This document shows positions 1-61,213 of a stretch of DNA of 61,213 nt, piece after piece. The stretch lies in contig NZ_AAWS01000054.1 in the NCBI RefSeq assembly GCF_000169175.1, positions 1 through 61,213 on the forward strand, written 5' to 3'. Each line of letters opens with the position of its first letter. Within the stretch, counting starts at the first letter, position 1. The DNA comes from Microscilla marina ATCC 23134 (GTDB taxonomy: Bacteria > Bacteroidota > Bacteroidia > Cytophagales > Microscillaceae). The notes below the pieces were generated by a model that was not told the origin of the DNA, searched no databases, and was given only the letters and a program-made list of their open reading frames with translations. A program made the translations under genes and the position numbers.

Positions 1-1
1 A

Positions 2-280
2 ATCAAGAGCGATGCGCAGGCATTGGCAGAAAAAATCGGTGACTTGGTGTTGGAAATTCCAGCTAAAGCAAGTGAAACTGGAAAAATATTTGGTTCTGTA
101 ACTTCTACTCAATTGTCGGCAGCCTTGGCTAAAGCCAACCCTGAGTTCGAAGACATTGACCGTCGTAAAATCTCATTTGACAGCAAATCTGTTAAAACTT
201 TGGGAGAATACGAAGCTACATTAGATTTGCATAGAGAAGTAAAACACACTATCAAATTCAAAGTGGTAATCTCTGAATAA
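2..280 (+). CDS. rplI: 50S ribosomal protein L9, C-terminal part (5' end outside window)
   Basis: This is the C-terminal domain of L9, which binds 23S rRNA on the large ribosomal subunit. The frame is open from base 2, so the TTG at 23 is internal and not a start. Family signatures are GKIFGSVTS, then IDRRKI, then KTLGEYEATLDLH and a final beta-strand ending VVISE. The order and length after the GSVTS motif fit bacterial L9. The N-terminal domain and connecting helix lie upstream of the window. L9 commonly ends an rpsF-rpsR-rplI operon; a terminator follows at 307-330, which agrees with this being the last gene. Confidence 0.93.
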   Translation: MKSDAQALAEKIGDLVLEIPAKASETGKIFGSVTSTQLSAALAKANPEFEDIDRRKISFDSKSVKTLGEYEATLDLHREVKHTIKFKVVISE

Positions 281-306
281 GGAACCACCAATTACTTATT
301 TAACAC

Positions 307-330
307 AAAAGCATCCAACCGGGTGCTTTT
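307..330 (+). terminator. Intrinsic terminator of rplI
   Basis: A 6-bp stem (GCATCC with GGGTGC, one G-T pair) with a 4-nt loop is flanked by AAAA and TTTT. It lies 26 nt after the rplI stop and 30 nt before the next gene. Confidence 0.7.
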
Positions 331-359
331 GTTGCTTTAGCCTATCTCATACACTCACT

Positions 360-1349
360 ATGGATCACTTTCGTACCACTTTCAATATAGCCCCCAATCC
401 TTTAGACATTGACTTGCATACGCCAGTTTTTAGCATAGGCTCTTGTTTTGCCAATGCAATGGGACAACGCCTACAACAAAACAAGTTTACTGCTTGTGTC
501 AATCCATTTGGAGTTATATTCAATCCTTTGTCTATTTTTAAACTAATCAATGCAAGCCTATCTCGAGAAAAAGCAGCAGCGTTGATGAACGATGCGGCAA
601 TGGTAGAGCAACAAGGGGGATGGTACCACTATGATGTACACTCAGATTTTTACGCAAATAATGCGACAGCCCTCAGGCAAAAGTTACAGCATACTTTAGA
701 TACTACCCAACAGTTTTTACAAAACACCCAGGTAGTTATTTTGACCTTGGGTACAGCCTATGGTTATTTTCTCAAAGAGCATCGTTCCATTGTTGCCAAT
801 TGCCACAAGGTACCCCAACAATTTTTTGACAAACGTTTATTAACCGTTGAAGAGATTGCCCAAGGTTTTGAAGAAACTTACCAGGCTTTACAAAACATCA
901 ATGCCCACCTGCAAGTAATTGTAACGGTAAGCCCAGTGAGGCATATCAAAGATACCATTCCGTTAAATCAGGTCAGCAAAGCTACCCTCAGGTTGGCTTG
1001 CCATCAAATAAGTGAAAAATTTGCGCAAGTAGCATATTTCCCTGCTTATGAGTTATTGTTAGACGATTTGCGGGACTATCGCTTTTTCAAGGCAGATATG
1101 ATTCATCCCACACCAGTGGCAGAAGACTATATTTGGCAAAAGTTTACCCAGGTTTTTATGAATGAGCAAACCCTTGCTTTTCTGAAGCAATGGGGCAAGA
1201 TCAGACAAGCATTAAATCACCGATCTTTTCAACCTGGATCGGCAGCTCACCAAAAGTTTTTGCAAAAGTTACTTCAGCAATTAAACGGTTTGAAGGCAAA
1301 AGTAGATGTAACCGAGGAGTTGGCGCACGTAAAACAACAAATACTATAA
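360..1349 (+). CDS. GSCFA domain-containing protein
   Basis: The protein has 329 residues and belongs to the GSCFA family, SGNH-hydrolase-like proteins common in Bacteroidota with no firmly established substrate. The name-giving motif GSCFA is at residues 27-31, with the Ser or Cys expected in the nucleophile region. A second block near residues 245-249 (DMIHPTP) resembles the Asp-His pair of SGNH enzymes. No signal peptide is seen, so it is probably cytoplasmic. The ATG at 360 gives the usual family N-terminus. It is a single-gene unit between two terminators and converges on the lipoprotein gene downstream. Family assignment is firm; enzymatic activity is inferred from family. Confidence 0.9.
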   Translation: MDHFRTTFNIAPNPLDIDLHTPVFSIGSCFANAMGQRLQQNKFTACVNPFGVIFNPLSIFKLINASLSREKAAALMNDAAMVEQQGGWYHYDVHSDFYANNATALRQKLQHTLDTTQQFLQNTQVVILTLGTAYGYFLKEHRSIVANCHKVPQQFFDKRLLTVEEIAQGFEETYQALQNINAHLQVIVTVSPVRHIKDTIPLNQVSKATLRLACHQISEKFAQVAYFPAYELLLDDLRDYRFFKADMIHPTPVAEDYIWQKFTQVFMNEQTLAFLKQWGKIRQALNHRSFQPGSAAHQKFLQKLLQQLNGLKAKVDVTEELAHVKQQIL

Positions 1350-1376
1350 AAAAAGCCCAACAAAGGTTGAGCTTTT
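1347..1376 (-). terminator. Convergent terminator between GSCFA gene and lipoprotein gene
   Basis: A 7-bp stem (1355-1361 with 1366-1372) sits between an A-run and a T-run. It is fully paired only when read on the minus strand (one G-T pair; the plus-strand RNA has an A-C mismatch). It therefore serves the lipoprotein gene best and probably also the GSCFA gene. Confidence 0.6.
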
Positions 1377-1399
1377 CTATCTGTACAATGAGTTCAGGT

Positions 1400-1870
1400 T
1401 TATTCTTTGGCGAAGGTTGTTACAACTTCTATATTGGTAGTTGTTCCGTCGCTGGTGGTCGATGTTATCACTGTATACTGCATTGTGTTATCATCAATCA
1501 GCTTAAAGTTCTCAGTTACCTTTACGTTGTTAGCAACAGCAGAGAATTTTATTTCATCACCATCCAAACGCCACGAACCTTTAATATCAGTATCTGACGA
1601 ACTACACTTTATTTCTCCAAAAGTTTTCAAATAACTATTATCTGCATTAAAAACTATTTTGTTGTCAAAAAGGCAAGGTGCAGTTGAGGCAACAGCTACC
1701 TCTTTTGTCACCACCTTTACATTAGTAGTACGCCAGGTTCCTATAAATTTTTCCTGGGTTGTTTTGGCAGTAGTGCTACCAGGTGTCGGATCTTCTTTTT
1801 TGTTTTTGCAAGCACTCATTGAAAGGGTCATAACAGTTAAGCAGGCGATTAAATATTTGATTTTTCTCAT
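1400..1870 (-). CDS. Lipocalin-like lipoprotein
   Basis: This 156-residue exported lipoprotein has an N-terminal hydrophobic segment followed by the lipobox LSMSAC, giving a lipidated Cys21. A short linker with charged and Thr/Pro residues precedes a small beta-rich domain that starts FIGTWRTTNV and contains KGSWRLDGDEIKF. This is the pattern of the Bacteroidota lipocalin-like lipoproteins of about 130-160 residues. The ligand is unknown. It is probably anchored in a membrane. It is monocistronic; the palindromic element at 1907-2067 lies 37 bp before its start and may carry or disturb its promoter. Confidence 0.85.
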   Translation of the reverse strand: MRKIKYLIACLTVMTLSMSACKNKKEDPTPGSTTAKTTQEKFIGTWRTTNVKVVTKEVAVASTAPCLFDNKIVFNADNSYLKTFGEIKCSSSDTDIKGSWRLDGDEIKFSAVANNVKVTENFKLIDDNTMQYTVITSTTSDGTTTNIEVVTTFAKE

Positions 1871-1906
1871 GTGAAAAACAGTTTAATTAAATATGATAAT
1901 TACATT

Positions 1907-2067
1907 AGTGATCTGGAAAAAATAAGGTGTGCCAATTCAAGAAAATATATTGTTCTCAGACGATTCAAAAAAAACGGTGCATAGCCAAAGCTATGAAGCT
2001 TTTTTTTTGAGAAGAATGAGGGCAATAGATACACTTTAATGGCTCAAATTATTTATGAAAGATCACT
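1907..2067. repeat. Palindromic element, type A copy 1
   Basis: This 161-bp element is bounded by perfect 8-bp inverted repeats (AGTGATCT and AGATCACT), and the similarity continues inward along the whole length as an imperfect palindrome. A perfect CATAGC-CAAA-GCTATG hairpin lies at the exact centre (1980-1995). A second copy of the same length lies at 43918-44078 with about five base differences. It has no open frame of note. It looks like a MITE- or BIME-type repeat. Confidence 0.85.
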
Positions 2068-2097
2068 TTTTGTACTAAATTCACTGAGCCATACGCG

Positions 2098-2174
2098 TTG
2101 ATATACCGTCGGGCGAGGTGTTCTTATACGTAATGGTATAATGGTAATACAAACCTCATCTGTAGGTATATCAA
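2098..2174. other. Nested inverted repeat, possible structured RNA
   Basis: A 10-bp perfect inverted repeat (TTGATATACC at 2098-2107, GGTATATCAA at 2165-2174) encloses a second 5-bp pair (GAGGT at 2115-2119, ACCTC at 2153-2157). It sits in the gene-free stretch between element A1 and the terminator at 2267. No function is recognised. Confidence 0.4.
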
Positions 2175-2260
2175 AGAGGTCTGTCAGCTACAAAGAAGAG
2201 GGGGGAAAAACAATTTAAACTGATCAAGTAGAGAACATTGGTAGAGCAGAGAGTACCCCA

Positions 2261-2298
2261 AAAAAATAGCAGGTCTAATCTAAAAATCAGACCTGCTA
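2261..2298 (-). terminator. Terminator of the 2330-3079 gene
   Basis: A perfect 10-bp stem (TAGCAGGTCT at 2267-2276 with AGACCTGCTA at 2289-2298) is followed on the minus strand by six T residues. It lies about 30 nt after the stop of the minus-strand gene. Confidence 0.8.
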
Positions 2299-2329
2299 TT
2301 GTCAAGTTTTGAGGTATGTGGGCGATTCA

Positions 2330-3079
2330 CTAAAATACTTCTTGATGCAAATAGTCAAAAATAGTTTGGGCAATCTTTATGTTGTTGACCTCTACATTGT
2401 TTGCCTTAGCACGAGCCGTTTTTACTGCTTCCAACAACTCTTCTATTCTTTGAATAAGCATTTTCTTTTGAGTAACTGTTATTTTACCCGAAAAATAAGT
2501 GGTTTCATATTTACCTACCTGAAAATCAAGGTATAACAACTCGGTTTGGGCGGGATGTTTTTCGGTAGCTTCGTATTTCACAATTACTTTAGGGCGCTTT
2601 ACACTTCTAAACTTTACCTCTTCATCTGTTTTATACACTCCCTTCTGTGAGTCAAACTCCCACTTTTTGGTATGGTCTAAAGTAGGAATTGCCTGGTACA
2701 TTTCCTTGATTTTGGCAAGGTGGGCTTCCAGGGCCAACAACGAAGTAGCCGAAAAAGTACCAAAATTGGTTTCTCCTACTATCAATTCTGATTTAGCAAC
2801 ATTAGAAGCATTGGTTTCCTCTTTAGAGATGTGGGCGTCTATGCCCGATACGATAGCGTCAAGGGCTGAATCCAGTTTTTCTTTGACCGTATTCACTATC
2901 TCTTTGTTTTCATCAGGTATTTGTTCTGAGTCCTCTTCTAATGGGACATATCGCTTGACCATCCCATCAAAATGGGTTTCTTTTTTAGTAAAAGTGTTTT
3001 TTGCTTCGCCAATGGCTTGATTAGATTTATGTTTACGGTCTTGCTCAACCGCTAGTAATTCATGGAGTTTGTTTGCCAT
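2330..3079 (-). CDS. Hypothetical protein, helical, family not recognised
   Basis: The protein has 249 residues from the ATG at 3079 (MANKLHELLAVEQ). An upstream in-frame ATG at 3115 would add 12 residues that look non-coding, so the shorter start is preferred. It is rich in Lys and Glu, with no signal peptide or membrane segment. A beta-rich middle section (about 150-205, with VKFRSVKRPKVIVKYE) is followed by a C-terminal helix (about 210-245). The regular heptad-like C-terminus suggests coiled-coil packing. I have an uncertain recollection of a conserved uncharacterised family starting MANKLHELL but cannot name it safely. It is a single gene with its own terminator. Confidence 0.65.
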   Translation of the reverse strand: MANKLHELLAVEQDRKHKSNQAIGEAKNTFTKKETHFDGMVKRYVPLEEDSEQIPDENKEIVNTVKEKLDSALDAIVSGIDAHISKEETNASNVAKSELIVGETNFGTFSATSLLALEAHLAKIKEMYQAIPTLDHTKKWEFDSQKGVYKTDEEVKFRSVKRPKVIVKYEATEKHPAQTELLYLDFQVGKYETTYFSGKITVTQKKMLIQRIEELLEAVKTARAKANNVEVNNIKIAQTIFDYLHQEVF

Positions 3080-3365
3080 TTTTTTAGGGTAATTAGGTGA
3101 ATATATAAGCCACAATATACCAAGAAATCAAATAGATACAAGTAAGTTACACGTCAGATTTTAGATTTTCTGGTGTAGGTTTTTGGCAGTGTTTGTATGG
3201 GCTTGTCTTGTCTCAAAAATAGATATTTTCTTCAACATCCGTTTTTTAATTTTGATTATTTACTTTGTTGATTGATATTTACTAACTTTGAGTTGATATA
3301 CTTTAAAAATCACCTTCTATTACAATTTAACTAATCAATCAACAAACAGACCTAGACATATCATT

Positions 3366-4118
3366 ATGGAGTATCTATTTACCACAGAGGCAGCAATTAG
3401 CTTATTAAGCCTTACAGTATTAGAAATTATACTTGGGGTTGACAACGTGGTATTTATCTCAATTGTATCAGGTAAACTCCCCGCAGAGCAACAGCCCAGA
3501 GCCCGAAACATAGGTTTAATACTTGCCATCATACCTCGTGTGTTATTGTTGTTGGCAATCTCGTGGGTACTTACCTTGACCCAAGACCTGGTAGACCTTC
3601 ATTTATTTGGATATCGTTTCGAACTTAAAGGAAAAGGACTTATTTTATTAATAGGTGGAATATTTTTGATCTATAGCAGTACCAAAGAAATTCACCATAA
3701 GATGACAGGCAAAGATGAGGAAGGGGGGAAGGCAGGAACAGCGTCATTCAGAAAAGTTATTTTATCTATAGTGCTGTTAAATATTGTCTTTTCTTTCGAC
3801 TCTGTATTGACTGCGGTAGGACTTGCCAAACACGTAGAAATAATGATCATAGCAGTGATTATATCTTCCCTGATTATGATGGGGTTTGCGGGCAAAATCA
3901 GTGATTTTGTAAATGCCAACCCAACGGTAAAAGTGCTGGCGTTGTCGTTCTTATTAATGATTGGTATGTTATTGATGGCAGAGGCTATCGAGATCAACGG
4001 ACACGAAGTAGAAGTGCCCAAAGGGTATGTGTACTTTGCTATGGCATTCTCTCTGTTTGTAGAGCTGCTAAACCTTAGAATCTCAAAAACAAACGAAAAC
4101 TTAAGGCAAGAAGAGTAA
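3366..4118 (+). CDS. TerC family integral membrane protein
   Basis: The protein has 250 residues and about seven predicted membrane helices. TerC-family proteins are inner-membrane proteins linked to metal (notably manganese) efflux and tellurite resistance. The two acidic membrane motifs typical of the family are present: LEIILGVDNVVFI near residues 19-31 and NIVFSFDSVLTAVG near 138-151. The cytoplasmic loop after helix 3 holds a charged stretch with HHKMTGKDEEGG. The length is that of the short TerC form without a CBS/CorC tail. The start at 3366 is supported by the immediate hydrophobic helix. A TerB-like gene follows on the same strand after element B. Confidence 0.92.
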   Translation: MEYLFTTEAAISLLSLTVLEIILGVDNVVFISIVSGKLPAEQQPRARNIGLILAIIPRVLLLLAISWVLTLTQDLVDLHLFGYRFELKGKGLILLIGGIFLIYSSTKEIHHKMTGKDEEGGKAGTASFRKVILSIVLLNIVFSFDSVLTAVGLAKHVEIMIIAVIISSLIMMGFAGKISDFVNANPTVKVLALSFLLMIGMLLMAEAIEINGHEVEVPKGYVYFAMAFSLFVELLNLRISKTNENLRQEE

Positions 4119-4631
4119 TTATCTAAATCAAAGAAGCGAGGATGTTTGAAGGTAACCCCATGGATGGGCAAACACGTCACTCACCTAAAAGCTTTTTGCC
4201 AGAAAGTGAGAGAATGCAAACCCTGCTTATACTTGTTTTCAGAAGACTTAAGGTGAAGTATAAGGAATACAACACCTGCTTTTTAGTCATGGGTATAGTT
4301 ACCCAAAACAGTGATAAAAATAAAGTATACCAATAAAGATACGCTGTTCAATATAGTTATTTTTAAGCTAAGTACACTGTAAATTAAGTAAGTTGTCATT
4401 TAGTTCGAGTTTATTTTGTTTGCTGGCGATCTTTACAAATAGAGCATAGCCAAAGCTACGCGATTTTTGTAAAGAGAAGTCAGAGGGCAAAAGAAGCCGA
4501 AAAAAGCATAAGATATTTATTTTACAGTGTACTTAGTAACGGTTGAAAAATAAAATATCTTTTTGCAGCACATCAATGAAAATAGAAAGGGAATTAGCAA
4601 TGCATTGATGGTTTTATTTTTTAGATTTCTT
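4119..4631. other. Gene-free interval between terC-like and terB-like genes
   Basis: A 513-bp gap. Its main content is the palindromic element B (4368-4536). A short open frame at 4142-4336 has no family-like features and is not called. Confidence 0.6.
4368..4536. repeat. Palindromic element, type B
   Basis: This 169-bp element has 20-bp terminal inverted repeats (4368-4387 and 4517-4536) matching at 18 of 20 positions, starting CTAAGTACACTGTAAA. A central near-hairpin GCATAGC-CAAA-GCTACGC lies at 4444-4461, the exact midpoint. The right half carries GAGAAGTCAGAGGGCAAAAG, similar to GAGAAGAATGAGGGCAATAG in element A. It has the same architecture as A but different ends. Confidence 0.75.
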
Positions 4632-5093
4632 ATGAAGTTCAACTCAATTCGTGAATTATACCAGCTTTATTTTAGCGAACGTCCTGCCACCCTGGATGTC
4701 CATCAATTTACCTTATTGGTAGAGTTTTTTCCCACCGTGCTTGTTGTTTTAAGCGATGGAGTGCTGGACGATAAAGAAAAAACTTATATCAAACGGTTGG
4801 CTGCCAGTGTAGGTAATATTTTTATGGAGGATGGGTATGCCCCTCAAAAGGCAAAGGAACTTGCGGTTATTTTTGGGGCAGAGTTTGAATACCTCATTCA
4901 CCATCAGGACGAATGGAAAGACCAGTTTTTAAGTACCTTAAATGCACACTTAGAACGATTTCCTGAGCAGAAAGACAACATACTGGATACCATTTATCTT
5001 TTTGCTGAAGCATCTCAGGATCTTCAGTCTCCAGAAAAAGATATGATACTATTTTTGAAAGATGCCCTCAATCTGGAAGAAAATATATATTAA
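4632..5093 (+). CDS. TerB-like helical protein (tentative)
   Basis: The protein has 153 residues from the ATG at 4632 (MKFNSIREL); the frame extends upstream to 4563 but that part looks untranslated. It is all-helical and acidic, with no signal peptide. The segment VVLSDGVLDDKEKTYIKRLA (about residues 41-60) resembles the acidic metal-binding turn of TerB/DjlA-like proteins (SDG-x-x-D-x-x-E). TerB-like proteins are cytoplasmic partners in some Ter systems. The TerC gene just upstream makes this reading more attractive, but the two are separated by 513 bp and a palindromic element. Other helical families remain possible. Confidence 0.55.
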   Translation: MKFNSIRELYQLYFSERPATLDVHQFTLLVEFFPTVLVVLSDGVLDDKEKTYIKRLAASVGNIFMEDGYAPQKAKELAVIFGAEFEYLIHHQDEWKDQFLSTLNAHLERFPEQKDNILDTIYLFAEASQDLQSPEKDMILFLKDALNLEENIY

Positions 5094-5104
5094 AAACACA
5101 GAAA

Positions 5105-5131
5105 GTTAGCCATTGTTTGTCAATGGCTAAC
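5105..5131. terminator. Bidirectional hairpin between convergent genes
   Basis: A perfect 11-bp stem (GTTAGCCATTG with CAATGGCTAAC) with a 5-nt loop overlaps the last codons of the minus-strand phosphoribosyltransferase gene. T-runs are short, so termination efficiency is uncertain. Confidence 0.55.
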
Positions 5132-5636
5132 TTAAATATACTCCAAAAGTAGCCTCATCATTTAATTCTGCCGTAATATGTTCCTTAAGGGTTGTAGATA
5201 GCTCGTATCCCACATAATCTGCCGCTACTGGAAACTTCTTATGACTGCGGTCTACCAACACGGCTATTTGCAGTTTTTCTACCCTTACATTAAAAAAAGG
5301 TTTAAGACTATAGGCAAGCGTACGTCCAGTGTTCAATACATCGTCTATCAATACCACCGTTTTGTTGGTAAGGTCTTCGGGTGGGCAATCCAGCGAAACA
5401 TCTCCTTGAGTAGGGGTGGTTTTATTGAGACTTACCTTTACCATAGTGGGTGGGCGATTAGTGATTTGGGTAAAAGCTTTTTCCAGCATTTCGGCAAACA
5501 AATAACCACTTTGCCAAATTCCAGCAAAAACAATGTTCTCCTCTTGAAAATTATTTTCGTAAATTTGGTAAGCTATACGAGTAGTTTTTTGTAAAACCTG
5601 TTCTTTGCTTAATATAAGGTTTTGTTGCTCTAACAT
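5127..5636 (-). CDS. PyrR-like phosphoribosyltransferase family protein
   Basis: The protein has 169 residues from the ATG at 5636 (MLEQQNLIL); an in-frame ATG at 5708 would add an unlikely hydrophobic tail that runs into the divergent promoter region. The PRPP-binding loop VVLIDDVLNTGRT lies at residues 94-106. The downstream VLVDRSHKKFPVAADYVG (about 127-143) is close to the PyrR signature VDRGHRELPIRADYVG. PyrR proteins are pyrimidine-operon attenuators with weak uracil phosphoribosyltransferase activity. No pyr genes are nearby, so a regulatory role is unproven; it may be a general type I PRTase. It is divergent from comF, 75 bp away. Confidence 0.8.
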   Translation of the reverse strand: MLEQQNLILSKEQVLQKTTRIAYQIYENNFQEENIVFAGIWQSGYLFAEMLEKAFTQITNRPPTMVKVSLNKTTPTQGDVSLDCPPEDLTNKTVVLIDDVLNTGRTLAYSLKPFFNVRVEKLQIAVLVDRSHKKFPVAADYVGYELSTTLKEHITAELNDEATFGVYLS

Positions 5637-5711
5637 ACACTCTTTTTTGAGTAATGACAAAATTGTTATACTGTCCAAAATTAAAGAAAACCATCTATTT
5701 GAAATCAACTT

Positions 5712-6437
5712 ATGCTAAAAAAGTTAGAAAATACCTGGCTCGCCGATTTCTTTTCTTTGATATTCCCCAATTATTGTCTGGGTTGCGAAGCACCACTCAC
5801 TAAAGGAGAGAAACAGTTGTGTACACGTTGTCTTTACGATTTGCCCCAAACCAACTATCATTTGCACAAAGACAATGTGTTGTCACAAAGGTTTTGGGGG
5901 AGGGTACCCATAGAGTATGCCTTCGCTTATTTAAAGTTTTCGAAAGGAGGGAAGGTGCAAAAAATCTTACACGAACTAAAGTACGACCATAACCAAACGA
6001 TAGGCGAGATGGTAGGCAATTGGTATGGTCAGTTATTGATAGATGCAGCCTTGGCAAAACTGGATGGCAAGCAAGAACAAATATTTGATCTGATATTGCC
6101 TGTACCCTTGCACAAAGCCAAACTTAGAAGTCGAGGATACAATCAAAGCGATTGTTTTGCCAGGGGGTTGTCAGCTATTACCGATATACCCTGGTATGCA
6201 AATGTGCTTAGACGAAACAAAGCTACTAAAACCCAAACCAAAAAAGGGCGTATAGACCGCTGGAAAAACGTAGATAATATCTTTGAAGTGCTCAGGCCTG
6301 AGCTGGTAAAAGGCCAGCATGTTCTATTGGTAGATGACGTAGTGACCACAGGAGCTACGCTGGAAGCTTGCGCCAATAGTTTGCTCAAGGTAGGCACTGC
6401 CAAAGTAAGCGTTGCTACTATAGCTGTAGCCCTTTAA
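5712..6437 (+). CDS. ComF family protein
   Basis: The protein has 241 residues. ComF proteins combine an N-terminal zinc ribbon with a phosphoribosyltransferase-like domain and are tied to DNA uptake (a role in natural transformation is known for some members). Four zinc-ligand cysteines are present as CLGC (22, 25) and CTRC (37, 40). The PRPP loop VLLVDDVVTTGAT lies near residues 204-216, and RSRGYNQSD, the usual family motif before it, near 140. It is cytoplasmic. Its TAA stop overlaps the TAA of the convergent gene within TTTAAA. A divergent promoter region is shared with the PyrR-like gene, another phosphoribosyltransferase-fold protein. Confidence 0.9.
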   Translation: MLKKLENTWLADFFSLIFPNYCLGCEAPLTKGEKQLCTRCLYDLPQTNYHLHKDNVLSQRFWGRVPIEYAFAYLKFSKGGKVQKILHELKYDHNQTIGEMVGNWYGQLLIDAALAKLDGKQEQIFDLILPVPLHKAKLRSRGYNQSDCFARGLSAITDIPWYANVLRRNKATKTQTKKGRIDRWKNVDNIFEVLRPELVKGQHVLLVDDVVTTGATLEACANSLLKVGTAKVSVATIAVAL

Positions 6438-7933
6438 AAAAAACTTTTCTTTTGCAGGTTTTCTGCAATCCATTGCTCAAAATTCAAATAATCAAGACAC
6501 TGATTTCGCTCTTTGGGTGAGCTGCCAACAAACAACTCCTCCTGAAGTTTGCCAAAAAGGTGTTGAAACTTATCTGGGGGTTGAGTACATATTTTCGAAA
6601 AAAAACTGAGCAACTTCTTTTCAAAAGTGGCTAACACCTTTTTTTCTTTCTTCAAAAATCTGCGGCAAGCTTCTACCGCATACTTAAGCACTATAATATT
6701 GCCTAGCTCAAAGTGTATAATAAGGTGAAGAAATCGAGTAAAACTTTGCAAGTCCTGACGCGAAGAATCAAACTTTGTAGCAAATATCATATTGAGCCAC
6801 TGCAAAGCCTCAGGGTATTGCTTTTGCCTAAAATAAAGGTAAGCAAACTGGTAGTAGAAACATAACAAGTAATCGTCAGGAACAAGCGTAACCTGTGTTT
6901 GCAAAAAATCAGCTATTTCAGGAATCAAGGCTACCCCTGTTTCATAGGCATCAGTATCACGATAAAGTTCCAGCTCTAGGTTGTAGGTATGCAACTGTAC
7001 CTTTAGATTGGCAGCAGTCACTGTTTTTACCTTATATTTGCTAGCAGCTGCCCTTATTTTTTGTAATAGCATCGGTATTGAGTCATATTGTTTCATGTCA
7101 AGCAACAACCCCACTTTATTGTTCAAGGCAGTAAGGTAAGCTCCCAAGTCTTCGGTGATATGTTTAGGGTTTTCTTCCAGTACTCTTATCAGGTCATCCA
7201 CCACTTTTATTGCCTGTGTATAATCTTGCTTTGCCATTACATAATATGCCATCAATATATGATGATACAGTTTTTGTGCTTGTATGGTGTCAGCCTTGCT
7301 GGTATCTTGAAACCACTCATCAGTAAGCAGACTGTCAGGTTGATTTTTGTAAGGGGCAATGCGTTCGAACAAATTGATTGTCCAATCCCAATAATGGTGA
7401 AGATGGCTAAGTTTGGTCAGACACACCGTATTTTCTGAGTGTATGGCATTCAGCATTTTGCTTGAGTTTAAGCCAGCAGAGGTAGCAAGGCACAGCCGCC
7501 GTTTCCAACGGTTGACATCAAGTAGTAAATGCAAACACTCGTATTCCTGAGCCATGTGGCATGCCTTATTGATTACATCTTGGCATTGGGTGTACAGCTC
7601 TTTATGAAACAAAATTTCTATGTCTTTGAGCAAATCTCTCAACTCACTTTCTTTGGATAGTTTTGCGTGAAAGTTTCTGAGGCTCTTAAGAATTAATTGC
7701 GAAAGGTAGTTTTTAGTCACATGTAACTGCTTCGTAAAAGCCTGCTTCACAAAATATTGCTTGATAGCTGCTTCATCATAACTTTCCTGTTTGTCTATTG
7801 CCTCAAACAGCAAAAGGTAATTGTTGTGCTTTTGCTTGTCTCCTTTAGTGCTTGACGCAAATAGTTTAAAGTAGCGTTTTTCTGCCTTGGTGAGCGATTT
7901 TATTAGTAAAAACAGATTTTCTTTTTTAGACAT
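6434..7933 (-). CDS. Hypothetical helical protein, 499 aa, Cytophagales type
   Basis: The protein has 499 residues and is all-helical, with no signal peptide or membrane helix. The N-terminus (MSKKENLFLLIKSLTKAEK, then RYFKLFASS) is strongly basic. The body consists of repeated paired helices resembling TPR/alpha-solenoid repeats: residues about 220-430 contain aromatic-rich pairs such as HILMAYYVMAKQDYTQAI and LLCFYYQFAYLYFRQKQY. I recognise this as a type of large uncharacterised protein seen in Cytophagales and cannot assign a function. A scaffold or protein-binding role is inferred from the solenoid look only. Its stop codon overlaps that of comF tail to tail, leaving no room for a separate terminator. 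Confidence 0.75.
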   Translation of the reverse strand: MSKKENLFLLIKSLTKAEKRYFKLFASSTKGDKQKHNNYLLLFEAIDKQESYDEAAIKQYFVKQAFTKQLHVTKNYLSQLILKSLRNFHAKLSKESELRDLLKDIEILFHKELYTQCQDVINKACHMAQEYECLHLLLDVNRWKRRLCLATSAGLNSSKMLNAIHSENTVCLTKLSHLHHYWDWTINLFERIAPYKNQPDSLLTDEWFQDTSKADTIQAQKLYHHILMAYYVMAKQDYTQAIKVVDDLIRVLEENPKHITEDLGAYLTALNNKVGLLLDMKQYDSIPMLLQKIRAAASKYKVKTVTAANLKVQLHTYNLELELYRDTDAYETGVALIPEIADFLQTQVTLVPDDYLLCFYYQFAYLYFRQKQYPEALQWLNMIFATKFDSSRQDLQSFTRFLHLIIHFELGNIIVLKYAVEACRRFLKKEKKVLATFEKKLLSFFSKICTQPPDKFQHLFGKLQEELFVGSSPKERNQCLDYLNFEQWIAENLQKKSFF

Positions 7934-8102
7934 AGACTTCTACGTTTTGAGCAAAAAATATGGCTATTTATGCCAATAAAAACAAGTTTTGCTGGCTTAG
8001 AAGTTTACGTTTTTTAAATATTTGCTATTATTTTTAGCGATTGCTCATTTATATTTACATCAACTAATTAAACAATCTCTATTATTTTTAATAAAACTAA
8101 TT

Positions 8103-8474
8103 ATGGCAAATGCAATCAATTGGTTCGAAATTCCCGCCAATAATCTTGAACGTGCGGTTGAGTTCTACAAAGCGGTACTGGGTGGCGAGTTTCACCAACA
8201 AGAAACCAACGGTGTAAAAATGGCTTTTTTACCAATGGATGGTCAGGGACAGGTAGGAGGTGCCCTATGTAAAAGCGAAATGCATATACCTTCGGCTGAT
8301 GGAGCAGTGGTTTATCTTAATGGAGGAAAAGACCTGAGTACCCCTTTGTCAAAGGTGACCACAGCCGGAGGAGAAGTAGTCATGCCCAAAACAAAAATAT
8401 CAGATGAAATTGGCTACATGGCTTTTTTTATGGACACAGAGGGTAACAAAGTAGCCTTTCATTCGCCTAATTAA
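8103..8474 (+). CDS. VOC family protein (glyoxalase-like)
   Basis: The protein has 123 residues from the ATG at 8103; the frame continues upstream but that part is AT-rich and non-coding. It shows the vicinal oxygen chelate fold: INWFEIPANNLERAVEFYKAVLGGEF at the start (first beta-alpha-beta unit) and EIGYMAFFMDTEGNKVAFHS at the end (second metal-side strand with DTEGN). Such proteins are small metal-dependent enzymes or binding proteins with varied substrates; the substrate cannot be read from sequence. It is followed 97 nt later by a SnoaL-like gene on the same strand, possibly co-transcribed. Confidence 0.88.
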   Translation: MANAINWFEIPANNLERAVEFYKAVLGGEFHQQETNGVKMAFLPMDGQGQVGGALCKSEMHIPSADGAVVYLNGGKDLSTPLSKVTTAGGEVVMPKTKISDEIGYMAFFMDTEGNKVAFHSPN

Positions 8475-8571
8475 CCGCTTAATATTATTGAGTTACCATC
8501 AAAAATTGTAATTTCAAGTATTATCAAGAGTTTGTAATGACAAGCTCTCAACCTCAAAACTTTTAAAAATT

Positions 8572-8943
8572 ATGACTACTAAAGAAATCGCCCAAAAGTA
8601 CGTAGAATTAAACCGTACTGGACAACACATGCAGGCCTTGGAAGACTTATTTGCTAAAGATGCAGTAAGCATTGAGCCCAAAGGCACACCTACAGAGCAC
8701 GCAGAAGGTTTAGATGCCTTGAAAAAGAAAAATGAAGAGTTTGCTACCATGGTAGAAGAAATGCATGGAATGGAAGTATCAGATCCCATAGTAGCTGATA
8801 ACTTCTTTAGTTGCACCATGAAAATGGATGTTACCCTCAAAGGTATGCCGCGTAACCACATGGAAGAGGTTTGTTTGTACCATGTAAAAGATGGTAAAAT
8901 TACATCAGAACAATTCTTTTATACGCCACCTTCTATGAATTAA
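8572..8943 (+). CDS. SnoaL-like / NTF2-fold protein
   Basis: The protein has 123 residues. The cone-shaped NTF2 fold is indicated by an N-terminal helix pair (TKEIAQKYVELNRTGQHMQA), then LEDLFAKDAVSIEP, a middle helix with GLDALKKKNEEF, and a C-terminal strand series ending EEVCLYHVKDGKITSEQFFY. This order is that of SnoaL-like proteins, which include small isomerases, hydrolases and ligand-binding proteins. No catalytic residues can be assigned with confidence. It is soluble and cytoplasmic. It follows the VOC gene and precedes a bidirectional terminator. Confidence 0.82.
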   Translation: MTTKEIAQKYVELNRTGQHMQALEDLFAKDAVSIEPKGTPTEHAEGLDALKKKNEEFATMVEEMHGMEVSDPIVADNFFSCTMKMDVTLKGMPRNHMEEVCLYHVKDGKITSEQFFYTPPSMN

Positions 8944-9012
8944 AAATAGACTTATCATCCCCCTTGCCTTATCAAAATAGTCACAAGGGGGATAACTTTG
9001 ATTTACTTCAAT

Positions 9013-9048
9013 AAAAAAGCTACCGAAACCCAAAAGTTTCAATAGCTT
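9013..9048 (-). terminator. Terminator between convergent genes
   Basis: The stem AAGCTA-cc-GAAAC pairs with GTTTC-aa-TAGCTT around a 6-nt loop (9017-9048). On the minus strand it is followed by a T-run, so it ends the TPR gene; it may also stop the SnoaL-like transcript. Confidence 0.7.
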
Positions 9049-9077
9049 ATTAAAGTCCTGCCAATGATACGATATAC

Positions 9078-9920
9078 CTACTGGTTGATCGTTTCAGAGT
9101 CTTTCTTTATATTAGTATTTAGCACTTCCTGTGTTTTGTTGCGTTGGGTCAGGAGGTAAATAAGCGCAACCAGCAATACCAAAATGAGGGCACCTAACCC
9201 AATGATAATATATAGAGACATATTGTTTTTAGAGGTTTCACCTTTGGCTTGGTTCTGCAATTTATCTATGTATGCATACAACCCAAGTAACAAACGTGCA
9301 GTATTGCTGTTTTCACCCAAAAAGTCTTCATTCTCCATGGCTTTGTGTAAAATGGCTTCAGCTTTCTTGTACTGCCCCAAGTGACTATACAATTCGCCAA
9401 GCTTCTCAGAGACCCGACTAATGCCTGCAATGTCCTTAGCTTGTTTTTTATAATCAAGTACTTGCTCATAAGTACTCAACGCATTTTTGTAGCTGGTTTC
9501 GTCTCCCAGGCGATAGTAAAAATCAGCGATGGCTTCCAACGCCTTCATAATACTCTGCTTATCTTGTAAATTTTTATAAATCTTCAATGCTTTTTGATAG
9601 TCGGCAATGGCTGTTTTAGCGTGATGTAATTCTTGATATTCTATAAATCCGTTATTCATCAACGCATCTGCTATTCCCTTATCATATTTGGCTTTTTGAG
9701 CCATTTCTAAAGCTTGTTTGGCCAAAAAAGCGGCCTTTCCCTGATGGTCGCGGCTATATTCATACACTAGAGCGTTTAAAGTGTTTATCTCCGCTTTTAT
9801 ATCTTTATCTTTTACCAATCGCCACATACGGTTTAGGCTATCAATCTTAGCACAATTTTGTGCTTGAACCTGGGGCATTAACACGATTGTAATTAGAATA
9901 AATAGCAATATCTTATTCAT
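9078..9920 (-). CDS. TPR protein with signal peptide and C-terminal membrane anchor
   Basis: The protein has 280 residues from the ATG at 9920 (MNKILLFILITIV); a longer frame to 9959 is less likely because the signal peptide would be buried. The signal peptide is residues 1-20, ending VQA. Several TPR units follow across about 40-215 (for example GIADALMNNGFIEYQE and AIADYQKALKIYKNL). A single membrane helix lies near residues 236-260, with a short charged cytoplasmic tail of about 25 residues. The layout equals the sensor half of Bacteroidota TPR-type histidine kinases or regulators, but no kinase, HTH or other output domain follows. It may sense or scaffold in the periplasm. Confidence 0.8.
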   Translation of the reverse strand: MNKILLFILITIVLMPQVQAQNCAKIDSLNRMWRLVKDKDIKAEINTLNALVYEYSRDHQGKAAFLAKQALEMAQKAKYDKGIADALMNNGFIEYQELHHAKTAIADYQKALKIYKNLQDKQSIMKALEAIADFYYRLGDETSYKNALSTYEQVLDYKKQAKDIAGISRVSEKLGELYSHLGQYKKAEAILHKAMENEDFLGENSNTARLLLGLYAYIDKLQNQAKGETSKNNMSLYIIIGLGALILVLLVALIYLLTQRNKTQEVLNTNIKKDSETINQ

Positions 9921-10083
9921 GATTATATAGATTTGTATCGCATATTTGTTTAAATGCAATAGGTTGATTTGATATATGGTTGACGAAAAGAGGTTTTTAT
10001 ACTTTCACAAGTGCAAAATTTTTACCAAAAACTTGTTATTTTGGAAAAAAACATAAAGTAGAACACTCAACGTACTTTCAGAT

Positions 10084-10761
10084 ATGTTCCCCAAAAATCA
10101 GGTAAAGCAGCTGGTTAACAGTTTATTAACTATTTCAAAACAAAACCCTTTACCACTACATGCTGAGCACATACATTTGCTGGTAGCTCAACTATTACAC
10201 TACCACCAACACCAAACCTTACATAAATTACCCTATTTTATCGAAGAGTGTACACCTGCCATACAGCCGGGTATCACCCCATTTTATACAGCACTTTGCC
10301 ATTGGTTAAACAACCCAGAAGAAGGTACTCAATTGTTGAGCCAGGCTTACAAAAGTGTTAGTATCAATGACTTATTGTTAATTTTAGGTCAAAGGCGTAC
10401 CCCGGCAAGTATCACTACCGAACAAGCACTGCCCCCTTTAAGAAAACACCTGTCAACAGCATTTAGCACTTATCATAAACAACATACCTTGAGTGTGGGT
10501 GCCCGTGCCTGGTGCAAACACGTAAACCGTTCTGAGCAAGAGTTTTGGGGAGTAGTAAAGGGAAATGATGAAGAAAAAAATAAAGCAGCAGAAGAGTTAT
10601 TAAATCACCTACTTGACAATACAACTTGGTGGAATGTGTTTGAGCATTACAAGCATGATTTGGTCTATGAGGTTCGTTTGCCATCAGGTCATGGGGCACG
10701 GTGGAGCGTAGGTGATATGAGGTTTATAGGGTTTTTGGAGCCATTTATTGAACAAGCATAA
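10084..10761 (+). CDS. Hypothetical protein, 225 aa
   Basis: The 225-residue protein is His- and Gln-rich near the N-terminus (residues about 25-50) with helical character throughout; there is no signal peptide or membrane segment. The C-terminal third has conserved-looking aromatic positions (TTWWNVFEHYKHD, then LPSGHGARW) that could form a small binding domain. I do not recognise the family. It is a single gene bounded by a strong terminator and convergent to the MoxR-like gene. Confidence 0.65.
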   Translation: MFPKNQVKQLVNSLLTISKQNPLPLHAEHIHLLVAQLLHYHQHQTLHKLPYFIEECTPAIQPGITPFYTALCHWLNNPEEGTQLLSQAYKSVSINDLLLILGQRRTPASITTEQALPPLRKHLSTAFSTYHKQHTLSVGARAWCKHVNRSEQEFWGVVKGNDEEKNKAAEELLNHLLDNTTWWNVFEHYKHDLVYEVRLPSGHGARWSVGDMRFIGFLEPFIEQA

Positions 10762-10790
10762 AAAAAACGGGCAATTTTTGATTGCCCGTT
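10761..10790. terminator. Bidirectional terminator
   Basis: A perfect 10-bp stem (AACGGGCAAT at 10766-10775, ATTGCCCGTT at 10781-10790) lies between two convergent genes, with an A-run on its left side. The A-run reads as a T-run on the minus strand, so it serves the MoxR-like gene best. Confidence 0.8.
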
Positions 10791-10814
10791 TCTGATATAT
10801 ATAATAAATATTTT

Positions 10815-11945
10815 CTACATCTTTTTTAGTAGTAATTGGCCTATTTCGGGGTCAGCCATAATAGACTTAAGGCTAGGATTGCTAGAGCTCACCAGGTCTT
10901 GTGCTGCAATTAGTCTCATATCATTGGGCAAAAAGTCCATCTTGAGAAATTTCTTAATATTATCTATCTGGCCTTGTTTAAACTTAGCCTCTGCTATAGT
11001 CAGATAGTTAATTAACCTGGTACAAATTACAGATAAGATGTCTACCCGTTTGGTTTTTTGATCTACCAAACCTTTTATTTTTTGGTAAACTTCTTTTTCA
11101 AAACTTTTGGTATTAATAATCTCTTCAGGAGTAATCAGTTTAGACAAGTCATTGTTTAGAAAAGCCATAAATGACGTCACTGTATTGCTATCCAAACAGG
11201 CATCAGCCAACATTTTTACCAGTCCAAGTTCTTTCTTTAAATCTTTAAGAGGTGAAATGTTTTCAAAGAATTGCACCAACGTACGGGGAGTGGTTCGTTC
11301 TCCTGTTACTGCCTCTGGGTAAGTAAGTACAAAACTGATTCCACGGGGGTCTACTCCATTTTGTTCGGCCCATAATGCCCATTTTTTCACATCAAATGTC
11401 AATGTAATGTGCATCATACGTGTAAGCATGGCAAAATCCATAGGGGTGACTGAGTAGTCGCCGCCGCCATCTGGGTTAGCCGTAAGAATGATATGCCATT
11501 TTTCGGGCAGTTTCCAACTTACCAACTCATAATTTTGGAGCAATTGCATGATACCTCGGAGTATACGGTCATCTGCGCGGTTTACATCATCAATTAATAA
11601 TATGCCAGGACCTTCTTCTCTTGGAACCCAGTCAGGTGGAATAAAAACAGTGGAATTATCTTTTTCAGAGCTATTGTTGGTGTTAATAGCAGGCATTCCC
11701 AAGAGGTCACCCATTTCTTCAAATTGTGCGGGAGCTATATAAGTAAACTTGTATCCATTGGCTTTAGCAAAATTTTCTACAGTTTGGGTTTTACCAATAC
11801 CGTGTTCCCCCCAAACACAGATAGGGGTTTTAAGTCTACCGCTGTTTTCAGCAATTTCATTGGTGGTTAAAGTATGTTTTACAAAGTTTATTAGTTCCTC
11901 AGTGTTACATTTTGTTCCGTAATATATATAACTGTTGTTTTTCAT
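10815..11945 (-). CDS. MoxR-like AAA+ ATPase
   Basis: The protein has 376 residues. The Walker A motif GEHGIGKT is at 46-53, Walker B ILLIDDVNRA at 115-124, sensor 1 Asn at 157 in ILTANPDGG, and a likely arginine finger in LTRMMH near 176. This is the AAA_5/MoxR layout, ATPases that usually act as chaperones together with a VWA-domain partner. The C-terminal 170 residues are helical and hold no other domain that I recognise. No VWA gene is visible here; instead a SET-domain gene and an acyltransferase-like gene lie upstream on the same strand (gaps of 250 and 86 bp). Confidence 0.87.
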   Translation of the reverse strand: MKNNSYIYYGTKCNTEELINFVKHTLTTNEIAENSGRLKTPICVWGEHGIGKTQTVENFAKANGYKFTYIAPAQFEEMGDLLGMPAINTNNSSEKDNSTVFIPPDWVPREEGPGILLIDDVNRADDRILRGIMQLLQNYELVSWKLPEKWHIILTANPDGGGDYSVTPMDFAMLTRMMHITLTFDVKKWALWAEQNGVDPRGISFVLTYPEAVTGERTTPRTLVQFFENISPLKDLKKELGLVKMLADACLDSNTVTSFMAFLNNDLSKLITPEEIINTKSFEKEVYQKIKGLVDQKTKRVDILSVICTRLINYLTIAEAKFKQGQIDNIKKFLKMDFLPNDMRLIAAQDLVSSSNPSLKSIMADPEIGQLLLKKM

Positions 11946-12195
11946 GTATTAAGTATGAAATGGTTTATTGCCGTACTAAAAAAGTGTTCTTTAAGATTCA
12001 AAGTTACACTTTTATACATACAATGAAAATAACTAAGAAGTTATATTTTTCTCACTTAAGAGAAGAAGAAATGTAGAAATTAAGAAGGGTAAAGATGGGT
12101 TATTGTATAATTTTTATGAAAACTAGTATTTAGCAGGGTAGATAATTTCGTTAATTATATGGATCAATAACCCAAAGCATGCTTGAAGGGAACAT

Positions 12196-12543
12196 TTAGG
12201 TAGCAGGGTATTTCTTGCCTCGCAATAATTTGCCACAACATTTGCAAACAAATGGTTTTTGTAATTCATCAGCCATTATGTTTTTATCAAATGTAATTTC
12301 ATCATTTGGTTTGAGGTCGTGTTGTGCCATTACTTTGCGTCCCACTATTTTAGCCGAGGGAGTACAATGATGATTGATGTATTGAGTATACGCATCTTCT
12401 ATGTGTTTGGCTTTGCTTATTTGTATAGAAGTACTGGTTGCATCGGCTTTTATTGGTCCTCTAAGCTCGAACAATAACTCTCCTTTTTTGTAGGGACGTT
12501 CAGTATAAAGACCAATGAAACCATTGCTTTCTTTTAAATGCAT
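12196..12543 (-). CDS. Minimal SET domain-containing protein
   Basis: The 115-residue protein consists of little more than a SET fold. The N-terminal strands are GLYTERPYKKGELLFELRG (KG-x-L like the SET entry). The pseudoknot motif NHHCTPSA (57-64) matches the SET consensus NHSCxPN. DLKPNDEITFD (76-86) matches the second motif, but the following catalytic-type Tyr is Lys87 here. A post-SET-like Cys group, CKCCG, lies at 100-104. SET proteins are SAM-dependent lysine methyltransferases; bacterial ones are rare and often small. With the Tyr missing, activity is doubtful. It is probably in one unit with its neighbours. Confidence 0.8.
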   Translation of the reverse strand: MHLKESNGFIGLYTERPYKKGELLFELRGPIKADATSTSIQISKAKHIEDAYTQYINHHCTPSAKIVGRKVMAQHDLKPNDEITFDKNIMADELQKPFVCKCCGKLLRGKKYPAT

Positions 12544-12629
12544 GATTTTTTGAATGTTTATAATATTGCTTATATGCTATTTTTCTAACATAGCAAGAGG
12601 CAGTAGGAACCTTATGAAGGGCATGAAGT

Positions 12630-13331
12630 TTAGCTCAGGTGGCTATTGATATTCATCCAGCTTTTGAGGTCTTTGCCTAAAATAAACACAGGATAAGTGA
12701 TAGAACCAAGGTAGTCAATACCTTCGCCCATACGTTGTACATGAACCCCTTTTACACGATAAATGCGGTATGCCATTGCGTCGGCCTCACCAATAATCAT
12801 GTTGTGTTCTTCCTGGGTCACCACGTTGTAGCATTCCCACATGAGTTTATCCAGGATCTGCACTGATGACAGTTTGGTCTCAGCAGCCTGAAGGGTGTAC
12901 TTGTTGATGGCTGTGCGTCCCATATGCCAAAAGTCTCTTGTAGGGATGTTTCCCATTTCAAAGAATTCTTTTAAGTTATAATTGAATTCTGTTTCGATGG
13001 CAAAATCTAAAGAGGGAACTTTTTTGGTTACTTTTGCTCCTCCTACAAATTCTCCTTCATGGGTTTTGAAAGCAAAGTAGTAAGAATGCTCAAATTGTTC
13101 TTTATCTTCTTGAATCATATGTTCCAGTTCTCCATCTACTGGCTCCCAGCCATTTCGTTTTTTGTAACTGTCAACATATACATCATATACAAACTTTGAA
13201 TATTTTTCCAGGCTTTTGCGACCTACTTGACAAAATATTAAGCCATCAATAATACTTAATACTTTATCTTCTGTCAACGCCTGATTTTTAGCAGTCGATT
13301 TTTCGTTTATTGAATACATTTTATAACTCAA
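12630..13331 (-). CDS. GNAT-fold protein, N-acyl amino acid / autoinducer synthase-like
   Basis: The protein has 233 residues. After a helical N-terminus (residues 1-65), a GNAT-like core follows: SYYFAFKTHEGEFVGGAKVT (about 88-107) forms the first strands and HMGRTAINK (about 137-145) corresponds to the E-x-x-R region of LuxI/FeeM-type synthases. GEADAMAYRIYRVKGVHVQRMGEGIDYLG (about 183-211) matches the late core where these enzymes place substrate contacts. The length is typical of FeeM or AHL-synthase-like proteins. It may make N-acyl amino acids or a signal molecule, but plain acetyltransferase activity is possible. It lies at the upstream end of the MoxR/SET cluster. Confidence 0.6.
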   Translation of the reverse strand: MSYKMYSINEKSTAKNQALTEDKVLSIIDGLIFCQVGRKSLEKYSKFVYDVYVDSYKKRNGWEPVDGELEHMIQEDKEQFEHSYYFAFKTHEGEFVGGAKVTKKVPSLDFAIETEFNYNLKEFFEMGNIPTRDFWHMGRTAINKYTLQAAETKLSSVQILDKLMWECYNVVTQEEHNMIIGEADAMAYRIYRVKGVHVQRMGEGIDYLGSITYPVFILGKDLKSWMNINSHLS

Positions 13332-13586
13332 ATTATCAGTTTTTCTAAAAAAATATAAATTCTTGAAACCTTTTTTTTGCCTTACCGTATTTCCTTGTAA
13401 GGTTAATTATATCTGATACCTTATACCCTTATTATTTATTTTGTTGCAAAGTAACGACAAAACCCGCGTAAAGTAAAGTCAAAATTTAATATATCTTACA
13501 TACCATATTTTTTCATCAAATTTATTTAAATCAGCCTTTAGTAGTACAAAAAATACGACATGACAAATATTCGTCAAGGCCATGAG

Positions 13587-13624
13587 TATATATACCTATG
13601 TGTAAATAGGTGTAGGTATATATA
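13587..13624. repeat. Perfect 12-bp inverted repeat
   Basis: TATATATACCTA (13587-13598) and TAGGTATATATA (13613-13624) are separated by 14 nt. It lies about 250 bp upstream of the minus-strand acyltransferase start and could be an operator or hairpin. Confidence 0.5.
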
Positions 13625-14310
13625 GTTAACTTGCTATTTATTTTGTATAGCTAAACATTTGAGTTTAATATATTACTTATCTTACATTTGCCTCGCAAAC
13701 AATAAATGAGGGTTTGGGAATGTTTTTACACTTAAAGCATCCATCTACAAATATTAAAACACCTGCAACAATAGTTAAGGTAAGCCTAAGCAATATGTTC
13801 AATGTTCACTCTTTGGGCGCAAAATAGGGGTTTTGAATACTGCACTTTGTCACGAAAATACTTTAACGATGCTAAACTCTTAAACTTCTCAGTTTTCCAC
13901 TCGGAACAAAGTTTTTACACCTACTTTAAATTCATATCTTTTTATTAAAATAAGCCAGGAAAATAGCTGTTAAAGTTAGCTTGAACCTTCCATTATTTCT
14001 TGTTATACACTTGAGGATTGTTTGGTATAATTAAGTAAGCTACCTCACTTACTCAAAATTAAACGGGTGAATTACGGGAACTCTTTCTTTTTACTTACCA
14101 ATCTTATCTAACTCAAAAGAAGCTGTTTTTTCTTTAAAATTCTTTTGTTTGTGAGGTTTTGCTTCAATGTCAGTACTTTAGGGAATGTTAATAAAGGAGT
14201 TGATGTTATGTACTGTCCTCAAAAGGCTTGATTAAATGGCTATATTTTTCTGCGGTGCATTGCGAAACAATATAGCAATATAACCATCAAAATAGAGGTG
14301 CTTAGAAGGA

Positions 14311-14341
14311 TTTGCGTAACTCCCGTAAAATAATAGCTTTG
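14311..14341 (+). promoter_or_regulatory. Bacteroidota-type promoter for the FtsX permease
   Basis: The -33 box TTTG (14311-14314) and -7 box TAGCTTTG (14334-14341) are exactly 19 nt apart, matching the Bacteroidota sigma factor consensus TTTG-N19-TAnnTTTG. The expected start lies near 14348, giving an untranslated leader of about 140 nt. Confidence 0.65.
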
Positions 14342-14485
14342 TGTATTAAAACCGAACAGTGGTGTTCTATTCAGGACGATTATGTTTTATTTAAGTTTAT
14401 TTATGTGTTTGATAGTCAGGGGTTTAATTAGCGGGCACTTATTTTGACTTAATCGCAAACACATCATGAACAAAACCATATTTCC

Positions 14486-16954
14486 ATGTTAAAAAACTAT
14501 CTTGTAATTGCGATGCGCAACATGCTTAGGCATAAGTTTTACTCTCTGTTAAACATCTTGGGGCTTGCCATTGGGCTAAACGCATTTTTGGTGATTATGC
14601 TATACCTAAATGATGAAAAAAACTATGATCGCTTTAACAAAGACATTGATCAAATTTTCCGGGTGACTCAGACTAATATGTGGGACAAAGATAGCCCGTT
14701 GTATCTTGATGCCGTAGGGCCGGCTGTAGCGCCTACAATAAGAACAGAAATACCTGAGGTAGAGGAGGTTTGTAGGGTACACTCGGACGGAGACTATTTG
14801 GGCGTTTATAAAGACAAACAGACTAATAATTTAATATCTTTTGACGAAAAAAAAATATTGATAACAGAGGCTAACTTTTTAAAAGTATTTTCTTACCCCT
14901 TGAAAGAAGGAGACCCTGACAAAATATTACACAAGCCCAACCTGGTAGTGATTAGTCAAGCTACAGCCCGAAGGTATTTTGGCGACAAGCCAGCATTGGG
15001 TAAAACCATTCGGTTAACCAAGGGTAAATATGACCAATTATTTGAAGTAAGTGGGGTAATAGATAACAAGCAGGGACAGTCACATATGGATTTTGATATG
15101 TTGGTGTCTATGTCTTCTTTTAACACCATAAGAAAGCGTGAGTGGATATGGATTTGGACTACTTTTGTGACTTATATCAAAGTGAAAAAACAAGCTTCGC
15201 TCGCTGAGCTACAACAAAAGCTGAAAGTTTTGCCTGAGAAACATGCAGAAGCATCTATTAAGCGAATTTACGGACAAAGTTACAAAGATTTTATAGGAGA
15301 ATATAAGCCTTGGTATCTGCAAGCTCAACCTTTAGGCGATGTTTATCTTCAGTCTACTTATGCAGGCAATAGATTGGGTGCTCAGGGCGATATACGCTAT
15401 TATTACGTGTTTTTAGCGGTAGGTATTTTAATTATTGTATTGTCTTGTATCAATTTTATGAACCTGGCAACTGCCAGAGCTACCCAAAGAGCCAAAGAAG
15501 TAGGCATACGCAAGGTATTGGGGTCAGAAAGAAGCTTACTTGTATGGCAGTTTTTAGGAGAAGCATTTATTTTTACTTTGCTGGCCACTGTATTGGCTTT
15601 AGTAGCTACAGAGGTAGGTTTAGGTTTTTTCAATCAGCTTACAGGCAGGGAGTTGAGTATAATGGTGTTGCTACAACCTACTTTTTTGTTGTCTGTGATA
15701 CTTTTGCCTATAGTAATTGCCTTATTTGCGGGCGGGTATCCAGCGTTTTATATGACTAGGTTTACACCTGCCGATGCGCTCAAAGGCAAAATGAATAGTG
15801 GCAGAGAGGGGAGAAGCTTGAGAAATGGATTGGTAGTGCTACAGTTTAGCATATCTTGTGTGTTGATGATCTCCTCACTTGTGTTGTTCCAACAGCTTAA
15901 GTATTGGCAAACCAAGAAGTTAGGATTTGATCACAAACAACTGGTAGTGGTGCCAAAAGTAGAAAGGTTGGGTAACCAACTTGAGACTTTTCAACAAAAA
16001 CTACTGCAGCATACAGGGATAGAGCAAGCTGGTTGGTCTGATGCGTCACCCCCTAATATATGGATGCAAGACCACCTAAAAGCCGCTGAAAAAAACGCCA
16101 TTAAAATTCCTGTAAACATTATTAATACCCACGCTGATTACCTGAAGGCTTTGTCGCTGAGCGTTTTAGAAGGGCGCTTGTTTTCTCGGCAATTTTCTAA
16201 AGATACCAGCCATGTGATAATGAATGAAACAGCTGTGAAAGCCATGGGATGGAAGGTGCATCAGGCAGTAGGTAAAAAGTTGGTATATGGGGGCGATGCA
16301 AACTACTTTTATAAAGTGATAGGGGTTGTAAAAGACTTTAATTTTACTTCTTTGCAGCAAAATATCGAGCCTTTAGCATTTTTTCACCTAGGAGCAAACC
16401 TTTATGCAGGTACTCACCGTCATCTTACATTTAGGGTGAATAACTCAGCAGATGTGTCTCAAGTGTTGAGCTACGCAGAAGGTGTATGGAAATTGCTTGC
16501 CAAAGATCTGCCTTTTGAGTTTCAGTTTATGGATGGGCTATTCAGAAGAGCATATCAGGCAGAGCAGCGGGCTTCAGATATATTAATGATTTTTACGGGC
16601 TTGGCGTTGTTTATTGCGGCTTTGGGACTGATAGGGTTAGCCACGTTTTCGGCAGAGAGAAGAACCAAAGAAGTGGGAGTTCGTAAAGTGTTGGGAGCTA
16701 GCACATTACAGATTTTTACTTTGCTATCAAAAGAATATGCAAAGCTGATATTGTTGGCGTTGCTCATAGCTGTGCCATTGGCTTATTTGATGATGGATCG
16801 TTGGTTACAGGACTTTACTTACCGGGTGACTATTGATTGGCGAAACTTTTTATGGACAGCTATAGTAGCCCTGTTAGTGGCGGGTGTTGCCGTGGTATAT
16901 CAGTCAGTTAGAGCGGCCTTTGTCAATCCGGTAGAATCGTTGCGGGATGAATAG
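14486..16954 (+). CDS. FtsX/MacB-type ABC transporter permease
   Basis: The 822-residue membrane protein has two MacB-periplasmic/FtsX modules. The first helix is at about 18-42 after the family start MLKNYLVIAMRNMLRHK. A periplasmic domain (45-300), three helices (about 310-440), a linking helix with RNGLVVLQFSISCVLMISS, a second periplasmic domain (470-680) and three C-terminal helices follow. The paired motif KEVGIRKVLG / KEVGVRKVLG occurs in both FtsX cores. It is the standard large permease of Bacteroidota. No ATPase is next to it, so it must use one encoded elsewhere. It probably acts in export, or in extracting lipoproteins or antimicrobials. A 19-nt-spaced promoter and a terminator bracket it as one unit. 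Confidence 0.92.
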   Translation: MLKNYLVIAMRNMLRHKFYSLLNILGLAIGLNAFLVIMLYLNDEKNYDRFNKDIDQIFRVTQTNMWDKDSPLYLDAVGPAVAPTIRTEIPEVEEVCRVHSDGDYLGVYKDKQTNNLISFDEKKILITEANFLKVFSYPLKEGDPDKILHKPNLVVISQATARRYFGDKPALGKTIRLTKGKYDQLFEVSGVIDNKQGQSHMDFDMLVSMSSFNTIRKREWIWIWTTFVTYIKVKKQASLAELQQKLKVLPEKHAEASIKRIYGQSYKDFIGEYKPWYLQAQPLGDVYLQSTYAGNRLGAQGDIRYYYVFLAVGILIIVLSCINFMNLATARATQRAKEVGIRKVLGSERSLLVWQFLGEAFIFTLLATVLALVATEVGLGFFNQLTGRELSIMVLLQPTFLLSVILLPIVIALFAGGYPAFYMTRFTPADALKGKMNSGREGRSLRNGLVVLQFSISCVLMISSLVLFQQLKYWQTKKLGFDHKQLVVVPKVERLGNQLETFQQKLLQHTGIEQAGWSDASPPNIWMQDHLKAAEKNAIKIPVNIINTHADYLKALSLSVLEGRLFSRQFSKDTSHVIMNETAVKAMGWKVHQAVGKKLVYGGDANYFYKVIGVVKDFNFTSLQQNIEPLAFFHLGANLYAGTHRHLTFRVNNSADVSQVLSYAEGVWKLLAKDLPFEFQFMDGLFRRAYQAEQRASDILMIFTGLALFIAALGLIGLATFSAERRTKEVGVRKVLGASTLQIFTLLSKEYAKLILLALLIAVPLAYLMMDRWLQDFTYRVTIDWRNFLWTAIVALLVAGVAVVYQSVRAAFVNPVESLRDE

Positions 16955-16982
16955 GTATAAAACGAAAAATTGACTTTACCAA

Positions 16983-17011
16983 CCTCTTTGAACACTCAAA
17001 GGGGTTTTTTT
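16983..17011 (+). terminator. Terminator of the FtsX permease gene
   Basis: A 9-bp stem (CCTCTTTGA with TCAAAGGGG, one G-T pair) with loop ACAC is followed by seven T residues, 29 nt after the stop. Confidence 0.85.
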
Positions 17012-17254
17012 CATGCACAAGTTTTGCTACATTTAGCTTTTTGAGCACTGCTTTAAAGTTATGTCTTAGGTTTGGTTTGAATAAATTTTAAGTTGTTGAG
17101 AATGAGTCAAACGGTTGCCTTTGAATTTAGGCAAGTTTCAAGCGTTTATTTACACGGTAAAAATCAAACAATCAACTAATTTTTAAAACAATGCTCCTAT
17201 ACTCAGGTATTAATTACCTGTAAACTTATAATTTTTGAAAACGATTTTTTATTG

Positions 17255-17548
17255 ATGAAAGCAGCAATTTATAACCATAGACTTTGGGTAGAAGAAGTAT
17301 CCCCCCAGGTTTTGAAGAAATCATTTGATCATGTTTTAACTGAAAGTGGTTTCACGATATTAAATTTTATGGAGCATTTTTTTCAGCCTCAGGGCTATAC
17401 TGCCATATGGCTGTTAGGCGAAAGTCATTTTGCCCTGCATACCTTCCCCGAAGAAAATAAAACTTATATAGAACTGAGTAGTTGTAATGAGCAAATGTAT
17501 GATTTGTTTATAAAACTGATCAAACTACCTGTATTAAAAGAGTCTTAA
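17255..17548 (+). CDS. speD: S-adenosylmethionine decarboxylase proenzyme family (SpeD-like)
   Basis: The 97-residue protein starts at ATG 17255 (a TTG one codon earlier is in frame). It has the short prokaryotic AdoMetDC pattern: GYTAIWLLGESHFALHTFPE, then YIELSSC. By comparison with the family, Ser57 is the self-cleavage site that becomes the pyruvoyl group, His62 is the processing His and Cys77 the catalytic proton donor; all three are present. The product decarboxylates SAM for polyamine synthesis. It is slightly shorter than usual (about 115-130) because the C-terminus ends soon after the core. No speE or other polyamine gene is adjacent. Confidence 0.87.
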   Translation: MKAAIYNHRLWVEEVSPQVLKKSFDHVLTESGFTILNFMEHFFQPQGYTAIWLLGESHFALHTFPEENKTYIELSSCNEQMYDLFIKLIKLPVLKES

Positions 17549-17781
17549 AAGGATGGACTGGTTTTGCCCAACATACACAACGTTAGAACTAAAGGCGTGA
17601 TGCTGTTGCAAACAACATTAATATATGCCATAGCTTTAGATTGATGTAATATGTATTATAGTGGTGAATACCTATTGTTCTGAGGTAGTACTTTAGATAT
17701 ATTGAATGTTTAATGATGAACGAAAGACTAAGTTTGCATTACCTTTCAATGTAATACCAGTTCTGCCCAAACTTAAATTTT

Positions 17782-20700
17782 ATGTATTACCTCCAAGAGA
17801 AACTATATCAATTAGTTAAGGTAGATAAAAGTGTGTTTGATTTTGTAGTGACCACATCTAACCAGGGTTTATGGTGTTTGCAGGTAAAACCACCACAGGA
17901 CCAATGGGTAAGCGAAGGGTTTTATGAAACTTTCGAGGATCAAATAATTGAAAAAAAAGTGTGGCAAGCACTGGTAAAGTCAAAAAACAAACAAGTCATA
18001 CAGCGTAGCCTCGATTACTACCAAACAAACGACGCATTGCCTTACTTGCAGTTTGAGCTATGCTATACGCTTCAAAATGGTCAAGAGTTATGGGCTACTA
18101 CCCAAACGCTGGTAACAAAAGACTTATCGGGTGTACCGGTATTTTTGATGGGAAAAGTACTAAGAAAATACCTTAAGTCACCTAATCATCGTAATTCTGC
18201 ACCTGTGTTTGCCCAAGAGGGTACTATCCAGTCAAAACAAAGTGAAGGTACCTGGCCATTTCAAGATAAAGAGTTGAGCACTGCAACGAAACACTTGTTG
18301 GAGAAAACAAGTGCGATGGCAAAGCTGGGTGCCTGGGAGCTTAACCTGAACACTCAGCAGGGATTTTGGTCACATACAACCCGGCAAATATATGAAGTAC
18401 CTGATGGCTTCGTGCCAACTGCTGATCGCATGTTAAACTTTTATAAAGCAGAAAGTAAAGAGCAGGTAAAACACCTGATTGCTCGTTGTATCAGGTCAAA
18501 AGAGGTGTTTAGTGAAGAACTAAAGGTGGTGACAGCCAAAAAACGCGAAGTATGGGTGAGGCTAGTGGGGCAGGGAGAGTTTGAGGGGGAGCAATGTCAA
18601 AGAATATATGGCACTGTTCAAGACATTAACGAACGCAAACATCAAGAGGAAGAAGCCAAAAAAATAAATACTCGCTTAGCGTTGGCTACTCAAACCGCTC
18701 GCGTGGGTATTTGGGAATACGATATTGTCAGTAACAAACTCACCTGGGACGACTCCATGTTTGAGTTGTATGGATTAAAATATGAAGATTTTGATGGGGT
18801 ATACAGTGCATGGGTGGGTTTGTTGCACCCCGATGATGTACAAAGGGTAGAAGAGGAGGTAGCCTGGGCGATTGAGGGAAAAAAAGAGTTTGATACAGCG
18901 TTTAGAGTAGTTTGGCAAGATAGCTCCGTGAAGTATATCAAGGCTTTGGCACGGGTGCACAACGACAGTCAAGGCAGTGCTTTGTTTATGATTGGGACAA
19001 ACTGGGATATTACCCACGAGAAACTGGCCAGCGAAAAACTCAAAGAAGCTAAAAAGCAAGCAGATACAGCTAATAAAGCAAAGTCGGAATTTCTTGCCAA
19101 TATGAGTCATGAGATTCGTACCCCATTGAACGGAGTTATTGGGTTTGCAGACTTGCTGCAGAGAAGTAAACTGAATGAAACCCAACAAAAATATATTTCC
19201 ACTATTTATCAATCGGCCACTTCATTGCTTGACATTATTACCAACATTCTCGATTTTTCTAAAATAGAGGCAGGCAAACTCGACCTTATGGTGGCTAAAA
19301 CAGATTTGTTGAACTTAAGTCAACAAATTATAAATTTGATCAGGTATCAGGCACATAAAAAAGATCTGGAGGTGTTGTTGCATATAGACAACGACATACC
19401 AAGATTTGTATGGATAGATGAGGTGAAAATGAGGCAGGTATTGGTCAATTTATTGAGCAATGCTACCAAGTTTACAACCGAAGGTGAAATAGAGTTGAAA
19501 ATAGACTTGCAGGAAAGGCTCGACGAAGAAATGGTTGTGTTGAGATTTGCAGTAAGAGATACAGGCATAGGTATAGCACCCGAGAATAAGGGTAAAATTT
19601 TTGAAGCATTCTCACAGGAAGACTCATCTACTACCCGAAGGTTTGGTGGCACAGGGTTGGGGTTGAGTATTTCTAATAAATTACTTGATTTGATGGGGAG
19701 TAGACTTTTGGTAGAGAGTATTACAGGGCGTGGAAGTGTTTTTTACTTTGATATTCCAGTAAAGGCAACAGTAGATGCTGCCATTGGTAAAGGAGGGTGG
19801 CAGAATATAGAAGGAATTGAAAAGGTGTTGATTGTTGATGACAATAAAAATAACCGGCAGATTTTGGCAGAAATGCTCACAATTAAAGATATTGAAGCAG
19901 AAGAGGTAACCAATGGGTTGGATGCGTTGGAGCGACTGGCTGCTGGCAAAAAGTATGACATTGTATTTGTTGACTATCATATGCCTTTTATGGATGGGCT
20001 GGAAACAATTAAAAATATTAGACAAGAGTTGGCAATTACAGCACAAGATCAGCCAATCGTTTTGTTTCATAGCGCCTCAGACTACGGTGAATTTACAGGT
20101 GACGTTGGTGCCTTAGATATTCAACAACAACTGATCAAGCCAGTAAGCATAGAGCAACTCTTCGAGTGTTTGGGCAGTTTACATAGTTTAAAAGAAGTGA
20201 GCGAGCCCAATGTTGTAGAAATAACGCAGCATTTGATGGATTTGTCGATAAAAATGCTCATTGTAGAAGACAATGCGGTAAATATGCAGTTGTCTAAAGT
20301 CATTGTACAAGGAATAATGCCAGATACAACAATAGTAGAAGCCTGTAATGGGCAAGAAGCCATTGACGTATGTAAGCAAGAATTGCCAGATTTTATTGTA
20401 ATGGATATTCAAATGCCTCAAATGAATGGTTATGAGGCAACTACCTACATAAGAAAAATAAAAGGAGCTGAAAATACACCCATTATAGCACTTACTGCTG
20501 GCACTCTCAAGGGAGAAAAAGACAGGTGTTTGGCAGCAGGCATGAACGATTATATTAGCAAACCTATTGTAAAGCATGAATTTGTTCAAATGATTAACAA
20601 ATGGGTAATTTCTGAAAAAAACATGGATACCAAAAATCATTTTAACCAAGAAGCTCTTTTAGAAACTATAGGAGATAATCCGAAAGTAAAAGAGAGAATT

Positions 20701-20949
20701 TATGCCAAAACAAGGGCTTACCTTGCTACTGTAATACCTGATATTCAAGCAGGTATTGTCAGTCAAAACTTTGACGCGGTAAAAGCCTCAGCGCATACCC
20801 TCAAAGGGGCATCAAGGTCAATGTATTTGGGCAAGCTTGCCCAAATGGCTGAAAAACTGGAAGGGGTAACCAATATGAATCCGCAAGAAACTGATGAACT
20901 GGTGGAAGCCATAATACAGGAAATTAACTATATAAAAACTTTGATTTAG
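17782..20949 (+). CDS. Soluble hybrid histidine kinase (PAS-PAS-PAS-HisKA-HATPase-REC-REC-HPt)
   Basis: The protein has 1,055 residues and no membrane helix, so it senses a cytoplasmic cue. PAS-like modules lie at about 1-135, 165-290 and 292-415. HisKA follows with phospho-His443 in FLANMSHEIRTP. The ATPase domain (about 550-665) has the intact G1 box DTGIGIAPENKGK and the G2 box GGTGLGLSI. REC1 has Asp731 (VFVDYHMP) and REC2 has Asp875 (VMDIQMP). The C-terminal HPt has His1005 in SAHTLKGAS. It is a complete multistep phosphorelay in one chain. A second hybrid kinase follows 102 nt later and probably works with it; no DNA-binding output domain is present. Confidence 0.93.
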   Translation: MYYLQEKLYQLVKVDKSVFDFVVTTSNQGLWCLQVKPPQDQWVSEGFYETFEDQIIEKKVWQALVKSKNKQVIQRSLDYYQTNDALPYLQFELCYTLQNGQELWATTQTLVTKDLSGVPVFLMGKVLRKYLKSPNHRNSAPVFAQEGTIQSKQSEGTWPFQDKELSTATKHLLEKTSAMAKLGAWELNLNTQQGFWSHTTRQIYEVPDGFVPTADRMLNFYKAESKEQVKHLIARCIRSKEVFSEELKVVTAKKREVWVRLVGQGEFEGEQCQRIYGTVQDINERKHQEEEAKKINTRLALATQTARVGIWEYDIVSNKLTWDDSMFELYGLKYEDFDGVYSAWVGLLHPDDVQRVEEEVAWAIEGKKEFDTAFRVVWQDSSVKYIKALARVHNDSQGSALFMIGTNWDITHEKLASEKLKEAKKQADTANKAKSEFLANMSHEIRTPLNGVIGFADLLQRSKLNETQQKYISTIYQSATSLLDIITNILDFSKIEAGKLDLMVAKTDLLNLSQQIINLIRYQAHKKDLEVLLHIDNDIPRFVWIDEVKMRQVLVNLLSNATKFTTEGEIELKIDLQERLDEEMVVLRFAVRDTGIGIAPENKGKIFEAFSQEDSSTTRRFGGTGLGLSISNKLLDLMGSRLLVESITGRGSVFYFDIPVKATVDAAIGKGGWQNIEGIEKVLIVDDNKNNRQILAEMLTIKDIEAEEVTNGLDALERLAAGKKYDIVFVDYHMPFMDGLETIKNIRQELAITAQDQPIVLFHSASDYGEFTGDVGALDIQQQLIKPVSIEQLFECLGSLHSLKEVSEPNVVEITQHLMDLSIKMLIVEDNAVNMQLSKVIVQGIMPDTTIVEACNGQEAIDVCKQELPDFIVMDIQMPQMNGYEATTYIRKIKGAENTPIIALTAGTLKGEKDRCLAAGMNDYISKPIVKHEFVQMINKWVISEKNMDTKNHFNQEALLETIGDNPKVKERIYAKTRAYLATVIPDIQAGIVSQNFDAVKASAHTLKGASRSMYLGKLAQMAEKLEGVTNMNPQETDELVEAIIQEINYIKTLI

Positions 20950-21051
20950 GGCAAAAAAGGGCAGAATAACACTATTGATTTTCTGGAGTACCAGGTAATT
21001 TTAAACGCTACAAATCATTGGTTTAATTAAAGCTAAACCATTAATCCTGAT

Positions 21052-23010
21052 ATGAGAATACTATTATTTGAGAAAGATGAAGGTGAGAGGCAAAAGATCA
21101 TTCAACTGTTTCGTCAGGTAGAGCTAAAAGCTGACCTTACAACTGATGTGGCAGAGAGTGAGGAGCAAATAATGCAGCTATTGCAACAAACTCATTATGA
21201 TTGTGTGTATATAGGTGTTGATTTGTTTAGCATGCCTGATAGTGAAAAGCTATTAACACAAATACAGGAGCTTGGCAAACAAACGCCTATTGTGGTTTTG
21301 TTGGCTCACGAAAATGAAAAAAATATCTACCAAAGTATAATAAATGGTGTAAGTGGTTACTTGTCGAAGCAACAGTTGAACACCCCGTCTATTCTTACTA
21401 GTTTAAAGCAAGCCCTCAATAGCGTAGGCAACAAAGATCATTACGAGGTAAGCCATTTAAAGCAAGTGTTTCTCTCTGATATGGGGCATGAACTAAGAAC
21501 CCCCATGTCGGCCATATTAGGGTTTTCAGGCTTATTGATGCAATCTAACCTTGACGAAAGCCAATACAAGTTTGCCCAATCTATTTACGAGGCAACCAAC
21601 AACCTGTTGACCATTATCAACGATGTTTTAGATTACTCTAAAATAGAGTCTGGGAAGTTGACTATTGAGCAGGCAGATTTTAATGTAAGACACCTGTTGC
21701 ATAAAATTCAAAAACGCTTTGAGAATCAGGGAATTCACCAGCATAAGCCTTATTTAGCGCTGTATATCGACGAAAAACTGCCCGACTTTTTGAAAAGCGA
21801 TGATAAAAGATTAGAACAAATACTTTGGAACCTGATCAATGAGTCGACCAAGTTTATTGTGGGTAGTAGTATAGATTTGTTTGCACGCATGATTGCCTAC
21901 AAAGAGGGACAAGTGAATGTTCAGTTTGAAGTGAAATGTGCAGGAGCAAGCATTTCACAAGACCAGGTGAAAACCATTTTTGATAGTCTTAATTACTTGG
22001 GTACCAATCACTTTCAACGTTTTGGTGACATAGGGCTTGGGTTAGTCATTGTTAAGAAACTGGTTAGTTTTTTGGGAGGCAACATTGTAGTGCAGCATAA
22101 TAAGATTGGTGAGGTAAGTTTTATATGTGATTTTAGAATGGAAGTAGGGCAGGCAATTCAGGAACAAAGCAATGGCTTGGAAGATGGTGTAGCACTAGAT
22201 AATGTGCGTGTATTGGTGTGTGAAGACAACATACTTAGCCAGGAACTAACTAAAGAAATATTGCACCGTTTGGGTTGTAAGGTAGACATTGCAGATAATG
22301 GCAAGGTAGGGGTAGAAAAACTGCAAAACAAAGCCGCGCAATACGATGTGGTGTTGATGGACATCCAAATGCCAAAAATGAATGGGATAGAGGCTACTTA
22401 TGCCATTAGAGAGTTAGACAGTGTGGTCAAAGATATTCCGGTAATAGCACTGACTGCCCAAAATGTAACCGATGAAAAAGACAAGTACTTTGAAGCAGGA
22501 ATGACTGATTATTTGACCAAGCCTTTTACACCAGCAGATATTACCCGAAAAGTATTGAAACATTTGCCCAAAAAGGCAACCAAAAGCCATCCCACAAGTA
22601 CTACACAAACTACTGGTCAGACTACTTCACACACATTGTTTGACCTTAATTTTTTGCGCGATGCCTTTGGCGATAATCCAGTGATTTTCCAAGAGTTACT
22701 TCAGTTGCTTACCAATCAGTTCTTAAAGTTTAAACAAGATGTAAGCAACGGGTTATTTATGAAAAACTGGAAGGTAATTGCCAACGCTGCCCAAATCATC
22801 AAAACAAATTTGCGTGCATTTGGGCTCAAATCATTGGAAAATAAAGTAATTTTGATTGAGGAATACGCCAGTAAACAAGAAAGTGTAGGTCTTATTCCAG
22901 ACCTGATCAGAGATTGTGAAGATATTTTTGCTGGTGCAATCAAAGAACTTAATTCTTTATTGGAAGATGAAAACACTACTCAAGGAAAACATTTATATAG
23001 AAACAGCTAG
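21052..23010 (+). CDS. Hybrid histidine kinase-like protein with degenerate sites
   Basis: The protein has 652 residues. The N-terminal receiver (1-115) has Gly55 where the phospho-Asp should be. HisKA keeps His146 in DMGHELRTP. The ATPase domain keeps the N-box-like NLINESTKF and GLGLVIVKKL, but the G1 box DxGxGI is replaced by CAGASI at 296-301. The C-terminal REC (about 383-505) is intact with Asp437 in VLMDIQMP. A linker rich in Thr/Ser precedes an HPt-like domain in which the phospho-His is Gln581 (AAQIIKTNL). Catalysis by this protein is doubtful; the intact REC may receive phosphate from the neighbouring kinase. The acetyltransferase gene overlaps its 3' end by 44 bp. Confidence 0.9.
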   Translation: MRILLFEKDEGERQKIIQLFRQVELKADLTTDVAESEEQIMQLLQQTHYDCVYIGVDLFSMPDSEKLLTQIQELGKQTPIVVLLAHENEKNIYQSIINGVSGYLSKQQLNTPSILTSLKQALNSVGNKDHYEVSHLKQVFLSDMGHELRTPMSAILGFSGLLMQSNLDESQYKFAQSIYEATNNLLTIINDVLDYSKIESGKLTIEQADFNVRHLLHKIQKRFENQGIHQHKPYLALYIDEKLPDFLKSDDKRLEQILWNLINESTKFIVGSSIDLFARMIAYKEGQVNVQFEVKCAGASISQDQVKTIFDSLNYLGTNHFQRFGDIGLGLVIVKKLVSFLGGNIVVQHNKIGEVSFICDFRMEVGQAIQEQSNGLEDGVALDNVRVLVCEDNILSQELTKEILHRLGCKVDIADNGKVGVEKLQNKAAQYDVVLMDIQMPKMNGIEATYAIRELDSVVKDIPVIALTAQNVTDEKDKYFEAGMTDYLTKPFTPADITRKVLKHLPKKATKSHPTSTTQTTGQTTSHTLFDLNFLRDAFGDNPVIFQELLQLLTNQFLKFKQDVSNGLFMKNWKVIANAAQIIKTNLRAFGLKSLENKVILIEEYASKQESVGLIPDLIRDCEDIFAGAIKELNSLLEDENTTQGKHLYRNS

Positions 23011-23440
23011 TGTGCAGGACGCCGAGCTATTGGCAGACTTGCAATGTAAAATGGCGTGGGAAACCGAAGAGTATATGCTTGATCGTAACACGGTGTTGCA
23101 AGGGTTACAAGCTTTGTTTAATGATGTTTCTAAAGGTATATATTACAAAGTGACTCATAATGAGCAGGTGATAGGTTGTATGCTCAATACGTTTGAATGG
23201 AGCGAGTGGCGTAATGGGTATGTCTTGTGGATACAGTCGCTGTATATTGTGCCAGAGTTTAGAGCCCAAGGTTTGTTTAAACTGATGTACCAATACTTAC
23301 AACACAAAGTAAAAGCTGACAACAACCTGATGGGCATCAGACTGTATGTAGACAAAACCAACGTGAAAGCCTCGCAAGTATACAAAGCCATTGGAATGAG
23401 TGATGAACATTATACCTTTTTTGAGTGGTTAAACGAGTAA
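22967..23440 (+). CDS. GNAT family N-acetyltransferase
   Basis: The protein has 157 residues from the ATG at 22967, which overlaps the end of the kinase gene by 44 bp and implies translational coupling. The GNAT order is visible: IYIETASVQDAELLADLQ (strand 1, helix 1), then the central strands QVIGCMLNTFEW, VLWIQSLYIVPEFRAQGLFKLMYQ with the acetyl-CoA loop R-A-Q-G-L-F, and the late ASQVYKAIGM helix. It probably acetylates an amine or a protein. The acetyl-CoA loop has the form RAQGL where many members have RGQG or RGKG. A terminator follows at 23481. Confidence 0.85.
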   Translation: MKTLLKENIYIETASVQDAELLADLQCKMAWETEEYMLDRNTVLQGLQALFNDVSKGIYYKVTHNEQVIGCMLNTFEWSEWRNGYVLWIQSLYIVPEFRAQGLFKLMYQYLQHKVKADNNLMGIRLYVDKTNVKASQVYKAIGMSDEHYTFFEWLNE

Positions 23441-23480
23441 GCATTGTCTGAGGGTAACTTCCCCTAACTTACCTAAAGCA

Positions 23481-23512
23481 AAAACATTCAGCCGATAAAG
23501 ACTGAATGTTTT
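23481..23512 (+). terminator. Terminator after the kinase/acetyltransferase unit
   Basis: A perfect 11-bp stem (AAAACATTCAG with CTGAATGTTTT) ends in a T-run. It lies between convergent genes, so it can act on both strands. Confidence 0.8.
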
Positions 23513-23559
23513 TGACATCCTAAAAAATAAAACCCATTACAGGTATTGGGGTATACTTA

Positions 23560-25365
23560 TTAATTGAAAGTATACGATCCTTTTTCGATCATCTGATCGG
23601 CAATTCTTCGGCGGGCAGCCTTGGCATTATAAGCGTGTGTGCGGCCAAAACCTCGCAATGCACCCATTAAATTTTTATACATATCACCTTCAGCAAAAGC
23701 ACTGATGGCTTGTTTGCCCGACATATACACACTATCTACAGTATCGTGTAAGTATACGTTGCAAAGGTCTAACTGCATTTGACAAGCATCGGCTCCATTG
23801 CGGTTTACTAGTTTTTCTGTTCTTAACAGTGCCGACTCAGCCGTATAAATATTCATTAGCATGTCGGCCAGGTGTATCATAATTTCCTGCTCTTCGCTAA
23901 ACGACTTGTTCAAGGCTTGAACTGCGGCACCCGCACTTACCAACAAAGCTTTTTTCATGTGGCTAATCAGGCTCTTCTCATAAGCAAAGTTAGGCGATCC
24001 CTCAGGAGCAATCTCTGGCTTTTTGCCACTCATCAACTCTTTTTGAACCTCCATAGCCGCACCCATTACGTTAAGCTCTCCCTTCATGCTGCGTGTTACG
24101 ATGGTACCTATAGACAAAATACGGTTGATTTCGTTGGTTCCTTCAAAAATACGGTTAATGCGTGAGTCGCGGTAACAGCGGTCAGCAGGAGCATCGGCAG
24201 AATAGCCCATTCCACCATAAATTTGTACCATTTCGTCTGATACATAATCTATAGTTTCAGAACCAAATACCTTAAGCAGGGCGCATTCAATGGCAAATTG
24301 TTCAAAACTCTTAAGTTTAGCCTCAGCTTCGGGTGTGCCATTGGCAATCATAGCGGCAATACTGTCATCAATATTTTGTCCGGCGCGGTACATAGCCGAC
24401 TCAGTAGCGTATAAACGTACCGCTTGTTGGGCAAGTTTATGTTTGATAGCTCCAAAGTTAGCAATAGAAGTTCCAAACTGCTTGCGTTCGTTAGCATATC
24501 CTATAGAATGGTTCAAGGCAGCCTTGGCGCCACCGTGGGTAGAAGCACACAACTTGATACGTCCAATGTTTAGAATGTTTACCGCAATCTTAAAACCGTT
24601 TTCACGGGTAGATAACATGTTTTCTATGGGCACTTTACAATCGTTGAAAAACACTTGGCGAGTGTCTGAACCTTTGATACCCATTTTGGCTTCAGGAGCA
24701 TTCATAGTGATGCCACCAAAGTCTTTTTCTATAATAAAGGCAGTCAGTTTTTTGTCATCATCTATTTTGGCAAATACAATGAATATATCGGCAAACCCTC
24801 CATTGGTTATCCACATTTTTTGCCCGTTGATGATGTAGTGCTTGCCATCTTCGGTCAATTCAGCCTTGGTTTTGCCAGAGTTCGCGTCAGAACCCGCATC
24901 AGGCTCGGTCAGACAGTAACACGCTTTCCATTCACCAGTGGCAAGTTTGGGCAAATATTTTGCTTTTTGGGCTTCGCTGCCATAATATTGAATAGGCAGG
25001 GTACCAATACCAGTATGTGCCGATAGTGCTACTACAAACGAGTGTCCTTGCCCGGTATAGTCGGTAATCAACATCGATGAGTTAAAATCCATTCCAAAAC
25101 CATCGTATTCGGTAGGTACACCAGTAGCAAGTAAACCAAGCTCGCCGGCTTTGTCTAGCAAACTACTCATGAGGGCAGGATCTTTAGCTTCATCTATTTC
25201 TTCTAAACGAGGAACCACTTCTTTCTGAACGAAGTCTTCACAGGTTTGCGCCATCATTCGTTGTTCTTCGCTAAAATCTTCAGGGATAAAGACTTGATCG
25301 GCAGTAGTTTCTTTGATAAGAAATTCCCCACCTTTAATTAATTCTTTATTGGCTGTAGCTTCCAT
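23560..25365 (-). CDS. Acyl-CoA dehydrogenase family protein (long form)
   Basis: The protein has 601 residues from the ATG at 25365 (MEATANKELI); the frame extends to 25422 without family-like sequence. The N-terminal and middle domains hold the FAD signatures CYCLTEPDAGSDANS and KMWITNGGFADIF. In the C-terminal domain, IYGGMGYSADAPADRCYRDSR and IFEGTNEINR carry the catalytic-type Glu. An additional helical domain of about 180 residues after this is typical of the approximately 600-residue form. The enzyme oxidises acyl-CoA to enoyl-CoA in fatty-acid beta-oxidation and passes electrons to ETF. Usual thiolase or hydratase partners are not adjacent; a decayed region lies upstream. Confidence 0.92.
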   Translation of the reverse strand: MEATANKELIKGGEFLIKETTADQVFIPEDFSEEQRMMAQTCEDFVQKEVVPRLEEIDEAKDPALMSSLLDKAGELGLLATGVPTEYDGFGMDFNSSMLITDYTGQGHSFVVALSAHTGIGTLPIQYYGSEAQKAKYLPKLATGEWKACYCLTEPDAGSDANSGKTKAELTEDGKHYIINGQKMWITNGGFADIFIVFAKIDDDKKLTAFIIEKDFGGITMNAPEAKMGIKGSDTRQVFFNDCKVPIENMLSTRENGFKIAVNILNIGRIKLCASTHGGAKAALNHSIGYANERKQFGTSIANFGAIKHKLAQQAVRLYATESAMYRAGQNIDDSIAAMIANGTPEAEAKLKSFEQFAIECALLKVFGSETIDYVSDEMVQIYGGMGYSADAPADRCYRDSRINRIFEGTNEINRILSIGTIVTRSMKGELNVMGAAMEVQKELMSGKKPEIAPEGSPNFAYEKSLISHMKKALLVSAGAAVQALNKSFSEEQEIMIHLADMLMNIYTAESALLRTEKLVNRNGADACQMQLDLCNVYLHDTVDSVYMSGKQAISAFAEGDMYKNLMGALRGFGRTHAYNAKAARRRIADQMIEKGSYTFN

Positions 25366-25754
25366 ATTATTGGGTATGTCTATTTTTATGATTTTCTGAA
25401 TTGTGCGTCTATATAATAACAAATATACTACAAAAATGTTATGCGTGCATACTATTTAATCAAGAATATTCTTTTGTATTTGAAAGTATAATGGCTATTA
25501 GACAAATTAACTTATTAAAAATACAAAACCTTGTAGAAGGGGAATGTTTTTGGGAATACAAAGAATTTATAAAGCATTGCCAGTTTTTGATGAAGTAGGT
25601 TTTAGGATTTGAGCCTGGTAATTATTTAAGGTTTCTTTATGGATTTTGAAGAATTACAAAACCTTTTTTCTGATCATTTTTGAGATAATTTCCTGTGTTC
25701 AACACCAGATTAGTTTGACCCAATTGATTAGTTCAGCCCCTAGGTAGCATCCAT

Positions 25755-26021
25755 TTACCCAAACTTAGGTAATTCTTCGACACAAGCTATGAGAAGTGTT
25801 TTCTTTTCGTAATTCGGACAATAGTTTTTAGCTCCCGCTTTTTCTGACACGTTGGCTCCACAAACGTATATCCCTAAGATAAGTCCCTGAGCATCTGTTA
25901 AGATAAAACGTTTCTGACCTCGTATATTTTTGCCTCCATCATAACCGGTTTCTTCTCCTCCTGAGGAGGTTTTATGCTTTTCGTATAAGGCAAGTGAGGT
26001 GTTAAGGTTGTCCAACCATTT
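25755..26021 (-). pseudogene. IS5-like transposase remnant
   Basis: A fragment of about 88 codons opens after an in-frame stop (TAA) and ends prematurely. TGYDGGKNIRGQKRFILTDAQG and then YVCGANVSEKAGA match the DDE region of IS5-family transposases (YDGGKKIKGRKRHILVDTxG ... ANVxDRDGA). Everything before and after is missing and no terminal inverted repeats are visible, so the insertion is an old remnant. The last residues after SEKAGA do not fit the family, suggesting a frameshift. Confidence 0.75.
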
Positions 26022-26956
26022 TTACTAATATCACTTGGATATTTTCTGCGTTTTGTGCTTATTGATTCTTTGCTTATTCAATTTATTATTTGACTTTTCG
26101 CAGTACATACCTTTGCTTATATCCAAAGGAATACAGTTGCTGACTAAGGTCACGTTAGTTGGACTTAGTCTTAGTTTGTTGCCGTTAAGAATCTGTAAAA
26201 CGAATACGTAATATAGCTGCAGTTCGGCACAATGCAACAGTGTAGCTGAAGGCAGAGCTTGGACTTCGGTTTTTTGATGACTGGTATATTATTCTGCTAA
26301 ACAAATTTTTGATCTGTGAAAGGCCGGTTATTATTAAAGTTTTGCAACTCTAAAATAAATAATTTGAACACATTTTCATATTTAAACACCTTTTAAAACA
26401 CTTTCTGAGACTAAAACTCATCGTGAATCACGCTAAACGCGAAAATTTAAACAAGCCCTTATTCTTTGGGGAACTAACAAAGTGCCAGAGCAAAAGAAAC
26501 ATATGAAATGGGTATGTTATTTCTTGATGGCTCCCTCACGGTATATTTAATAGGGTAGAAAGGAACTCAATTCTTGTTGTAGTATATTTTTTTGTAACAA
26601 ACAGGTATTTCTAACGGATTTTGTTTGCCAGTATTTATACGCTAAAGTCTGACTATTCTTTGTGTTACTTTTAAGGATTAGTTTAAAACGTCGTTTTTGA
26701 GCAAAATGATTGAAACAGTAGCCTTTACCTAGCTTCTAAGTAGGTAAAGCGGAAATTTGGCAAACAGAAGCAAAATAGTCTTTTACATACTATAGACTTA
26801 AAAATCAATGACTTATTCATTATACATTGTAGAAGACAATCATTTTTAGTAATTGATAACCTGTATTTATTAACATTTTCCCTGAACTTATGATGGATTA
26901 TTTTTAGTCCCAAAAATAGAATTAAACCAAAATTCACAAACTAAATTAACGACAAA
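26022..26956. other. Gene-free decayed region
   Basis: About 935 bp with no supported gene. Short frames, such as 26031-26237 on the minus strand, have no recognisable domain. A 9-bp hairpin (CTTTACCTA at 26723, TAGGTAAAG at 26741) is present. The region upstream of 25.75 kb is similarly empty. It probably holds insertion-sequence debris. Confidence 0.5.
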
Positions 26957-28612
26957 ATGATGAAAAATATTAGAAGAACAACTTGTTGTTTACTACTACT
27001 TATTTTTGTTCAAGTATCATTGGGTATAGGACAAGAAGTAGTACTTGATGGCAAAAGCCTTACACCTGAGCAAGTCACGCAGGTTGCTACAAATGTAGCG
27101 AAGGTGAAAATTAGCCCTGTTGCCCGAAAGCGAGTAGTAAAATCTCAGAAACTTTTGATGTTGGCGGCAAGAAAAGGGCATAAAATTTATGGGCTTACAG
27201 TTGGTGTAGGGCAAAATAAAGACAAAAAAATGCTCGATGCTCAAGGCAACCTTACCAAAGAAGTAATTGAAGCTTCTCAAAAGTTTAATGATGGGTTGAT
27301 CCGAGCGCACTCAGCAGGAGCAGGCAAACCTATGCCAGAGGAAACAGTGAGGGCAATGTTGGTTACAAGATTAAACGCTATGTTATTTGGTGCTACAGGT
27401 GTACAGCCTAGAGTTATCGACTTATTTCGCGATTTTTTGAATAAAAACATCCTGCCTGTGATTCCGTCCAAAGGTTCGGTAGGCGAAGCCGATATTACAA
27501 TCAATGCACATATTGCCCAGGCAATGATTGGGGAGGGTTATGTGTATTATGGCGGAAAAAAAATGTTGGCAAGTGAAGCGTTAAAACAAAACGGAATCAA
27601 GAAACTGGTGCCTTTTGGAAAAGATGCGTTGTCTATTTTTAGCTCTAATACTTATTCAGCTGCCTTGGGTGCACTTACCCTTCAGGAACTGTCACAGGCA
27701 GTGGAGGTTGCTAAACTTGTTTTTACGCTAAGTATGGAAGGATTCAACGGTAACATAGAACCTTTTTTGAAGCATGCCAATACCGTCAGACCCTTTAAGA
27801 TGGTAAATAACATGGCAAAAGACTTTAGAACGATACTGAAAGGAAGCTATTTGTGGGACAAATCGGCTGAACGTGCTTTGCAAGACCCCTTGAGTTATCG
27901 TACCAGTGCTTATACATTGGGTACTTTAGAAGGTGCCAGGCAGGAACTGGTTCAGCTATTGGCAATACAACTTAATTCTTCTGATGACAACCCAGGAGTT
28001 GTACTAAATGTAGAAGCACCATCGAAGCGTGGGGAAGAATTTTCGCATTATGCCAGCGAAAAAGGACTAAAAGGAGCTGTAATTCCTTCTGCCAATTTTT
28101 CACCTTTGCCTTGGGTTATTTCTTTCGAAAAAGTGGCCATTGCTCTTGCCCATGCCTCTTGTGCATCAACACAACGAACTATTAAGCTGGCAGATCCACA
28201 TTTTACTCATTTAAGCAGATTTTTGGGTACTAAAACAACGGTTCATGCCTATGGAGCGATCCAAAAAGTTTTTGTGTCACTTAATAGCCAAAATCAAGAG
28301 TTGGCTATACCAGTGTCTTTTAACTCTTATGCTGTTGCGGGCAACATCGAAGATGTAGCGACCAATGCTCCAAGGGTAGTATCCAGGGTACGCCAGGCAG
28401 TAGATAACTTGTATTATATTCTAGGAATAGAACTTATGCACGCTGCCCAGGCGATTGATTTACGTCTGGAAAAAAACACCAACTTCAAAATGTCGCCTGT
28501 AACCCGTAAATTCTGGAGTGCTTTCCGAAAAAAAGTATCTTTTATGAAGGTAGACAGGGCTTTGACTCCGGATATTAAAAATGCGTATGAGTTTGTGAAA
28601 TCTTATAAGTAG
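26957..28612 (+). CDS. Exported HAL/PAL-family protein lacking the MIO tripeptide
   Basis: The 551-residue protein has a signal peptide (about 1-25, hydrophobic CCLLLLIFVQVSLG). The rest follows the histidine/phenylalanine ammonia-lyase fold: IYGLTVGVG with Tyr78 equals the YGxxTGFG loop. GSVG (173-176) and AHIAQAMIGEG follow in place, and the C-terminal helices (SSDDNPGV near 338-345) are typical. Family enzymes form their MIO cofactor from Ala-Ser-Gly after GSVG; here GSVG is followed by EADITINAH, one residue shorter and without Ser or Gly. It cannot make MIO in the normal way, so ammonia-lyase activity is doubtful. The leader peptide suggests a periplasmic or surface location, unusual for the family. 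Confidence 0.85.
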   Translation: MMKNIRRTTCCLLLLIFVQVSLGIGQEVVLDGKSLTPEQVTQVATNVAKVKISPVARKRVVKSQKLLMLAARKGHKIYGLTVGVGQNKDKKMLDAQGNLTKEVIEASQKFNDGLIRAHSAGAGKPMPEETVRAMLVTRLNAMLFGATGVQPRVIDLFRDFLNKNILPVIPSKGSVGEADITINAHIAQAMIGEGYVYYGGKKMLASEALKQNGIKKLVPFGKDALSIFSSNTYSAALGALTLQELSQAVEVAKLVFTLSMEGFNGNIEPFLKHANTVRPFKMVNNMAKDFRTILKGSYLWDKSAERALQDPLSYRTSAYTLGTLEGARQELVQLLAIQLNSSDDNPGVVLNVEAPSKRGEEFSHYASEKGLKGAVIPSANFSPLPWVISFEKVAIALAHASCASTQRTIKLADPHFTHLSRFLGTKTTVHAYGAIQKVFVSLNSQNQELAIPVSFNSYAVAGNIEDVATNAPRVVSRVRQAVDNLYYILGIELMHAAQAIDLRLEKNTNFKMSPVTRKFWSAFRKKVSFMKVDRALTPDIKNAYEFVKSYK

Positions 28613-28661
28613 TTTTTTTTGAGAAATTATAATTATTGAAGGTTTCCCTATGATTTGCCAC

Positions 28662-28698
28662 AAAAAAAGCCCCACAACAATTGTGAGGCTTTTTTTTG
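28662..28698. terminator. Bidirectional terminator
   Basis: The hairpin AAGCCcCACAA with TTGTGaGGCTT (one C/A mismatch on the plus strand, a G-T pair on the minus strand) is flanked by A- and T-runs. It lies between the HAL-like gene and the convergent exported-protein gene. Confidence 0.75.
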
Positions 28699-28712
28699 CA
28701 GGGTTGGCTTGT

Positions 28713-29171
28713 CTACCTTCTACGTTGTCTTTTTTTAGGCTTATAAGCCTTATAAATAAATATTTGAGTTTCGCGGCGGTCTTTGAGTAATAAGATAAGT
28801 TTTTTAGAAGAAATTTTAATAATGTCAAACTCTTGCCGGGTTTCGGTACCACCTTTGATTTTGTGGGTAATGATGAGTTTCTTTTGTTCATCCTCAAACT
28901 TCCATTCATTACGTTTGGTAATGCGCCCTTGCGAAGTACTTATTTTCACACTACAACGACCGTTTTTTCTAAACTCCAGAATAGTGACCATGCCGTTGCG
29001 TTGCTGGCGCTCAATCATTTTGGTAGAAATAGCCTTGCCATTTACTTCCATCCCAGTCATAATCCATTGACGGGCAAGCAGTTTTGTCTTGTCTTTTTTT
29101 GGGGCAAACCCACTTAATAGGATGGTTAGCAGAAAAAATCCTGTAATAAAGTATTTACTTTGTTTTATCAT
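28713..29171 (-). CDS. Small exported protein, lipocalin-like
   Basis: The protein has 152 residues from the ATG at 29171 (MIKQSKYFITGFF); an upstream ATG at 29204 would hide the signal peptide. An N-terminal hydrophobic segment ends near LLSGFAPKK, but there is no lipobox Cys. The mature part starts LARQWIMTGMEVNGK and alternates beta-strands (VTILEFRKNGRCSVKIS, then RNEWKFEDEQKKLIITH), as in Bacteroidota lipocalin-like domains. The C-terminus is strongly basic (KPKKRQRRR). The ligand is unknown. It is a single gene on the minus strand. Confidence 0.7.
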   Translation of the reverse strand: MIKQSKYFITGFFLLTILLSGFAPKKDKTKLLARQWIMTGMEVNGKAISTKMIERQQRNGMVTILEFRKNGRCSVKISTSQGRITKRNEWKFEDEQKKLIITHKIKGGTETRQEFDIIKISSKKLILLLKDRRETQIFIYKAYKPKKRQRRR

Positions 29172-29249
29172 TTTCACCTGTTTTTTATAAAAACAACTTA
29201 GCAAAATCGTTTTTATTGCATTAAACGATGTCGTCAGTGCTTTGTTGGG

Positions 29250-30017
29250 TTAGGTAGCTGCCTGAAACTCAAAATGCTGGTCAGTTTTTTCACCCGTATT
29301 TATATTGTACACCCTTTCAGTAAAGCGCACCTTATTATCATAGTCTATCAGAATAGTAGCCGAAGAGCAAGTACCATATTGAGGGCTTTTGATAAACATA
29401 GGCGACAACATAATTTCGCGTTCAATAGGCAAGCCAGTACGTTGCACCTCGGTTTTGTTGGCTTTGGTAGGATCATACATTAGGTCGAGCAGCGCATTTT
29501 CTTCAACTTTTGGTGCGTCAATCATTTCCGTAAACTTTTTCTTGAGCCGTTGTACTTTAAACCAATCAGTGTCTAACAAGGCATTGCTTAAGCCATAAAT
29601 GCCCGCCTGTAATTGGATAATTTTATGTTGGTAGTTTGACAAATAATACAATTCTTCAGTATTTCCCGTTAGCAGGTTAAATCCATTGTAGGCGTCTATA
29701 TTCTCAAAAATACCTTCCAGGTAAGCCTTGGGTGAATCGTTGCTTTGCAAGTAGTCAAGGGTAAGCATTCCACGCGATGGGGCAGTTGTTTTTATATTGT
29801 CAATATCGCGGTAGTTGGTCAAGGCTGTAAAGCGCCCATTCTTGTGCAGCCCCATCCAGGTACCACCTGCTTCCAGGTCTTTGCCTGCTAAAATTTGCTT
29901 GTTTTCATCCCAAAAATCGGCAGAAGCCGTATTACGTTTATAAAATTCATCGCGGTTGCTGGCAAATATTAATTTGTATTTTGGGTGGGTTTTCCACGCA
30001 AAAGTCAATAGACACAT
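29250..30017 (-). CDS. NRDE/TANGO2 family protein
   Basis: The protein has 255 residues from the ATG at 30017 (MCLLTFAWK); the longer frame to 30143 has no family match. The name-giving motif ASNRDEF lies near residues 19-25, preceded by the N-terminal MCLL with Cys2, the nucleophile-like position of this Ntn-hydrolase-like fold. GGTWMGLHKNGRFTALTNYR follows (about 51-70), and later YGTCSSATILID near 214-225. The family spans bacteria to human TANGO2; its biochemical role is not settled. It is cytoplasmic and a single gene, divergent from the region that leads to the giant surface protein. Confidence 0.92.
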   Translation of the reverse strand: MCLLTFAWKTHPKYKLIFASNRDEFYKRNTASADFWDENKQILAGKDLEAGGTWMGLHKNGRFTALTNYRDIDNIKTTAPSRGMLTLDYLQSNDSPKAYLEGIFENIDAYNGFNLLTGNTEELYYLSNYQHKIIQLQAGIYGLSNALLDTDWFKVQRLKKKFTEMIDAPKVEENALLDLMYDPTKANKTEVQRTGLPIEREIMLSPMFIKSPQYGTCSSATILIDYDNKVRFTERVYNINTGEKTDQHFEFQAAT

Positions 30018-30180
30018 AGTTTTTTTAAATTTAATAATTGAGTACTGTAAATCGCTGGTTTTAAGAGTTATCTCAAATGCAAATATGGTGTAACTATAAA
30101 CAGGTTGAACACAAAAGGGCAAAAAAATGTTCAAACCGAACAAAATATAATCATAGTAGAATTTGCATTATTTTGAGTAT

Positions 30181-30312
30181 ATGATTGGATTTATCTTAAA
30201 ATATAGCGTAGTTCGCATTTTAGTTATAATACTGAGTTTTTTAATTACACTTAGAAGTTATCCCGACTTGAGGCAATCAACGGGAGTTTTTTTTGGTTTT
30301 TTCTTAAAATGA
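30181..30312 (+). CDS. Possible small hydrophobic peptide, 43 aa (low confidence)
   Basis: This ATG-started frame encodes a peptide with a strongly hydrophobic, Ile/Leu/Val-rich middle (RILVIILSFLITL). The hairpin at 30261-30285 with a T-run lies inside the frame. It could be a leader peptide or membrane peptide, or chance. No relation to the downstream gene is evident. Confidence 0.25.
   Translation: MIGFILKYSVVRILVIILSFLITLRSYPDLRQSTGVFFGFFLK
30261..30294 (+). terminator. Orphan intrinsic terminator upstream of the giant gene
   Basis: The stem CCCG-ac-TTGA / TCAA-CGGG is followed by eight T residues. There is no plus-strand gene just upstream (the nearest ends at 28612 with its own terminator). 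It therefore marks the end of a short transcript or a premature stop in the 5' leader of the 30503 gene. Confidence 0.55.
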
Positions 30313-30502
30313 AAAAGCTTTTTTAACCATACATATCGTCTGTTTTAACCATTATTTACAAACATTTAAAACTACTGGTGATCAAAAAATAAATTCCTGA
30401 GCTTTTGCCCACTGCCTGGCTTCTGTAGTGTATTACATTGCAAAAACTAAAGGACGTAGGGTATCAAGTTTCAAGGTAACTTCTTTAAATGAGAGTTATT
30501 GA

Positions 30503-33500
30503 ATGAGAAAAATTTTAAGTACAAAGTACCTGCTTACTTTGTTAGTGTTAACCACTTGCTTTTACAGTGTCAATGCACAAGAAGAGCGAGATTTAAGAGA
30601 AGACAGGGCAAAAGAAAGAGTAGAATACGAGCGAGCAATGCTTGTAGACCCTAAAACCGGAAAAATTCCGGATAGAATTTATCAGAAAAGTATTGAGTTT
30701 ATATACTCACCCAAATCACAGCTACAACCCCAGCACCAAAAATTTACTACTTCAATTACGGGCATTAGTGGTGCCAAATGGGCACAACGAGGACCTCATA
30801 ATGTAGGAGGGCGTACCAGAGCCTTGGCCATTGATCAGGCAAACGAGCAAGTGATTTTAGCGGGAGGAGCCTCAGGAGGAATGTGGCGCTCAGACAATGG
30901 AGGTGCCAGCTGGAGTAAAGTAACTGGAGCCTCGCAAAATCATAGTGTAACTGCCATTGCACAAGACCCACAAAGCCCTGCTACCTGGTATTATACCGCA
31001 GGAGAAGGCGCCGGCAACTCTGCCTCAGCGTCATTTTCGGCACCCTTTGTAGGCAATGGGGTATACAAGTCTACCGATAACGGGCTTACCTGGGTGTTGT
31101 TAACCAACACTGCCTCTGGAGCCAACGAAGGTGACAACCCTTTTAGAATTACCTGGAACGTAAAAGTACACCCCACCAATGGCGATGTATACGTGGCAAA
31201 TGCCCGCCGTTACTCTAACGGACAAAGTGGCATTTGGAGGTCTACTGATGGTGGAACCAACTGGAACTTAGTATTGGATGGTGATGGCGCTGGTTATACC
31301 GATATAGAAATTGCTGCTGATGGAGTGTTTTATGCTACTATTTCGAGTAGTGGTGGTACCCATAAAGGAATTTATCGTTCTACGGATGGTACAAACTGGG
31401 TAAACATTAACCCTGGTTTTTTGCCAGGTAGTTATGCGCGTATTGTATTGGCTGTGGCCCCTTCAAACAATAATGTGGTCTATTTCTTTGCTGCGGCAGG
31501 CACCACTGCCAATGGCCACAGTTTTTATAAGTATACTTATACTGCCGGAGAAGGCAATGGCGATGGAAGCCTAAAAAATGGGGGAGCCTGGGAAGACCGC
31601 TCTGCCCAACTGCCTACTGGAGGAGGGTCTACTGATGGTGGTTTATTGCAAGAAAACTATAACCAGTATGTAAAAGTAAAGCCTGACAACGAAAATATAG
31701 TGTTTATAGGAAGCACCAACCTATACCGTTCTATGGATGGTTTTGCTACTACTGGCAACACTGCCTGGATTGGCGGATACCACAAAACTAACTTCTTTTA
31801 TCCTGAGCATCACCCTGATAACCACAGCTTGGTTTTTTTCCCTTCTGATGCCAAAAAAATGATTAGCGGACACGATGGTGGTGTAAGTATTACTACCGAT
31901 AACCTTGCTACAGGTGGAGACCACCCAGTGGCTTGGACTTACCTAAATAACGGATACTATACTACACAGATATACGGTATGGACATTGACGCCAAAACTG
32001 CAGGTGACCCCCGTTTGAGCGCGGGTTTTCAGGATAATGGAAAATGGACTACCCATAGTTTTAGTGGTACCAGTCCCTGGAAACAGGAAAACTTCTTTGG
32101 TGATGGTGGTTATACAGCCATTGTACCCGGCAAAGATATTCGGTTCTTTAGCAACCAAAACGGGCACATGTTCAGGGTAACCGGAAACGATCCCGAAAAT
32201 CCTACCAGTGCAGTGTACTTACGCCCACAATCGTTTGGCTCTTACTTGTTTGTTACACCTTATGTGCTCGACCCCAACAATTCAAACACCATGTATTATT
32301 TGGTAGGGCCTACAGTATACCGTAATACCAATATCTTGTACACCAACAGTATCAATAACTGGGAGAACCTGGCAACTGCTTCTGCTGGAGGCGCCATTAC
32401 TGCAATCAATGTATCTGAGGAGAATCCTAAGCACCGGATTTATTATGGTACCAACAATGGCAAAGTATTTAGAATGGATGATGCCGATTCGGGAGACCCA
32501 ATACAAGTAGATATTTGGACGGGTAAAGGGTTGCCAGCAGGTGCTTATGTAAGTAATGTGGCAGTTGACCCAACCAATGGTGACAATGTTTTTGTGGTTT
32601 TCTCAAACTATGGCGTACAAAGTGTTTATTACTCGGCTGATGCAGGTGATACCTGGACGGCGGTAAGTGGAAACTTGGAAGAAAACCCTGATGGAACCGG
32701 AAATGGTCCTTCTACCCGTTGGTTAACTGTGCATGTTAAATCAGATGGTTCTAAGATATATTTGTTGGGTACAAGCGTAGGTTTGTATGCTACCAACATA
32801 CTGGATGGTATGAACACTCAGTGGGTACAAGAAGGCGCCAATACAATTGGTAATGTACCTGTAGTAATGATTAAGTCTCGTCGTTCCGATGGTTTGGTAG
32901 CTTTAGGTACGCATGGTACAGGTTTGTTTAGTGGTTATATTGGTGCTTCTGCCGATCTTACCATTGCTAATGTGTCGCCGCAAAGAGGAGAAGTAGGCAC
33001 TGAAGTAACCATCAATGGAACTAATTTTAGTGCAACTGCTGCCGATAATGTGGTAAAGTTTAATGGAACCATAGCTACAGTAACTGCTGCTACAGCAAAT
33101 AATTTGACCGTAACAGTGCCCGCAGGAGCAACTACCGGAAAAGTGACTGTAGAGGTAAACACAAAAACTGCCACTAGTGCCAACGACTTTACAGTGGTAC
33201 CTGTGATAAGTACTTACCCTCACTCAGAGAGTTTTGAAAATGGTGTATCAGACTGGATACAACCCACTACCGATGGTTTTGACTGGTCATTGGTGAATAA
33301 GTCTACCCCTACAGACCAAACTGGACCGGCAAAAGCATTTAGTGGAGACTTTTTCTTGTATACTGAGATCGACCAGTTTAGCCATGACACGTTTGATGAA
33401 CAACCATTGAACAAAAATAAAACGGCGCTCTTTACCAGCCCTACCTTTGACTTAACCAGCTTGACCAATCCAGAAGTATTATTTGCCTACCACATGTTTG

Positions 33501-36211
33501 GCGATAAAATGGGAACTTTGAGTTTGGAAGCCAGCACTGATGGTACCAATTGGCAGTCGGTATGGACAAAAACCGGGAATCAAAGTGATGCCTGGGCAAT
33601 TGCTGTGGTAGATGTGACTACCCACAAAAGTGCTACTACCAAGTTTAGGTTTGTAGGTGCCACTGGAGACGGTTCTACCAGTGACATAGCGATCGATGGA
33701 GTGATTGTGACAGAAGCTGGTACCCCTTTGATTTTTGACTTTGCCCCTCAAACCGTGATTGGTGGCTTTAGTAGTGTAGATATTTTGGGAGCAAACTTTG
33801 ATGCTACAGCCGCCAACAACGAAGTGAAGTTTAATGGAGTGGCTGGTACAATAACAGAAGCAACAACTACTACACTGAAGGTAAAAGTACCTTTGAATGC
33901 TACCACGGGTAAAATAGCCATTACAGTCAATGGTAAAACAGTTACTTCTACCAAAGACCTTAAGGTAATCGCACCTATTACTACCTTCCCTTATATCGAA
34001 AGCTTCGAGGCGGGCTTGGGTAAATGGATACAGGCAGAGAATGACGATATGGATTGGATACGTAAAAACGGTAAAACCCCTTCAGATAATACTGGGCCAA
34101 CTGCTGCCGCTGATGGTAGTTTTTATGTATATACCGAAGCTACGGGTAACTTTAACAAGAAAACTATTTTGGCAAGCGCATTATTTGATGCCAATACTGT
34201 AGACAACCCTTTATTTAGCTTTAAATACCACATGTATGGAGGCAATATGGGAAGCCTTGCGCTTGAGATTTCTTCAGATGGAGAAACTTGGACTTCCCTT
34301 TGGTCCAAAAGTGGAGACCAAGGCAATGCCTGGAAGAGTGATGGAGTGAGCCTGGAAGCGTATAAAAATGCGCCTTTTGTCTTACGCTTTGTAGGTACTA
34401 CCGGGGGCGGCTTCATGAGTGATATTAGTGTCGATCATTTACAATTACTTTCAGGACCAGGCATTGCAAGTTTTACCCCTACCAATGGAAAGGTAGGCGA
34501 TGTAGTAACCATTACAGGTAAAAGTTTTAGTACCGTAAAAGACGAGAATGTAGTAGAGTTTAATGGAATCAAAGCCATAGTAACTTCAGCTACTGCTACC
34601 CAAATTGTTACTACCGTACCAAATACAGCCACTACTGGAAAAATTAGAATAGCTGTAAACGGGTTACCCACCATTAGTAAGGATGACTTTACCGTAGTGG
34701 CTTCAGGAGCTGTGCCTACCATTACTAACATTAGTCCAATGGCTGGTGTAATTGGGCAAAGCATCAACATAGAAGGAACCAATTTTAGTGTACCCAAAGA
34801 CAATAACCAAGTGTATTTCAATGGTCTGGTAGCTACTATAGAGTCTGCTACTGCTACATCGTTGGTGGTGAAAGTACCTACCAATGCTACCAGTGGTAAA
34901 ATAAAGGTAGTAAATGTTGGAGGACAAAGTGTAGAGTCTACCAATGACTTTATTGTGTATTGTGCATCAAAAGCTGCATCAACCGATGACTCCAGGATCG
35001 ATAATTTTACACTGAATGAAATCAACCATACGACTGATGGTGTAGGTGTGTGTTCAGATTACAGCGATTTTACCAGTATTTCAACCCATGTAATCACTGG
35101 AGTTACTTACCCCTTCAGTGTAAAAGCTGGAAGTTGTAATGGTGATTATACCAAGTTTGTAAAAGTATATGTTGACTGGAACCAGGATGGAGACTTTAGT
35201 GACGCAAATGAATTTTTGGGTGGAAATGCTGTGGCAATAAGAGAACCAGGTGTATTTGAGTCAACGGTTACGGTGCCTACCAATGCCTTGTTAGGAAGAA
35301 CCAGATTAAGAGTAGTGTTAGGAGAGGTTGCTTCTGCTGATCAGGTACAAGCTTGTGGGCCATATAATTTTGGTGAAACTGAAGATTATAGCATTGTTAT
35401 ACTGGAAAAACCTGAAATAACATCTTTTGCTCCTGATAGAGGCAAAGTAGGGCAACACGTGAGTATCAATGGGAAGAATTTTCCTGACAAGTCGGCGTAT
35501 GTGAGCGTGAAGTTTGCGAAAGGCATAGCGGCTACCGTAGCGTCAGTAAACAGCACCCAGATTAAAGCAATAGTACCTGAAGGAGCCATTACTGGACCTA
35601 TAACTGTAACAGTGGCAGGGCAGTCTATTACCAGTACGTTTGATTTTACGGTGATTCCAGATACACCCGTTGCTCCTGATAAGCTGGCATTGAAGCTGGT
35701 AAATGGAATGGTACAACTTACCTGGAGCGACAACTCTGACAATGAAACCGCTTTTTATATTGAGCGTTCAGCCCCCGATGCCCTTGACAAATTTGTAAAA
35801 GTAGGTGAAGTATCGGCTGGCATCACAGAATATAGCGAAGATGTGAAGAACTTATTGTCTAAACATCATTACCGTGTGGCTGCAGTAAATAGTGCAGGTG
35901 TTTCTGCTTATTCTAATGTAGCATCGTTTGACGCCGAAGTATTAAGTGTACAAAGTGTGTTATTGGCACAAAGGTTAAAAATTACGCCTAACCCTAACCA
36001 TGGTAAGTTCAATGTTGAGATTGGGCAAGCTAACCATGCGACCATCAAGTTAGAGGTGATAGATGCCAAAGGCCGACTTGTGAAAGTATTGAACTTAGCA
36101 GGACAACAAGGCAAGTACCCTGTAAACTTATCTGAGTTGCGTCAAGGAGTATATACCTTACGTATCTCGGCAGGTAAAGCCAATGCTGCCATTAAATATA
36201 TGAAGCAATAA
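30503..36211 (+). CDS. Giant secreted multi-domain protein with type IX sorting domain
   Basis: The 1,902-residue protein has a signal peptide (1-25, ending VNA). Residues about 90-800 form BNR/sortilin-type beta-propeller repeats (GMWRSDNGGASW, GVYKSTDNGLTW). IPT/TIG domains lie at about 815-898, 1076-1158, 1318-1400, 1403-1487 and 1634-1720, each starting with a P-x-x-G-x-V-G-like turn. Two MAM-like jelly-roll domains lie at about 900-1075 and 1159-1315 (both begin with SFE). A GEVED domain with the acidic metal-like loop VDWNQDGDFSD lies near 1560, and a fibronectin III domain at about 1720-1813. The C-terminal sorting domain (1826-1902, ITPNPNHGKFNVEI ... GVYTLRIS) directs type IX secretion and surface attachment. 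It is probably an adhesin or scaffold; no protease motif is seen. Confidence 0.9.
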   Translation: MRKILSTKYLLTLLVLTTCFYSVNAQEERDLREDRAKERVEYERAMLVDPKTGKIPDRIYQKSIEFIYSPKSQLQPQHQKFTTSITGISGAKWAQRGPHNVGGRTRALAIDQANEQVILAGGASGGMWRSDNGGASWSKVTGASQNHSVTAIAQDPQSPATWYYTAGEGAGNSASASFSAPFVGNGVYKSTDNGLTWVLLTNTASGANEGDNPFRITWNVKVHPTNGDVYVANARRYSNGQSGIWRSTDGGTNWNLVLDGDGAGYTDIEIAADGVFYATISSSGGTHKGIYRSTDGTNWVNINPGFLPGSYARIVLAVAPSNNNVVYFFAAAGTTANGHSFYKYTYTAGEGNGDGSLKNGGAWEDRSAQLPTGGGSTDGGLLQENYNQYVKVKPDNENIVFIGSTNLYRSMDGFATTGNTAWIGGYHKTNFFYPEHHPDNHSLVFFPSDAKKMISGHDGGVSITTDNLATGGDHPVAWTYLNNGYYTTQIYGMDIDAKTAGDPRLSAGFQDNGKWTTHSFSGTSPWKQENFFGDGGYTAIVPGKDIRFFSNQNGHMFRVTGNDPENPTSAVYLRPQSFGSYLFVTPYVLDPNNSNTMYYLVGPTVYRNTNILYTNSINNWENLATASAGGAITAINVSEENPKHRIYYGTNNGKVFRMDDADSGDPIQVDIWTGKGLPAGAYVSNVAVDPTNGDNVFVVFSNYGVQSVYYSADAGDTWTAVSGNLEENPDGTGNGPSTRWLTVHVKSDGSKIYLLGTSVGLYATNILDGMNTQWVQEGANTIGNVPVVMIKSRRSDGLVALGTHGTGLFSGYIGASADLTIANVSPQRGEVGTEVTINGTNFSATAADNVVKFNGTIATVTAATANNLTVTVPAGATTGKVTVEVNTKTATSANDFTVVPVISTYPHSESFENGVSDWIQPTTDGFDWSLVNKSTPTDQTGPAKAFSGDFFLYTEIDQFSHDTFDEQPLNKNKTALFTSPTFDLTSLTNPEVLFAYHMFGDKMGTLSLEASTDGTNWQSVWTKTGNQSDAWAIAVVDVTTHKSATTKFRFVGATGDGSTSDIAIDGVIVTEAGTPLIFDFAPQTVIGGFSSVDILGANFDATAANNEVKFNGVAGTITEATTTTLKVKVPLNATTGKIAITVNGKTVTSTKDLKVIAPITTFPYIESFEAGLGKWIQAENDDMDWIRKNGKTPSDNTGPTAAADGSFYVYTEATGNFNKKTILASALFDANTVDNPLFSFKYHMYGGNMGSLALEISSDGETWTSLWSKSGDQGNAWKSDGVSLEAYKNAPFVLRFVGTTGGGFMSDISVDHLQLLSGPGIASFTPTNGKVGDVVTITGKSFSTVKDENVVEFNGIKAIVTSATATQIVTTVPNTATTGKIRIAVNGLPTISKDDFTVVASGAVPTITNISPMAGVIGQSINIEGTNFSVPKDNNQVYFNGLVATIESATATSLVVKVPTNATSGKIKVVNVGGQSVESTNDFIVYCASKAASTDDSRIDNFTLNEINHTTDGVGVCSDYSDFTSISTHVITGVTYPFSVKAGSCNGDYTKFVKVYVDWNQDGDFSDANEFLGGNAVAIREPGVFESTVTVPTNALLGRTRLRVVLGEVASADQVQACGPYNFGETEDYSIVILEKPEITSFAPDRGKVGQHVSINGKNFPDKSAYVSVKFAKGIAATVASVNSTQIKAIVPEGAITGPITVTVAGQSITSTFDFTVIPDTPVAPDKLALKLVNGMVQLTWSDNSDNETAFYIERSAPDALDKFVKVGEVSAGITEYSEDVKNLLSKHHYRVAAVNSAGVSAYSNVASFDAEVLSVQSVLLAQRLKITPNPNHGKFNVEIGQANHATIKLEVIDAKGRLVKVLNLAGQQGKYPVNLSELRQGVYTLRISAGKANAAIKYMKQ

Positions 36212-36306
36212 AAAGGTATAAAACGCGACTTTTACTTGTCGTTTATTGTTTTTAGTCAGGGCTACCTGCTAGGGATTCCTGACTTTTAACTGATACTAAT
36301 TTGACC

Positions 36307-36341
36307 AAAAAAGCCGAATACGTTTTGTATTCGGCTTTTTT
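36307..36341 (+). terminator. Terminator of the giant surface protein gene
   Basis: A perfect 15-bp stem (AAAAAAGCCGAATAC with GTATTCGGCTTTTTT) with a 5-nt loop lies 95 nt after the stop. Confidence 0.88.
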
Positions 36342-36450
36342 GCTTAAGAGCTTGAAAATTGATATAAAGCATTATAGTTATATATTGGATTTAAATAATT
36401 ATATTTGTTAATATTTAACATACAATCATTCAAACTATTTGAATCAATGT

Positions 36451-36480
36451 TTTGCCTGAAATATATAATCTTTATGTTTG
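36451..36480 (+). promoter_or_regulatory. Candidate leu operon promoter
   Basis: TTTG (36451-36454) and TATGTTTG (36473-36480) lie 18 nt apart, one less than the usual Bacteroidota spacing. Transcription would start within a few bases of the leader ATG at 36487, so the leader peptide could be translated from a nearly leaderless mRNA. A further -7-like box, TATATTTG (36400-36407), has no well-placed partner. Confidence 0.5.
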
Positions 36481-36486
36481 CTTTAC

Positions 36487-36552
36487 ATGACAAAAGAAAT
36501 AAGCATACTATTATCAATTCTTAACCTGCTGCTGATTCTCTATAATTGGTAG
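36487..36552 (+). CDS. leuL: leu operon leader peptide
   Basis: This 21-residue open frame runs from ATG to TAG and encodes MTKEISILLSILNLLLILYN followed by Trp. Seven of 21 residues are Leu, including three consecutive CTG codons, and four are Ile. It lies 296 nt before leuC and ends directly at the antiterminator segment. This is the classical arrangement of an attenuation leader in which ribosomes stall at Leu codons when charged tRNA-Leu is scarce. The assignment rests on position, codon content and RNA pairing; it has no protein family. Confidence 0.8.
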   Translation: MTKEISILLSILNLLLILYNW

Positions 36553-36634
36553 TAGGGGTGATATGCTTATATCTAATTGTCAAAACAACGACATTACAAC
36601 AACACCTCTAAAAAGCTTAGGGGTGTTTTTTTTT
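36553..36634 (+). promoter_or_regulatory. Transcription attenuator of the leu operon
   Basis: The terminator has an 11-bp stem (36601-36611 with 36617-36627, one G-T pair) and a T-run (36626-36634). The segment TAGGGGTG at 36553-36560, right after the leader stop codon, is identical to the 3' arm of the terminator. It can therefore pair with its 5' arm CACCTCTA (36603-36610) as an antiterminator. A ribosome finishing the leader would cover 36553-36560 and let the terminator form; one stalled at the Leu codons would leave it free. Confidence 0.8.
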
Positions 36635-36847
36635 GTCTGATAATTAAAATATTGATTTTAAGCCAAGGCGGTGAATAAGTATCAAGGCAAAGTTAGTTTT
36701 ATATATGGTTGAGTTTATTTGTAAATGAGCTGAGATCGGTATTTAAGGACTTGCTACCATTGCACCGTTATACATCGGCACCTAAGGACTTGCTGCTATT
36801 TAATATGGCAACACATTTTGAAACATTCATCATAATTATGAAGAGGT

Positions 36848-38257
36848 ATGGAACAAACACCATCTCAAACATTATTTGATAAGATATGGAAACGTCATGT
36901 TGTGCAACAACAAGAAGGGTTTCCGGCGGTATTGTATATAGACCGTCACTTTATCCATGAGGTTACCAGCCCTCAGGCATTTACTGGTCTCAGGCAACGC
37001 AATATTGGGGTTTTCAGACCCAAACAGACCATTGCCACCGCTGACCATAACGTGCCTACTGTAGACCAACATTTGCCTATCAAAGAAGCGCTTTCGCGCA
37101 AACAAGTAGAAACCCTCACCAAAAACTGTGAAGAGTTTGGGGTTGAATTGTACGGTTTGGGGCATGAAAAACAAGGCATTGTACACGTAATTGGTCCCGA
37201 ATTGGGCATTACCCAACCAGGGCAAACCATTGTTTGTGGCGATAGTCATACCTCTACCCATGGTGCTTTTGGTACTATAGCTTTTGGCATAGGTACCAGT
37301 CAGGTAGAGCAAGTACTTGCTACGCAAACCTTGTTGCAGTACCGCCCCAAGACAATGTTGATCAAAGTAGATGGAACACTCAATAAAGGGGTAACTGCAA
37401 AAGATGTGATTTTGTATGTGATCGCCAAACTAGGTACGGACGGAGGTACTGGACACTTTGTAGAATATGCTGGTACAGCCATTCAATCTTTGTCAATGGA
37501 AGGGCGAATGACCGTGTGCAATATGAGCATTGAAATGGGGGCTCGTGGTGGAATGATTGCCCCAGATGAGGTAACCTTTGACTATATGAAAGGCAGACCA
37601 CATGCTCCACAGGGCGAACAATGGGACAAAGCAATAGCAGATTGGAAAACACTTTATTCTGATAAAGATGCAGTGTTTGACACGGTCTATGAGTTTGATG
37701 CTGCCGACATTGAACCAATGATTACCTACGGCACCAACCCTGGAATGGGCATTGGCATTAGCCAACACGTACCTGAACTCTCCCACCTCAAAGAAACAGA
37801 AAAAACCTCCTTTAAAAAATCCCTTGAATATATGAATCTAAATACCGGGCAATCGTTGCTGGGAAAAAAAATAGATTATGTATTTATAGGAAGTTGCACC
37901 AACGCCCGCATCGAGGATTTGCGTCTGGTGGCAGACTTTGTCAAGGGCAAACAAAAATCTGCTGATGTAGAAGTATGGATTGTGCCTGGTTCTCAAGCAG
38001 TATTGCGTCAAGCGCAAAAAGAAAAATTAGACATGGTGTTTAGCGAAGCAGGCTTTAAACTGCGTGAACCTGGTTGTTCGGCGTGTTTGGCAATGAACGA
38101 AGACAAAGTGCCTGCGGGTAAATATTGTGTATCTACTTCGAACCGAAACTTTGAAGGACGACAAGGCCCCGGATCGCGTACCTTTTTGGCAAGCCCGTTG
38201 ATGGCGGCCGCTGCTGCCATCAATGGCAAAGTAGTAGATGTAAGGGCTTATTTATAA
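36848..38257 (+). CDS. leuC: 3-isopropylmalate dehydratase large subunit
   Basis: The 469-residue protein is the catalytic large subunit of isopropylmalate isomerase, second step of leucine synthesis, in the cytoplasm with LeuD. The [4Fe-4S] ligands are present: Cys350 in [14 protein letters not shown], and Cys410 and Cys413 in GCSACLAMN. The aconitase-type motif [13 protein letters not shown] lies near 128-140. The length is that of bacterial LeuC (465-470). The ATG at 36848 starts [14 protein letters not shown], the standard N-terminus. First structural gene after the attenuator; leuD follows after 153 nt. Confidence 0.97.
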
Positions 38258-38410
38258 GGATTAGTTCATAGTTCCACTATGGGCAGCAAATCGTGAATAG
38301 CCGACCGTTACCTATTACATCTGAACATTAAATTAATCAAGCGTTTAGCCACTTACGACTACTTGTTGCTTGAAGCTAACTGCTTGCTACTTTTTTTAAA
38401 CCAAAAAATT

Positions 38411-39022
38411 ATGAAAGATTCATCATTTGGGTTGTTGCAAACGACTGGAGTGCCTGTAAAGGTAGAAAATGTAGATACAGATCAAATTATTCCGGCGCGT
38501 TTTCTCAAAGCCATTAGCCGTGAAGGCTTTGGTGAAAACCTGTTTTATGACTGGCGTTATGACAATGAGGGCAACCCCAAACCTGACTTTATATTAAACC
38601 AACCCGGCAACGATGGTCAGGTATTGGTTGGAGGCAAAAACTTTGGCTGTGGCTCTAGCCGTGAGCATGCTGCCTGGGCTATCAAAGACTATGGTTTCAA
38701 GGCGGTCATTTCCAGTTTTTTTGCTGATATCTTCAAAGGCAATGCCTTGAACAACGGGGTGTTGCCTGTGCAAGTGTCTGATGCTTTTTTGGCCAGGTTA
38801 TTTGACTTGATGGAGCAAGATGCTACCACCCCTATAGCCATAGACTTAGAGGCACAAACTGTGGCGGTGACCAATAAGCAAACAGGTGAAACAATGACCG
38901 AAATTTTTGAAATAAATGAGTATAAAAAAATGTGTTTGCAAAAAGGCTACGATGATATAGACTATTTGTTAAGCCTGCAAACCCAAGTAGAAACCTACGA
39001 AAAAAATAAGGCTGTTTACTAA
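38411..39022 (+). CDS. leuD: 3-isopropylmalate dehydratase small subunit
   Basis: The protein has 203 residues from the ATG at 38411 ([16 protein letters not shown]). The longer frame from 38363 adds a hydrophobic stretch with no family match. Signatures are [14 protein letters not shown] near residues 19-32 and the swivel-domain motif [17 protein letters not shown] near 77-93. It completes the isomerase with LeuC. leuB begins 22 nt later, so these two are tightly coupled. Confidence 0.97.
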
Positions 39023-39044
39023 ACACTAAATATTAAACAACATT

Positions 39045-40151
39045 ATGACGCATAAAAAAATCGTGGTGCTTGCTGGAGATGGTATAGGACCCGAAGTAAC
39101 CAAATGTGCCCGCGAGGTGCTTGAAGTAATAGGCACTATCAGTGGACAAAAATTTGAGTTTGAAGACGCCTTGATTGGGCACTCGGCTATAGAAGCCACT
39201 GGGGAGCCTTTGCCCCAAGCCACCCTTGACAAGTGCCAACAAGCCGATGCTATTTTATTAGGGGCAGTGGGGCATCCTATGTACGACAATAACCCAGGTG
39301 CTAAAGTACGCCCTGAACAAGGTTTGTTAAAGCTAAGAAAATCGCTGGAGTTGTTTGCCAACATTCGCCCCATCAAGTTATTTGATGAGTTGCTGCACAG
39401 TTCAAGCATCAAACCTGAAATATTGCAAGGGGTAGATATCTTGTTTTTCAGAGAATTGACCAGCGGTATTTACTTTGGTACACCCCGCGAGCGTTCGGCA
39501 GACGGCAACTCAGCAATTGATACCTTGGCTTATACCAAAGAAGAGGTAAGGCGCATTGCCAAAAAAGCATTTAAAGCCGCCAGCCAACGCAACAAAAAAG
39601 TATGCTCGGTAGACAAAGCCAATGTATTGGAAACCTCTCGCCTATGGCGCGAAGTAGTGACCGAGGTTGCCAAAGATTACCCTGAAGTAACCCTTACCCA
39701 CATGTTTGTTGACAACGCCTCTATGCAACTGATTCGTGACCCGCGTCAGTTTGATGTAGTGCTTACTGGAAATATGTTTGGCGATATATTGACCGATGAA
39801 GCCTCACAAATTGCCGGATCGATGGGAATGCTTGCTTCTGCCTCTATGGGTGAACAAACCAGCGTATACGAACCCATTCACGGGTCGGCACCCGATATTG
39901 CCGGAAAAGGCATTGCCAACCCATTGGCAGCTATTTTATCAGTGGCACTCATGCTCGATTTGTCTTTGGGCATGCCCAACGAAGCTCGCCAGGTAGAGCA
40001 AGCCGTTGCCGATGTACTAAGCCAGGGCTACCGTACGGTAGACATTGCTGAAGAAGGTTTGACACCAGAAAAGCAATTGAATACTGAACAAATGAGTGAA
40101 AAAGTAAAAGAAGTATTGTTGAAGAATAAGTCAGTAGTCAATAGCCAGTAG
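39045..40151 (+). CDS. leuB: 3-isopropylmalate dehydrogenase
   Basis: The 368-residue, NAD-dependent enzyme oxidises and decarboxylates 3-isopropylmalate to the precursor of leucine. Family marks are the start KKIVVLAGDGIGPEV, the substrate loop RELTSGIYFGTPRE, Asp/Asn residues in HMFVDNASMQL and NMFGDILTDEAS, and the NAD-loop HGSAPDIAGKG. The length is normal. The next gene, leuA, is 462 nt away, and this gap holds palindromic element D. Confidence 0.97.
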   Translation: MTHKKIVVLAGDGIGPEVTKCAREVLEVIGTISGQKFEFEDALIGHSAIEATGEPLPQATLDKCQQADAILLGAVGHPMYDNNPGAKVRPEQGLLKLRKSLELFANIRPIKLFDELLHSSSIKPEILQGVDILFFRELTSGIYFGTPRERSADGNSAIDTLAYTKEEVRRIAKKAFKAASQRNKKVCSVDKANVLETSRLWREVVTEVAKDYPEVTLTHMFVDNASMQLIRDPRQFDVVLTGNMFGDILTDEASQIAGSMGMLASASMGEQTSVYEPIHGSAPDIAGKGIANPLAAILSVALMLDLSLGMPNEARQVEQAVADVLSQGYRTVDIAEEGLTPEKQLNTEQMSEKVKEVLLKNKSVVNSQ

Positions 40152-40353
40152 CCCCGACAAGGTTCTAGGTACACCTTGCTCCATAGGCAACTAACAAATT
40201 CATAATATGCTTATTTTCAATAGGTGATGAAAAAGTGGTTTGCTTATTTGCAAATGTAAGAATTTTGTGGCTACCAAACTTCATCTACCGATTTTATAAG
40301 TATTTAAAAATCAAAGTATTATAAAACAGGTAGTATATTTGAAGAACTAGGAC

Positions 40354-40509
40354 TTTCTTATAAAAAATGAGAATCCTCTCTGAAGCTTGCAAAGTACGAG
40401 GTTTCGATCGGGCGTGGAGACACTGCCCTCCGAGGGCAAGCTCGGAGCAGGCGAGGCGGAAATATGGTTTTTCGGGGGTATATTCTCTTAAATAGCTTTT
40501 TATAAGAAA
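40354..40509. repeat. Palindromic element, type D, inside the leu operon
   Basis: This 156-bp element is bounded by perfect 13-bp inverted repeats (TTTCTTATAAAAA at 40354-40366, TTTTTATAAGAAA at 40497-40509). A short perfect hairpin TGCCCTC/GAGGGCA lies at 40424-40437, centred on the element's midpoint. The right half contains GGAGCAGGCGAGGCGGAAAT, only loosely like the other types. It sits between leuB and leuA. The rest of the 462-bp gap holds no gene. Confidence 0.7.
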
Positions 40510-40613
40510 ACCCTGCTTGAAGAACAGCTTAAAGCTAATGGCTAAAGGCTTTAGGCTGTAGAAGCTACGGACTGCCGACTCCCAACTAATAACTAAATAA
40601 ACACAAGAAAATA

Positions 40614-42122
40614 ATGTCTGATAATAGAGTATATATATTTGATACAACCCTTAGAGATGGCGAACAAGTGCCCGGTTGTCAATTACAAACATCTGAAAAA
40701 ATTGTAGTAGCAAAAACCCTCGAAAAACTAGGGGTAGATGTCATAGAAGCTGGTTTCCCAATTTCCAGCCCTGGCGATTTTCAATCAGTCATAGAAATAT
40801 CCAAGGCAGTAAGCAACCCCATTATTTGTGCCTTGACCCGTGCCAACCAGAAAGACATTGAGGTAGCGGTTGACTCATTGAAACACGCCAAACGCAAACG
40901 TATTCATACAGGTATTGGAGCTTCTGACTACCACATCAAGCACAAGTTTCGCAGTACCCGCGAAGATATCATGGAGCGAGGCATAGCTGCAGTAAAGTTC
41001 GCAAAAAAATATGTAGAAGACATTGAGTTTTATGCTGAAGATGCCGGACGTGCTGATTTAGAATTTTTAGCCCGCATGCTCGAAGGCGTCATTGCGGCAG
41101 GTGCTACTGTAGTCAACATTCCAGATACTACCGGGTATTGCCTGCCCGAAGAGTATGGCGCCAAGATTAAATATTTGGTAGACAATGTCAAAAATATCGA
41201 CAAGGCGATCATATCGGTACACTGCCATAATGATTTAGGCATGGCAACCGCTAACTCTATTGCCGGGGTGATTCAGGGAGCCCGCCAAATAGAATGTACC
41301 ATCAATGGGGTAGGAGAACGTGCTGGTAACACCTCGCTCGAAGAAGTGGTTATGATTATGAAAACCCACAACGACCTCCACCTTGAAACTGAGATAAAAA
41401 CTCAAGAGTTGAACTCAACCAGTGGGCTTATCTCTCGTTTGATGCGTATGCCTGTACAGCCCAACAAGGCTATAGTAGGACGCAATGCTTTTGCCCACTC
41501 CTCAGGAATCCATCAGGATGGGGTGCTTAAAAGCCGCGAAAACTACGAAATTATCGACCCTGCCGATGTAGGCGTGGCTAATTCGTCTATTGTGCTTACA
41601 GCGCGTAGTGGACGTGCCGCCTTGAAACACCGCCTGGAGCTATTGGGGCACCAGTATGAGGGCGAAAAGCTGGACGAAATCTATCAGCGTTTTTTGGTAA
41701 TGGCAGACAAGCAAAGAGAAATCAGAGATGAGGATTTACTTACTTTGGCGGGTGATACTACGTTGGCAGACAGCCAGGTAACGCTGAAGTCTTTGAACGT
41801 AACTTGTGGTACTACTACTCCAAGTGCTACCATTGAGGTGATTTATCAAGGGGAGTTGAAAAAAGGTACAGCCAAAGGCAACGGACCTATAGATGCCGCA
41901 GTAAATGCCCTGCATACTATAGTGGGGCAACGTGTAGCGTTAAAAGAAATCTTGATCCAGACTATTACCAGTGGCAGCGATGATCTTGGGAAGGTGCACG
42001 TGCAGCTTGGGCGCGATAGCCTGGTGTATTATGGTTTTGCTGCTCATAGTGACATTGTACTTGCTGCAGTCAATGCGTATATTGATGCACTTAATAAGGT
42101 ACCAGTAAAGGTAGAGGCATAG
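40614..42122 (+). CDS. leuA: 2-isopropylmalate synthase
   Basis: The 502-residue enzyme joins acetyl-CoA and 2-oxoisovalerate, the committed step of leucine synthesis. The N-terminal TIM barrel shows [14 protein letters not shown] (metal Asp in TTLRDGEQ), [14 protein letters not shown] (metal His pair in H-x-H) and the NGVGERAGN loop. The C-terminal LeuA dimerisation/allosteric domain covers about 390-502, so it is probably feedback-inhibited by leucine. It is last in the operon; a 17-bp terminator stem follows. A 52-bp patch of its 3' end (41939-41990) reappears at 43118-43169. Confidence 0.97.
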
Positions 42123-42241
42123 GTGAAGGCCTGGCAGGTTTCAAAAATATGTCAGGCATCAATAACTCTAAAAAAAGGTTTTATAAGTAAAACTGGGTAG
42201 TATTTGCCCTACAGATGGAGGGTATACCCATTAAAATCTAA

Positions 42242-42286
42242 ATCCCTGCTGACTTAAGTTTTTAGCTTAAGTCGGCAGGGATTTTA
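42242..42286. terminator. Strong terminator between leuA and the next minus-strand gene
   Basis: A 17-bp stem (42242-42258 with 42266-42282, one G-T pair) with a 7-nt loop has T-runs after it and A residues before it. It can end both leuA and the convergent 42309-42887 gene. Confidence 0.88.
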
Positions 42287-42308
42287 TTTAAAATATTATC
42301 TTGTTTTT

Positions 42309-42887
42309 TTAAGCGACGGCAACTCTGACCAATATGCCACTAAAAAAGTTTTCAATAGAATTAATTGCTCCTTCTACCCAGTTTTTAACATGCCCAAATG
42401 CAGTTTCTAACCATTGAACAATGTTACTAATCAGGGTGGTAACAAAGTTTACCAAACCATTGATCAAGCCACTAAAGAAAGATAAAATACTATCTGAAGC
42501 TGCCACAATTGCATTTTGAGCCTCAGGGTGCCTCTCTCCTACATCAATCATCTTGTCAATGTACTTGTCAATTGCTTGATTGGCATTTTGTTTGGCTTTG
42601 TTGCGTTGTTCGTTCATTCTTTGCTTGAACTTCTCAAAATCCTTATCCTTTACATAGCCATTAGTATTTTGATCAAGCGCTGTTTTTTCCCCATTAGTAA
42701 AAGATTTAAGCGTGTTCTCATACTCTTTAGTGTATTTTTTGGCCTCTTCGGGTAGTTCTGTTGATGCACTCTTGAATGAAACCAAGGTGTTGAGAGGGTA
42801 GCGAGTAGTTTGCCCTGATTGAAAGTGATGTTTAAGTGCCAACATAGTTGCTTTGAACTCGGTTGTTTCCATTGTTGCAGTAATCAT
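42309..42887 (-). CDS. Hypothetical protein with hydrophobic amphipathic C-terminus
   Basis: The 192-residue protein has an N-terminal half that is charged and helical, with a Lys/Gln-rich stretch (KFKQRMNEQRNKAKQNANQA, about 88-107). The last 70 residues are hydrophobic and helical (ILSFFSGLINGLVNFVTTLI, then GAINSIENFFSGIL). There is no N-terminal signal peptide. The pattern could suit a membrane-inserting or pore-type protein or a packed amphipathic helix bundle, but no family is recognised. A start at METTEFK five residues later is also possible. It is a single gene with its own terminator. Confidence 0.6.
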   Translation of the reverse strand: MITATMETTEFKATMLALKHHFQSGQTTRYPLNTLVSFKSASTELPEEAKKYTKEYENTLKSFTNGEKTALDQNTNGYVKDKDFEKFKQRMNEQRNKAKQNANQAIDKYIDKMIDVGERHPEAQNAIVAASDSILSFFSGLINGLVNFVTTLISNIVQWLETAFGHVKNWVEGAINSIENFFSGILVRVAVA

Positions 42888-43111
42888 AATTTTGGGGTTT
42901 AAGGTAAATTGCTTACTCTGTTGTTAGGTTTTCAGCATCGCCTGGTTATCAAGTAACTACACTTTGTAGTGTTGTTTGATATTACAAATGTAGCAGAGAA
43001 GGGAGAGGTTTATAGGGGTAAATCTACCTGTTTTGAAGAAGCTATATATATAGGTACTTTTACTTATTGAACCCTTTACATTTATTGACAGAAGATTATC
43101 TAAAACGCGAA

Positions 43112-43189
43112 ATGAGTTTGCTAAAAAAGGTTTTGAGTCAGACCATTAATAGTGGTAGCAGTGATCTTGGGAGCAATTTGGAGGCTTAA
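43112..43189 (+). pseudogene. Short leuA-like fragment or 25-codon frame
   Basis: An ATG-to-TAA frame encodes MSLLKKVLSQTINSGSSDLG and five more residues. About 52 bases (43118-43169) match the 3' part of leuA ([17 protein letters not shown]) at roughly three quarters of positions. The flanks are unrelated. It is probably a decayed partial duplication of leuA; a real small peptide cannot be ruled out. Confidence 0.4.
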
Positions 43190-43292
43190 GAAGCTCTACC
43201 CTATGGGTGTTTTGTGTGTTTTACAGATCTATTATTTTGTTTAAAATTGTAAACTTTCTGAAAATCATACTCCAATAAGTTGTCATCAGCAA

Positions 43293-43320
43293 CACGTGAG
43301 GGAGCCAGATGCTTCACGTG
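43293..43320. repeat. Inverted repeat CACGTGA / TCACGTG
   Basis: 7-bp perfect arms at 43293-43299 and 43314-43320 with a 14-nt spacer, in the gene-free stretch before tRNA-Pro. Confidence 0.45.
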
Positions 43321-43379
43321 CGTTCAGTATGACCAAAACATAAAAAAATGAATGGCAATTGCTTTGTTTATATCACTAC

Positions 43380-43475
43380 CAAGCCTCCAGGCTTGTGTCC
43401 AGCATAGCATTTGTTTTTTACAAAAACATGGAAGCAAGATGCTTCCCCGATAATAGACACAAGCCTGGAGGCTTG
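43380..43475. repeat. 20-bp perfect inverted repeat with inner hairpin
   Basis: CAAGCCTCCAGGCTTGTGTC (43380-43399) and its reverse complement (43456-43475) enclose 56 nt that contain a smaller hairpin, GGAAGC/GCTTCC near 43430. Each arm is itself partly palindromic (AAGCCT/AGGCTT). It looks like a repeat remnant and has no gene. Confidence 0.65.
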
Positions 43476-43601
43476 CGTCAGATTGGGCTATAGCTTGCAG
43501 ATTTTTTGTTTGATAATCAGAACTCACCGGATGAAGTGATACACTAGTGAATATACTTGAGCTGACGATAATGAGGCTTTTGCCAGAGTGAGGTTAACAA
43601 A

Positions 43602-43638
43602 AAAAACCTCTTACAAACTATGTTCATAAGAGGTTTTT
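43602..43638 (-). terminator. Terminator of tRNA-Pro
   Basis: A perfect 12-bp stem (AAAAACCTCTTA with TAAGAGGTTTTT), 14 nt from the tRNA 3' end, with a T-run on the minus strand. Confidence 0.8.
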
Positions 43639-43651
43639 AGTATTTAAAGAG

Positions 43652-43725
43652 TCGGGATAGCAGGATTTGAACCTGCGGCCCCTTGCACCCCATGCAAGTA
43701 CGCTACCGGACTGCGCCATATCCCG
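43652..43725 (-). tRNA. tRNA-Pro(GGG)
   Basis: A 74-nt tRNA on the minus strand. The acceptor stem CGGGATA/TATCCCG, D arm, anticodon stem CTTGC/GCAAG with loop ATGGGGT (anticodon GGG) and the T arm GGTTCAAATCC are all present. CCA is not encoded. It reads proline codon CCC. Confidence 0.93.
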
Positions 43726-43800
43726 TGATTGCTTAAAAGCGGATGCAAATATACATACGATTTTTTGAATGTTGCAAATCATTACTTAAAAAAAATAAAA

Positions 43801-43841
43801 AAAACAGACAGACGTTTCCGCCTGCCTGCCTGTTCTGTTTT
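43801..43841 (-). terminator. Probable terminator of the M1 peptidase transcript
   Basis: An imperfect hairpin (AACAGACAGAC with repeated CCTGCCTG/TCTGTT) is followed on the minus strand by a run of T residues. It lies about 230 nt after the peptidase stop, beyond element A2, as if the element had been inserted between the gene end and its terminator. Confidence 0.5.
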
Positions 43842-43917
43842 GAATGAAATGATGTTATAAAACGAAAAAACGCTTTGCGCCAATCATATAACAATAAAGT
43901 CATTCAACAATCTATTT

Positions 43918-44078
43918 AGTGATCTGGAAAAAATAAGATGTGCTAATTTAAGAAAATATATTGTTCTCAGACAATTCAAAAAAAACGGTGCATAGCCAAA
44001 GCTATGAGGCTTTTTTTTTGAGAAGAATGAGGGCAATAGATACACTTTAATGGCTCAAATTATTTATGAAAGATCACT
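43918..44078. repeat. Palindromic element, type A copy 2
   Basis: 161 bp, about 97% identical to 1907-2067 (about five differences: three near 43938-43950, one near 43973, one right of the central hairpin). Its ends are the same perfect 8-bp inverted repeats and it has the same CATAGC-CAAA-GCTATG centre. Its right end overlaps the stop codon of the M1 peptidase gene. Confidence 0.88.
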
Positions 44079-46293
44079 TATTAGATTTTTCTTTTTTCTC
44101 TTTTAACTCCTTAAACTTAGACCCCTTCTTAGCCCTTGGGAACGTGTTGTTTTTAGTGTCAATATCGGCAGTCATTTCGTTCGGATCTAACTGAAACGAT
44201 TTTACTGGCTTGTCGAAGATCAACCCTTTGTATACCTGATTGGGGCTTTTTCTGAATATTTCAGCCGGCACTTTTACCAACTGCTTGCTGCCATCTACAA
44301 AGTTTGCCTGAATAAACAAAGGCATAATATTACCTCCAATATTTTTCACTTTTACTGAGTAGTAATATTTACCTGGCTTCAGCATCGCCATTTCTTTATC
44401 AGTCAGGCGTAAGCCAAAACCTTTGCTTAAGCGTTCTCTTAAACCATTAAACTTTTTGTTGGCAAAAGCCTTGTGTTTTAAACCTCCTGCTGGAGCTTCT
44501 ACCGTTTTACCCGATTCAGAGAAAGCAAAAGCCTTTACGTTGTCAATGCTCATATCTACCGGAAGCGTAGAGTAGAACCATCCCCGCCAAAACCAATCCA
44601 GGTCAACCCCTGAGGCATCTTCCATCGTGCGGAAAAAATCGGCAGGCTTGGGGTGTTTAAAGTACCAACGCTGAGAGTAAGTTTTAAAAGCATGGTCAAA
44701 CAACTCTTTGCCCATCACTACCTCACGCAAAATGTTCAATGCAGTAGCAGGTTTGCCATAGGCATTGTTGCCAAACTGTGGAATAGACTCAGAGTTGGTC
44801 ATAATAGGAACAATCTTGGTGGGGTCGGTACGCATGTAACGTACAATGTTTTTGGCAGGTCCACGGCGGTGAGGGTAAGTTTTTGGGTAATCGGCTTTAG
44901 CCCAGCTCTGTAATGGAATTTCTTTTTCAGAAAGGAACTGTAAAAACGAGTTCAAACCCTCATCCATCCAGGTCCACTGTCTTTCGTCTGAGTTTACAAT
45001 CATCGGGAAATAGTTGTGCCCTACTTCATGAATAATCACCGAGATCATGGCTTTGCGGGTACGGGCTGGCACAGTACCATCGGCACGAGGGCGCCCACCG
45101 TTGAAACAAATCATTGGATACTCCATACCAAATATAGGCCCATGTACCGACACTGCTACTGGGTAAGGGTAGTCAAAGGTATACTTAGAGTAAGTTCTGA
45201 GGGTGTGTGCCACTACTTGCGTAGAATATTTGCCCCACAATGGATTACCTTCTTTGGGGTAATAAGACATCGCCCATATATCGTTGTTTCCTACTTTTAC
45301 CTTCATCGCATCCCAGATAAACTTACGAGAGCTTGCCCAGGCAAAGTCACGTACATTTTTAGCCTTGAATACCCAGGTTTTGGTACCACTGGCTTTGGTT
45401 TTTTCTTTGGTTTCTACTTCTTTTTGGTCTACAATCAGCACAGGGCTTGTGGCAGAAGCAGCTTTCTTTAAACGGTTCAGTTGGTCAGAAGTCAGCACCT
45501 TTTTGGCATTTTGCAATTCACCAGTTGCCCCCACAATATGGTCAGCAGGAGCCGTGATAGCTACCTCATAATCGCCAAATGTAAGCGCAAACTCACCATT
45601 GCCCAAAAACTGCTTGTGTTGCCATCCGTTTACGTCGTCGTATACACACATACGAGGAAACCATTGGGCTATTTCATACAAGTAGTTGCCATCTTTAGGA
45701 AAATACTCGTACCCACTGCGGGAATTGGTTTTTTTTGCATCTACAATCTTGTGTTCCCACTCTATAGAGAAAGTCATATTTCCTCCTTTAGCCTTAAGGG
45801 GTTGGGGCAAATCAATGCGCATCATTGTTTTGTTAATGACATACTTCATTGGTTTACCACTTTTGTCTTTTACACTTTTGATTTTGCAACCCCACTCAGA
45901 AGCTTGTCCTACAACAAGGTTGATCATGCCAAAGTTTGGTCCATCGTTGAGTCGGGTGTTTCGAGTTTCAAAAGCATCAGACCCTTTCTTAAAACGGTTT
46001 TGGTCTATCTGCACCCACAAATATTTAAGATTGTCGGGCGAATAGTTATAATAAGTAATGGTTTCGGCACCCGTTAATATATGTTTTTTTTCGTCTAAAG
46101 CCACCTTAATTTTATAATCAGCTTTTTGTTGCCAGTATTCGTGCCCTGGTGCCCCCGACCCTGTGCGGTAATTGTTAGGTGTGGGTAATAGTTGCTCTAA
46201 CTGCGCAAATTTCGAACTTACATAAGGCTTGTCATGTTGCGCCATTGCAGTAACCGAAAAAAGGCTTAGAAATAAACACAGAAATCTTTTCAT
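44074..46293 (-). CDS. M1 family metallopeptidase
   Basis: The 739-residue protein has a signal peptide (1-18, ending AMA), so it is exported. The zinc site is complete: HEVGH (His422, Glu423, His426) and Glu445 in WMDEGLNSF, spaced as in gluzincins. The substrate-side motif FGMEYPMICFNGG stands in for the usual GAMEN. The N-terminal beta domain begins near 50 (KVALDEKKHILTGAETI), as in M1 aminopeptidases; a beta-rich tail follows the catalytic domain. It probably trims peptides in the periplasm. The TGA stop is formed by the end of palindromic element A2 (AAG-TGA). A HupE/UreJ-like gene lies upstream on the same strand. Confidence 0.93.
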   Translation of the reverse strand: MKRFLCLFLSLFSVTAMAQHDKPYVSSKFAQLEQLLPTPNNYRTGSGAPGHEYWQQKADYKIKVALDEKKHILTGAETITYYNYSPDNLKYLWVQIDQNRFKKGSDAFETRNTRLNDGPNFGMINLVVGQASEWGCKIKSVKDKSGKPMKYVINKTMMRIDLPQPLKAKGGNMTFSIEWEHKIVDAKKTNSRSGYEYFPKDGNYLYEIAQWFPRMCVYDDVNGWQHKQFLGNGEFALTFGDYEVAITAPADHIVGATGELQNAKKVLTSDQLNRLKKAASATSPVLIVDQKEVETKEKTKASGTKTWVFKAKNVRDFAWASSRKFIWDAMKVKVGNNDIWAMSYYPKEGNPLWGKYSTQVVAHTLRTYSKYTFDYPYPVAVSVHGPIFGMEYPMICFNGGRPRADGTVPARTRKAMISVIIHEVGHNYFPMIVNSDERQWTWMDEGLNSFLQFLSEKEIPLQSWAKADYPKTYPHRRGPAKNIVRYMRTDPTKIVPIMTNSESIPQFGNNAYGKPATALNILREVVMGKELFDHAFKTYSQRWYFKHPKPADFFRTMEDASGVDLDWFWRGWFYSTLPVDMSIDNVKAFAFSESGKTVEAPAGGLKHKAFANKKFNGLRERLSKGFGLRLTDKEMAMLKPGKYYYSVKVKNIGGNIMPLFIQANFVDGSKQLVKVPAEIFRKSPNQVYKGLIFDKPVKSFQLDPNEMTADIDTKNNTFPRAKKGSKFKELKEKKEKSNK

Positions 46294-46394
46294 GATGTTA
46301 TAAGGTTTTAAAATTGAAATTTTTTATCGAACTCAAGATCAGCATCACTACTTGTGTTGCCACAAACAGCATCACTTTTCTAATAGTACAAAAA

Positions 46395-47000
46395 TCAAGC
46401 TGCTCCCCCTAATCGCTGAAATATCAAAAACAAAGAAATGCCTAAAGCTGCACCCGAAAGTAACACATTCCAGTCGTGTTCTTTCTTTTGAAGTTGGCGA
46501 GTAAAAAGAAAGGATAGTAACAAAATTAATAAAACTATTACAATTTGACCTATCTCAAGTCCAATATTGAAAGCCAGCAATTTAAAAATCAGGTCGCTGA
46601 TGCCTCCTGAGATAGATTTGAACTGCCTGGCAAAGCCTAAACCGTGAATGAGGCCAAAGCAAAAAGCGATGCCATACCTGATCAAAGCCTCTCGGGTAGA
46701 AGGCTGAGGAGTTGTTTTAGGTAGTTTTTGCCCAAGGTTCACAATGGCAGTTACCAAAATACTAAACGCAATCAGTATTTCTACGGTAGTAGTGTTACTG
46801 GTAACATAACCCAAGCCTGATATGGCCAGAGTAAGTGAATGCCCCAGGGTAAATGCTGTCACTAAAATTAAGATTTTACGCCAATCTTTGAGTTGGTAAA
46901 TAGCCATCAGTGCTACTACAAATATGATATGATCCTGGGCATCGAGTGCTATAATATGCTCAAAACCGAGGTCAAAGTACATTTTAAATTGCGACCACAT
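46395..47000 (-). CDS. HupE/UreJ family membrane protein
   Basis: The 201-residue, six- to seven-helix membrane protein carries the family's histidine motifs: DHIIFVVAL (residues 23-31), FTLGHSLTLAISGLG (about 50-64) and FGLIHGLGFARQF (about 114-126). HupE/UreJ proteins are putative nickel or metal permeases; the Bacteroidota branch often has no link to hydrogenase or urease. No such genes are near. It lies 101 bp upstream of the M1 peptidase on the same strand, so shared transcription and a metal connection are possible but unproven. Confidence 0.88.
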   Translation of the reverse strand: MWSQFKMYFDLGFEHIIALDAQDHIIFVVALMAIYQLKDWRKILILVTAFTLGHSLTLAISGLGYVTSNTTTVEILIAFSILVTAIVNLGQKLPKTTPQPSTREALIRYGIAFCFGLIHGLGFARQFKSISGGISDLIFKLLAFNIGLEIGQIVIVLLILLLSFLFTRQLQKKEHDWNVLLSGAALGISLFLIFQRLGGAA

Positions 47001-47145
47001 AATAAAATTAAAAAGTATAAAGGTTGGTAATACAGTCTGGGCAAATATCAGATATAGTTATTGGAATAACAAAATAGTTTGGAGCTTCTACTACCTCAAG
47101 TTTTAGTGATTAGCTTGAGACTGTTTGTCAAACATGTAATTGATT

Positions 47146-47676
47146 TTATAGTTCATAAACCTCATTTAGCATGTTCCATATATCTATGTGATGTTTGTTG
47201 TTATACCTTAAAGCTTCCATGTTAACTAGCAGGTACAAGCTATGTTGTGGGACTTCAATATGTTGAAAGTCAATAGGCTTAAAAAAGTTTTGCATGACAA
47301 GCCTGTAAATACGAAACCTTTGGGTTGTATCAGTATCTTCTTGAGGTTTTGCTGCACCAATAAAGGCAAAGGATGCATCTTCCCGATTATGGTATAAACT
47401 TATCATGATTTCTACACAGGTTTTTATGATTCTTGTTGCCTCTGTGCTAGAATAACTCTGGGTAATTAAGTTATACTTATCTTTACTATGTGTAGCTTTT
47501 TTTGGGTAAAACTTAATAACAAAAGTATCTAGTTTAAATTCTTCAACTTCAACAATAAACTCATCTTTTTTGAGATCTTTAAATTTGAAAAGGTGGGTTT
47601 GAATGAGTGGGGATAAACCTTGACTGTGGTTTTTTTTAGTGCCTAGGCGGGTAGTAGGATAAAACTTTTCAAACAT
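47146..47676 (-). CDS. Hypothetical protein, 176 aa
   Basis: A 176-residue soluble protein with mixed alpha/beta content. Conserved-looking features are FIVEVEEFKLDTFVIKFYPK (about 39-58), SFAFIGAAKPQED (about 102-114) and RFRIYRLVMQNFF (about 119-131). I have a faint memory of similar proteins in Bacteroidota genomes but cannot name a family. It sits 45 bp after another hypothetical gene on the same strand, so the two are probably one unit. No signal peptide or metal motif is seen. Confidence 0.65.
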   Translation of the reverse strand: MFEKFYPTTRLGTKKNHSQGLSPLIQTHLFKFKDLKKDEFIVEVEEFKLDTFVIKFYPKKATHSKDKYNLITQSYSSTEATRIIKTCVEIMISLYHNREDASFAFIGAAKPQEDTDTTQRFRIYRLVMQNFFKPIDFQHIEVPQHSLYLLVNMEALRYNNKHHIDIWNMLNEVYEL

Positions 47677-47721
47677 ATACCAAGCTTTGGTTCTTGTTGG
47701 TAAATAAATGCAAACAAAGGC

Positions 47722-48249
47722 TTACCGGTAGTTGTAAGCCTTGTTACGCGAGTTCCATAAATCTTCTTCTGTGAGGATAACCATTCCTGATGGTATACTT
47801 TGTCTATCAACAACTGAATCAAGAAGTAAAAATTGATCCTTAATATCTTGGTTAGTGTCTTGAATAAGATTATTTATATCCAATAAATTTTCTACAAAAT
47901 GTTGAAAAGATTGAGGGAATGCATCGAACTCTCCTGTATTCTTTAAATTATTAACATCGTGTTCAATACCTTTAAGTTTGTTGATGGTATTATCGTAATA
48001 GTGACAAAAATATCGAGCAAGATGATAGTTTTTCTTGTTTACTTTTATAGGATTATTTTTACCAAAAACAAGCTGAATATTTTTTTGATGAATCTTCTTT
48101 GAAGCAATAATAACTAAATTACCAAAAAAAAATAAAACTCGTGAAGTTACTGAGAAGCTTGTTTTTGTTATGGCATTATTTGCGAAGTTTGCAAGCTTTT
48201 GCAAACTATCATTGCCCCTTAAATGAATTGGTATATTTGTAGCCTGCAT
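47722..48249 (-). CDS. Hypothetical protein, 175 aa
   Basis: The protein has 175 residues from the ATG at 48249 (MQATNIPIHLRGND); an upstream start at 48279 would add ten residues. It is helical and Asn-rich, with a hydrophobic patch near 30-45 (VTSRVLFFFGNLVIIASKK) and a C-terminal acidic segment. There is no signal peptide and no recognisable domain. It forms a two-gene unit with the 47146-47676 gene (45-bp gap); a partner relationship such as effector/immunity or toxin/antitoxin is conceivable but nothing in the sequences proves it. Confidence 0.6.
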   Translation of the reverse strand: MQATNIPIHLRGNDSLQKLANFANNAITKTSFSVTSRVLFFFGNLVIIASKKIHQKNIQLVFGKNNPIKVNKKNYHLARYFCHYYDNTINKLKGIEHDVNNLKNTGEFDAFPQSFQHFVENLLDINNLIQDTNQDIKDQFLLLDSVVDRQSIPSGMVILTEEDLWNSRNKAYNYR

Positions 48250-48498
48250 AATATTTATAAGACTTTTAATAGAAAGCAAAGTTATTGCTTTTAATAACGA
48301 ATAACAATAAATACATGGTGCATTTTAAAAGTAATTATTAGCTTTTAATTGAATTGGTTTTTATTAAGACTTATACTTATTGTTTTTGTAATCCAAGTTT
48401 GTTTGCACAAATTGTTCTAGGCGACAATATAGGCAAAGGGTGCAAGAAATATTGGTAAAATGCTGCTTTTTGAATGCGGGTAAAGACCAGAAACCAAC

Positions 48499-49314
48499 TC
48501 AACCAAACTTTCCCCGGATATAATTTTGGGTTTTTTCGGACGCAGGACTTTTGAAAATTCTGGAAGTTTCATCGTACTCTTCCAGGTCACCCAGATAGAA
48601 AAAAGCTGTTTTGTCGCTTACCCGGCGGGCTTGTTGCATATTGTGAGTCACAATGATGATGGTAAAGCGTTCTTTGAGCTCCATAATCAAATCCTCGATT
48701 TGCGAGGCTGAAATAGGATCCAGGGCTGAAGTAGGCTCATCCATCAAAATAATGTCGGGTTGAATGGCAATAGTGCGGGCAATGCACAAACGTTGCTGTT
48801 GCCCCCCGGAAAGACCCAGGGCCGATTTTTTCAGGTTATCCTTCACTTCATTCCAAAGGGCCGCCTGCTTAAGCGATTTCTCGACTCTTTCTGTGAGGTT
48901 TTCCGTCATACCATTGACGCGCAATCCATAGGCTACATTCTCAAAAATAGACTTTGGAAAAGGTGTAGGTTTTTGAAATACCATGCCTACATTTTTTCGC
49001 AACTCGTTGATGTTTAGTTTTTTATCATAAATATTTTGACCATCAATCAAGACTTCCCCTTTTACTTTGGCTCCCTCTATCAAATCGTTCATTCGGTTGA
49101 GCACCCGCAAATAAGTAGATTTTCCGCAACCCGAAGGACCTATCAGGGCGGTTACCGTGTGTGCATCTATTTGGGCATTGATGTTTTTAAGTGCCTGAAA
49201 ATCGCCGTAAAAAAAATCAAGGTTACGGGTAATAATCTTTGCCTCAGCAGTCATATTTTTTGCGGTTTTGTCAAGGTTTAGACCCTGCTCAGGAAGCGAG
49301 TTTTGTGAGCTCAT
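48499..49314 (-). CDS. pstB: Phosphate ABC transporter ATP-binding protein
   Basis: The protein has 271 residues from the ATG at 49314, which leaves 4 nt after pstA; an inner ATG at 49254 is an alternative. The Walker A motif GPSGCGKST is at 59-67. The ABC signature [13 protein letters not shown] and Walker [13 protein letters not shown] follow, then the H-loop [25 protein letters not shown], which is the PstB-type ending. It powers high-affinity phosphate uptake with PstA and PstC. It is the last gene of pstSCAB here; no phoU follows. Confidence 0.97.
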
Positions 49315-49318
49315 ATCG

Positions 49319-50176
49319 TTAAACTTTAATTTTTTTATTGAGTCTTTTTCTATACCAATTGGCCAACAGGTTGAGACCAAAAACCAATATCAACAAAGTA
49401 AGTGCGGTGCCGTCGGCATAAGGGCGGGCCTTTTCAATGTCGGTACCACTCGTAGAAATCACATATAAATGATAAGGCAGTGCCATTGTTTCATCATAAA
49501 TAGAGGTGGGCATTTTGGGGAGAAAATAAGCCGCCACCGTAAAAAGGATGGCGGCAGTTTCGCCGGCTACCCTCCCAACTGCCAAAATAACCCCGGTTAC
49601 AACGTTGGGCAAAGCCGCTGGGAGAATAACCCGCCAAATGGTTTGCCACTTGCTGGCTCCCAGAGCATAGCTGGCCAGTCGGTAGTCATCCGGAATAAAC
49701 TTGAGGGACTCTTCGGTAGTGCGGATAATGATGGGTAAGATTAAAACTCCTAGGGTTAAACACCCCGACAAAATGCTCACTCCAAAGCCCAGACCGTTCA
49801 CAAAAAAAGCCATGCCAAACAAACCAAAGACAATGGAAGGAATACCTGCCAGGTTATTTGTCATGAGCCTGACAAATTTTTTGAACCAATTTTGGTGGGC
49901 GTATTCGTTCATAAAAATACCCGCCAAAATGCCCATGGGGAAAGCCACCAGGCCACTTCCCACAATCAAAATGAGGGTTCCCATAATGGCCGGAAAGATA
50001 CCTCCTTCGGTCATGCCGTTTTCTGGCACTCCCGTAAAAAATCCCCAACTCAATACACTGATTCCATTGAAAAAAATATAGAAAAAGACACCAATTGAAA
50101 TAGCACCTACCAGCACCGTAATAACCATAAAAGTGGTAAATACTATTGTTTGCTTCTGTTGTTTGCTTTGTGACAT
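49319..50176 (-). CDS. pstA: Phosphate ABC transporter permease PstA
   Basis: The protein has 285 residues from the ATG at 50176 ([13 protein letters not shown]); the longer frame from 50305 runs over the pstC stop. It has six membrane helices. The family permease loop near 190-215 reads [29 protein letters not shown], with the EAA-type G. The first helix is at about 12-34. The cytoplasmic loop couples to PstB. It is the third gene of the operon. Confidence 0.96.
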
Positions 50177-50229
50177 TGCTAAATAATGAATAGTTTTTAT
50201 TGTTAAGCTTGCTCTTTCTGGGTTTTTAT

Positions 50230-51423
50230 CTATTTCTGGGTTTTTTTTGCCACAATCCATTCGGCCAGCAAATTGAGCCAAAAGGTTAAAATAAAAAGCA
50301 CACAAGCCAGCATAAAAAGCGCCCGGTAATGAATGCCCCCCTGGGCTGTTTCGCCCAGTTCGGCGGCTACAGTAGAGGTAATTACCCGCACCGAATCTAA
50401 AAACGAAGAAGGCATTTGAGCCGCATTACCAGTGACCATCAACACAGCCATTGTTTCGCCTATGGTGCGCCCCACTCCCAAGATAGCCGCTGACACAATG
50501 CCCGAAAGGGCATAAGGAACAATTACTTTGAAAATGGTTTGTAAGTGGTTGGCTCCCAGAGCAAAACTAGCTTCTTTGAGTTCACGGGGCACCGAACGGA
50601 TGGCATCTTCTGAAATGGTAATAATGGTAGGCAATGAAATAATGCCCAAAATAATACTTCCGGTCAGGGCAGTTTCTCCCATATCCAGGGCAAAAGTTTT
50701 TTGGATAAAAGGAACAATCACCACCAGCCCAAAAAAACCATAAATCACCGAGGGAATCCCCGCCAGAAGTTCTATAAAAGGGTTAATAATGTTTTTTACT
50801 TGCTTGTTGGCAATTTCTACCAAATAAATGGCGGCAATAATTCCGGTAGGAATTGCGAACAACAAGGCCCCAAAACACACCAGCAAGGTGCCCACAATAA
50901 TGGGCAACACCCCAAAACTATGTATGGGTTCTGAGGTAGGGCGCCACTCTTTGCCCCTAAAAAAAGCCTCGATGCTCATATGCTCGGTAGGAATGAGGAC
51001 AAACTTGTCGGGCATAAATTTTTTAGGCATCACCACCACCAGGTTTTCCTTGTTTTGGGCATAGGTAGTTACCAGGTCTTTTAGTTTGCTAAATGCCTCT
51101 CCCAAGTCCTGGCCTTTCAGGTGTTTTTCTATGTCTTCCGAACTAAAAGTCTCAATGGACTGGTTTTTACCCCCAAAGGTTTTCCAGTTTTTTTCTTTTT
51201 TTGAAAAAATAGCCTTCAACTGGTCAATGCTGAGCTGGCGTACTGGGTTTTGGGGGTGCACTGCCACCGTATAGGTTTTTTGCATTGGTGCTTGCCGAAA
51301 TAGCCCCAGCCCCTCCCGAAACAAAAAAAACACAATGAGGAGCACCACAATGGTAGTAGCGGTGCCACTGGCATAAATGACAGCTTCAATAATTTTTTCA
51401 AATATCTTTTTATGGGTCATCAT
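50230..51423 (-). CDS. pstC: Phosphate ABC transporter permease PstC with large periplasmic insert
   Basis: The protein has 397 residues, about 80 more than E. coli PstC. The first helix is at about 14-36. Residues 37-170 form a long periplasmic loop absent from the standard protein. Inside it VHPQNPVRQLSIDQ (55-68) and the following IFSKKEKNWKTFGG resemble PstS 112-142 of this same operon at 16 of 31 positions without gaps. The rest is ordinary: five more helices and the coupling loop VPRELKEASFALGANHLQTI near 270. It forms the channel with PstA. pstS lies 14 bp upstream. Confidence 0.93.
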   Translation of the reverse strand: MMTHKKIFEKIIEAVIYASGTATTIVVLLIVFFLFREGLGLFRQAPMQKTYTVAVHPQNPVRQLSIDQLKAIFSKKEKNWKTFGGKNQSIETFSSEDIEKHLKGQDLGEAFSKLKDLVTTYAQNKENLVVVMPKKFMPDKFVLIPTEHMSIEAFFRGKEWRPTSEPIHSFGVLPIIVGTLLVCFGALLFAIPTGIIAAIYLVEIANKQVKNIINPFIELLAGIPSVIYGFFGLVVIVPFIQKTFALDMGETALTGSIILGIISLPTIITISEDAIRSVPRELKEASFALGANHLQTIFKVIVPYALSGIVSAAILGVGRTIGETMAVLMVTGNAAQMPSSFLDSVRVITSTVAAELGETAQGGIHYRALFMLACVLFILTFWLNLLAEWIVAKKTQK

Positions 51424-51437
51424 ACAATAGTTAGAAG

Positions 51438-52271
51438 TTAGCGATTGGGTATGTAACCAATGTCTTTGATTAGTTTTTGTCCAGTGGGCGAATACAGGTA
51501 TTGCATAAAATCAACCACCTTAGTGGTTTGGCTTTGGTCGTAGTAATAAAACAAGGGGCGGGAAATGGGGTATTTTTTTTGTTTGGCGTTCTCAAAAGTA
51601 GGCATTACAAAGCTTTTGCCCTGATCGAAAGAAACCGCCAATGCTTTGGTTTTGGACGAGATATAAGCCAGGCCTATGTAACCAATGCCGCCTTTGGTTT
51701 GGCTCACCGACTGAATAATGGCCCCATTAGAGTTAAGTGATAAAACCGTATTGTCGTATTCAGAGCCGTTAAGTGCTTTCTTTTTGAAATATTCATAAGT
51801 ACCCGAACTTGTTTCGCGGGAGTAAGCCACAATATTGCCAGGGTCTCCGCCTACTTCCTGCCAGGTTTTTATTTTTCCGGTAAAAATACCTTCAATTTGT
51901 TCACGGGTAAGTTTTCTGACAGGGTTGGAAGGGTGCACCACCAAAGCCAGGGCATCATGTCCAATAATATCTTCTTTTATTTTTTTGTCAGTGGCCTGGA
52001 TCTTAAGCTGCTCCGAGATTTTGATTTGCCGCGAGGTCATGGCAATATGGGTAGTGCCATTGATCAGAGCAGCAATGCCTACACCACTGCCCCCACCGGT
52101 AACCGTGATGCTGGCTTTTGGGTATTGTTGCATAAAAGTTTCGGCCGCTTTTTGCGAAATGGGCAGCACCGAGTCACTTCCTTTGATTTTGAGCGAGGTT
52201 TTTTTGCGGCTACATGCCTCTGTTCCTGCTAAAAGTACAATTAAAAGAATTAATCGAACAATAAATTTCAC
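51438..52271 (-). CDS. pstS: Phosphate-binding lipoprotein PstS
   Basis: The 277-residue protein has a lipobox GTEAC, giving lipidated Cys20. The phosphate-binding loop motifs are KIKGSDSVLPISQ (29-41), TGGGSGVGIAALINGT (58-73) and SRETSSGTYEYF (151-162). HDALALVVHPSNPVRKLT (105-122) is the typical hinge segment. It captures phosphate for PstCA at the membrane. It is the first gene of pstSCAB, with a divergent promoter region of 177 bp to nuoD. It contains the segment that PstC mimics. Confidence 0.96.
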   Translation of the reverse strand: MKFIVRLILLIVLLAGTEACSRKKTSLKIKGSDSVLPISQKAAETFMQQYPKASITVTGGGSGVGIAALINGTTHIAMTSRQIKISEQLKIQATDKKIKEDIIGHDALALVVHPSNPVRKLTREQIEGIFTGKIKTWQEVGGDPGNIVAYSRETSSGTYEYFKKKALNGSEYDNTVLSLNSNGAIIQSVSQTKGGIGYIGLAYISSKTKALAVSFDQGKSFVMPTFENAKQKKYPISRPLFYYYDQSQTTKVVDFMQYLYSPTGQKLIKDIGYIPNR

Positions 52272-52448
52272 AAGTATAGTCTGTTGGGTTAAAAAAAAAT
52301 CAAGCTAAGCAAACTATGGGGTTTTGGCTGAAGGATATTGTGAAATTTGTATTAATTTTAAATTATCGAAACTATAAATCAGCTTGTTGGTCTGGTCTTT
52401 TGACCTTACTTTAGCCTACACTTGTTTTTTAATACTTTGCTACCCAAC

Positions 52449-53705
52449 ATGAATAATATAGACACCCCCAATCCCGATTTACGCCAAAACCCACAAGAGG
52501 TACAATACATTTTTGAAGAAGACAACCTGCAAAAATCAGAACCAAATAAATATACCCCTGCCGATCTTGGTTCAGAAGAAATGGTGCTCAACCTGGGACC
52601 TCAACACCCTTCTACCCACGGCGTACTGCGCCTGGAATTAATTACCAATGGAGAGTACATTGTAGACGTAGTGCCTCACCTGGGCTACTTACATCGTTGT
52701 TTTGAGAAACATGCCGAGGCGTTGCCCTATAACCAAATTATTCCATACGTAGATAGAATGGACTACATTGCCGCTATGAACTCAGAACATGCGTATGCAA
52801 TGGGGGTAGAGAAGATGTTGGGCATCAGCGATAAAATCCCGAAAAGGGTAGAGTATATCAGAGTATTGGTAGCTGAGCTTAACCGTTTGGCGTCTCACTT
52901 TGTGGCTTTGGGTACTTATGGGGTAGACATTGGTTCGTTTACGGTGTTTATGTGGATGATGCGTGACCGTGAGCATATTTTGCGTTTGTTAGAATGGTTG
53001 AGTGGTGCCCGAATGTTGTACAACTATATTTGGGTAGGAGGACTGTTTTATGATTTGCCAGTAGGTTTTGAAGAGCGTTGCGCAGAGTTTGTAAAATACC
53101 TGAAACCAAAAATTATAGAAACCCAGCAAATACTGATAGAAAACAAAATTTTTGTACAAAGAACCGCTAAAGTAGGTGCCTTACCCCTTGATTTGGCCAT
53201 TAACTATGGGGTGTCAGGCCCTATGCTGAGGGCGTCAGGCTTAAAATATGACTTACGCAGGATAGATGGTTACTCGGTGTACCCCGAACTAGACTTCGAC
53301 ATACCAGTAGGCAAGGGTGAAATGGGTACCCAAGGCGATTGTTGGGACCGTACCTGGGTAAGATTACAAGAATGTTTTGAATCGGCAAAAATCATAGAAC
53401 AATGCATTACACGCCTTACCACCGACCTTAAACGTACCCGTGACTTTGACCCGCAGGCATTGGTACCCAAAAAAATACGCCCCAAAGCAAACGATTTTTA
53501 TGTAAGAGCCGAAAACCCTAAAGGAGAGCTAGGGTATTATTTTAGGGCAGATGGCAGAAGTGACAAGCCTTTTCGCTGCAAAGCAAGGTCTTGCTGTTTT
53601 GTCAATTTATCTGTGTTGCCCGAAATATCGCGGGGCACTATGATTGCCGACCTGGTAGCCATTGTAGGCTCACTTGACATAGTATTAGGAGAAGTAGATA
53701 GATAA
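52449..53705 (+). CDS. nuoD: NADH-quinone oxidoreductase subunit D, stand-alone
   Basis: The protein has 418 residues from the ATG at 52449; the frame upstream to 52422 is not conserved. It is the 49-kDa subunit of complex I. Family marks are [16 protein letters not shown] (near 49-64), [14 protein letters not shown], the quinone-site region [15 protein letters not shown] (near 98-112), and the C-terminus [19 protein letters not shown]. All look intact. Oddly, no other nuo genes are next to it; normally nuoABCDE run together. It may be a second copy or a split operon. Element C begins at the base after its stop codon. Confidence 0.95.
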
Positions 53706-53863
53706 GGAATGGTGAAAAAATAAATTACCGATTTTGAGGTAGGGATTTTATTCTGAGATGAGGCACTTTTTGCAGGTGTAGCCGTAGCTACGGCTAAAAA
53801 AAGTAACGAAGTATCAGGGTGAAAGAGCATCTCCAAACTGAAAAGTTATTTTTTTTCCGTTCC
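53706..53863. repeat. Palindromic element, type C
   Basis: This 158-bp element has 18-bp terminal inverted repeats matching at 15 of 18 positions (53706-53723 and 53846-53863). A perfect 18-bp palindrome, TAGCCGTAGCTACGGCTA (53779-53796), lies at its middle, and imperfect pairing runs between the halves. The right half has GAAGTATCAGGGTGAAAGAG, like the GAGAAG-GAGGGC motif of types A and B. It starts immediately after the nuoD stop and may act as its terminator. Confidence 0.72.
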
Positions 53864-53997
53864 TAAAACAACAAAGATTTTGTAATTTAGATGCGCTAAG
53901 ACAAATAAACTGTGCAAGGGTATACCCACCTTGGTGTTACCTGCTATTGCCAGTACATAAGAAAGACTAATAAGATAATATTTAAACACAATTTTAT

Positions 53998-54708
53998 ATG
54001 AGTCACAACCCTAAAAACCCATCGTGTCAAACCTGTGGAATGCGTCATAAGGGTGTTTTTTCAAATTTAGATCGGGATAATCTTGCAGAAATATCTTCAC
54101 AAAAGAGTTGCAACCTTTACCGCAAAGGTGATGTCATCTTTCACGAAGGAAACTATCCCTTGGGGCTTTTTTCAATATTTAGCGGCAAAGTAAAAGTTTT
54201 TAAAACCTCTGAAACGGGCAAAGATCATATCTTGCGGCTTGCCGGAGCTGGCGAACCTTTAGGATATCGTTCGTTGGTGTCGGGAGAAAAGTACGAAGTA
54301 TCGGCTGCAGTGTTAGAAGATACCCGGGTGTGTTTTATACCCAAAGCGTTATTTTTAAATACGTTGCAGGGCAGTAGTAACCTAACGGGGCGGGTCATGG
54401 AGTTTTTGACTAAAGACCTGAAGCTTGCCGAAAGTAAAATTGCTGACCTGGCCCAAAAAACTGTAAAAGAACGCGTGGCAGAAACTATTTTAATGCTGAA
54501 GCAATTTTATGGAATGGAAAGCGATCACAAAACCATCAACGTGAGTTTGTCGCGTGAAGATCTGGCAAACCTAGTAGGTACCGCCACCGAAACCTTGATT
54601 CGGTCTTTGTCAGAGTTTAAGAAAAATGAAATAATTGACCTGAAAGGAAAAAAGATAATCATATTGAATGCCAAAATTTTAGAGAAAATAGCCAACATTT
54701 TCGATTAA
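53998..54708 (+). CDS. Crp/Fnr family transcriptional regulator
   Basis: The protein has 236 residues. The N-terminus carries a CxxC pair (Cys10, Cys13 in PSCQTCGMRH) and a third Cys near 36, so an Fnr-like iron-sulphur cluster is possible but not certain. The cyclic-nucleotide-binding barrel follows, with RKGDVIFHEGNYPLGLFSIFSG near 39-60. A long dimer helix and a C-terminal HTH (VSLSREDLANLVGTATETLIRSL, near 181-203) complete the family layout. It is probably redox- or oxygen-responsive. A second, shorter-signature paralogue follows 130 bp downstream. Confidence 0.9.
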   Translation: MSHNPKNPSCQTCGMRHKGVFSNLDRDNLAEISSQKSCNLYRKGDVIFHEGNYPLGLFSIFSGKVKVFKTSETGKDHILRLAGAGEPLGYRSLVSGEKYEVSAAVLEDTRVCFIPKALFLNTLQGSSNLTGRVMEFLTKDLKLAESKIADLAQKTVKERVAETILMLKQFYGMESDHKTINVSLSREDLANLVGTATETLIRSLSEFKKNEIIDLKGKKIIILNAKILEKIANIFD

Positions 54709-54737
54709 AAAACAGTCATTCTTCGGAATATTGTATT

Positions 54738-54763
54738 AAACATCATATTGATATATGATGTTT
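54738..54763. promoter_or_regulatory. Palindromic operator candidate between two crp genes
   Basis: AAACATCATAT (54738-54748) and ATATGATGTTT (54753-54763) form a perfect 11-bp inverted repeat with a 4-nt spacer, about 76 bp before the second regulator gene. Symmetry and size suit a Crp/Fnr-type dimer; no T-run follows, so it is unlikely to be a terminator. Confidence 0.5.
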
Positions 54764-54838
54764 ATCATTTTATGTGGCAGAGCAAAAGGCTACCTTTGGT
54801 ATAACTTACTCTTATTGTATATATCTTTCTGAACGAAT

Positions 54839-55519
54839 ATGTTGGATAAAGCACAAAATATACCGACAAATGCGTGTGACCACTGCGCATTTGCAAGCAC
54901 AACCACTGAACGCAAGGCCTCATTTTCTGATAGTCGCAAGGAAATGATCATTCGTTCCAACGATTTTCTGTTTAAAGAAGAACAGTTGGCAATGGGGATT
55001 TTTTGCGTAGAAGCAGGCACTTTACTTACCCTAAAGCAAGCAGAAAGTAAAGCTACAGTGTTGAATGTAATAAAGCCAGGGCATATCTTAGGCACCAATG
55101 CCATTACCTCTGCCACCTATCAATACTCTGTAAAAGGACTCACTGACGCCAAGGTATGTTTTATTCCTAAACCATTGGTAATAAAACTCATGAACGAGCA
55201 TTTGCCCTTTAAACTTGCCATCATGAAAGCCCTTTGTCAAGAGATAGAAGCTACTCAGCAAAAGAGTTTATCGTTGATTTATAAATCAAGCAAACAACGC
55301 ATTGCCACTCTATTGCTCGAAGTAGCAGACACTATCAGGAGTCAATCGCGTGAAAAAGCATCTATTTACTTTGTTCCCGAAGAGTTTGCCGGGTTGGTAG
55401 GCATTGCTGCCAAAAGCTTGATGAAAATACTGCATGAGTTTGAGCAAAAACAATGGGTACAATGCCGAAAAAATCAGCTCATGGTATTGAATGCCAACGC
55501 GTTAGGTAAACTGTTATGA
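54839..55519 (+). CDS. Crp/Fnr family regulator, second paralogue
   Basis: The protein has 226 residues. Like its neighbour it starts with a CxxC pair (Cys13, Cys16 in NACDHCAF). The binding barrel is more divergent (FKEEQLAMGIFCVEAGTLLTL), then IKPGHILGTNAITSA. The dimer helix and HTH (VPEEFAGLVGIAAKSLMKIL near 180-199) are recognisable. The two proteins are similar over the HTH region, which suggests an old duplication. Its last 46 bases overlap the convergent hexapeptide-repeat gene tail to tail. A palindrome upstream may be its operator. Confidence 0.85.
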   Translation: MLDKAQNIPTNACDHCAFASTTTERKASFSDSRKEMIIRSNDFLFKEEQLAMGIFCVEAGTLLTLKQAESKATVLNVIKPGHILGTNAITSATYQYSVKGLTDAKVCFIPKPLVIKLMNEHLPFKLAIMKALCQEIEATQQKSLSLIYKSSKQRIATLLLEVADTIRSQSREKASIYFVPEEFAGLVGIAAKSLMKILHEFEQKQWVQCRKNQLMVLNANALGKLL

Positions 55520-56226
55520 GCTTTTGGCTGGCTAGAAAAAACTCCTTGACGGGTAACATGACTAAACGGCGGAATGATTTGAAAATCTCCAATGACTACA
55601 TCATCGTCTACCCGTACAAAGTTACCCAACTTAGTGTTAAGCCCGAGGCGCACCCTGTCGCCAAGTTGTGCTCTGTGCCCAACAATACTACATTCTCCTA
55701 CAGTGATTGAGTTGCCCAGTGTACATTTTAAACCAATAGATGACTTAAACCTTACTTGTACATCTTGTCCTATTTGCGTGTCTAAGCCCACACTGCAGTG
55801 CTGGTCAAATATGGTGTTTTTGCCAATCCTAATCCGTCCTACTTTTATAAATTGTTGATTTTCTGATATTTGATTGGTTCCCAGTAGTATACCATCACCA
55901 AAGTATACATTTTCGCCTATGTCCAACAATGGAAGGTCACGCAACCAGGCATTGGGGTATATGGTAAAACGGGTATTGCCCTGGTAGCCAAAAGTGCGAA
56001 AGAAAAGGTGTTGTAGAGAAGCATCAGAAAAAATAACGTTTAATCGGGCAGGGTCATACATATAATTCCGCAAATGCTGGGTATAAGTAACGCGGTATTG
56101 GTAAGTAACTTGGTTTACATCCCTTTTAAACCTTCCTGTTTTGATGCCAGCTACAGCTTGAGTAAAACCTGTGTTTGCCTGAAGGGTTAATAACTCCTCT
56201 TCGATTTGATTGCCTGAAATAAACAT
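55474..56226 (-). CDS. Left-handed beta-helix (hexapeptide repeat) protein
   Basis: The protein has 250 residues. Residues about 100-225 contain hexapeptide repeats of the type [LIV]-G-x-x-x-x (IGENVYFGDGILLG, IGKNTIFDQHCSVG, IGQDVQVRFKSSIG, LGDRVRLGLNTKLG, VDDDVVIGDFQII), which form a left-handed beta-helix, mostly in acyltransferases such as those of sugar or phospholipid metabolism. The first 95 residues have no family match. No signal peptide is seen. The donor and acceptor cannot be assigned. The gene ends inside the 3' part of the second Crp-type gene. Confidence 0.82.
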   Translation of the reverse strand: MFISGNQIEEELLTLQANTGFTQAVAGIKTGRFKRDVNQVTYQYRVTYTQHLRNYMYDPARLNVIFSDASLQHLFFRTFGYQGNTRFTIYPNAWLRDLPLLDIGENVYFGDGILLGTNQISENQQFIKVGRIRIGKNTIFDQHCSVGLDTQIGQDVQVRFKSSIGLKCTLGNSITVGECSIVGHRAQLGDRVRLGLNTKLGNFVRVDDDVVIGDFQIIPPFSHVTRQGVFSSQPKAHNSLPNALAFNTMS

Positions 56227-56683
56227 TGCTATAAAAAAATAAAGTGAATAATCTTTCCATAGCTTTATAACCTAGTAGCTGCCATAGTTAACAGTAGCAG
56301 CGTATCTTGCCAAAGCAAAAAAGTCAGGCAGTAACCAACGGCTATTGCCTGAACTTATCCCTGTTTAATCAACCAAATCCATCACTAACCAACTGTGCAT
56401 GAGTATCCATGCACTCTTCAAAAGTAGAATATTAAACGTAATGATGCAATAAGGTAATTGATATGTTTACAATTTGCTTTATTGATGAAACCTGACCGTG
56501 CGAAGGTTACACTAAAAAGCTAAGGTGTTGGTGGGCAATAGTTTAGAGGTTTCATCGCAGAGATTATCCATTTTTTTGTAATGATTGATATGTTTCCTGT
56601 TTTTTTTGAAAGAAGAAAGGTAAAAACTTCTCCCAATCCCGTCAGTTGTATATATTGATTAATTATTACCAAACTCCCAATTG
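56227..56683. other. Gene-free interval
   Basis: 457 bp with no supported gene. A small hairpin (CAGGCA at 56325, TGCCTG at 56346) is the only structure seen. Confidence 0.5.
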
Positions 56684-57262
56684 ATGCTCAGACTACTGTA
56701 CCCACTATATTTGATTTGTTGGCTTACCTTGTTGGCAAACGCCCAAACCATTCGCAACCCCTCATTTGAAGGTACACCTGGCACTTCTACTGTGCCTGTT
56801 CATTGGTTGCCTTGCCAGTTGGGGAGCACCCCAGATATACAGCCAGGCTATTGGCTGGTAACTTTGCCACCGTCTGACGGCAAATCGTACTTGAGCCTGG
56901 TATGCCGTTACGATAGTTGGGAGGCTTGTCAGCAGCAGCTTTCTCAGCCTTTGCTCATGGGCAAGTGTTACCAGTATACTATAGATTTGGCTTATTCGCC
57001 CAATTTTGCCGGAAGCTTCGGGGCAGTAGCTCAGCTCAGGGTATGGGGAGGTACTAAAAGCTGTAAACAAAGCGAGTTGTTGTGGGAGTCGGGGCCAGTA
57101 AAAAAGACAGCGTGGCAACGATACCTGGTAGAACTTGCCCCCCAAAAAGCCAACTACCCCTTTATAATATTGGAAGTGTACTATGTAAAAGCAACCCGTT
57201 ATGAGGGCAACCTCCTGCTCGACAACTTTAGGTTCAAGCAAGAGGTGCCCTGTCAGTTTTAG
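56684..57262 (+). CDS. Secreted galactose-binding-like (CBM-type) protein
   Basis: The protein has 192 residues from the ATG at 56684; a TTG one codon earlier is in frame. The signal peptide (about 1-21) ends NAQ, the Bacteroidota pattern. The mature protein starts with IRNPSFEGTPGTSTVPVHW, the common N-P-S-F-E-G opening of surface jelly-roll domains, with an aromatic series (YWLVTLPP, GKSYLSLVCR) and Cys residues that could form disulphides. It ends in LLLDNFRFKQEV. It binds carbohydrate or another ligand by family resemblance only. No sorting domain follows, so it may be periplasmic or freely secreted. Confidence 0.75.
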   Translation: MLRLLYPLYLICWLTLLANAQTIRNPSFEGTPGTSTVPVHWLPCQLGSTPDIQPGYWLVTLPPSDGKSYLSLVCRYDSWEACQQQLSQPLLMGKCYQYTIDLAYSPNFAGSFGAVAQLRVWGGTKSCKQSELLWESGPVKKTAWQRYLVELAPQKANYPFIILEVYYVKATRYEGNLLLDNFRFKQEVPCQF

Positions 57263-57336
57263 TCATTGACCTGCAGTAGTACTCCAGACACTACATCATG
57301 TTTGTTTAATCTTTCACTCTTGAGAAGCCAATCGTA

Positions 57337-57354
57337 GGGCGGTTTAGCTCAGTG
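57337..57354 (+). other. tRNA 5'-end-like fragment
   Basis: GGGCGGTTTAGCTCAGTG resembles the acceptor and D-arm start of a tRNA, but no anticodon arm, T arm or 3' acceptor follows. It lies just before the restriction cassette and could be an integration scar or chance similarity. Confidence 0.25.
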
Positions 57355-57459
57355 AATTACTGGAAGCTTTGGGTAAAAAACTATCCCCATGCTTTGTCTT
57401 CAAACTGTTTTTTACGAATTTGCTTGCTATACTATTCTGCGAACCCAATTGAAATTGCT

Positions 57460-60267
57460 ATGGCAAACACCAATCAACATCCTGAACAAATTGCGCGTGA
57501 TAAGATAGATCAACTACTACAACAAGCAGGCTGGGCTGTGCAAGCCAAAAACAAGGTAAACCTCAACGCAAGCCAAGGCGTAGCAGTACGCGAATACCAA
57601 ACCGACGTAGGACCTGCCGACTATGTGTTGTTTGTAAAACGCAAACCTGTAGGCATTATAGAAGCCAAACGCGAAAAAGAAGGGCACCACCTCACAATGG
57701 TAGAAGAACAGTCGACCCAATATGCCCATGCCAAACTAAAACACCTCAACCATGACCCTTTGCCCTTTGTATACGAAAGTACGGGCACGCTTACCCGCTT
57801 TACCAACTACCACGACCCCAAGCCCAGAGGCAGGCGAGTATTTGGATTTTATACCCCCCAAACCCTGACCCAATGGCTGGAAGACTATCGCAAAAGTGGC
57901 AAAACTTTGCGAGGTAATTTGCTCGATATGCCCACCCTAAATACTGCAGGTTTGCGTCCAGCGCAAATAGTTGCCATCAATAATTTAGAAACTTCTTTTA
58001 AAGAAAATCGCCCCAAGGCATTGATCCAAATGGCTACAGGAGCGGGCAAAACTTTTACTGCCGCTACTTTTATATACCGCTTGCTCAAGCACGCCAATGC
58101 CCAAAGAGTGTTGTTTTTGGTAGATACTAAAAACCTAGGCGAGCAAGCCGAGCAAGAGTTTATGAAGTTTCAGCCCAGAGACGACAATCGCAAGTTTACC
58201 GAGCTATACAATGTGCAACGCCTGAGCTCTAGCCACATAGCCCCCGACAACCAAGTGTATATAAGCACCATTCAACGGCTGTACTCTATACTCAAAGGGC
58301 AAGAGCTAGACGAAAGCGCCGAACTCGACCACCCCAACGAGTCTACTTGGCTGCAAAACCAACTGCAAAACAAAGCCCCTATGCCTGTGGTGTACAATCC
58401 CAAGTTGCCCCTGGAGATGTTTGATTTTATAGTAGTTGACGAGTGCCACCGCTCTATTTATAACCTCTGGAAACAGGTGCTCGACTATTTCGATGCCTTT
58501 TTGGTGGGGTTGACTGCCACGCCCGACAAACGCACCTTTGGTTTTTTTAACGAAAACGTAGTGAGCGAATATACCTATGAGCAATCGGTGGTAGATGGGG
58601 TAAATGTGCCCTATGATGTATATTTGATAGAAACCGAAGTGTCGCAAAAGGGGGCTACTATAGAAGCAGGCTGGCAGGTAGACCGCCGCGACAAGCTCAC
58701 CCGCCGCACCCGTTGGCAACAAGAAGACGAAGACACCATATATACCAAAAACAACCTCGACAAGAAGGTAGTAAACCCCAGCCAAATACGCCACATCATA
58801 CGGGAGTTTAAACGTGCCCTACAAAAAGACATATTCCCGAAACGCTACGATGACCAAGGCGAATACCAAGTGCCCAAAACCCTCATTTTTGCGAAAACCG
58901 ACAGCCACGCCGATGATATTATAAAAATGGTGCGCGAAGAGTTTGGCGAAGGCAATGACTTTTGCAAAAAAGTGACCTACAAAGCTCAAGAAGACCCCAA
59001 GTCGGTGCTCAACCGCTTTCGCAACAACTATTACCCCCGCATAGCAGTAACCGTAGACATGATAGCCACCGGCACCGATGTAAAACCCCTAGAGGTGCTC
59101 TTGTTTATGCGCGATGTAAAAAGCCGCAACTATTTTGAACAGATGAAGGGGCGAGGCACCCGCACGGTGGGCGATGATGCCCTAAAGCAAGTATCGTCAG
59201 CGGCGCAGCACAAAACCCACTTTGTGATTGTAGATGCGGTGGGTGCCACCAAATCTAAGAAAACCGACAGCCGCCCCCTAGAGCGCAAACGGTCGGTGGC
59301 AACCAAAGACCTGCTAGGCGCAGTGGCTATGGGTGCCAGCGACGAAGATTTGTTTTTGTCGTTGGCAAACCGCCTTGTGAGGCTCAATGGGCAACTATCG
59401 CCTACCGAAGCCGAAGGCGTGCTAGAGCATTCGGGCGGCAAAAGCCTGCCACAAATGACCAAAGAGCTATTGGCGGCTTACGACTCTGACACCATAGACA
59501 CTGCTGCTCAAGCATTGATGCAAAGCCAGGGCTTGCCCAGCCTGGAGATGGCGCGCGAACAGGCGCAAGCGCAATTGATAGAAACTGCTGGAAGTACCTT
59601 TAACGGAGAGCTCAACGAATACTTAGAAAACGTGCGCCGCGAACACGAGCAAATCATTGACCACATCAACCTCGACCAAGTAACCAAAGCCGAGTGGGAC
59701 ACCAGCTCTACCGACCGTGCCCAAGCAATGGTGCAAGACTTTAGCCAATATATGGCAGACCACAAAGACGAGATCGAGGCATTGAGCATATACTACGACC
59801 AACCCCACCAACGCCGCCACATTACCGAAAAAATGGTGAAGGAGGTGCTAGCCGCGCTCAAAGCCGACAAACCCACCTTGGCTCCTTTGGTGGTGTGGGA
59901 AGCCTACACTGCTTTAGAAAAGGTGAAAGGCAGTCGCCCCGAAAAAGAACTCACGGCTTTGGTGGCGTTGTTGCGGCGCATTACGGGGCTCGACTCGGTA
60001 CTTACGGCGTATGACAAAACCGTAGACCGTAACTTTCAGGATTGGGTATTTAAACGACATTCGGGCTCTAGCCCTAAGTTTAATGAAGAACAAATGCAAT
60101 GGCTGCGCATGCTCAAAGACCATGTTGCTACGAGCTTGTATGTAGATATTGACGACCTAGACTATAGCCCCTTTGATGCGAAGGGGGGCAGGGGCAAAAT
60201 GCAAAAGTTGTTTGGCAACCAAATACAGGCAATTATTGAAGAACTAAACGAGGCGTTGGTAGCTTAA
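57460..60267 (+). CDS. hsdR: Type I restriction endonuclease subunit R
   Basis: The protein has 935 residues from the ATG at 57460 (MANTNQHPEQIARDK); the longer frame from 57352 has no family match. The N-terminal nuclease shows the PD-(D/E)XK pattern: Asp54 in ADYVLFV, then Glu68-Ala-Lys70. The motor domains have Walker A ATGAGKT (192-198), DECH (327-330) and the arginine motif MKGRGTRT near 561-568. The C-terminal part is helical, as in HsdR. It cuts DNA at a distance from the HsdS target, translocating with ATP. Visibly richer in C at third codon positions than its neighbours, which suggests transfer. hsdM is not seen within the window. Confidence 0.95.
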   Translation: MANTNQHPEQIARDKIDQLLQQAGWAVQAKNKVNLNASQGVAVREYQTDVGPADYVLFVKRKPVGIIEAKREKEGHHLTMVEEQSTQYAHAKLKHLNHDPLPFVYESTGTLTRFTNYHDPKPRGRRVFGFYTPQTLTQWLEDYRKSGKTLRGNLLDMPTLNTAGLRPAQIVAINNLETSFKENRPKALIQMATGAGKTFTAATFIYRLLKHANAQRVLFLVDTKNLGEQAEQEFMKFQPRDDNRKFTELYNVQRLSSSHIAPDNQVYISTIQRLYSILKGQELDESAELDHPNESTWLQNQLQNKAPMPVVYNPKLPLEMFDFIVVDECHRSIYNLWKQVLDYFDAFLVGLTATPDKRTFGFFNENVVSEYTYEQSVVDGVNVPYDVYLIETEVSQKGATIEAGWQVDRRDKLTRRTRWQQEDEDTIYTKNNLDKKVVNPSQIRHIIREFKRALQKDIFPKRYDDQGEYQVPKTLIFAKTDSHADDIIKMVREEFGEGNDFCKKVTYKAQEDPKSVLNRFRNNYYPRIAVTVDMIATGTDVKPLEVLLFMRDVKSRNYFEQMKGRGTRTVGDDALKQVSSAAQHKTHFVIVDAVGATKSKKTDSRPLERKRSVATKDLLGAVAMGASDEDLFLSLANRLVRLNGQLSPTEAEGVLEHSGGKSLPQMTKELLAAYDSDTIDTAAQALMQSQGLPSLEMAREQAQAQLIETAGSTFNGELNEYLENVRREHEQIIDHINLDQVTKAEWDTSSTDRAQAMVQDFSQYMADHKDEIEALSIYYDQPHQRRHITEKMVKEVLAALKADKPTLAPLVVWEAYTALEKVKGSRPEKELTALVALLRRITGLDSVLTAYDKTVDRNFQDWVFKRHSGSSPKFNEEQMQWLRMLKDHVATSLYVDIDDLDYSPFDAKGGRGKMQKLFGNQIQAIIEELNEALVA

Positions 60268-60295
60268 TGCTTACTTTTGATGACTATTTGACAAA

Positions 60296-60688
60296 ATGAA
60301 ACACAAAGAACTCACCCACAAAATTATAGGTTGTTGTATGAAGGTGCACTCCACTCTGGGTGGTGGCTTTCAGGAGGTGATTTACCAACGTGCCCTCAAA
60401 ATAGAAATGGCTAAACAAGGGCTTGCCTTTGAGCGCGAAATGAGTATGAATATTTACTACGATGGCGAACACATTGGCACACGTCGGGTAGATTTTTTTG
60501 TAGAGGGTACCATTATGCTGGAGCTCAAAGCAGTGGCTCGTCTGGATGATAATCACCTTAATCAGGCTATGAATTATTGTCAGGCGTATAACTTACCCAT
60601 TGGGCTCTTGATCAATTTTGGAGGTAAAAGCCTGGAGTACAAGCGAGTGTACAATATTCATCATCCAGACAATCAACAAAAGAAATAA
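60296..60688 (+). CDS. GxxExxY family protein (PD-(D/E)XK nuclease-like)
   Basis: The protein has 130 residues. The name-giving motif is at 24-30 (Gly24, Glu27, Tyr30, within GGGFQEVIY). A nuclease-type core follows, with Asp66 in RRVDFFVE and Glu76-Leu-Lys78 in MLELKAV, the D...ExK layout of the PD-(D/E)XK superfamily. The family is small, widespread in Bacteroidota, and of unproven function. It lies 28 bp after hsdR and before a repeat cluster and hsdS, so it appears as a guest inside the restriction operon. Confidence 0.9.
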   Translation: MKHKELTHKIIGCCMKVHSTLGGGFQEVIYQRALKIEMAKQGLAFEREMSMNIYYDGEHIGTRRVDFFVEGTIMLELKAVARLDDNHLNQAMNYCQAYNLPIGLLINFGGKSLEYKRVYNIHHPDNQQKK

Positions 60689-60732
60689 TAGGATGAGTAG
60701 GATGTACGGATGAATAGGATGGTTGTGCTAAG
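60685..60732 (+). repeat. Repeat R1, copy 1 (48 bp)
   Basis: Starts ATAATAGGATGAGTAGGATG and repeats at 60751-60798 with one difference (TACGG here, TATGG there). It overlaps the stop codon of the GxxExxY gene. Confidence 0.85.
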
Positions 60733-60750
60733 GGCTCACATATACAAAAC

Positions 60751-60798
60751 ATAATAGGATGAGTAGGATGTATGGATGAATAGGATGGTTGTGCTAAG
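60751..60798 (+). repeat. Repeat R1, copy 2 (48 bp)
   Basis: Second copy of R1, period 66 bp. Its core AGGATG-x-x-TAGGATG is the reverse complement of the core of repeat R2, so R1 and R2 form inverted pairs. Confidence 0.85.
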
Positions 60799-60841
60799 TA
60801 ATCCTAAAAATCCGTGCATCCTACGCATCCTAGTAAAGACA
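60796..60841 (-). repeat. Repeat R2, copy 1 (46 bp)
   Basis: Starts AAGTAATCCTAAAAATCCGT and repeats at 60907-60952 with one difference. Its core CATCCTACGCATCCTA, read on the minus strand, resembles R1 (about 20 of 24 core bases by eye). Confidence 0.8.
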
Positions 60842-60906
60842 GTTGAGTAGGATAATAGTACTAAGGGCACAACGTTTACGGGCTAATTTACCTGCTCGAA
60901 GAAGTC

Positions 60907-60952
60907 AAGTAATCCTAAAAATCCGTGCATCCTACACATCCTAGTAAAGACA
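60907..60952 (-). repeat. Repeat R2, copy 2 (46 bp)
   Basis: Second copy of R2, period 111 bp. The last repeat before hsdS. Confidence 0.8.
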
Positions 60953-60987
60953 AGTGAGAAAAAGAATAAAAAAAAGCAAGAGAAACA

Positions 60988-61213
60988 ATGAGAGAAGATT
61001 GGATTGAAGTTGAGTTGATAGAAGTTTGTAATGTTAATATGGGACAATCACCCCCATCTTCAAGTTATAATTTTGAAGGTAAAGGACTCCCTTTTTTTCA
61101 AGGAAAAGCAGAGTTTACTAATTTACACCCCGAAGTAAGCAAGTGGTGTGATGAGCCTAAAAAGAAGGCTGCTGTAAATGATATTTTGTTATCGGTAAGG
61201 GCACCTGTGAGCG
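60988..61213 (+). CDS. hsdS: Type I restriction specificity subunit, N-terminal part (3' end outside window)
   Basis: About 75 codons are visible from the ATG at 60988. The start MREDWIEVELIEVCNVNMGQ, then PPSSSYN, LPFFQGKAEF and DILLSVRAPVS are the typical opening of an HsdS target-recognition domain. HsdS chooses the DNA sequence and binds HsdM and HsdR. The rest lies beyond the window, and hsdM may follow. Confidence 0.88.
   Translation, partial: MREDWIEVELIEVCNVNMGQSPPSSSYNFEGKGLPFFQGKAEFTNLHPEVSKWCDEPKKKAAVNDILLSVRAPVS

Follow-up and report, generated by a model that had tools for sequence, protein, structure and literature searches.

In enteric leu, trp and his attenuators, a leader rich in codons for the end product is followed by protector, antiterminator and terminator hairpins, with the biosynthetic operon behind, and an attenuator survey by Vitreschak and others (2004) reportedly names Bacteroidetes/Chlorobi among its groups. 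Within this phylum, going by the relevant parts of the sources, Bacteroid-trp (Rfam RF01692; PMC2864571) is a leader-peptide RNA with a terminator, amino-acid operons of Flavobacterium psychrophilum have been proposed to be preceded by leader-peptide attenuators (PMC9723704), and leader-like frames occur in 5' UTRs of B. thetaiotaomicron (PMC7366714). Further afield, the account of C. glutamicum ilvBNC (PMC11857589), in the portion that concerns us, gives terminator, antiterminator and anti-antiterminator hairpins, a leader with Ile/Val/Leu codons and transcription that begins one nucleotide from the start codon of this leader.

The element considered here lies before the leucine operon of Microscilla marina, in a window of 61,213 nucleotides (the whole stretch of DNA analysed). 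It shares with the enteric leu, trp and his systems the order of leader, three hairpins and operon, but differs from them in belonging to another phylum, in having no visible Shine-Dalgarno sequence, a predicted 2-nt 5' UTR and an arm directly after the stop codon, and in lacking an Rfam match. Bacteroid-trp, although similar in kind, has Trp codons and trp genes, and the leu element does not match the RF01692 model. The F. psychrophilum proposal has phylum and mechanism in common with our element, with no leu leader named in the text section concerned, and C. glutamicum ilvBNC resembles it in hairpins and leader but belongs to another phylum and another operon. No leader family of Rfam release 15 reaches its cut-off in the window (the best leader match is Phe_leader, at 20.7 bits against 55), and T-box and riboswitch models of Rfam 15 neither match in the window nor figure among the 12 matches on the region. 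Among the literature matches listed, mainly non-subscription, no title names a leu attenuator in Bacteroidetes. The mechanism is a classic one, leader-peptide attenuation has already been proposed in the phylum, and the leu element, which is well supported at the level of sequence, matches no Rfam family at cut-off; new about it are its protector hairpin, a start that is probably near-leaderless and an arm-on-stop-codon design that recurs before several leu/ilv operons.

The features on which the argument turns are the following:

36309-36339, + strand: terminator-like hairpin of the upstream gene (30503-36211)
36451-36454, + strand: candidate -33 element TTTG, a consensus match only, 18 nt before the -7 box
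36473-36480, + strand: -7 box TATGTTTG, an exact match to the consensus TAnnTTTG
36487-36552, + strand: leader frame MTKEISILLSILNLLLILYNW, from ATG 36487 to stop TAG 36550-36552, 21 codons, 7 of them Leu
36488-36582, + strand: protector (1:2) hairpin, with inner helix 36525-36537/36544-36556, then 36511-36515/36557-36561 and 36499-36507/36562-36570
36520-36540, + strand: stall zone, codons 12-18 (CTT AAC CTG CTG CTG ATT CTC), which frees the antiterminator arm in the model
36553-36560, + strand: antiterminator arm TAGGGGTG, adjoining the leader stop and pairing with 36603-36610 (8 pairs, one G-U)
36601-36634, + strand: intrinsic terminator AACACCTCTAA-5-TTAGGGGTGTT, arms 36601-36611/36617-36627, 11 pairs, T-run to 36634
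36848-38257, + strand: leuC, NCBIfam TIGR00170, 698.6 bits (cut-off 560.25)
38363-39022, + strand: leuD, NCBIfam TIGR00171, 196.4 bits (cut-off 116.25), frame listed from TTG 38363
39045-40151, + strand: leuB, NCBIfam TIGR00169, 486.5 bits (cut-off 353.2)
40614-42122, + strand: leuA, NCBIfam TIGR00973, 641.9 bits (cut-off 598.7), 462 nt behind leuB

All four leu genes pass their NCBIfam cut-offs, which bears out the order leuCDBA that the first-pass annotation had read downstream of the leader. For leuD a start at ATG 38411 is likelier than one at TTG 38363, and leuA may have its own promoter, given the 462-nt gap between leuB and leuA (40152-40613), in which no leader frame was seen by eye. 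The gene upstream of the element has a terminator-like hairpin of its own (36309-36339) and so does not need the terminator at 36601. The spacer ahead of leuC contains TAAGGACTTGCT twice (36744-36755 and 36783-36794), in a part where the copy from the same genus has a 75-position deletion.

Ahead of leuC stands a short frame rich in codons for the end product of the operon. As that annotation had it, this is a 21-codon frame with seven Leu codons (CTA TTA CTT CTG CTG CTG CTC), the three CTG being consecutive; a frame of 15-25 codons that opens with ATG and has seven or more Leu arises in 52 of 5000 dinucleotide shuffles of 36400-36600. None of the seven is TTG, though TTG is the commonest Leu codon across 12 window frames (38.6% of 752), and as a meaningful codon choice this avoidance is suggestive only. 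The leader peptide matches no known protein family and no Shine-Dalgarno sequence is seen ahead of it.

The TAnnTTTG box occupies -12 to -5 relative to the transcript start, according to the promoter part of PMC9723704. With TATGTTTG at 36473-36480, this position predicts a start at about 36485, 2 nt before the leader ATG, and the leader mRNA may therefore be nearly leaderless. Leaderless mRNAs make up 5.5% of mapped mRNAs in the same paper's relevant section, so that a 2-nt 5' UTR would be unusual but not unknown. Near-leaderless attenuator leaders are also described, in the passages that deal with them, for S. meliloti trpL (PMC7298713) and C. glutamicum ilvBNC (PMC11857589). The spacing is preserved in the same-genus copy (L084). 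A leaderless start as a general feature of such leaders was considered and rejected: boxes found before the other leaders discussed below lie at least 14 nt from the ATG, the exception being the trp leader, which has a one-mismatch box 3 nt before its ATG plus an exact box at 32 nt. Before the leaders of L118 and L143 the -7 box search found none.

An intrinsic terminator sits between leader and leuC. The 11-bp stem with T-run noticed at the outset was recovered by the terminator scan at 36601-36627, and there are five terminator-like sites on both strands of 35800-37200, against a shuffle mean of 1.0 (sd 1.2). Equally present in the sequence is the 8-base segment just 3' of the leader stop that had been described as complementary to the terminator 5' arm, and the 8-pair antiterminator helix that it can form excludes the terminator. 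A helix as good as that of TAGGGGTG appears in 0.7% of 3000 shuffles of 36550-36600 if its position is left free, and in 0.2% if it must lie in the first 19 nt; under a harsher test, in which only the 25 nt around the stop are shuffled, the focal arm has p = 0.042.

On one point the first-pass annotation was mistaken. It saw no visible pause hairpin and proposed a simplified two-structure form, but the segment 36487-36600 folds at -32.6 kcal/mol (z = -6.62, with none of 200 shuffles as good) and a protector hairpin (36488-36582) conceals the antiterminator arm; the two-structure form is rejected in favour of a three-structure attenuator, as in the enteric scheme. One strand of the inner helix, 36525-36537, contains the three CTG codons, and the next helix occupies the remainder of the antiterminator arm. 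The protector thus pairs Leu codons with the arm, so that the arm is concealed unless a ribosome sits on the Leu codons.

To follow the arm as a ribosome moves along the leader, we masked all sequence upstream of the ribosome leading edge and folded transcripts whose 3' end is 36616. The antiterminator probability is 0.00 at codon 1, 0.04 at codon 2, 0.30-0.39 at codons 3-9, 0.82 at codon 10, 0.93-0.95 at codons 11-18, 0.82 at codon 19 and 0.39 at codon 20; it is 0.00 at the Trp and stop codons, and 0.000 for the untranslated RNA. It is in this fold model, and there only, that a stall at the control codons frees the arm and a ribosome at the stop masks it. The pattern is kept with leading edges of 10, 12, 13, 15 and 17 nt, its edges moving by a codon or two (at 17 nt, the probability at codon 18 drops to 0.70), and with a leading edge of 13 nt the two earliest Leu codons, 8 and 9, are weak points of control. 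When 36484-36549 is shuffled and the remainder kept, the arm is as well hidden in 10 of 500 cases and the mean antiterminator probability is 0.61; in the model, the concealed arm is special to this leader. Without translation no antiterminator forms in the model because the protector hairpin takes up the whole arm, which would lead to termination, as in the enteric three-structure scheme. Note that once the transcript is complete the terminator prevails wherever the ribosome stands (probability 0.95, against 0.00 for the antiterminator), so that the switch must be kinetic; the antiterminator is short, at 8 pairs, and is worth -7.1 kcal/mol as a bare helix and -10.5 with inner hairpins, the terminator -12.9.

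On the strength of its anatomy and of the folding model, the element is in all likelihood a transcription attenuator of the trp/leu/his type, ribosome-mediated and responsive to leucine, and ribosomes stalled for leucine very probably switch the genes on via competing RNA hairpins. RNA polymerase would start near 36485 and a ribosome would load immediately on the near-leaderless AUG. Given ample Leu-tRNA, that ribosome would get to the stop codon and cover 36553-36560, and the terminator would end the RNA at about 36634. Were leucine short, it would stall at codons 12-18, holding the 5' half of the protector hairpin, and the freed segment 36553-36560 would pair with 36603-36610 before the terminator 3' arm is synthesised, so that leuCDBA would be transcribed. 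Without translation the protector hairpin would form, making termination the default. The original proposal of attenuation before leuCDBA is supported by leader, arms, terminator and gene context, all of which fit, and by the recurrence of this anatomy in relatives; it is the two-structure form that had to be given up, since a protector hairpin exists.

How well is the element preserved? In the one other genome of the genus (L084) the 148-nt element (36487-36634) carries no substitutions, compared with five in the 187 nt before it (36300-36486); the 213-nt spacer behind it has 20, and 75 deleted positions besides. The arms are unchanged in this sole same-genus copy; in other leu/ilv leaders they differ between lineages and stay complementary. 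No DNA homologous to the element was found outside the genus: five of 390 order genomes matched, two being the genome itself and that of the same genus. Of the other three matches, judged by eye, L183 has a terminator stem that looks alike, L184 is unrelated sequence and L185 is the beginning of a protein frame. High-identity leuC is present in six of the 15 family genomes (G000, G001, G002, G003, G005 and G006). Outside the genus, the only family genome with a leader directly before leuC is G006, where a 40-codon frame ending SLPLLLLPSSWV has leuC behind it. G002 has a Leu/Ile/Val-rich leader before ilvE without a clear arm, and no leader passed our criteria in G003 or G005, where only 2.4 and 3.8 kb of contig precede leuC.

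Among wider relatives, two partly overlapping sets were considered (L028, L029 and L042 in one, G086, G147 and G137 in the other): 60 regions upstream of leuC, namely that of G005 and 59 drawn from order genomes (of 148 searched, 89 have a strong leuC), and 80 loci with up to 2 kb upstream (five with less). Leader, arm and terminator occur together on the leuC strand in six of the 60 regions (L113, L118, L120, L121, L166 and L168) and two of the 80 loci (L056 and L072). These eight further loci have a Leu/Ile/Val-rich leader, an arm at its stop and a terminator before leuA, leuC, ilvD or ilvE; by NCBIfam the genes behind are ilvE (L118, L121), ilvD (L120, L166, L168) and leuA (L056, L072), and leuC lies behind L113. 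At L118 and L121 two consecutive terminators precede ilvE. Most of the regions show no such leader on the leuC strand; in these the operon may start elsewhere or the terminator may fall below the thresholds used. At L137 and L150 leaders are found on the opposite strand; the genes behind them look like ilvE and ilvD, going by their first residues only.

A scan for stop, arm and terminator across 142 regions (963,649 nt) gave 24 forward and seven reverse matches, and leu/ilv leaders account for 10 of the 24, window and L084 included. The Leu+Ile+Val fraction of leader ends hardly differs between forward and reverse matches (0.350 versus 0.326), but that of Leu alone does (0.186 versus 0.074). 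Because two of the seven reverse matches (L137 and L150) are themselves Leu/Ile/Val-rich, the reverse strand is no clean null.

The M. marina genome itself holds further leaders of this sort. Upstream of ilvE (L171, G000:C18, - strand) lie two consecutive Ile/Leu/Val-rich leaders, MQNYLVIVNLIIILVIINRPGVKWLCQL and MIHCVCISLLILVIIIILYFN, each followed by a terminator; the double unit sits about 1.4 to 1.1 kb upstream of ilvD, and both leaders recur, little changed, in the same-genus genome. The arm of the second lies on its own stop, and the best arm of the first 26 nt before the stop. Upstream of trpE (L172, G000:C5, - strand), a leader frame MNEKSLHITRCWWWHKRELSSVNSPVVYV with WWW and a terminator matches Rfam Bacteroid-trp at 56.1 bits (cut-off 49). 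A His-rich 51-codon frame ending IHHHPHHLAHHHCH upstream of hisG (L176, G000:C18, - strand) is probably a histidine leader; the terminator scan found no terminator before hisG.

We then asked where the arm lies in 15 leader/terminator pairs: that of the window, 12 chosen by composition and terminator, and the two of L171, chosen by eye. Seven of 17 rows (two from L121, two from L152, L125, L154 and L156), judged by eye to be coding, distant or not before such a gene, were dropped, as was L032. The best helix to the terminator 5' arm starts within -9 to +8 of the stop in 13 of the 15, against 2.8 expected under even placement, in a sample where the arm was not a criterion for the 12 but the arms of most had already been seen before counting. 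Three of the 13 are weak (L111, L126 and L146, with 4-6 pairs and p of 0.23-0.75), and the two that fall outside this range are L143 and the first of the L171 leaders. Arm shuffles give p < 0.05 in nine of the 15, with p = 0.083 for L113. L111, L126, L143 and L146 have Leu/Ile/Val-rich leaders (with a Leu run in L143 and L146) and terminators, no clear arm at the stop, and ilvE, ilvA or a leuA-like gene behind; perhaps they use another pairing scheme.

Other scenarios might explain the arrangement at leu. The frame could encode an unrelated small hydrophobic peptide, with its own terminator, that stands before leuC by accident. The peptide is indeed short, hydrophobic and without a match to a known family, but one would have to put down to coincidence the complementarity of arm and terminator, a protector hairpin that involves the Leu codons, and the repeated presence of Leu/Ile/Val-rich leaders ahead of leu/ilv genes; this is the least credible of the alternatives. 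Scarcely more probable is a terminator that is constitutive or under some other factor, be it a protein, Rho or another RNA ligand, with the leader frame not decisive. Such a scenario would sit well with a terminator that is more stable at equilibrium at every ribosome position; it has to contend with the lack of any Rfam riboswitch or T-box match on the region and with an arm whose availability, in the model, depends on where the ribosome stalls.

A more serious alternative, though in our judgement an unlikely one, accepts a genuine leader-peptide attenuator and has it sense branched-chain amino acids jointly (Leu and Ile) rather than leucine alone. Four codons of the leader are Ile and one of these, codon 17, falls within the effective stall zone; however, codons 12-18 comprise five Leu and one Ile. 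Val is found in all eight ilvE/ilvD leaders (L118, L121, L120, L166, L168, L111 and both of L171) but neither in the window leader nor in the leuA leaders L056 and L072, a split between leader classes read by eye from a small sample. Against this split, two Val occur outside the Leu run in each of three leaders, that of L113 (leuC) and those of L143 and L146 (leuA-like gene). An attenuator responsive to leucine remains the reading we prefer.

For the lineage as a whole, the balance stands about even on whether leader-peptide attenuation is general for amino-acid operons (one genome having it at leu, twice before ilvE, at trp and perhaps at his) and includes a branched-chain class, not yet catalogued, in which the arm lies on the leader stop or immediately behind it, together with an mRNA that at leu is near-leaderless and loaded without a Shine-Dalgarno sequence. 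The leu element offers a concrete amino-acid attenuator for a phylum in which few such systems have been described and whose mRNAs are largely without Shine-Dalgarno sequences. It also draws attention to a class of branched-chain leaders absent from Rfam. If its mRNA is near-leaderless, how the first ribosome loads and races RNA polymerase would become directly testable.
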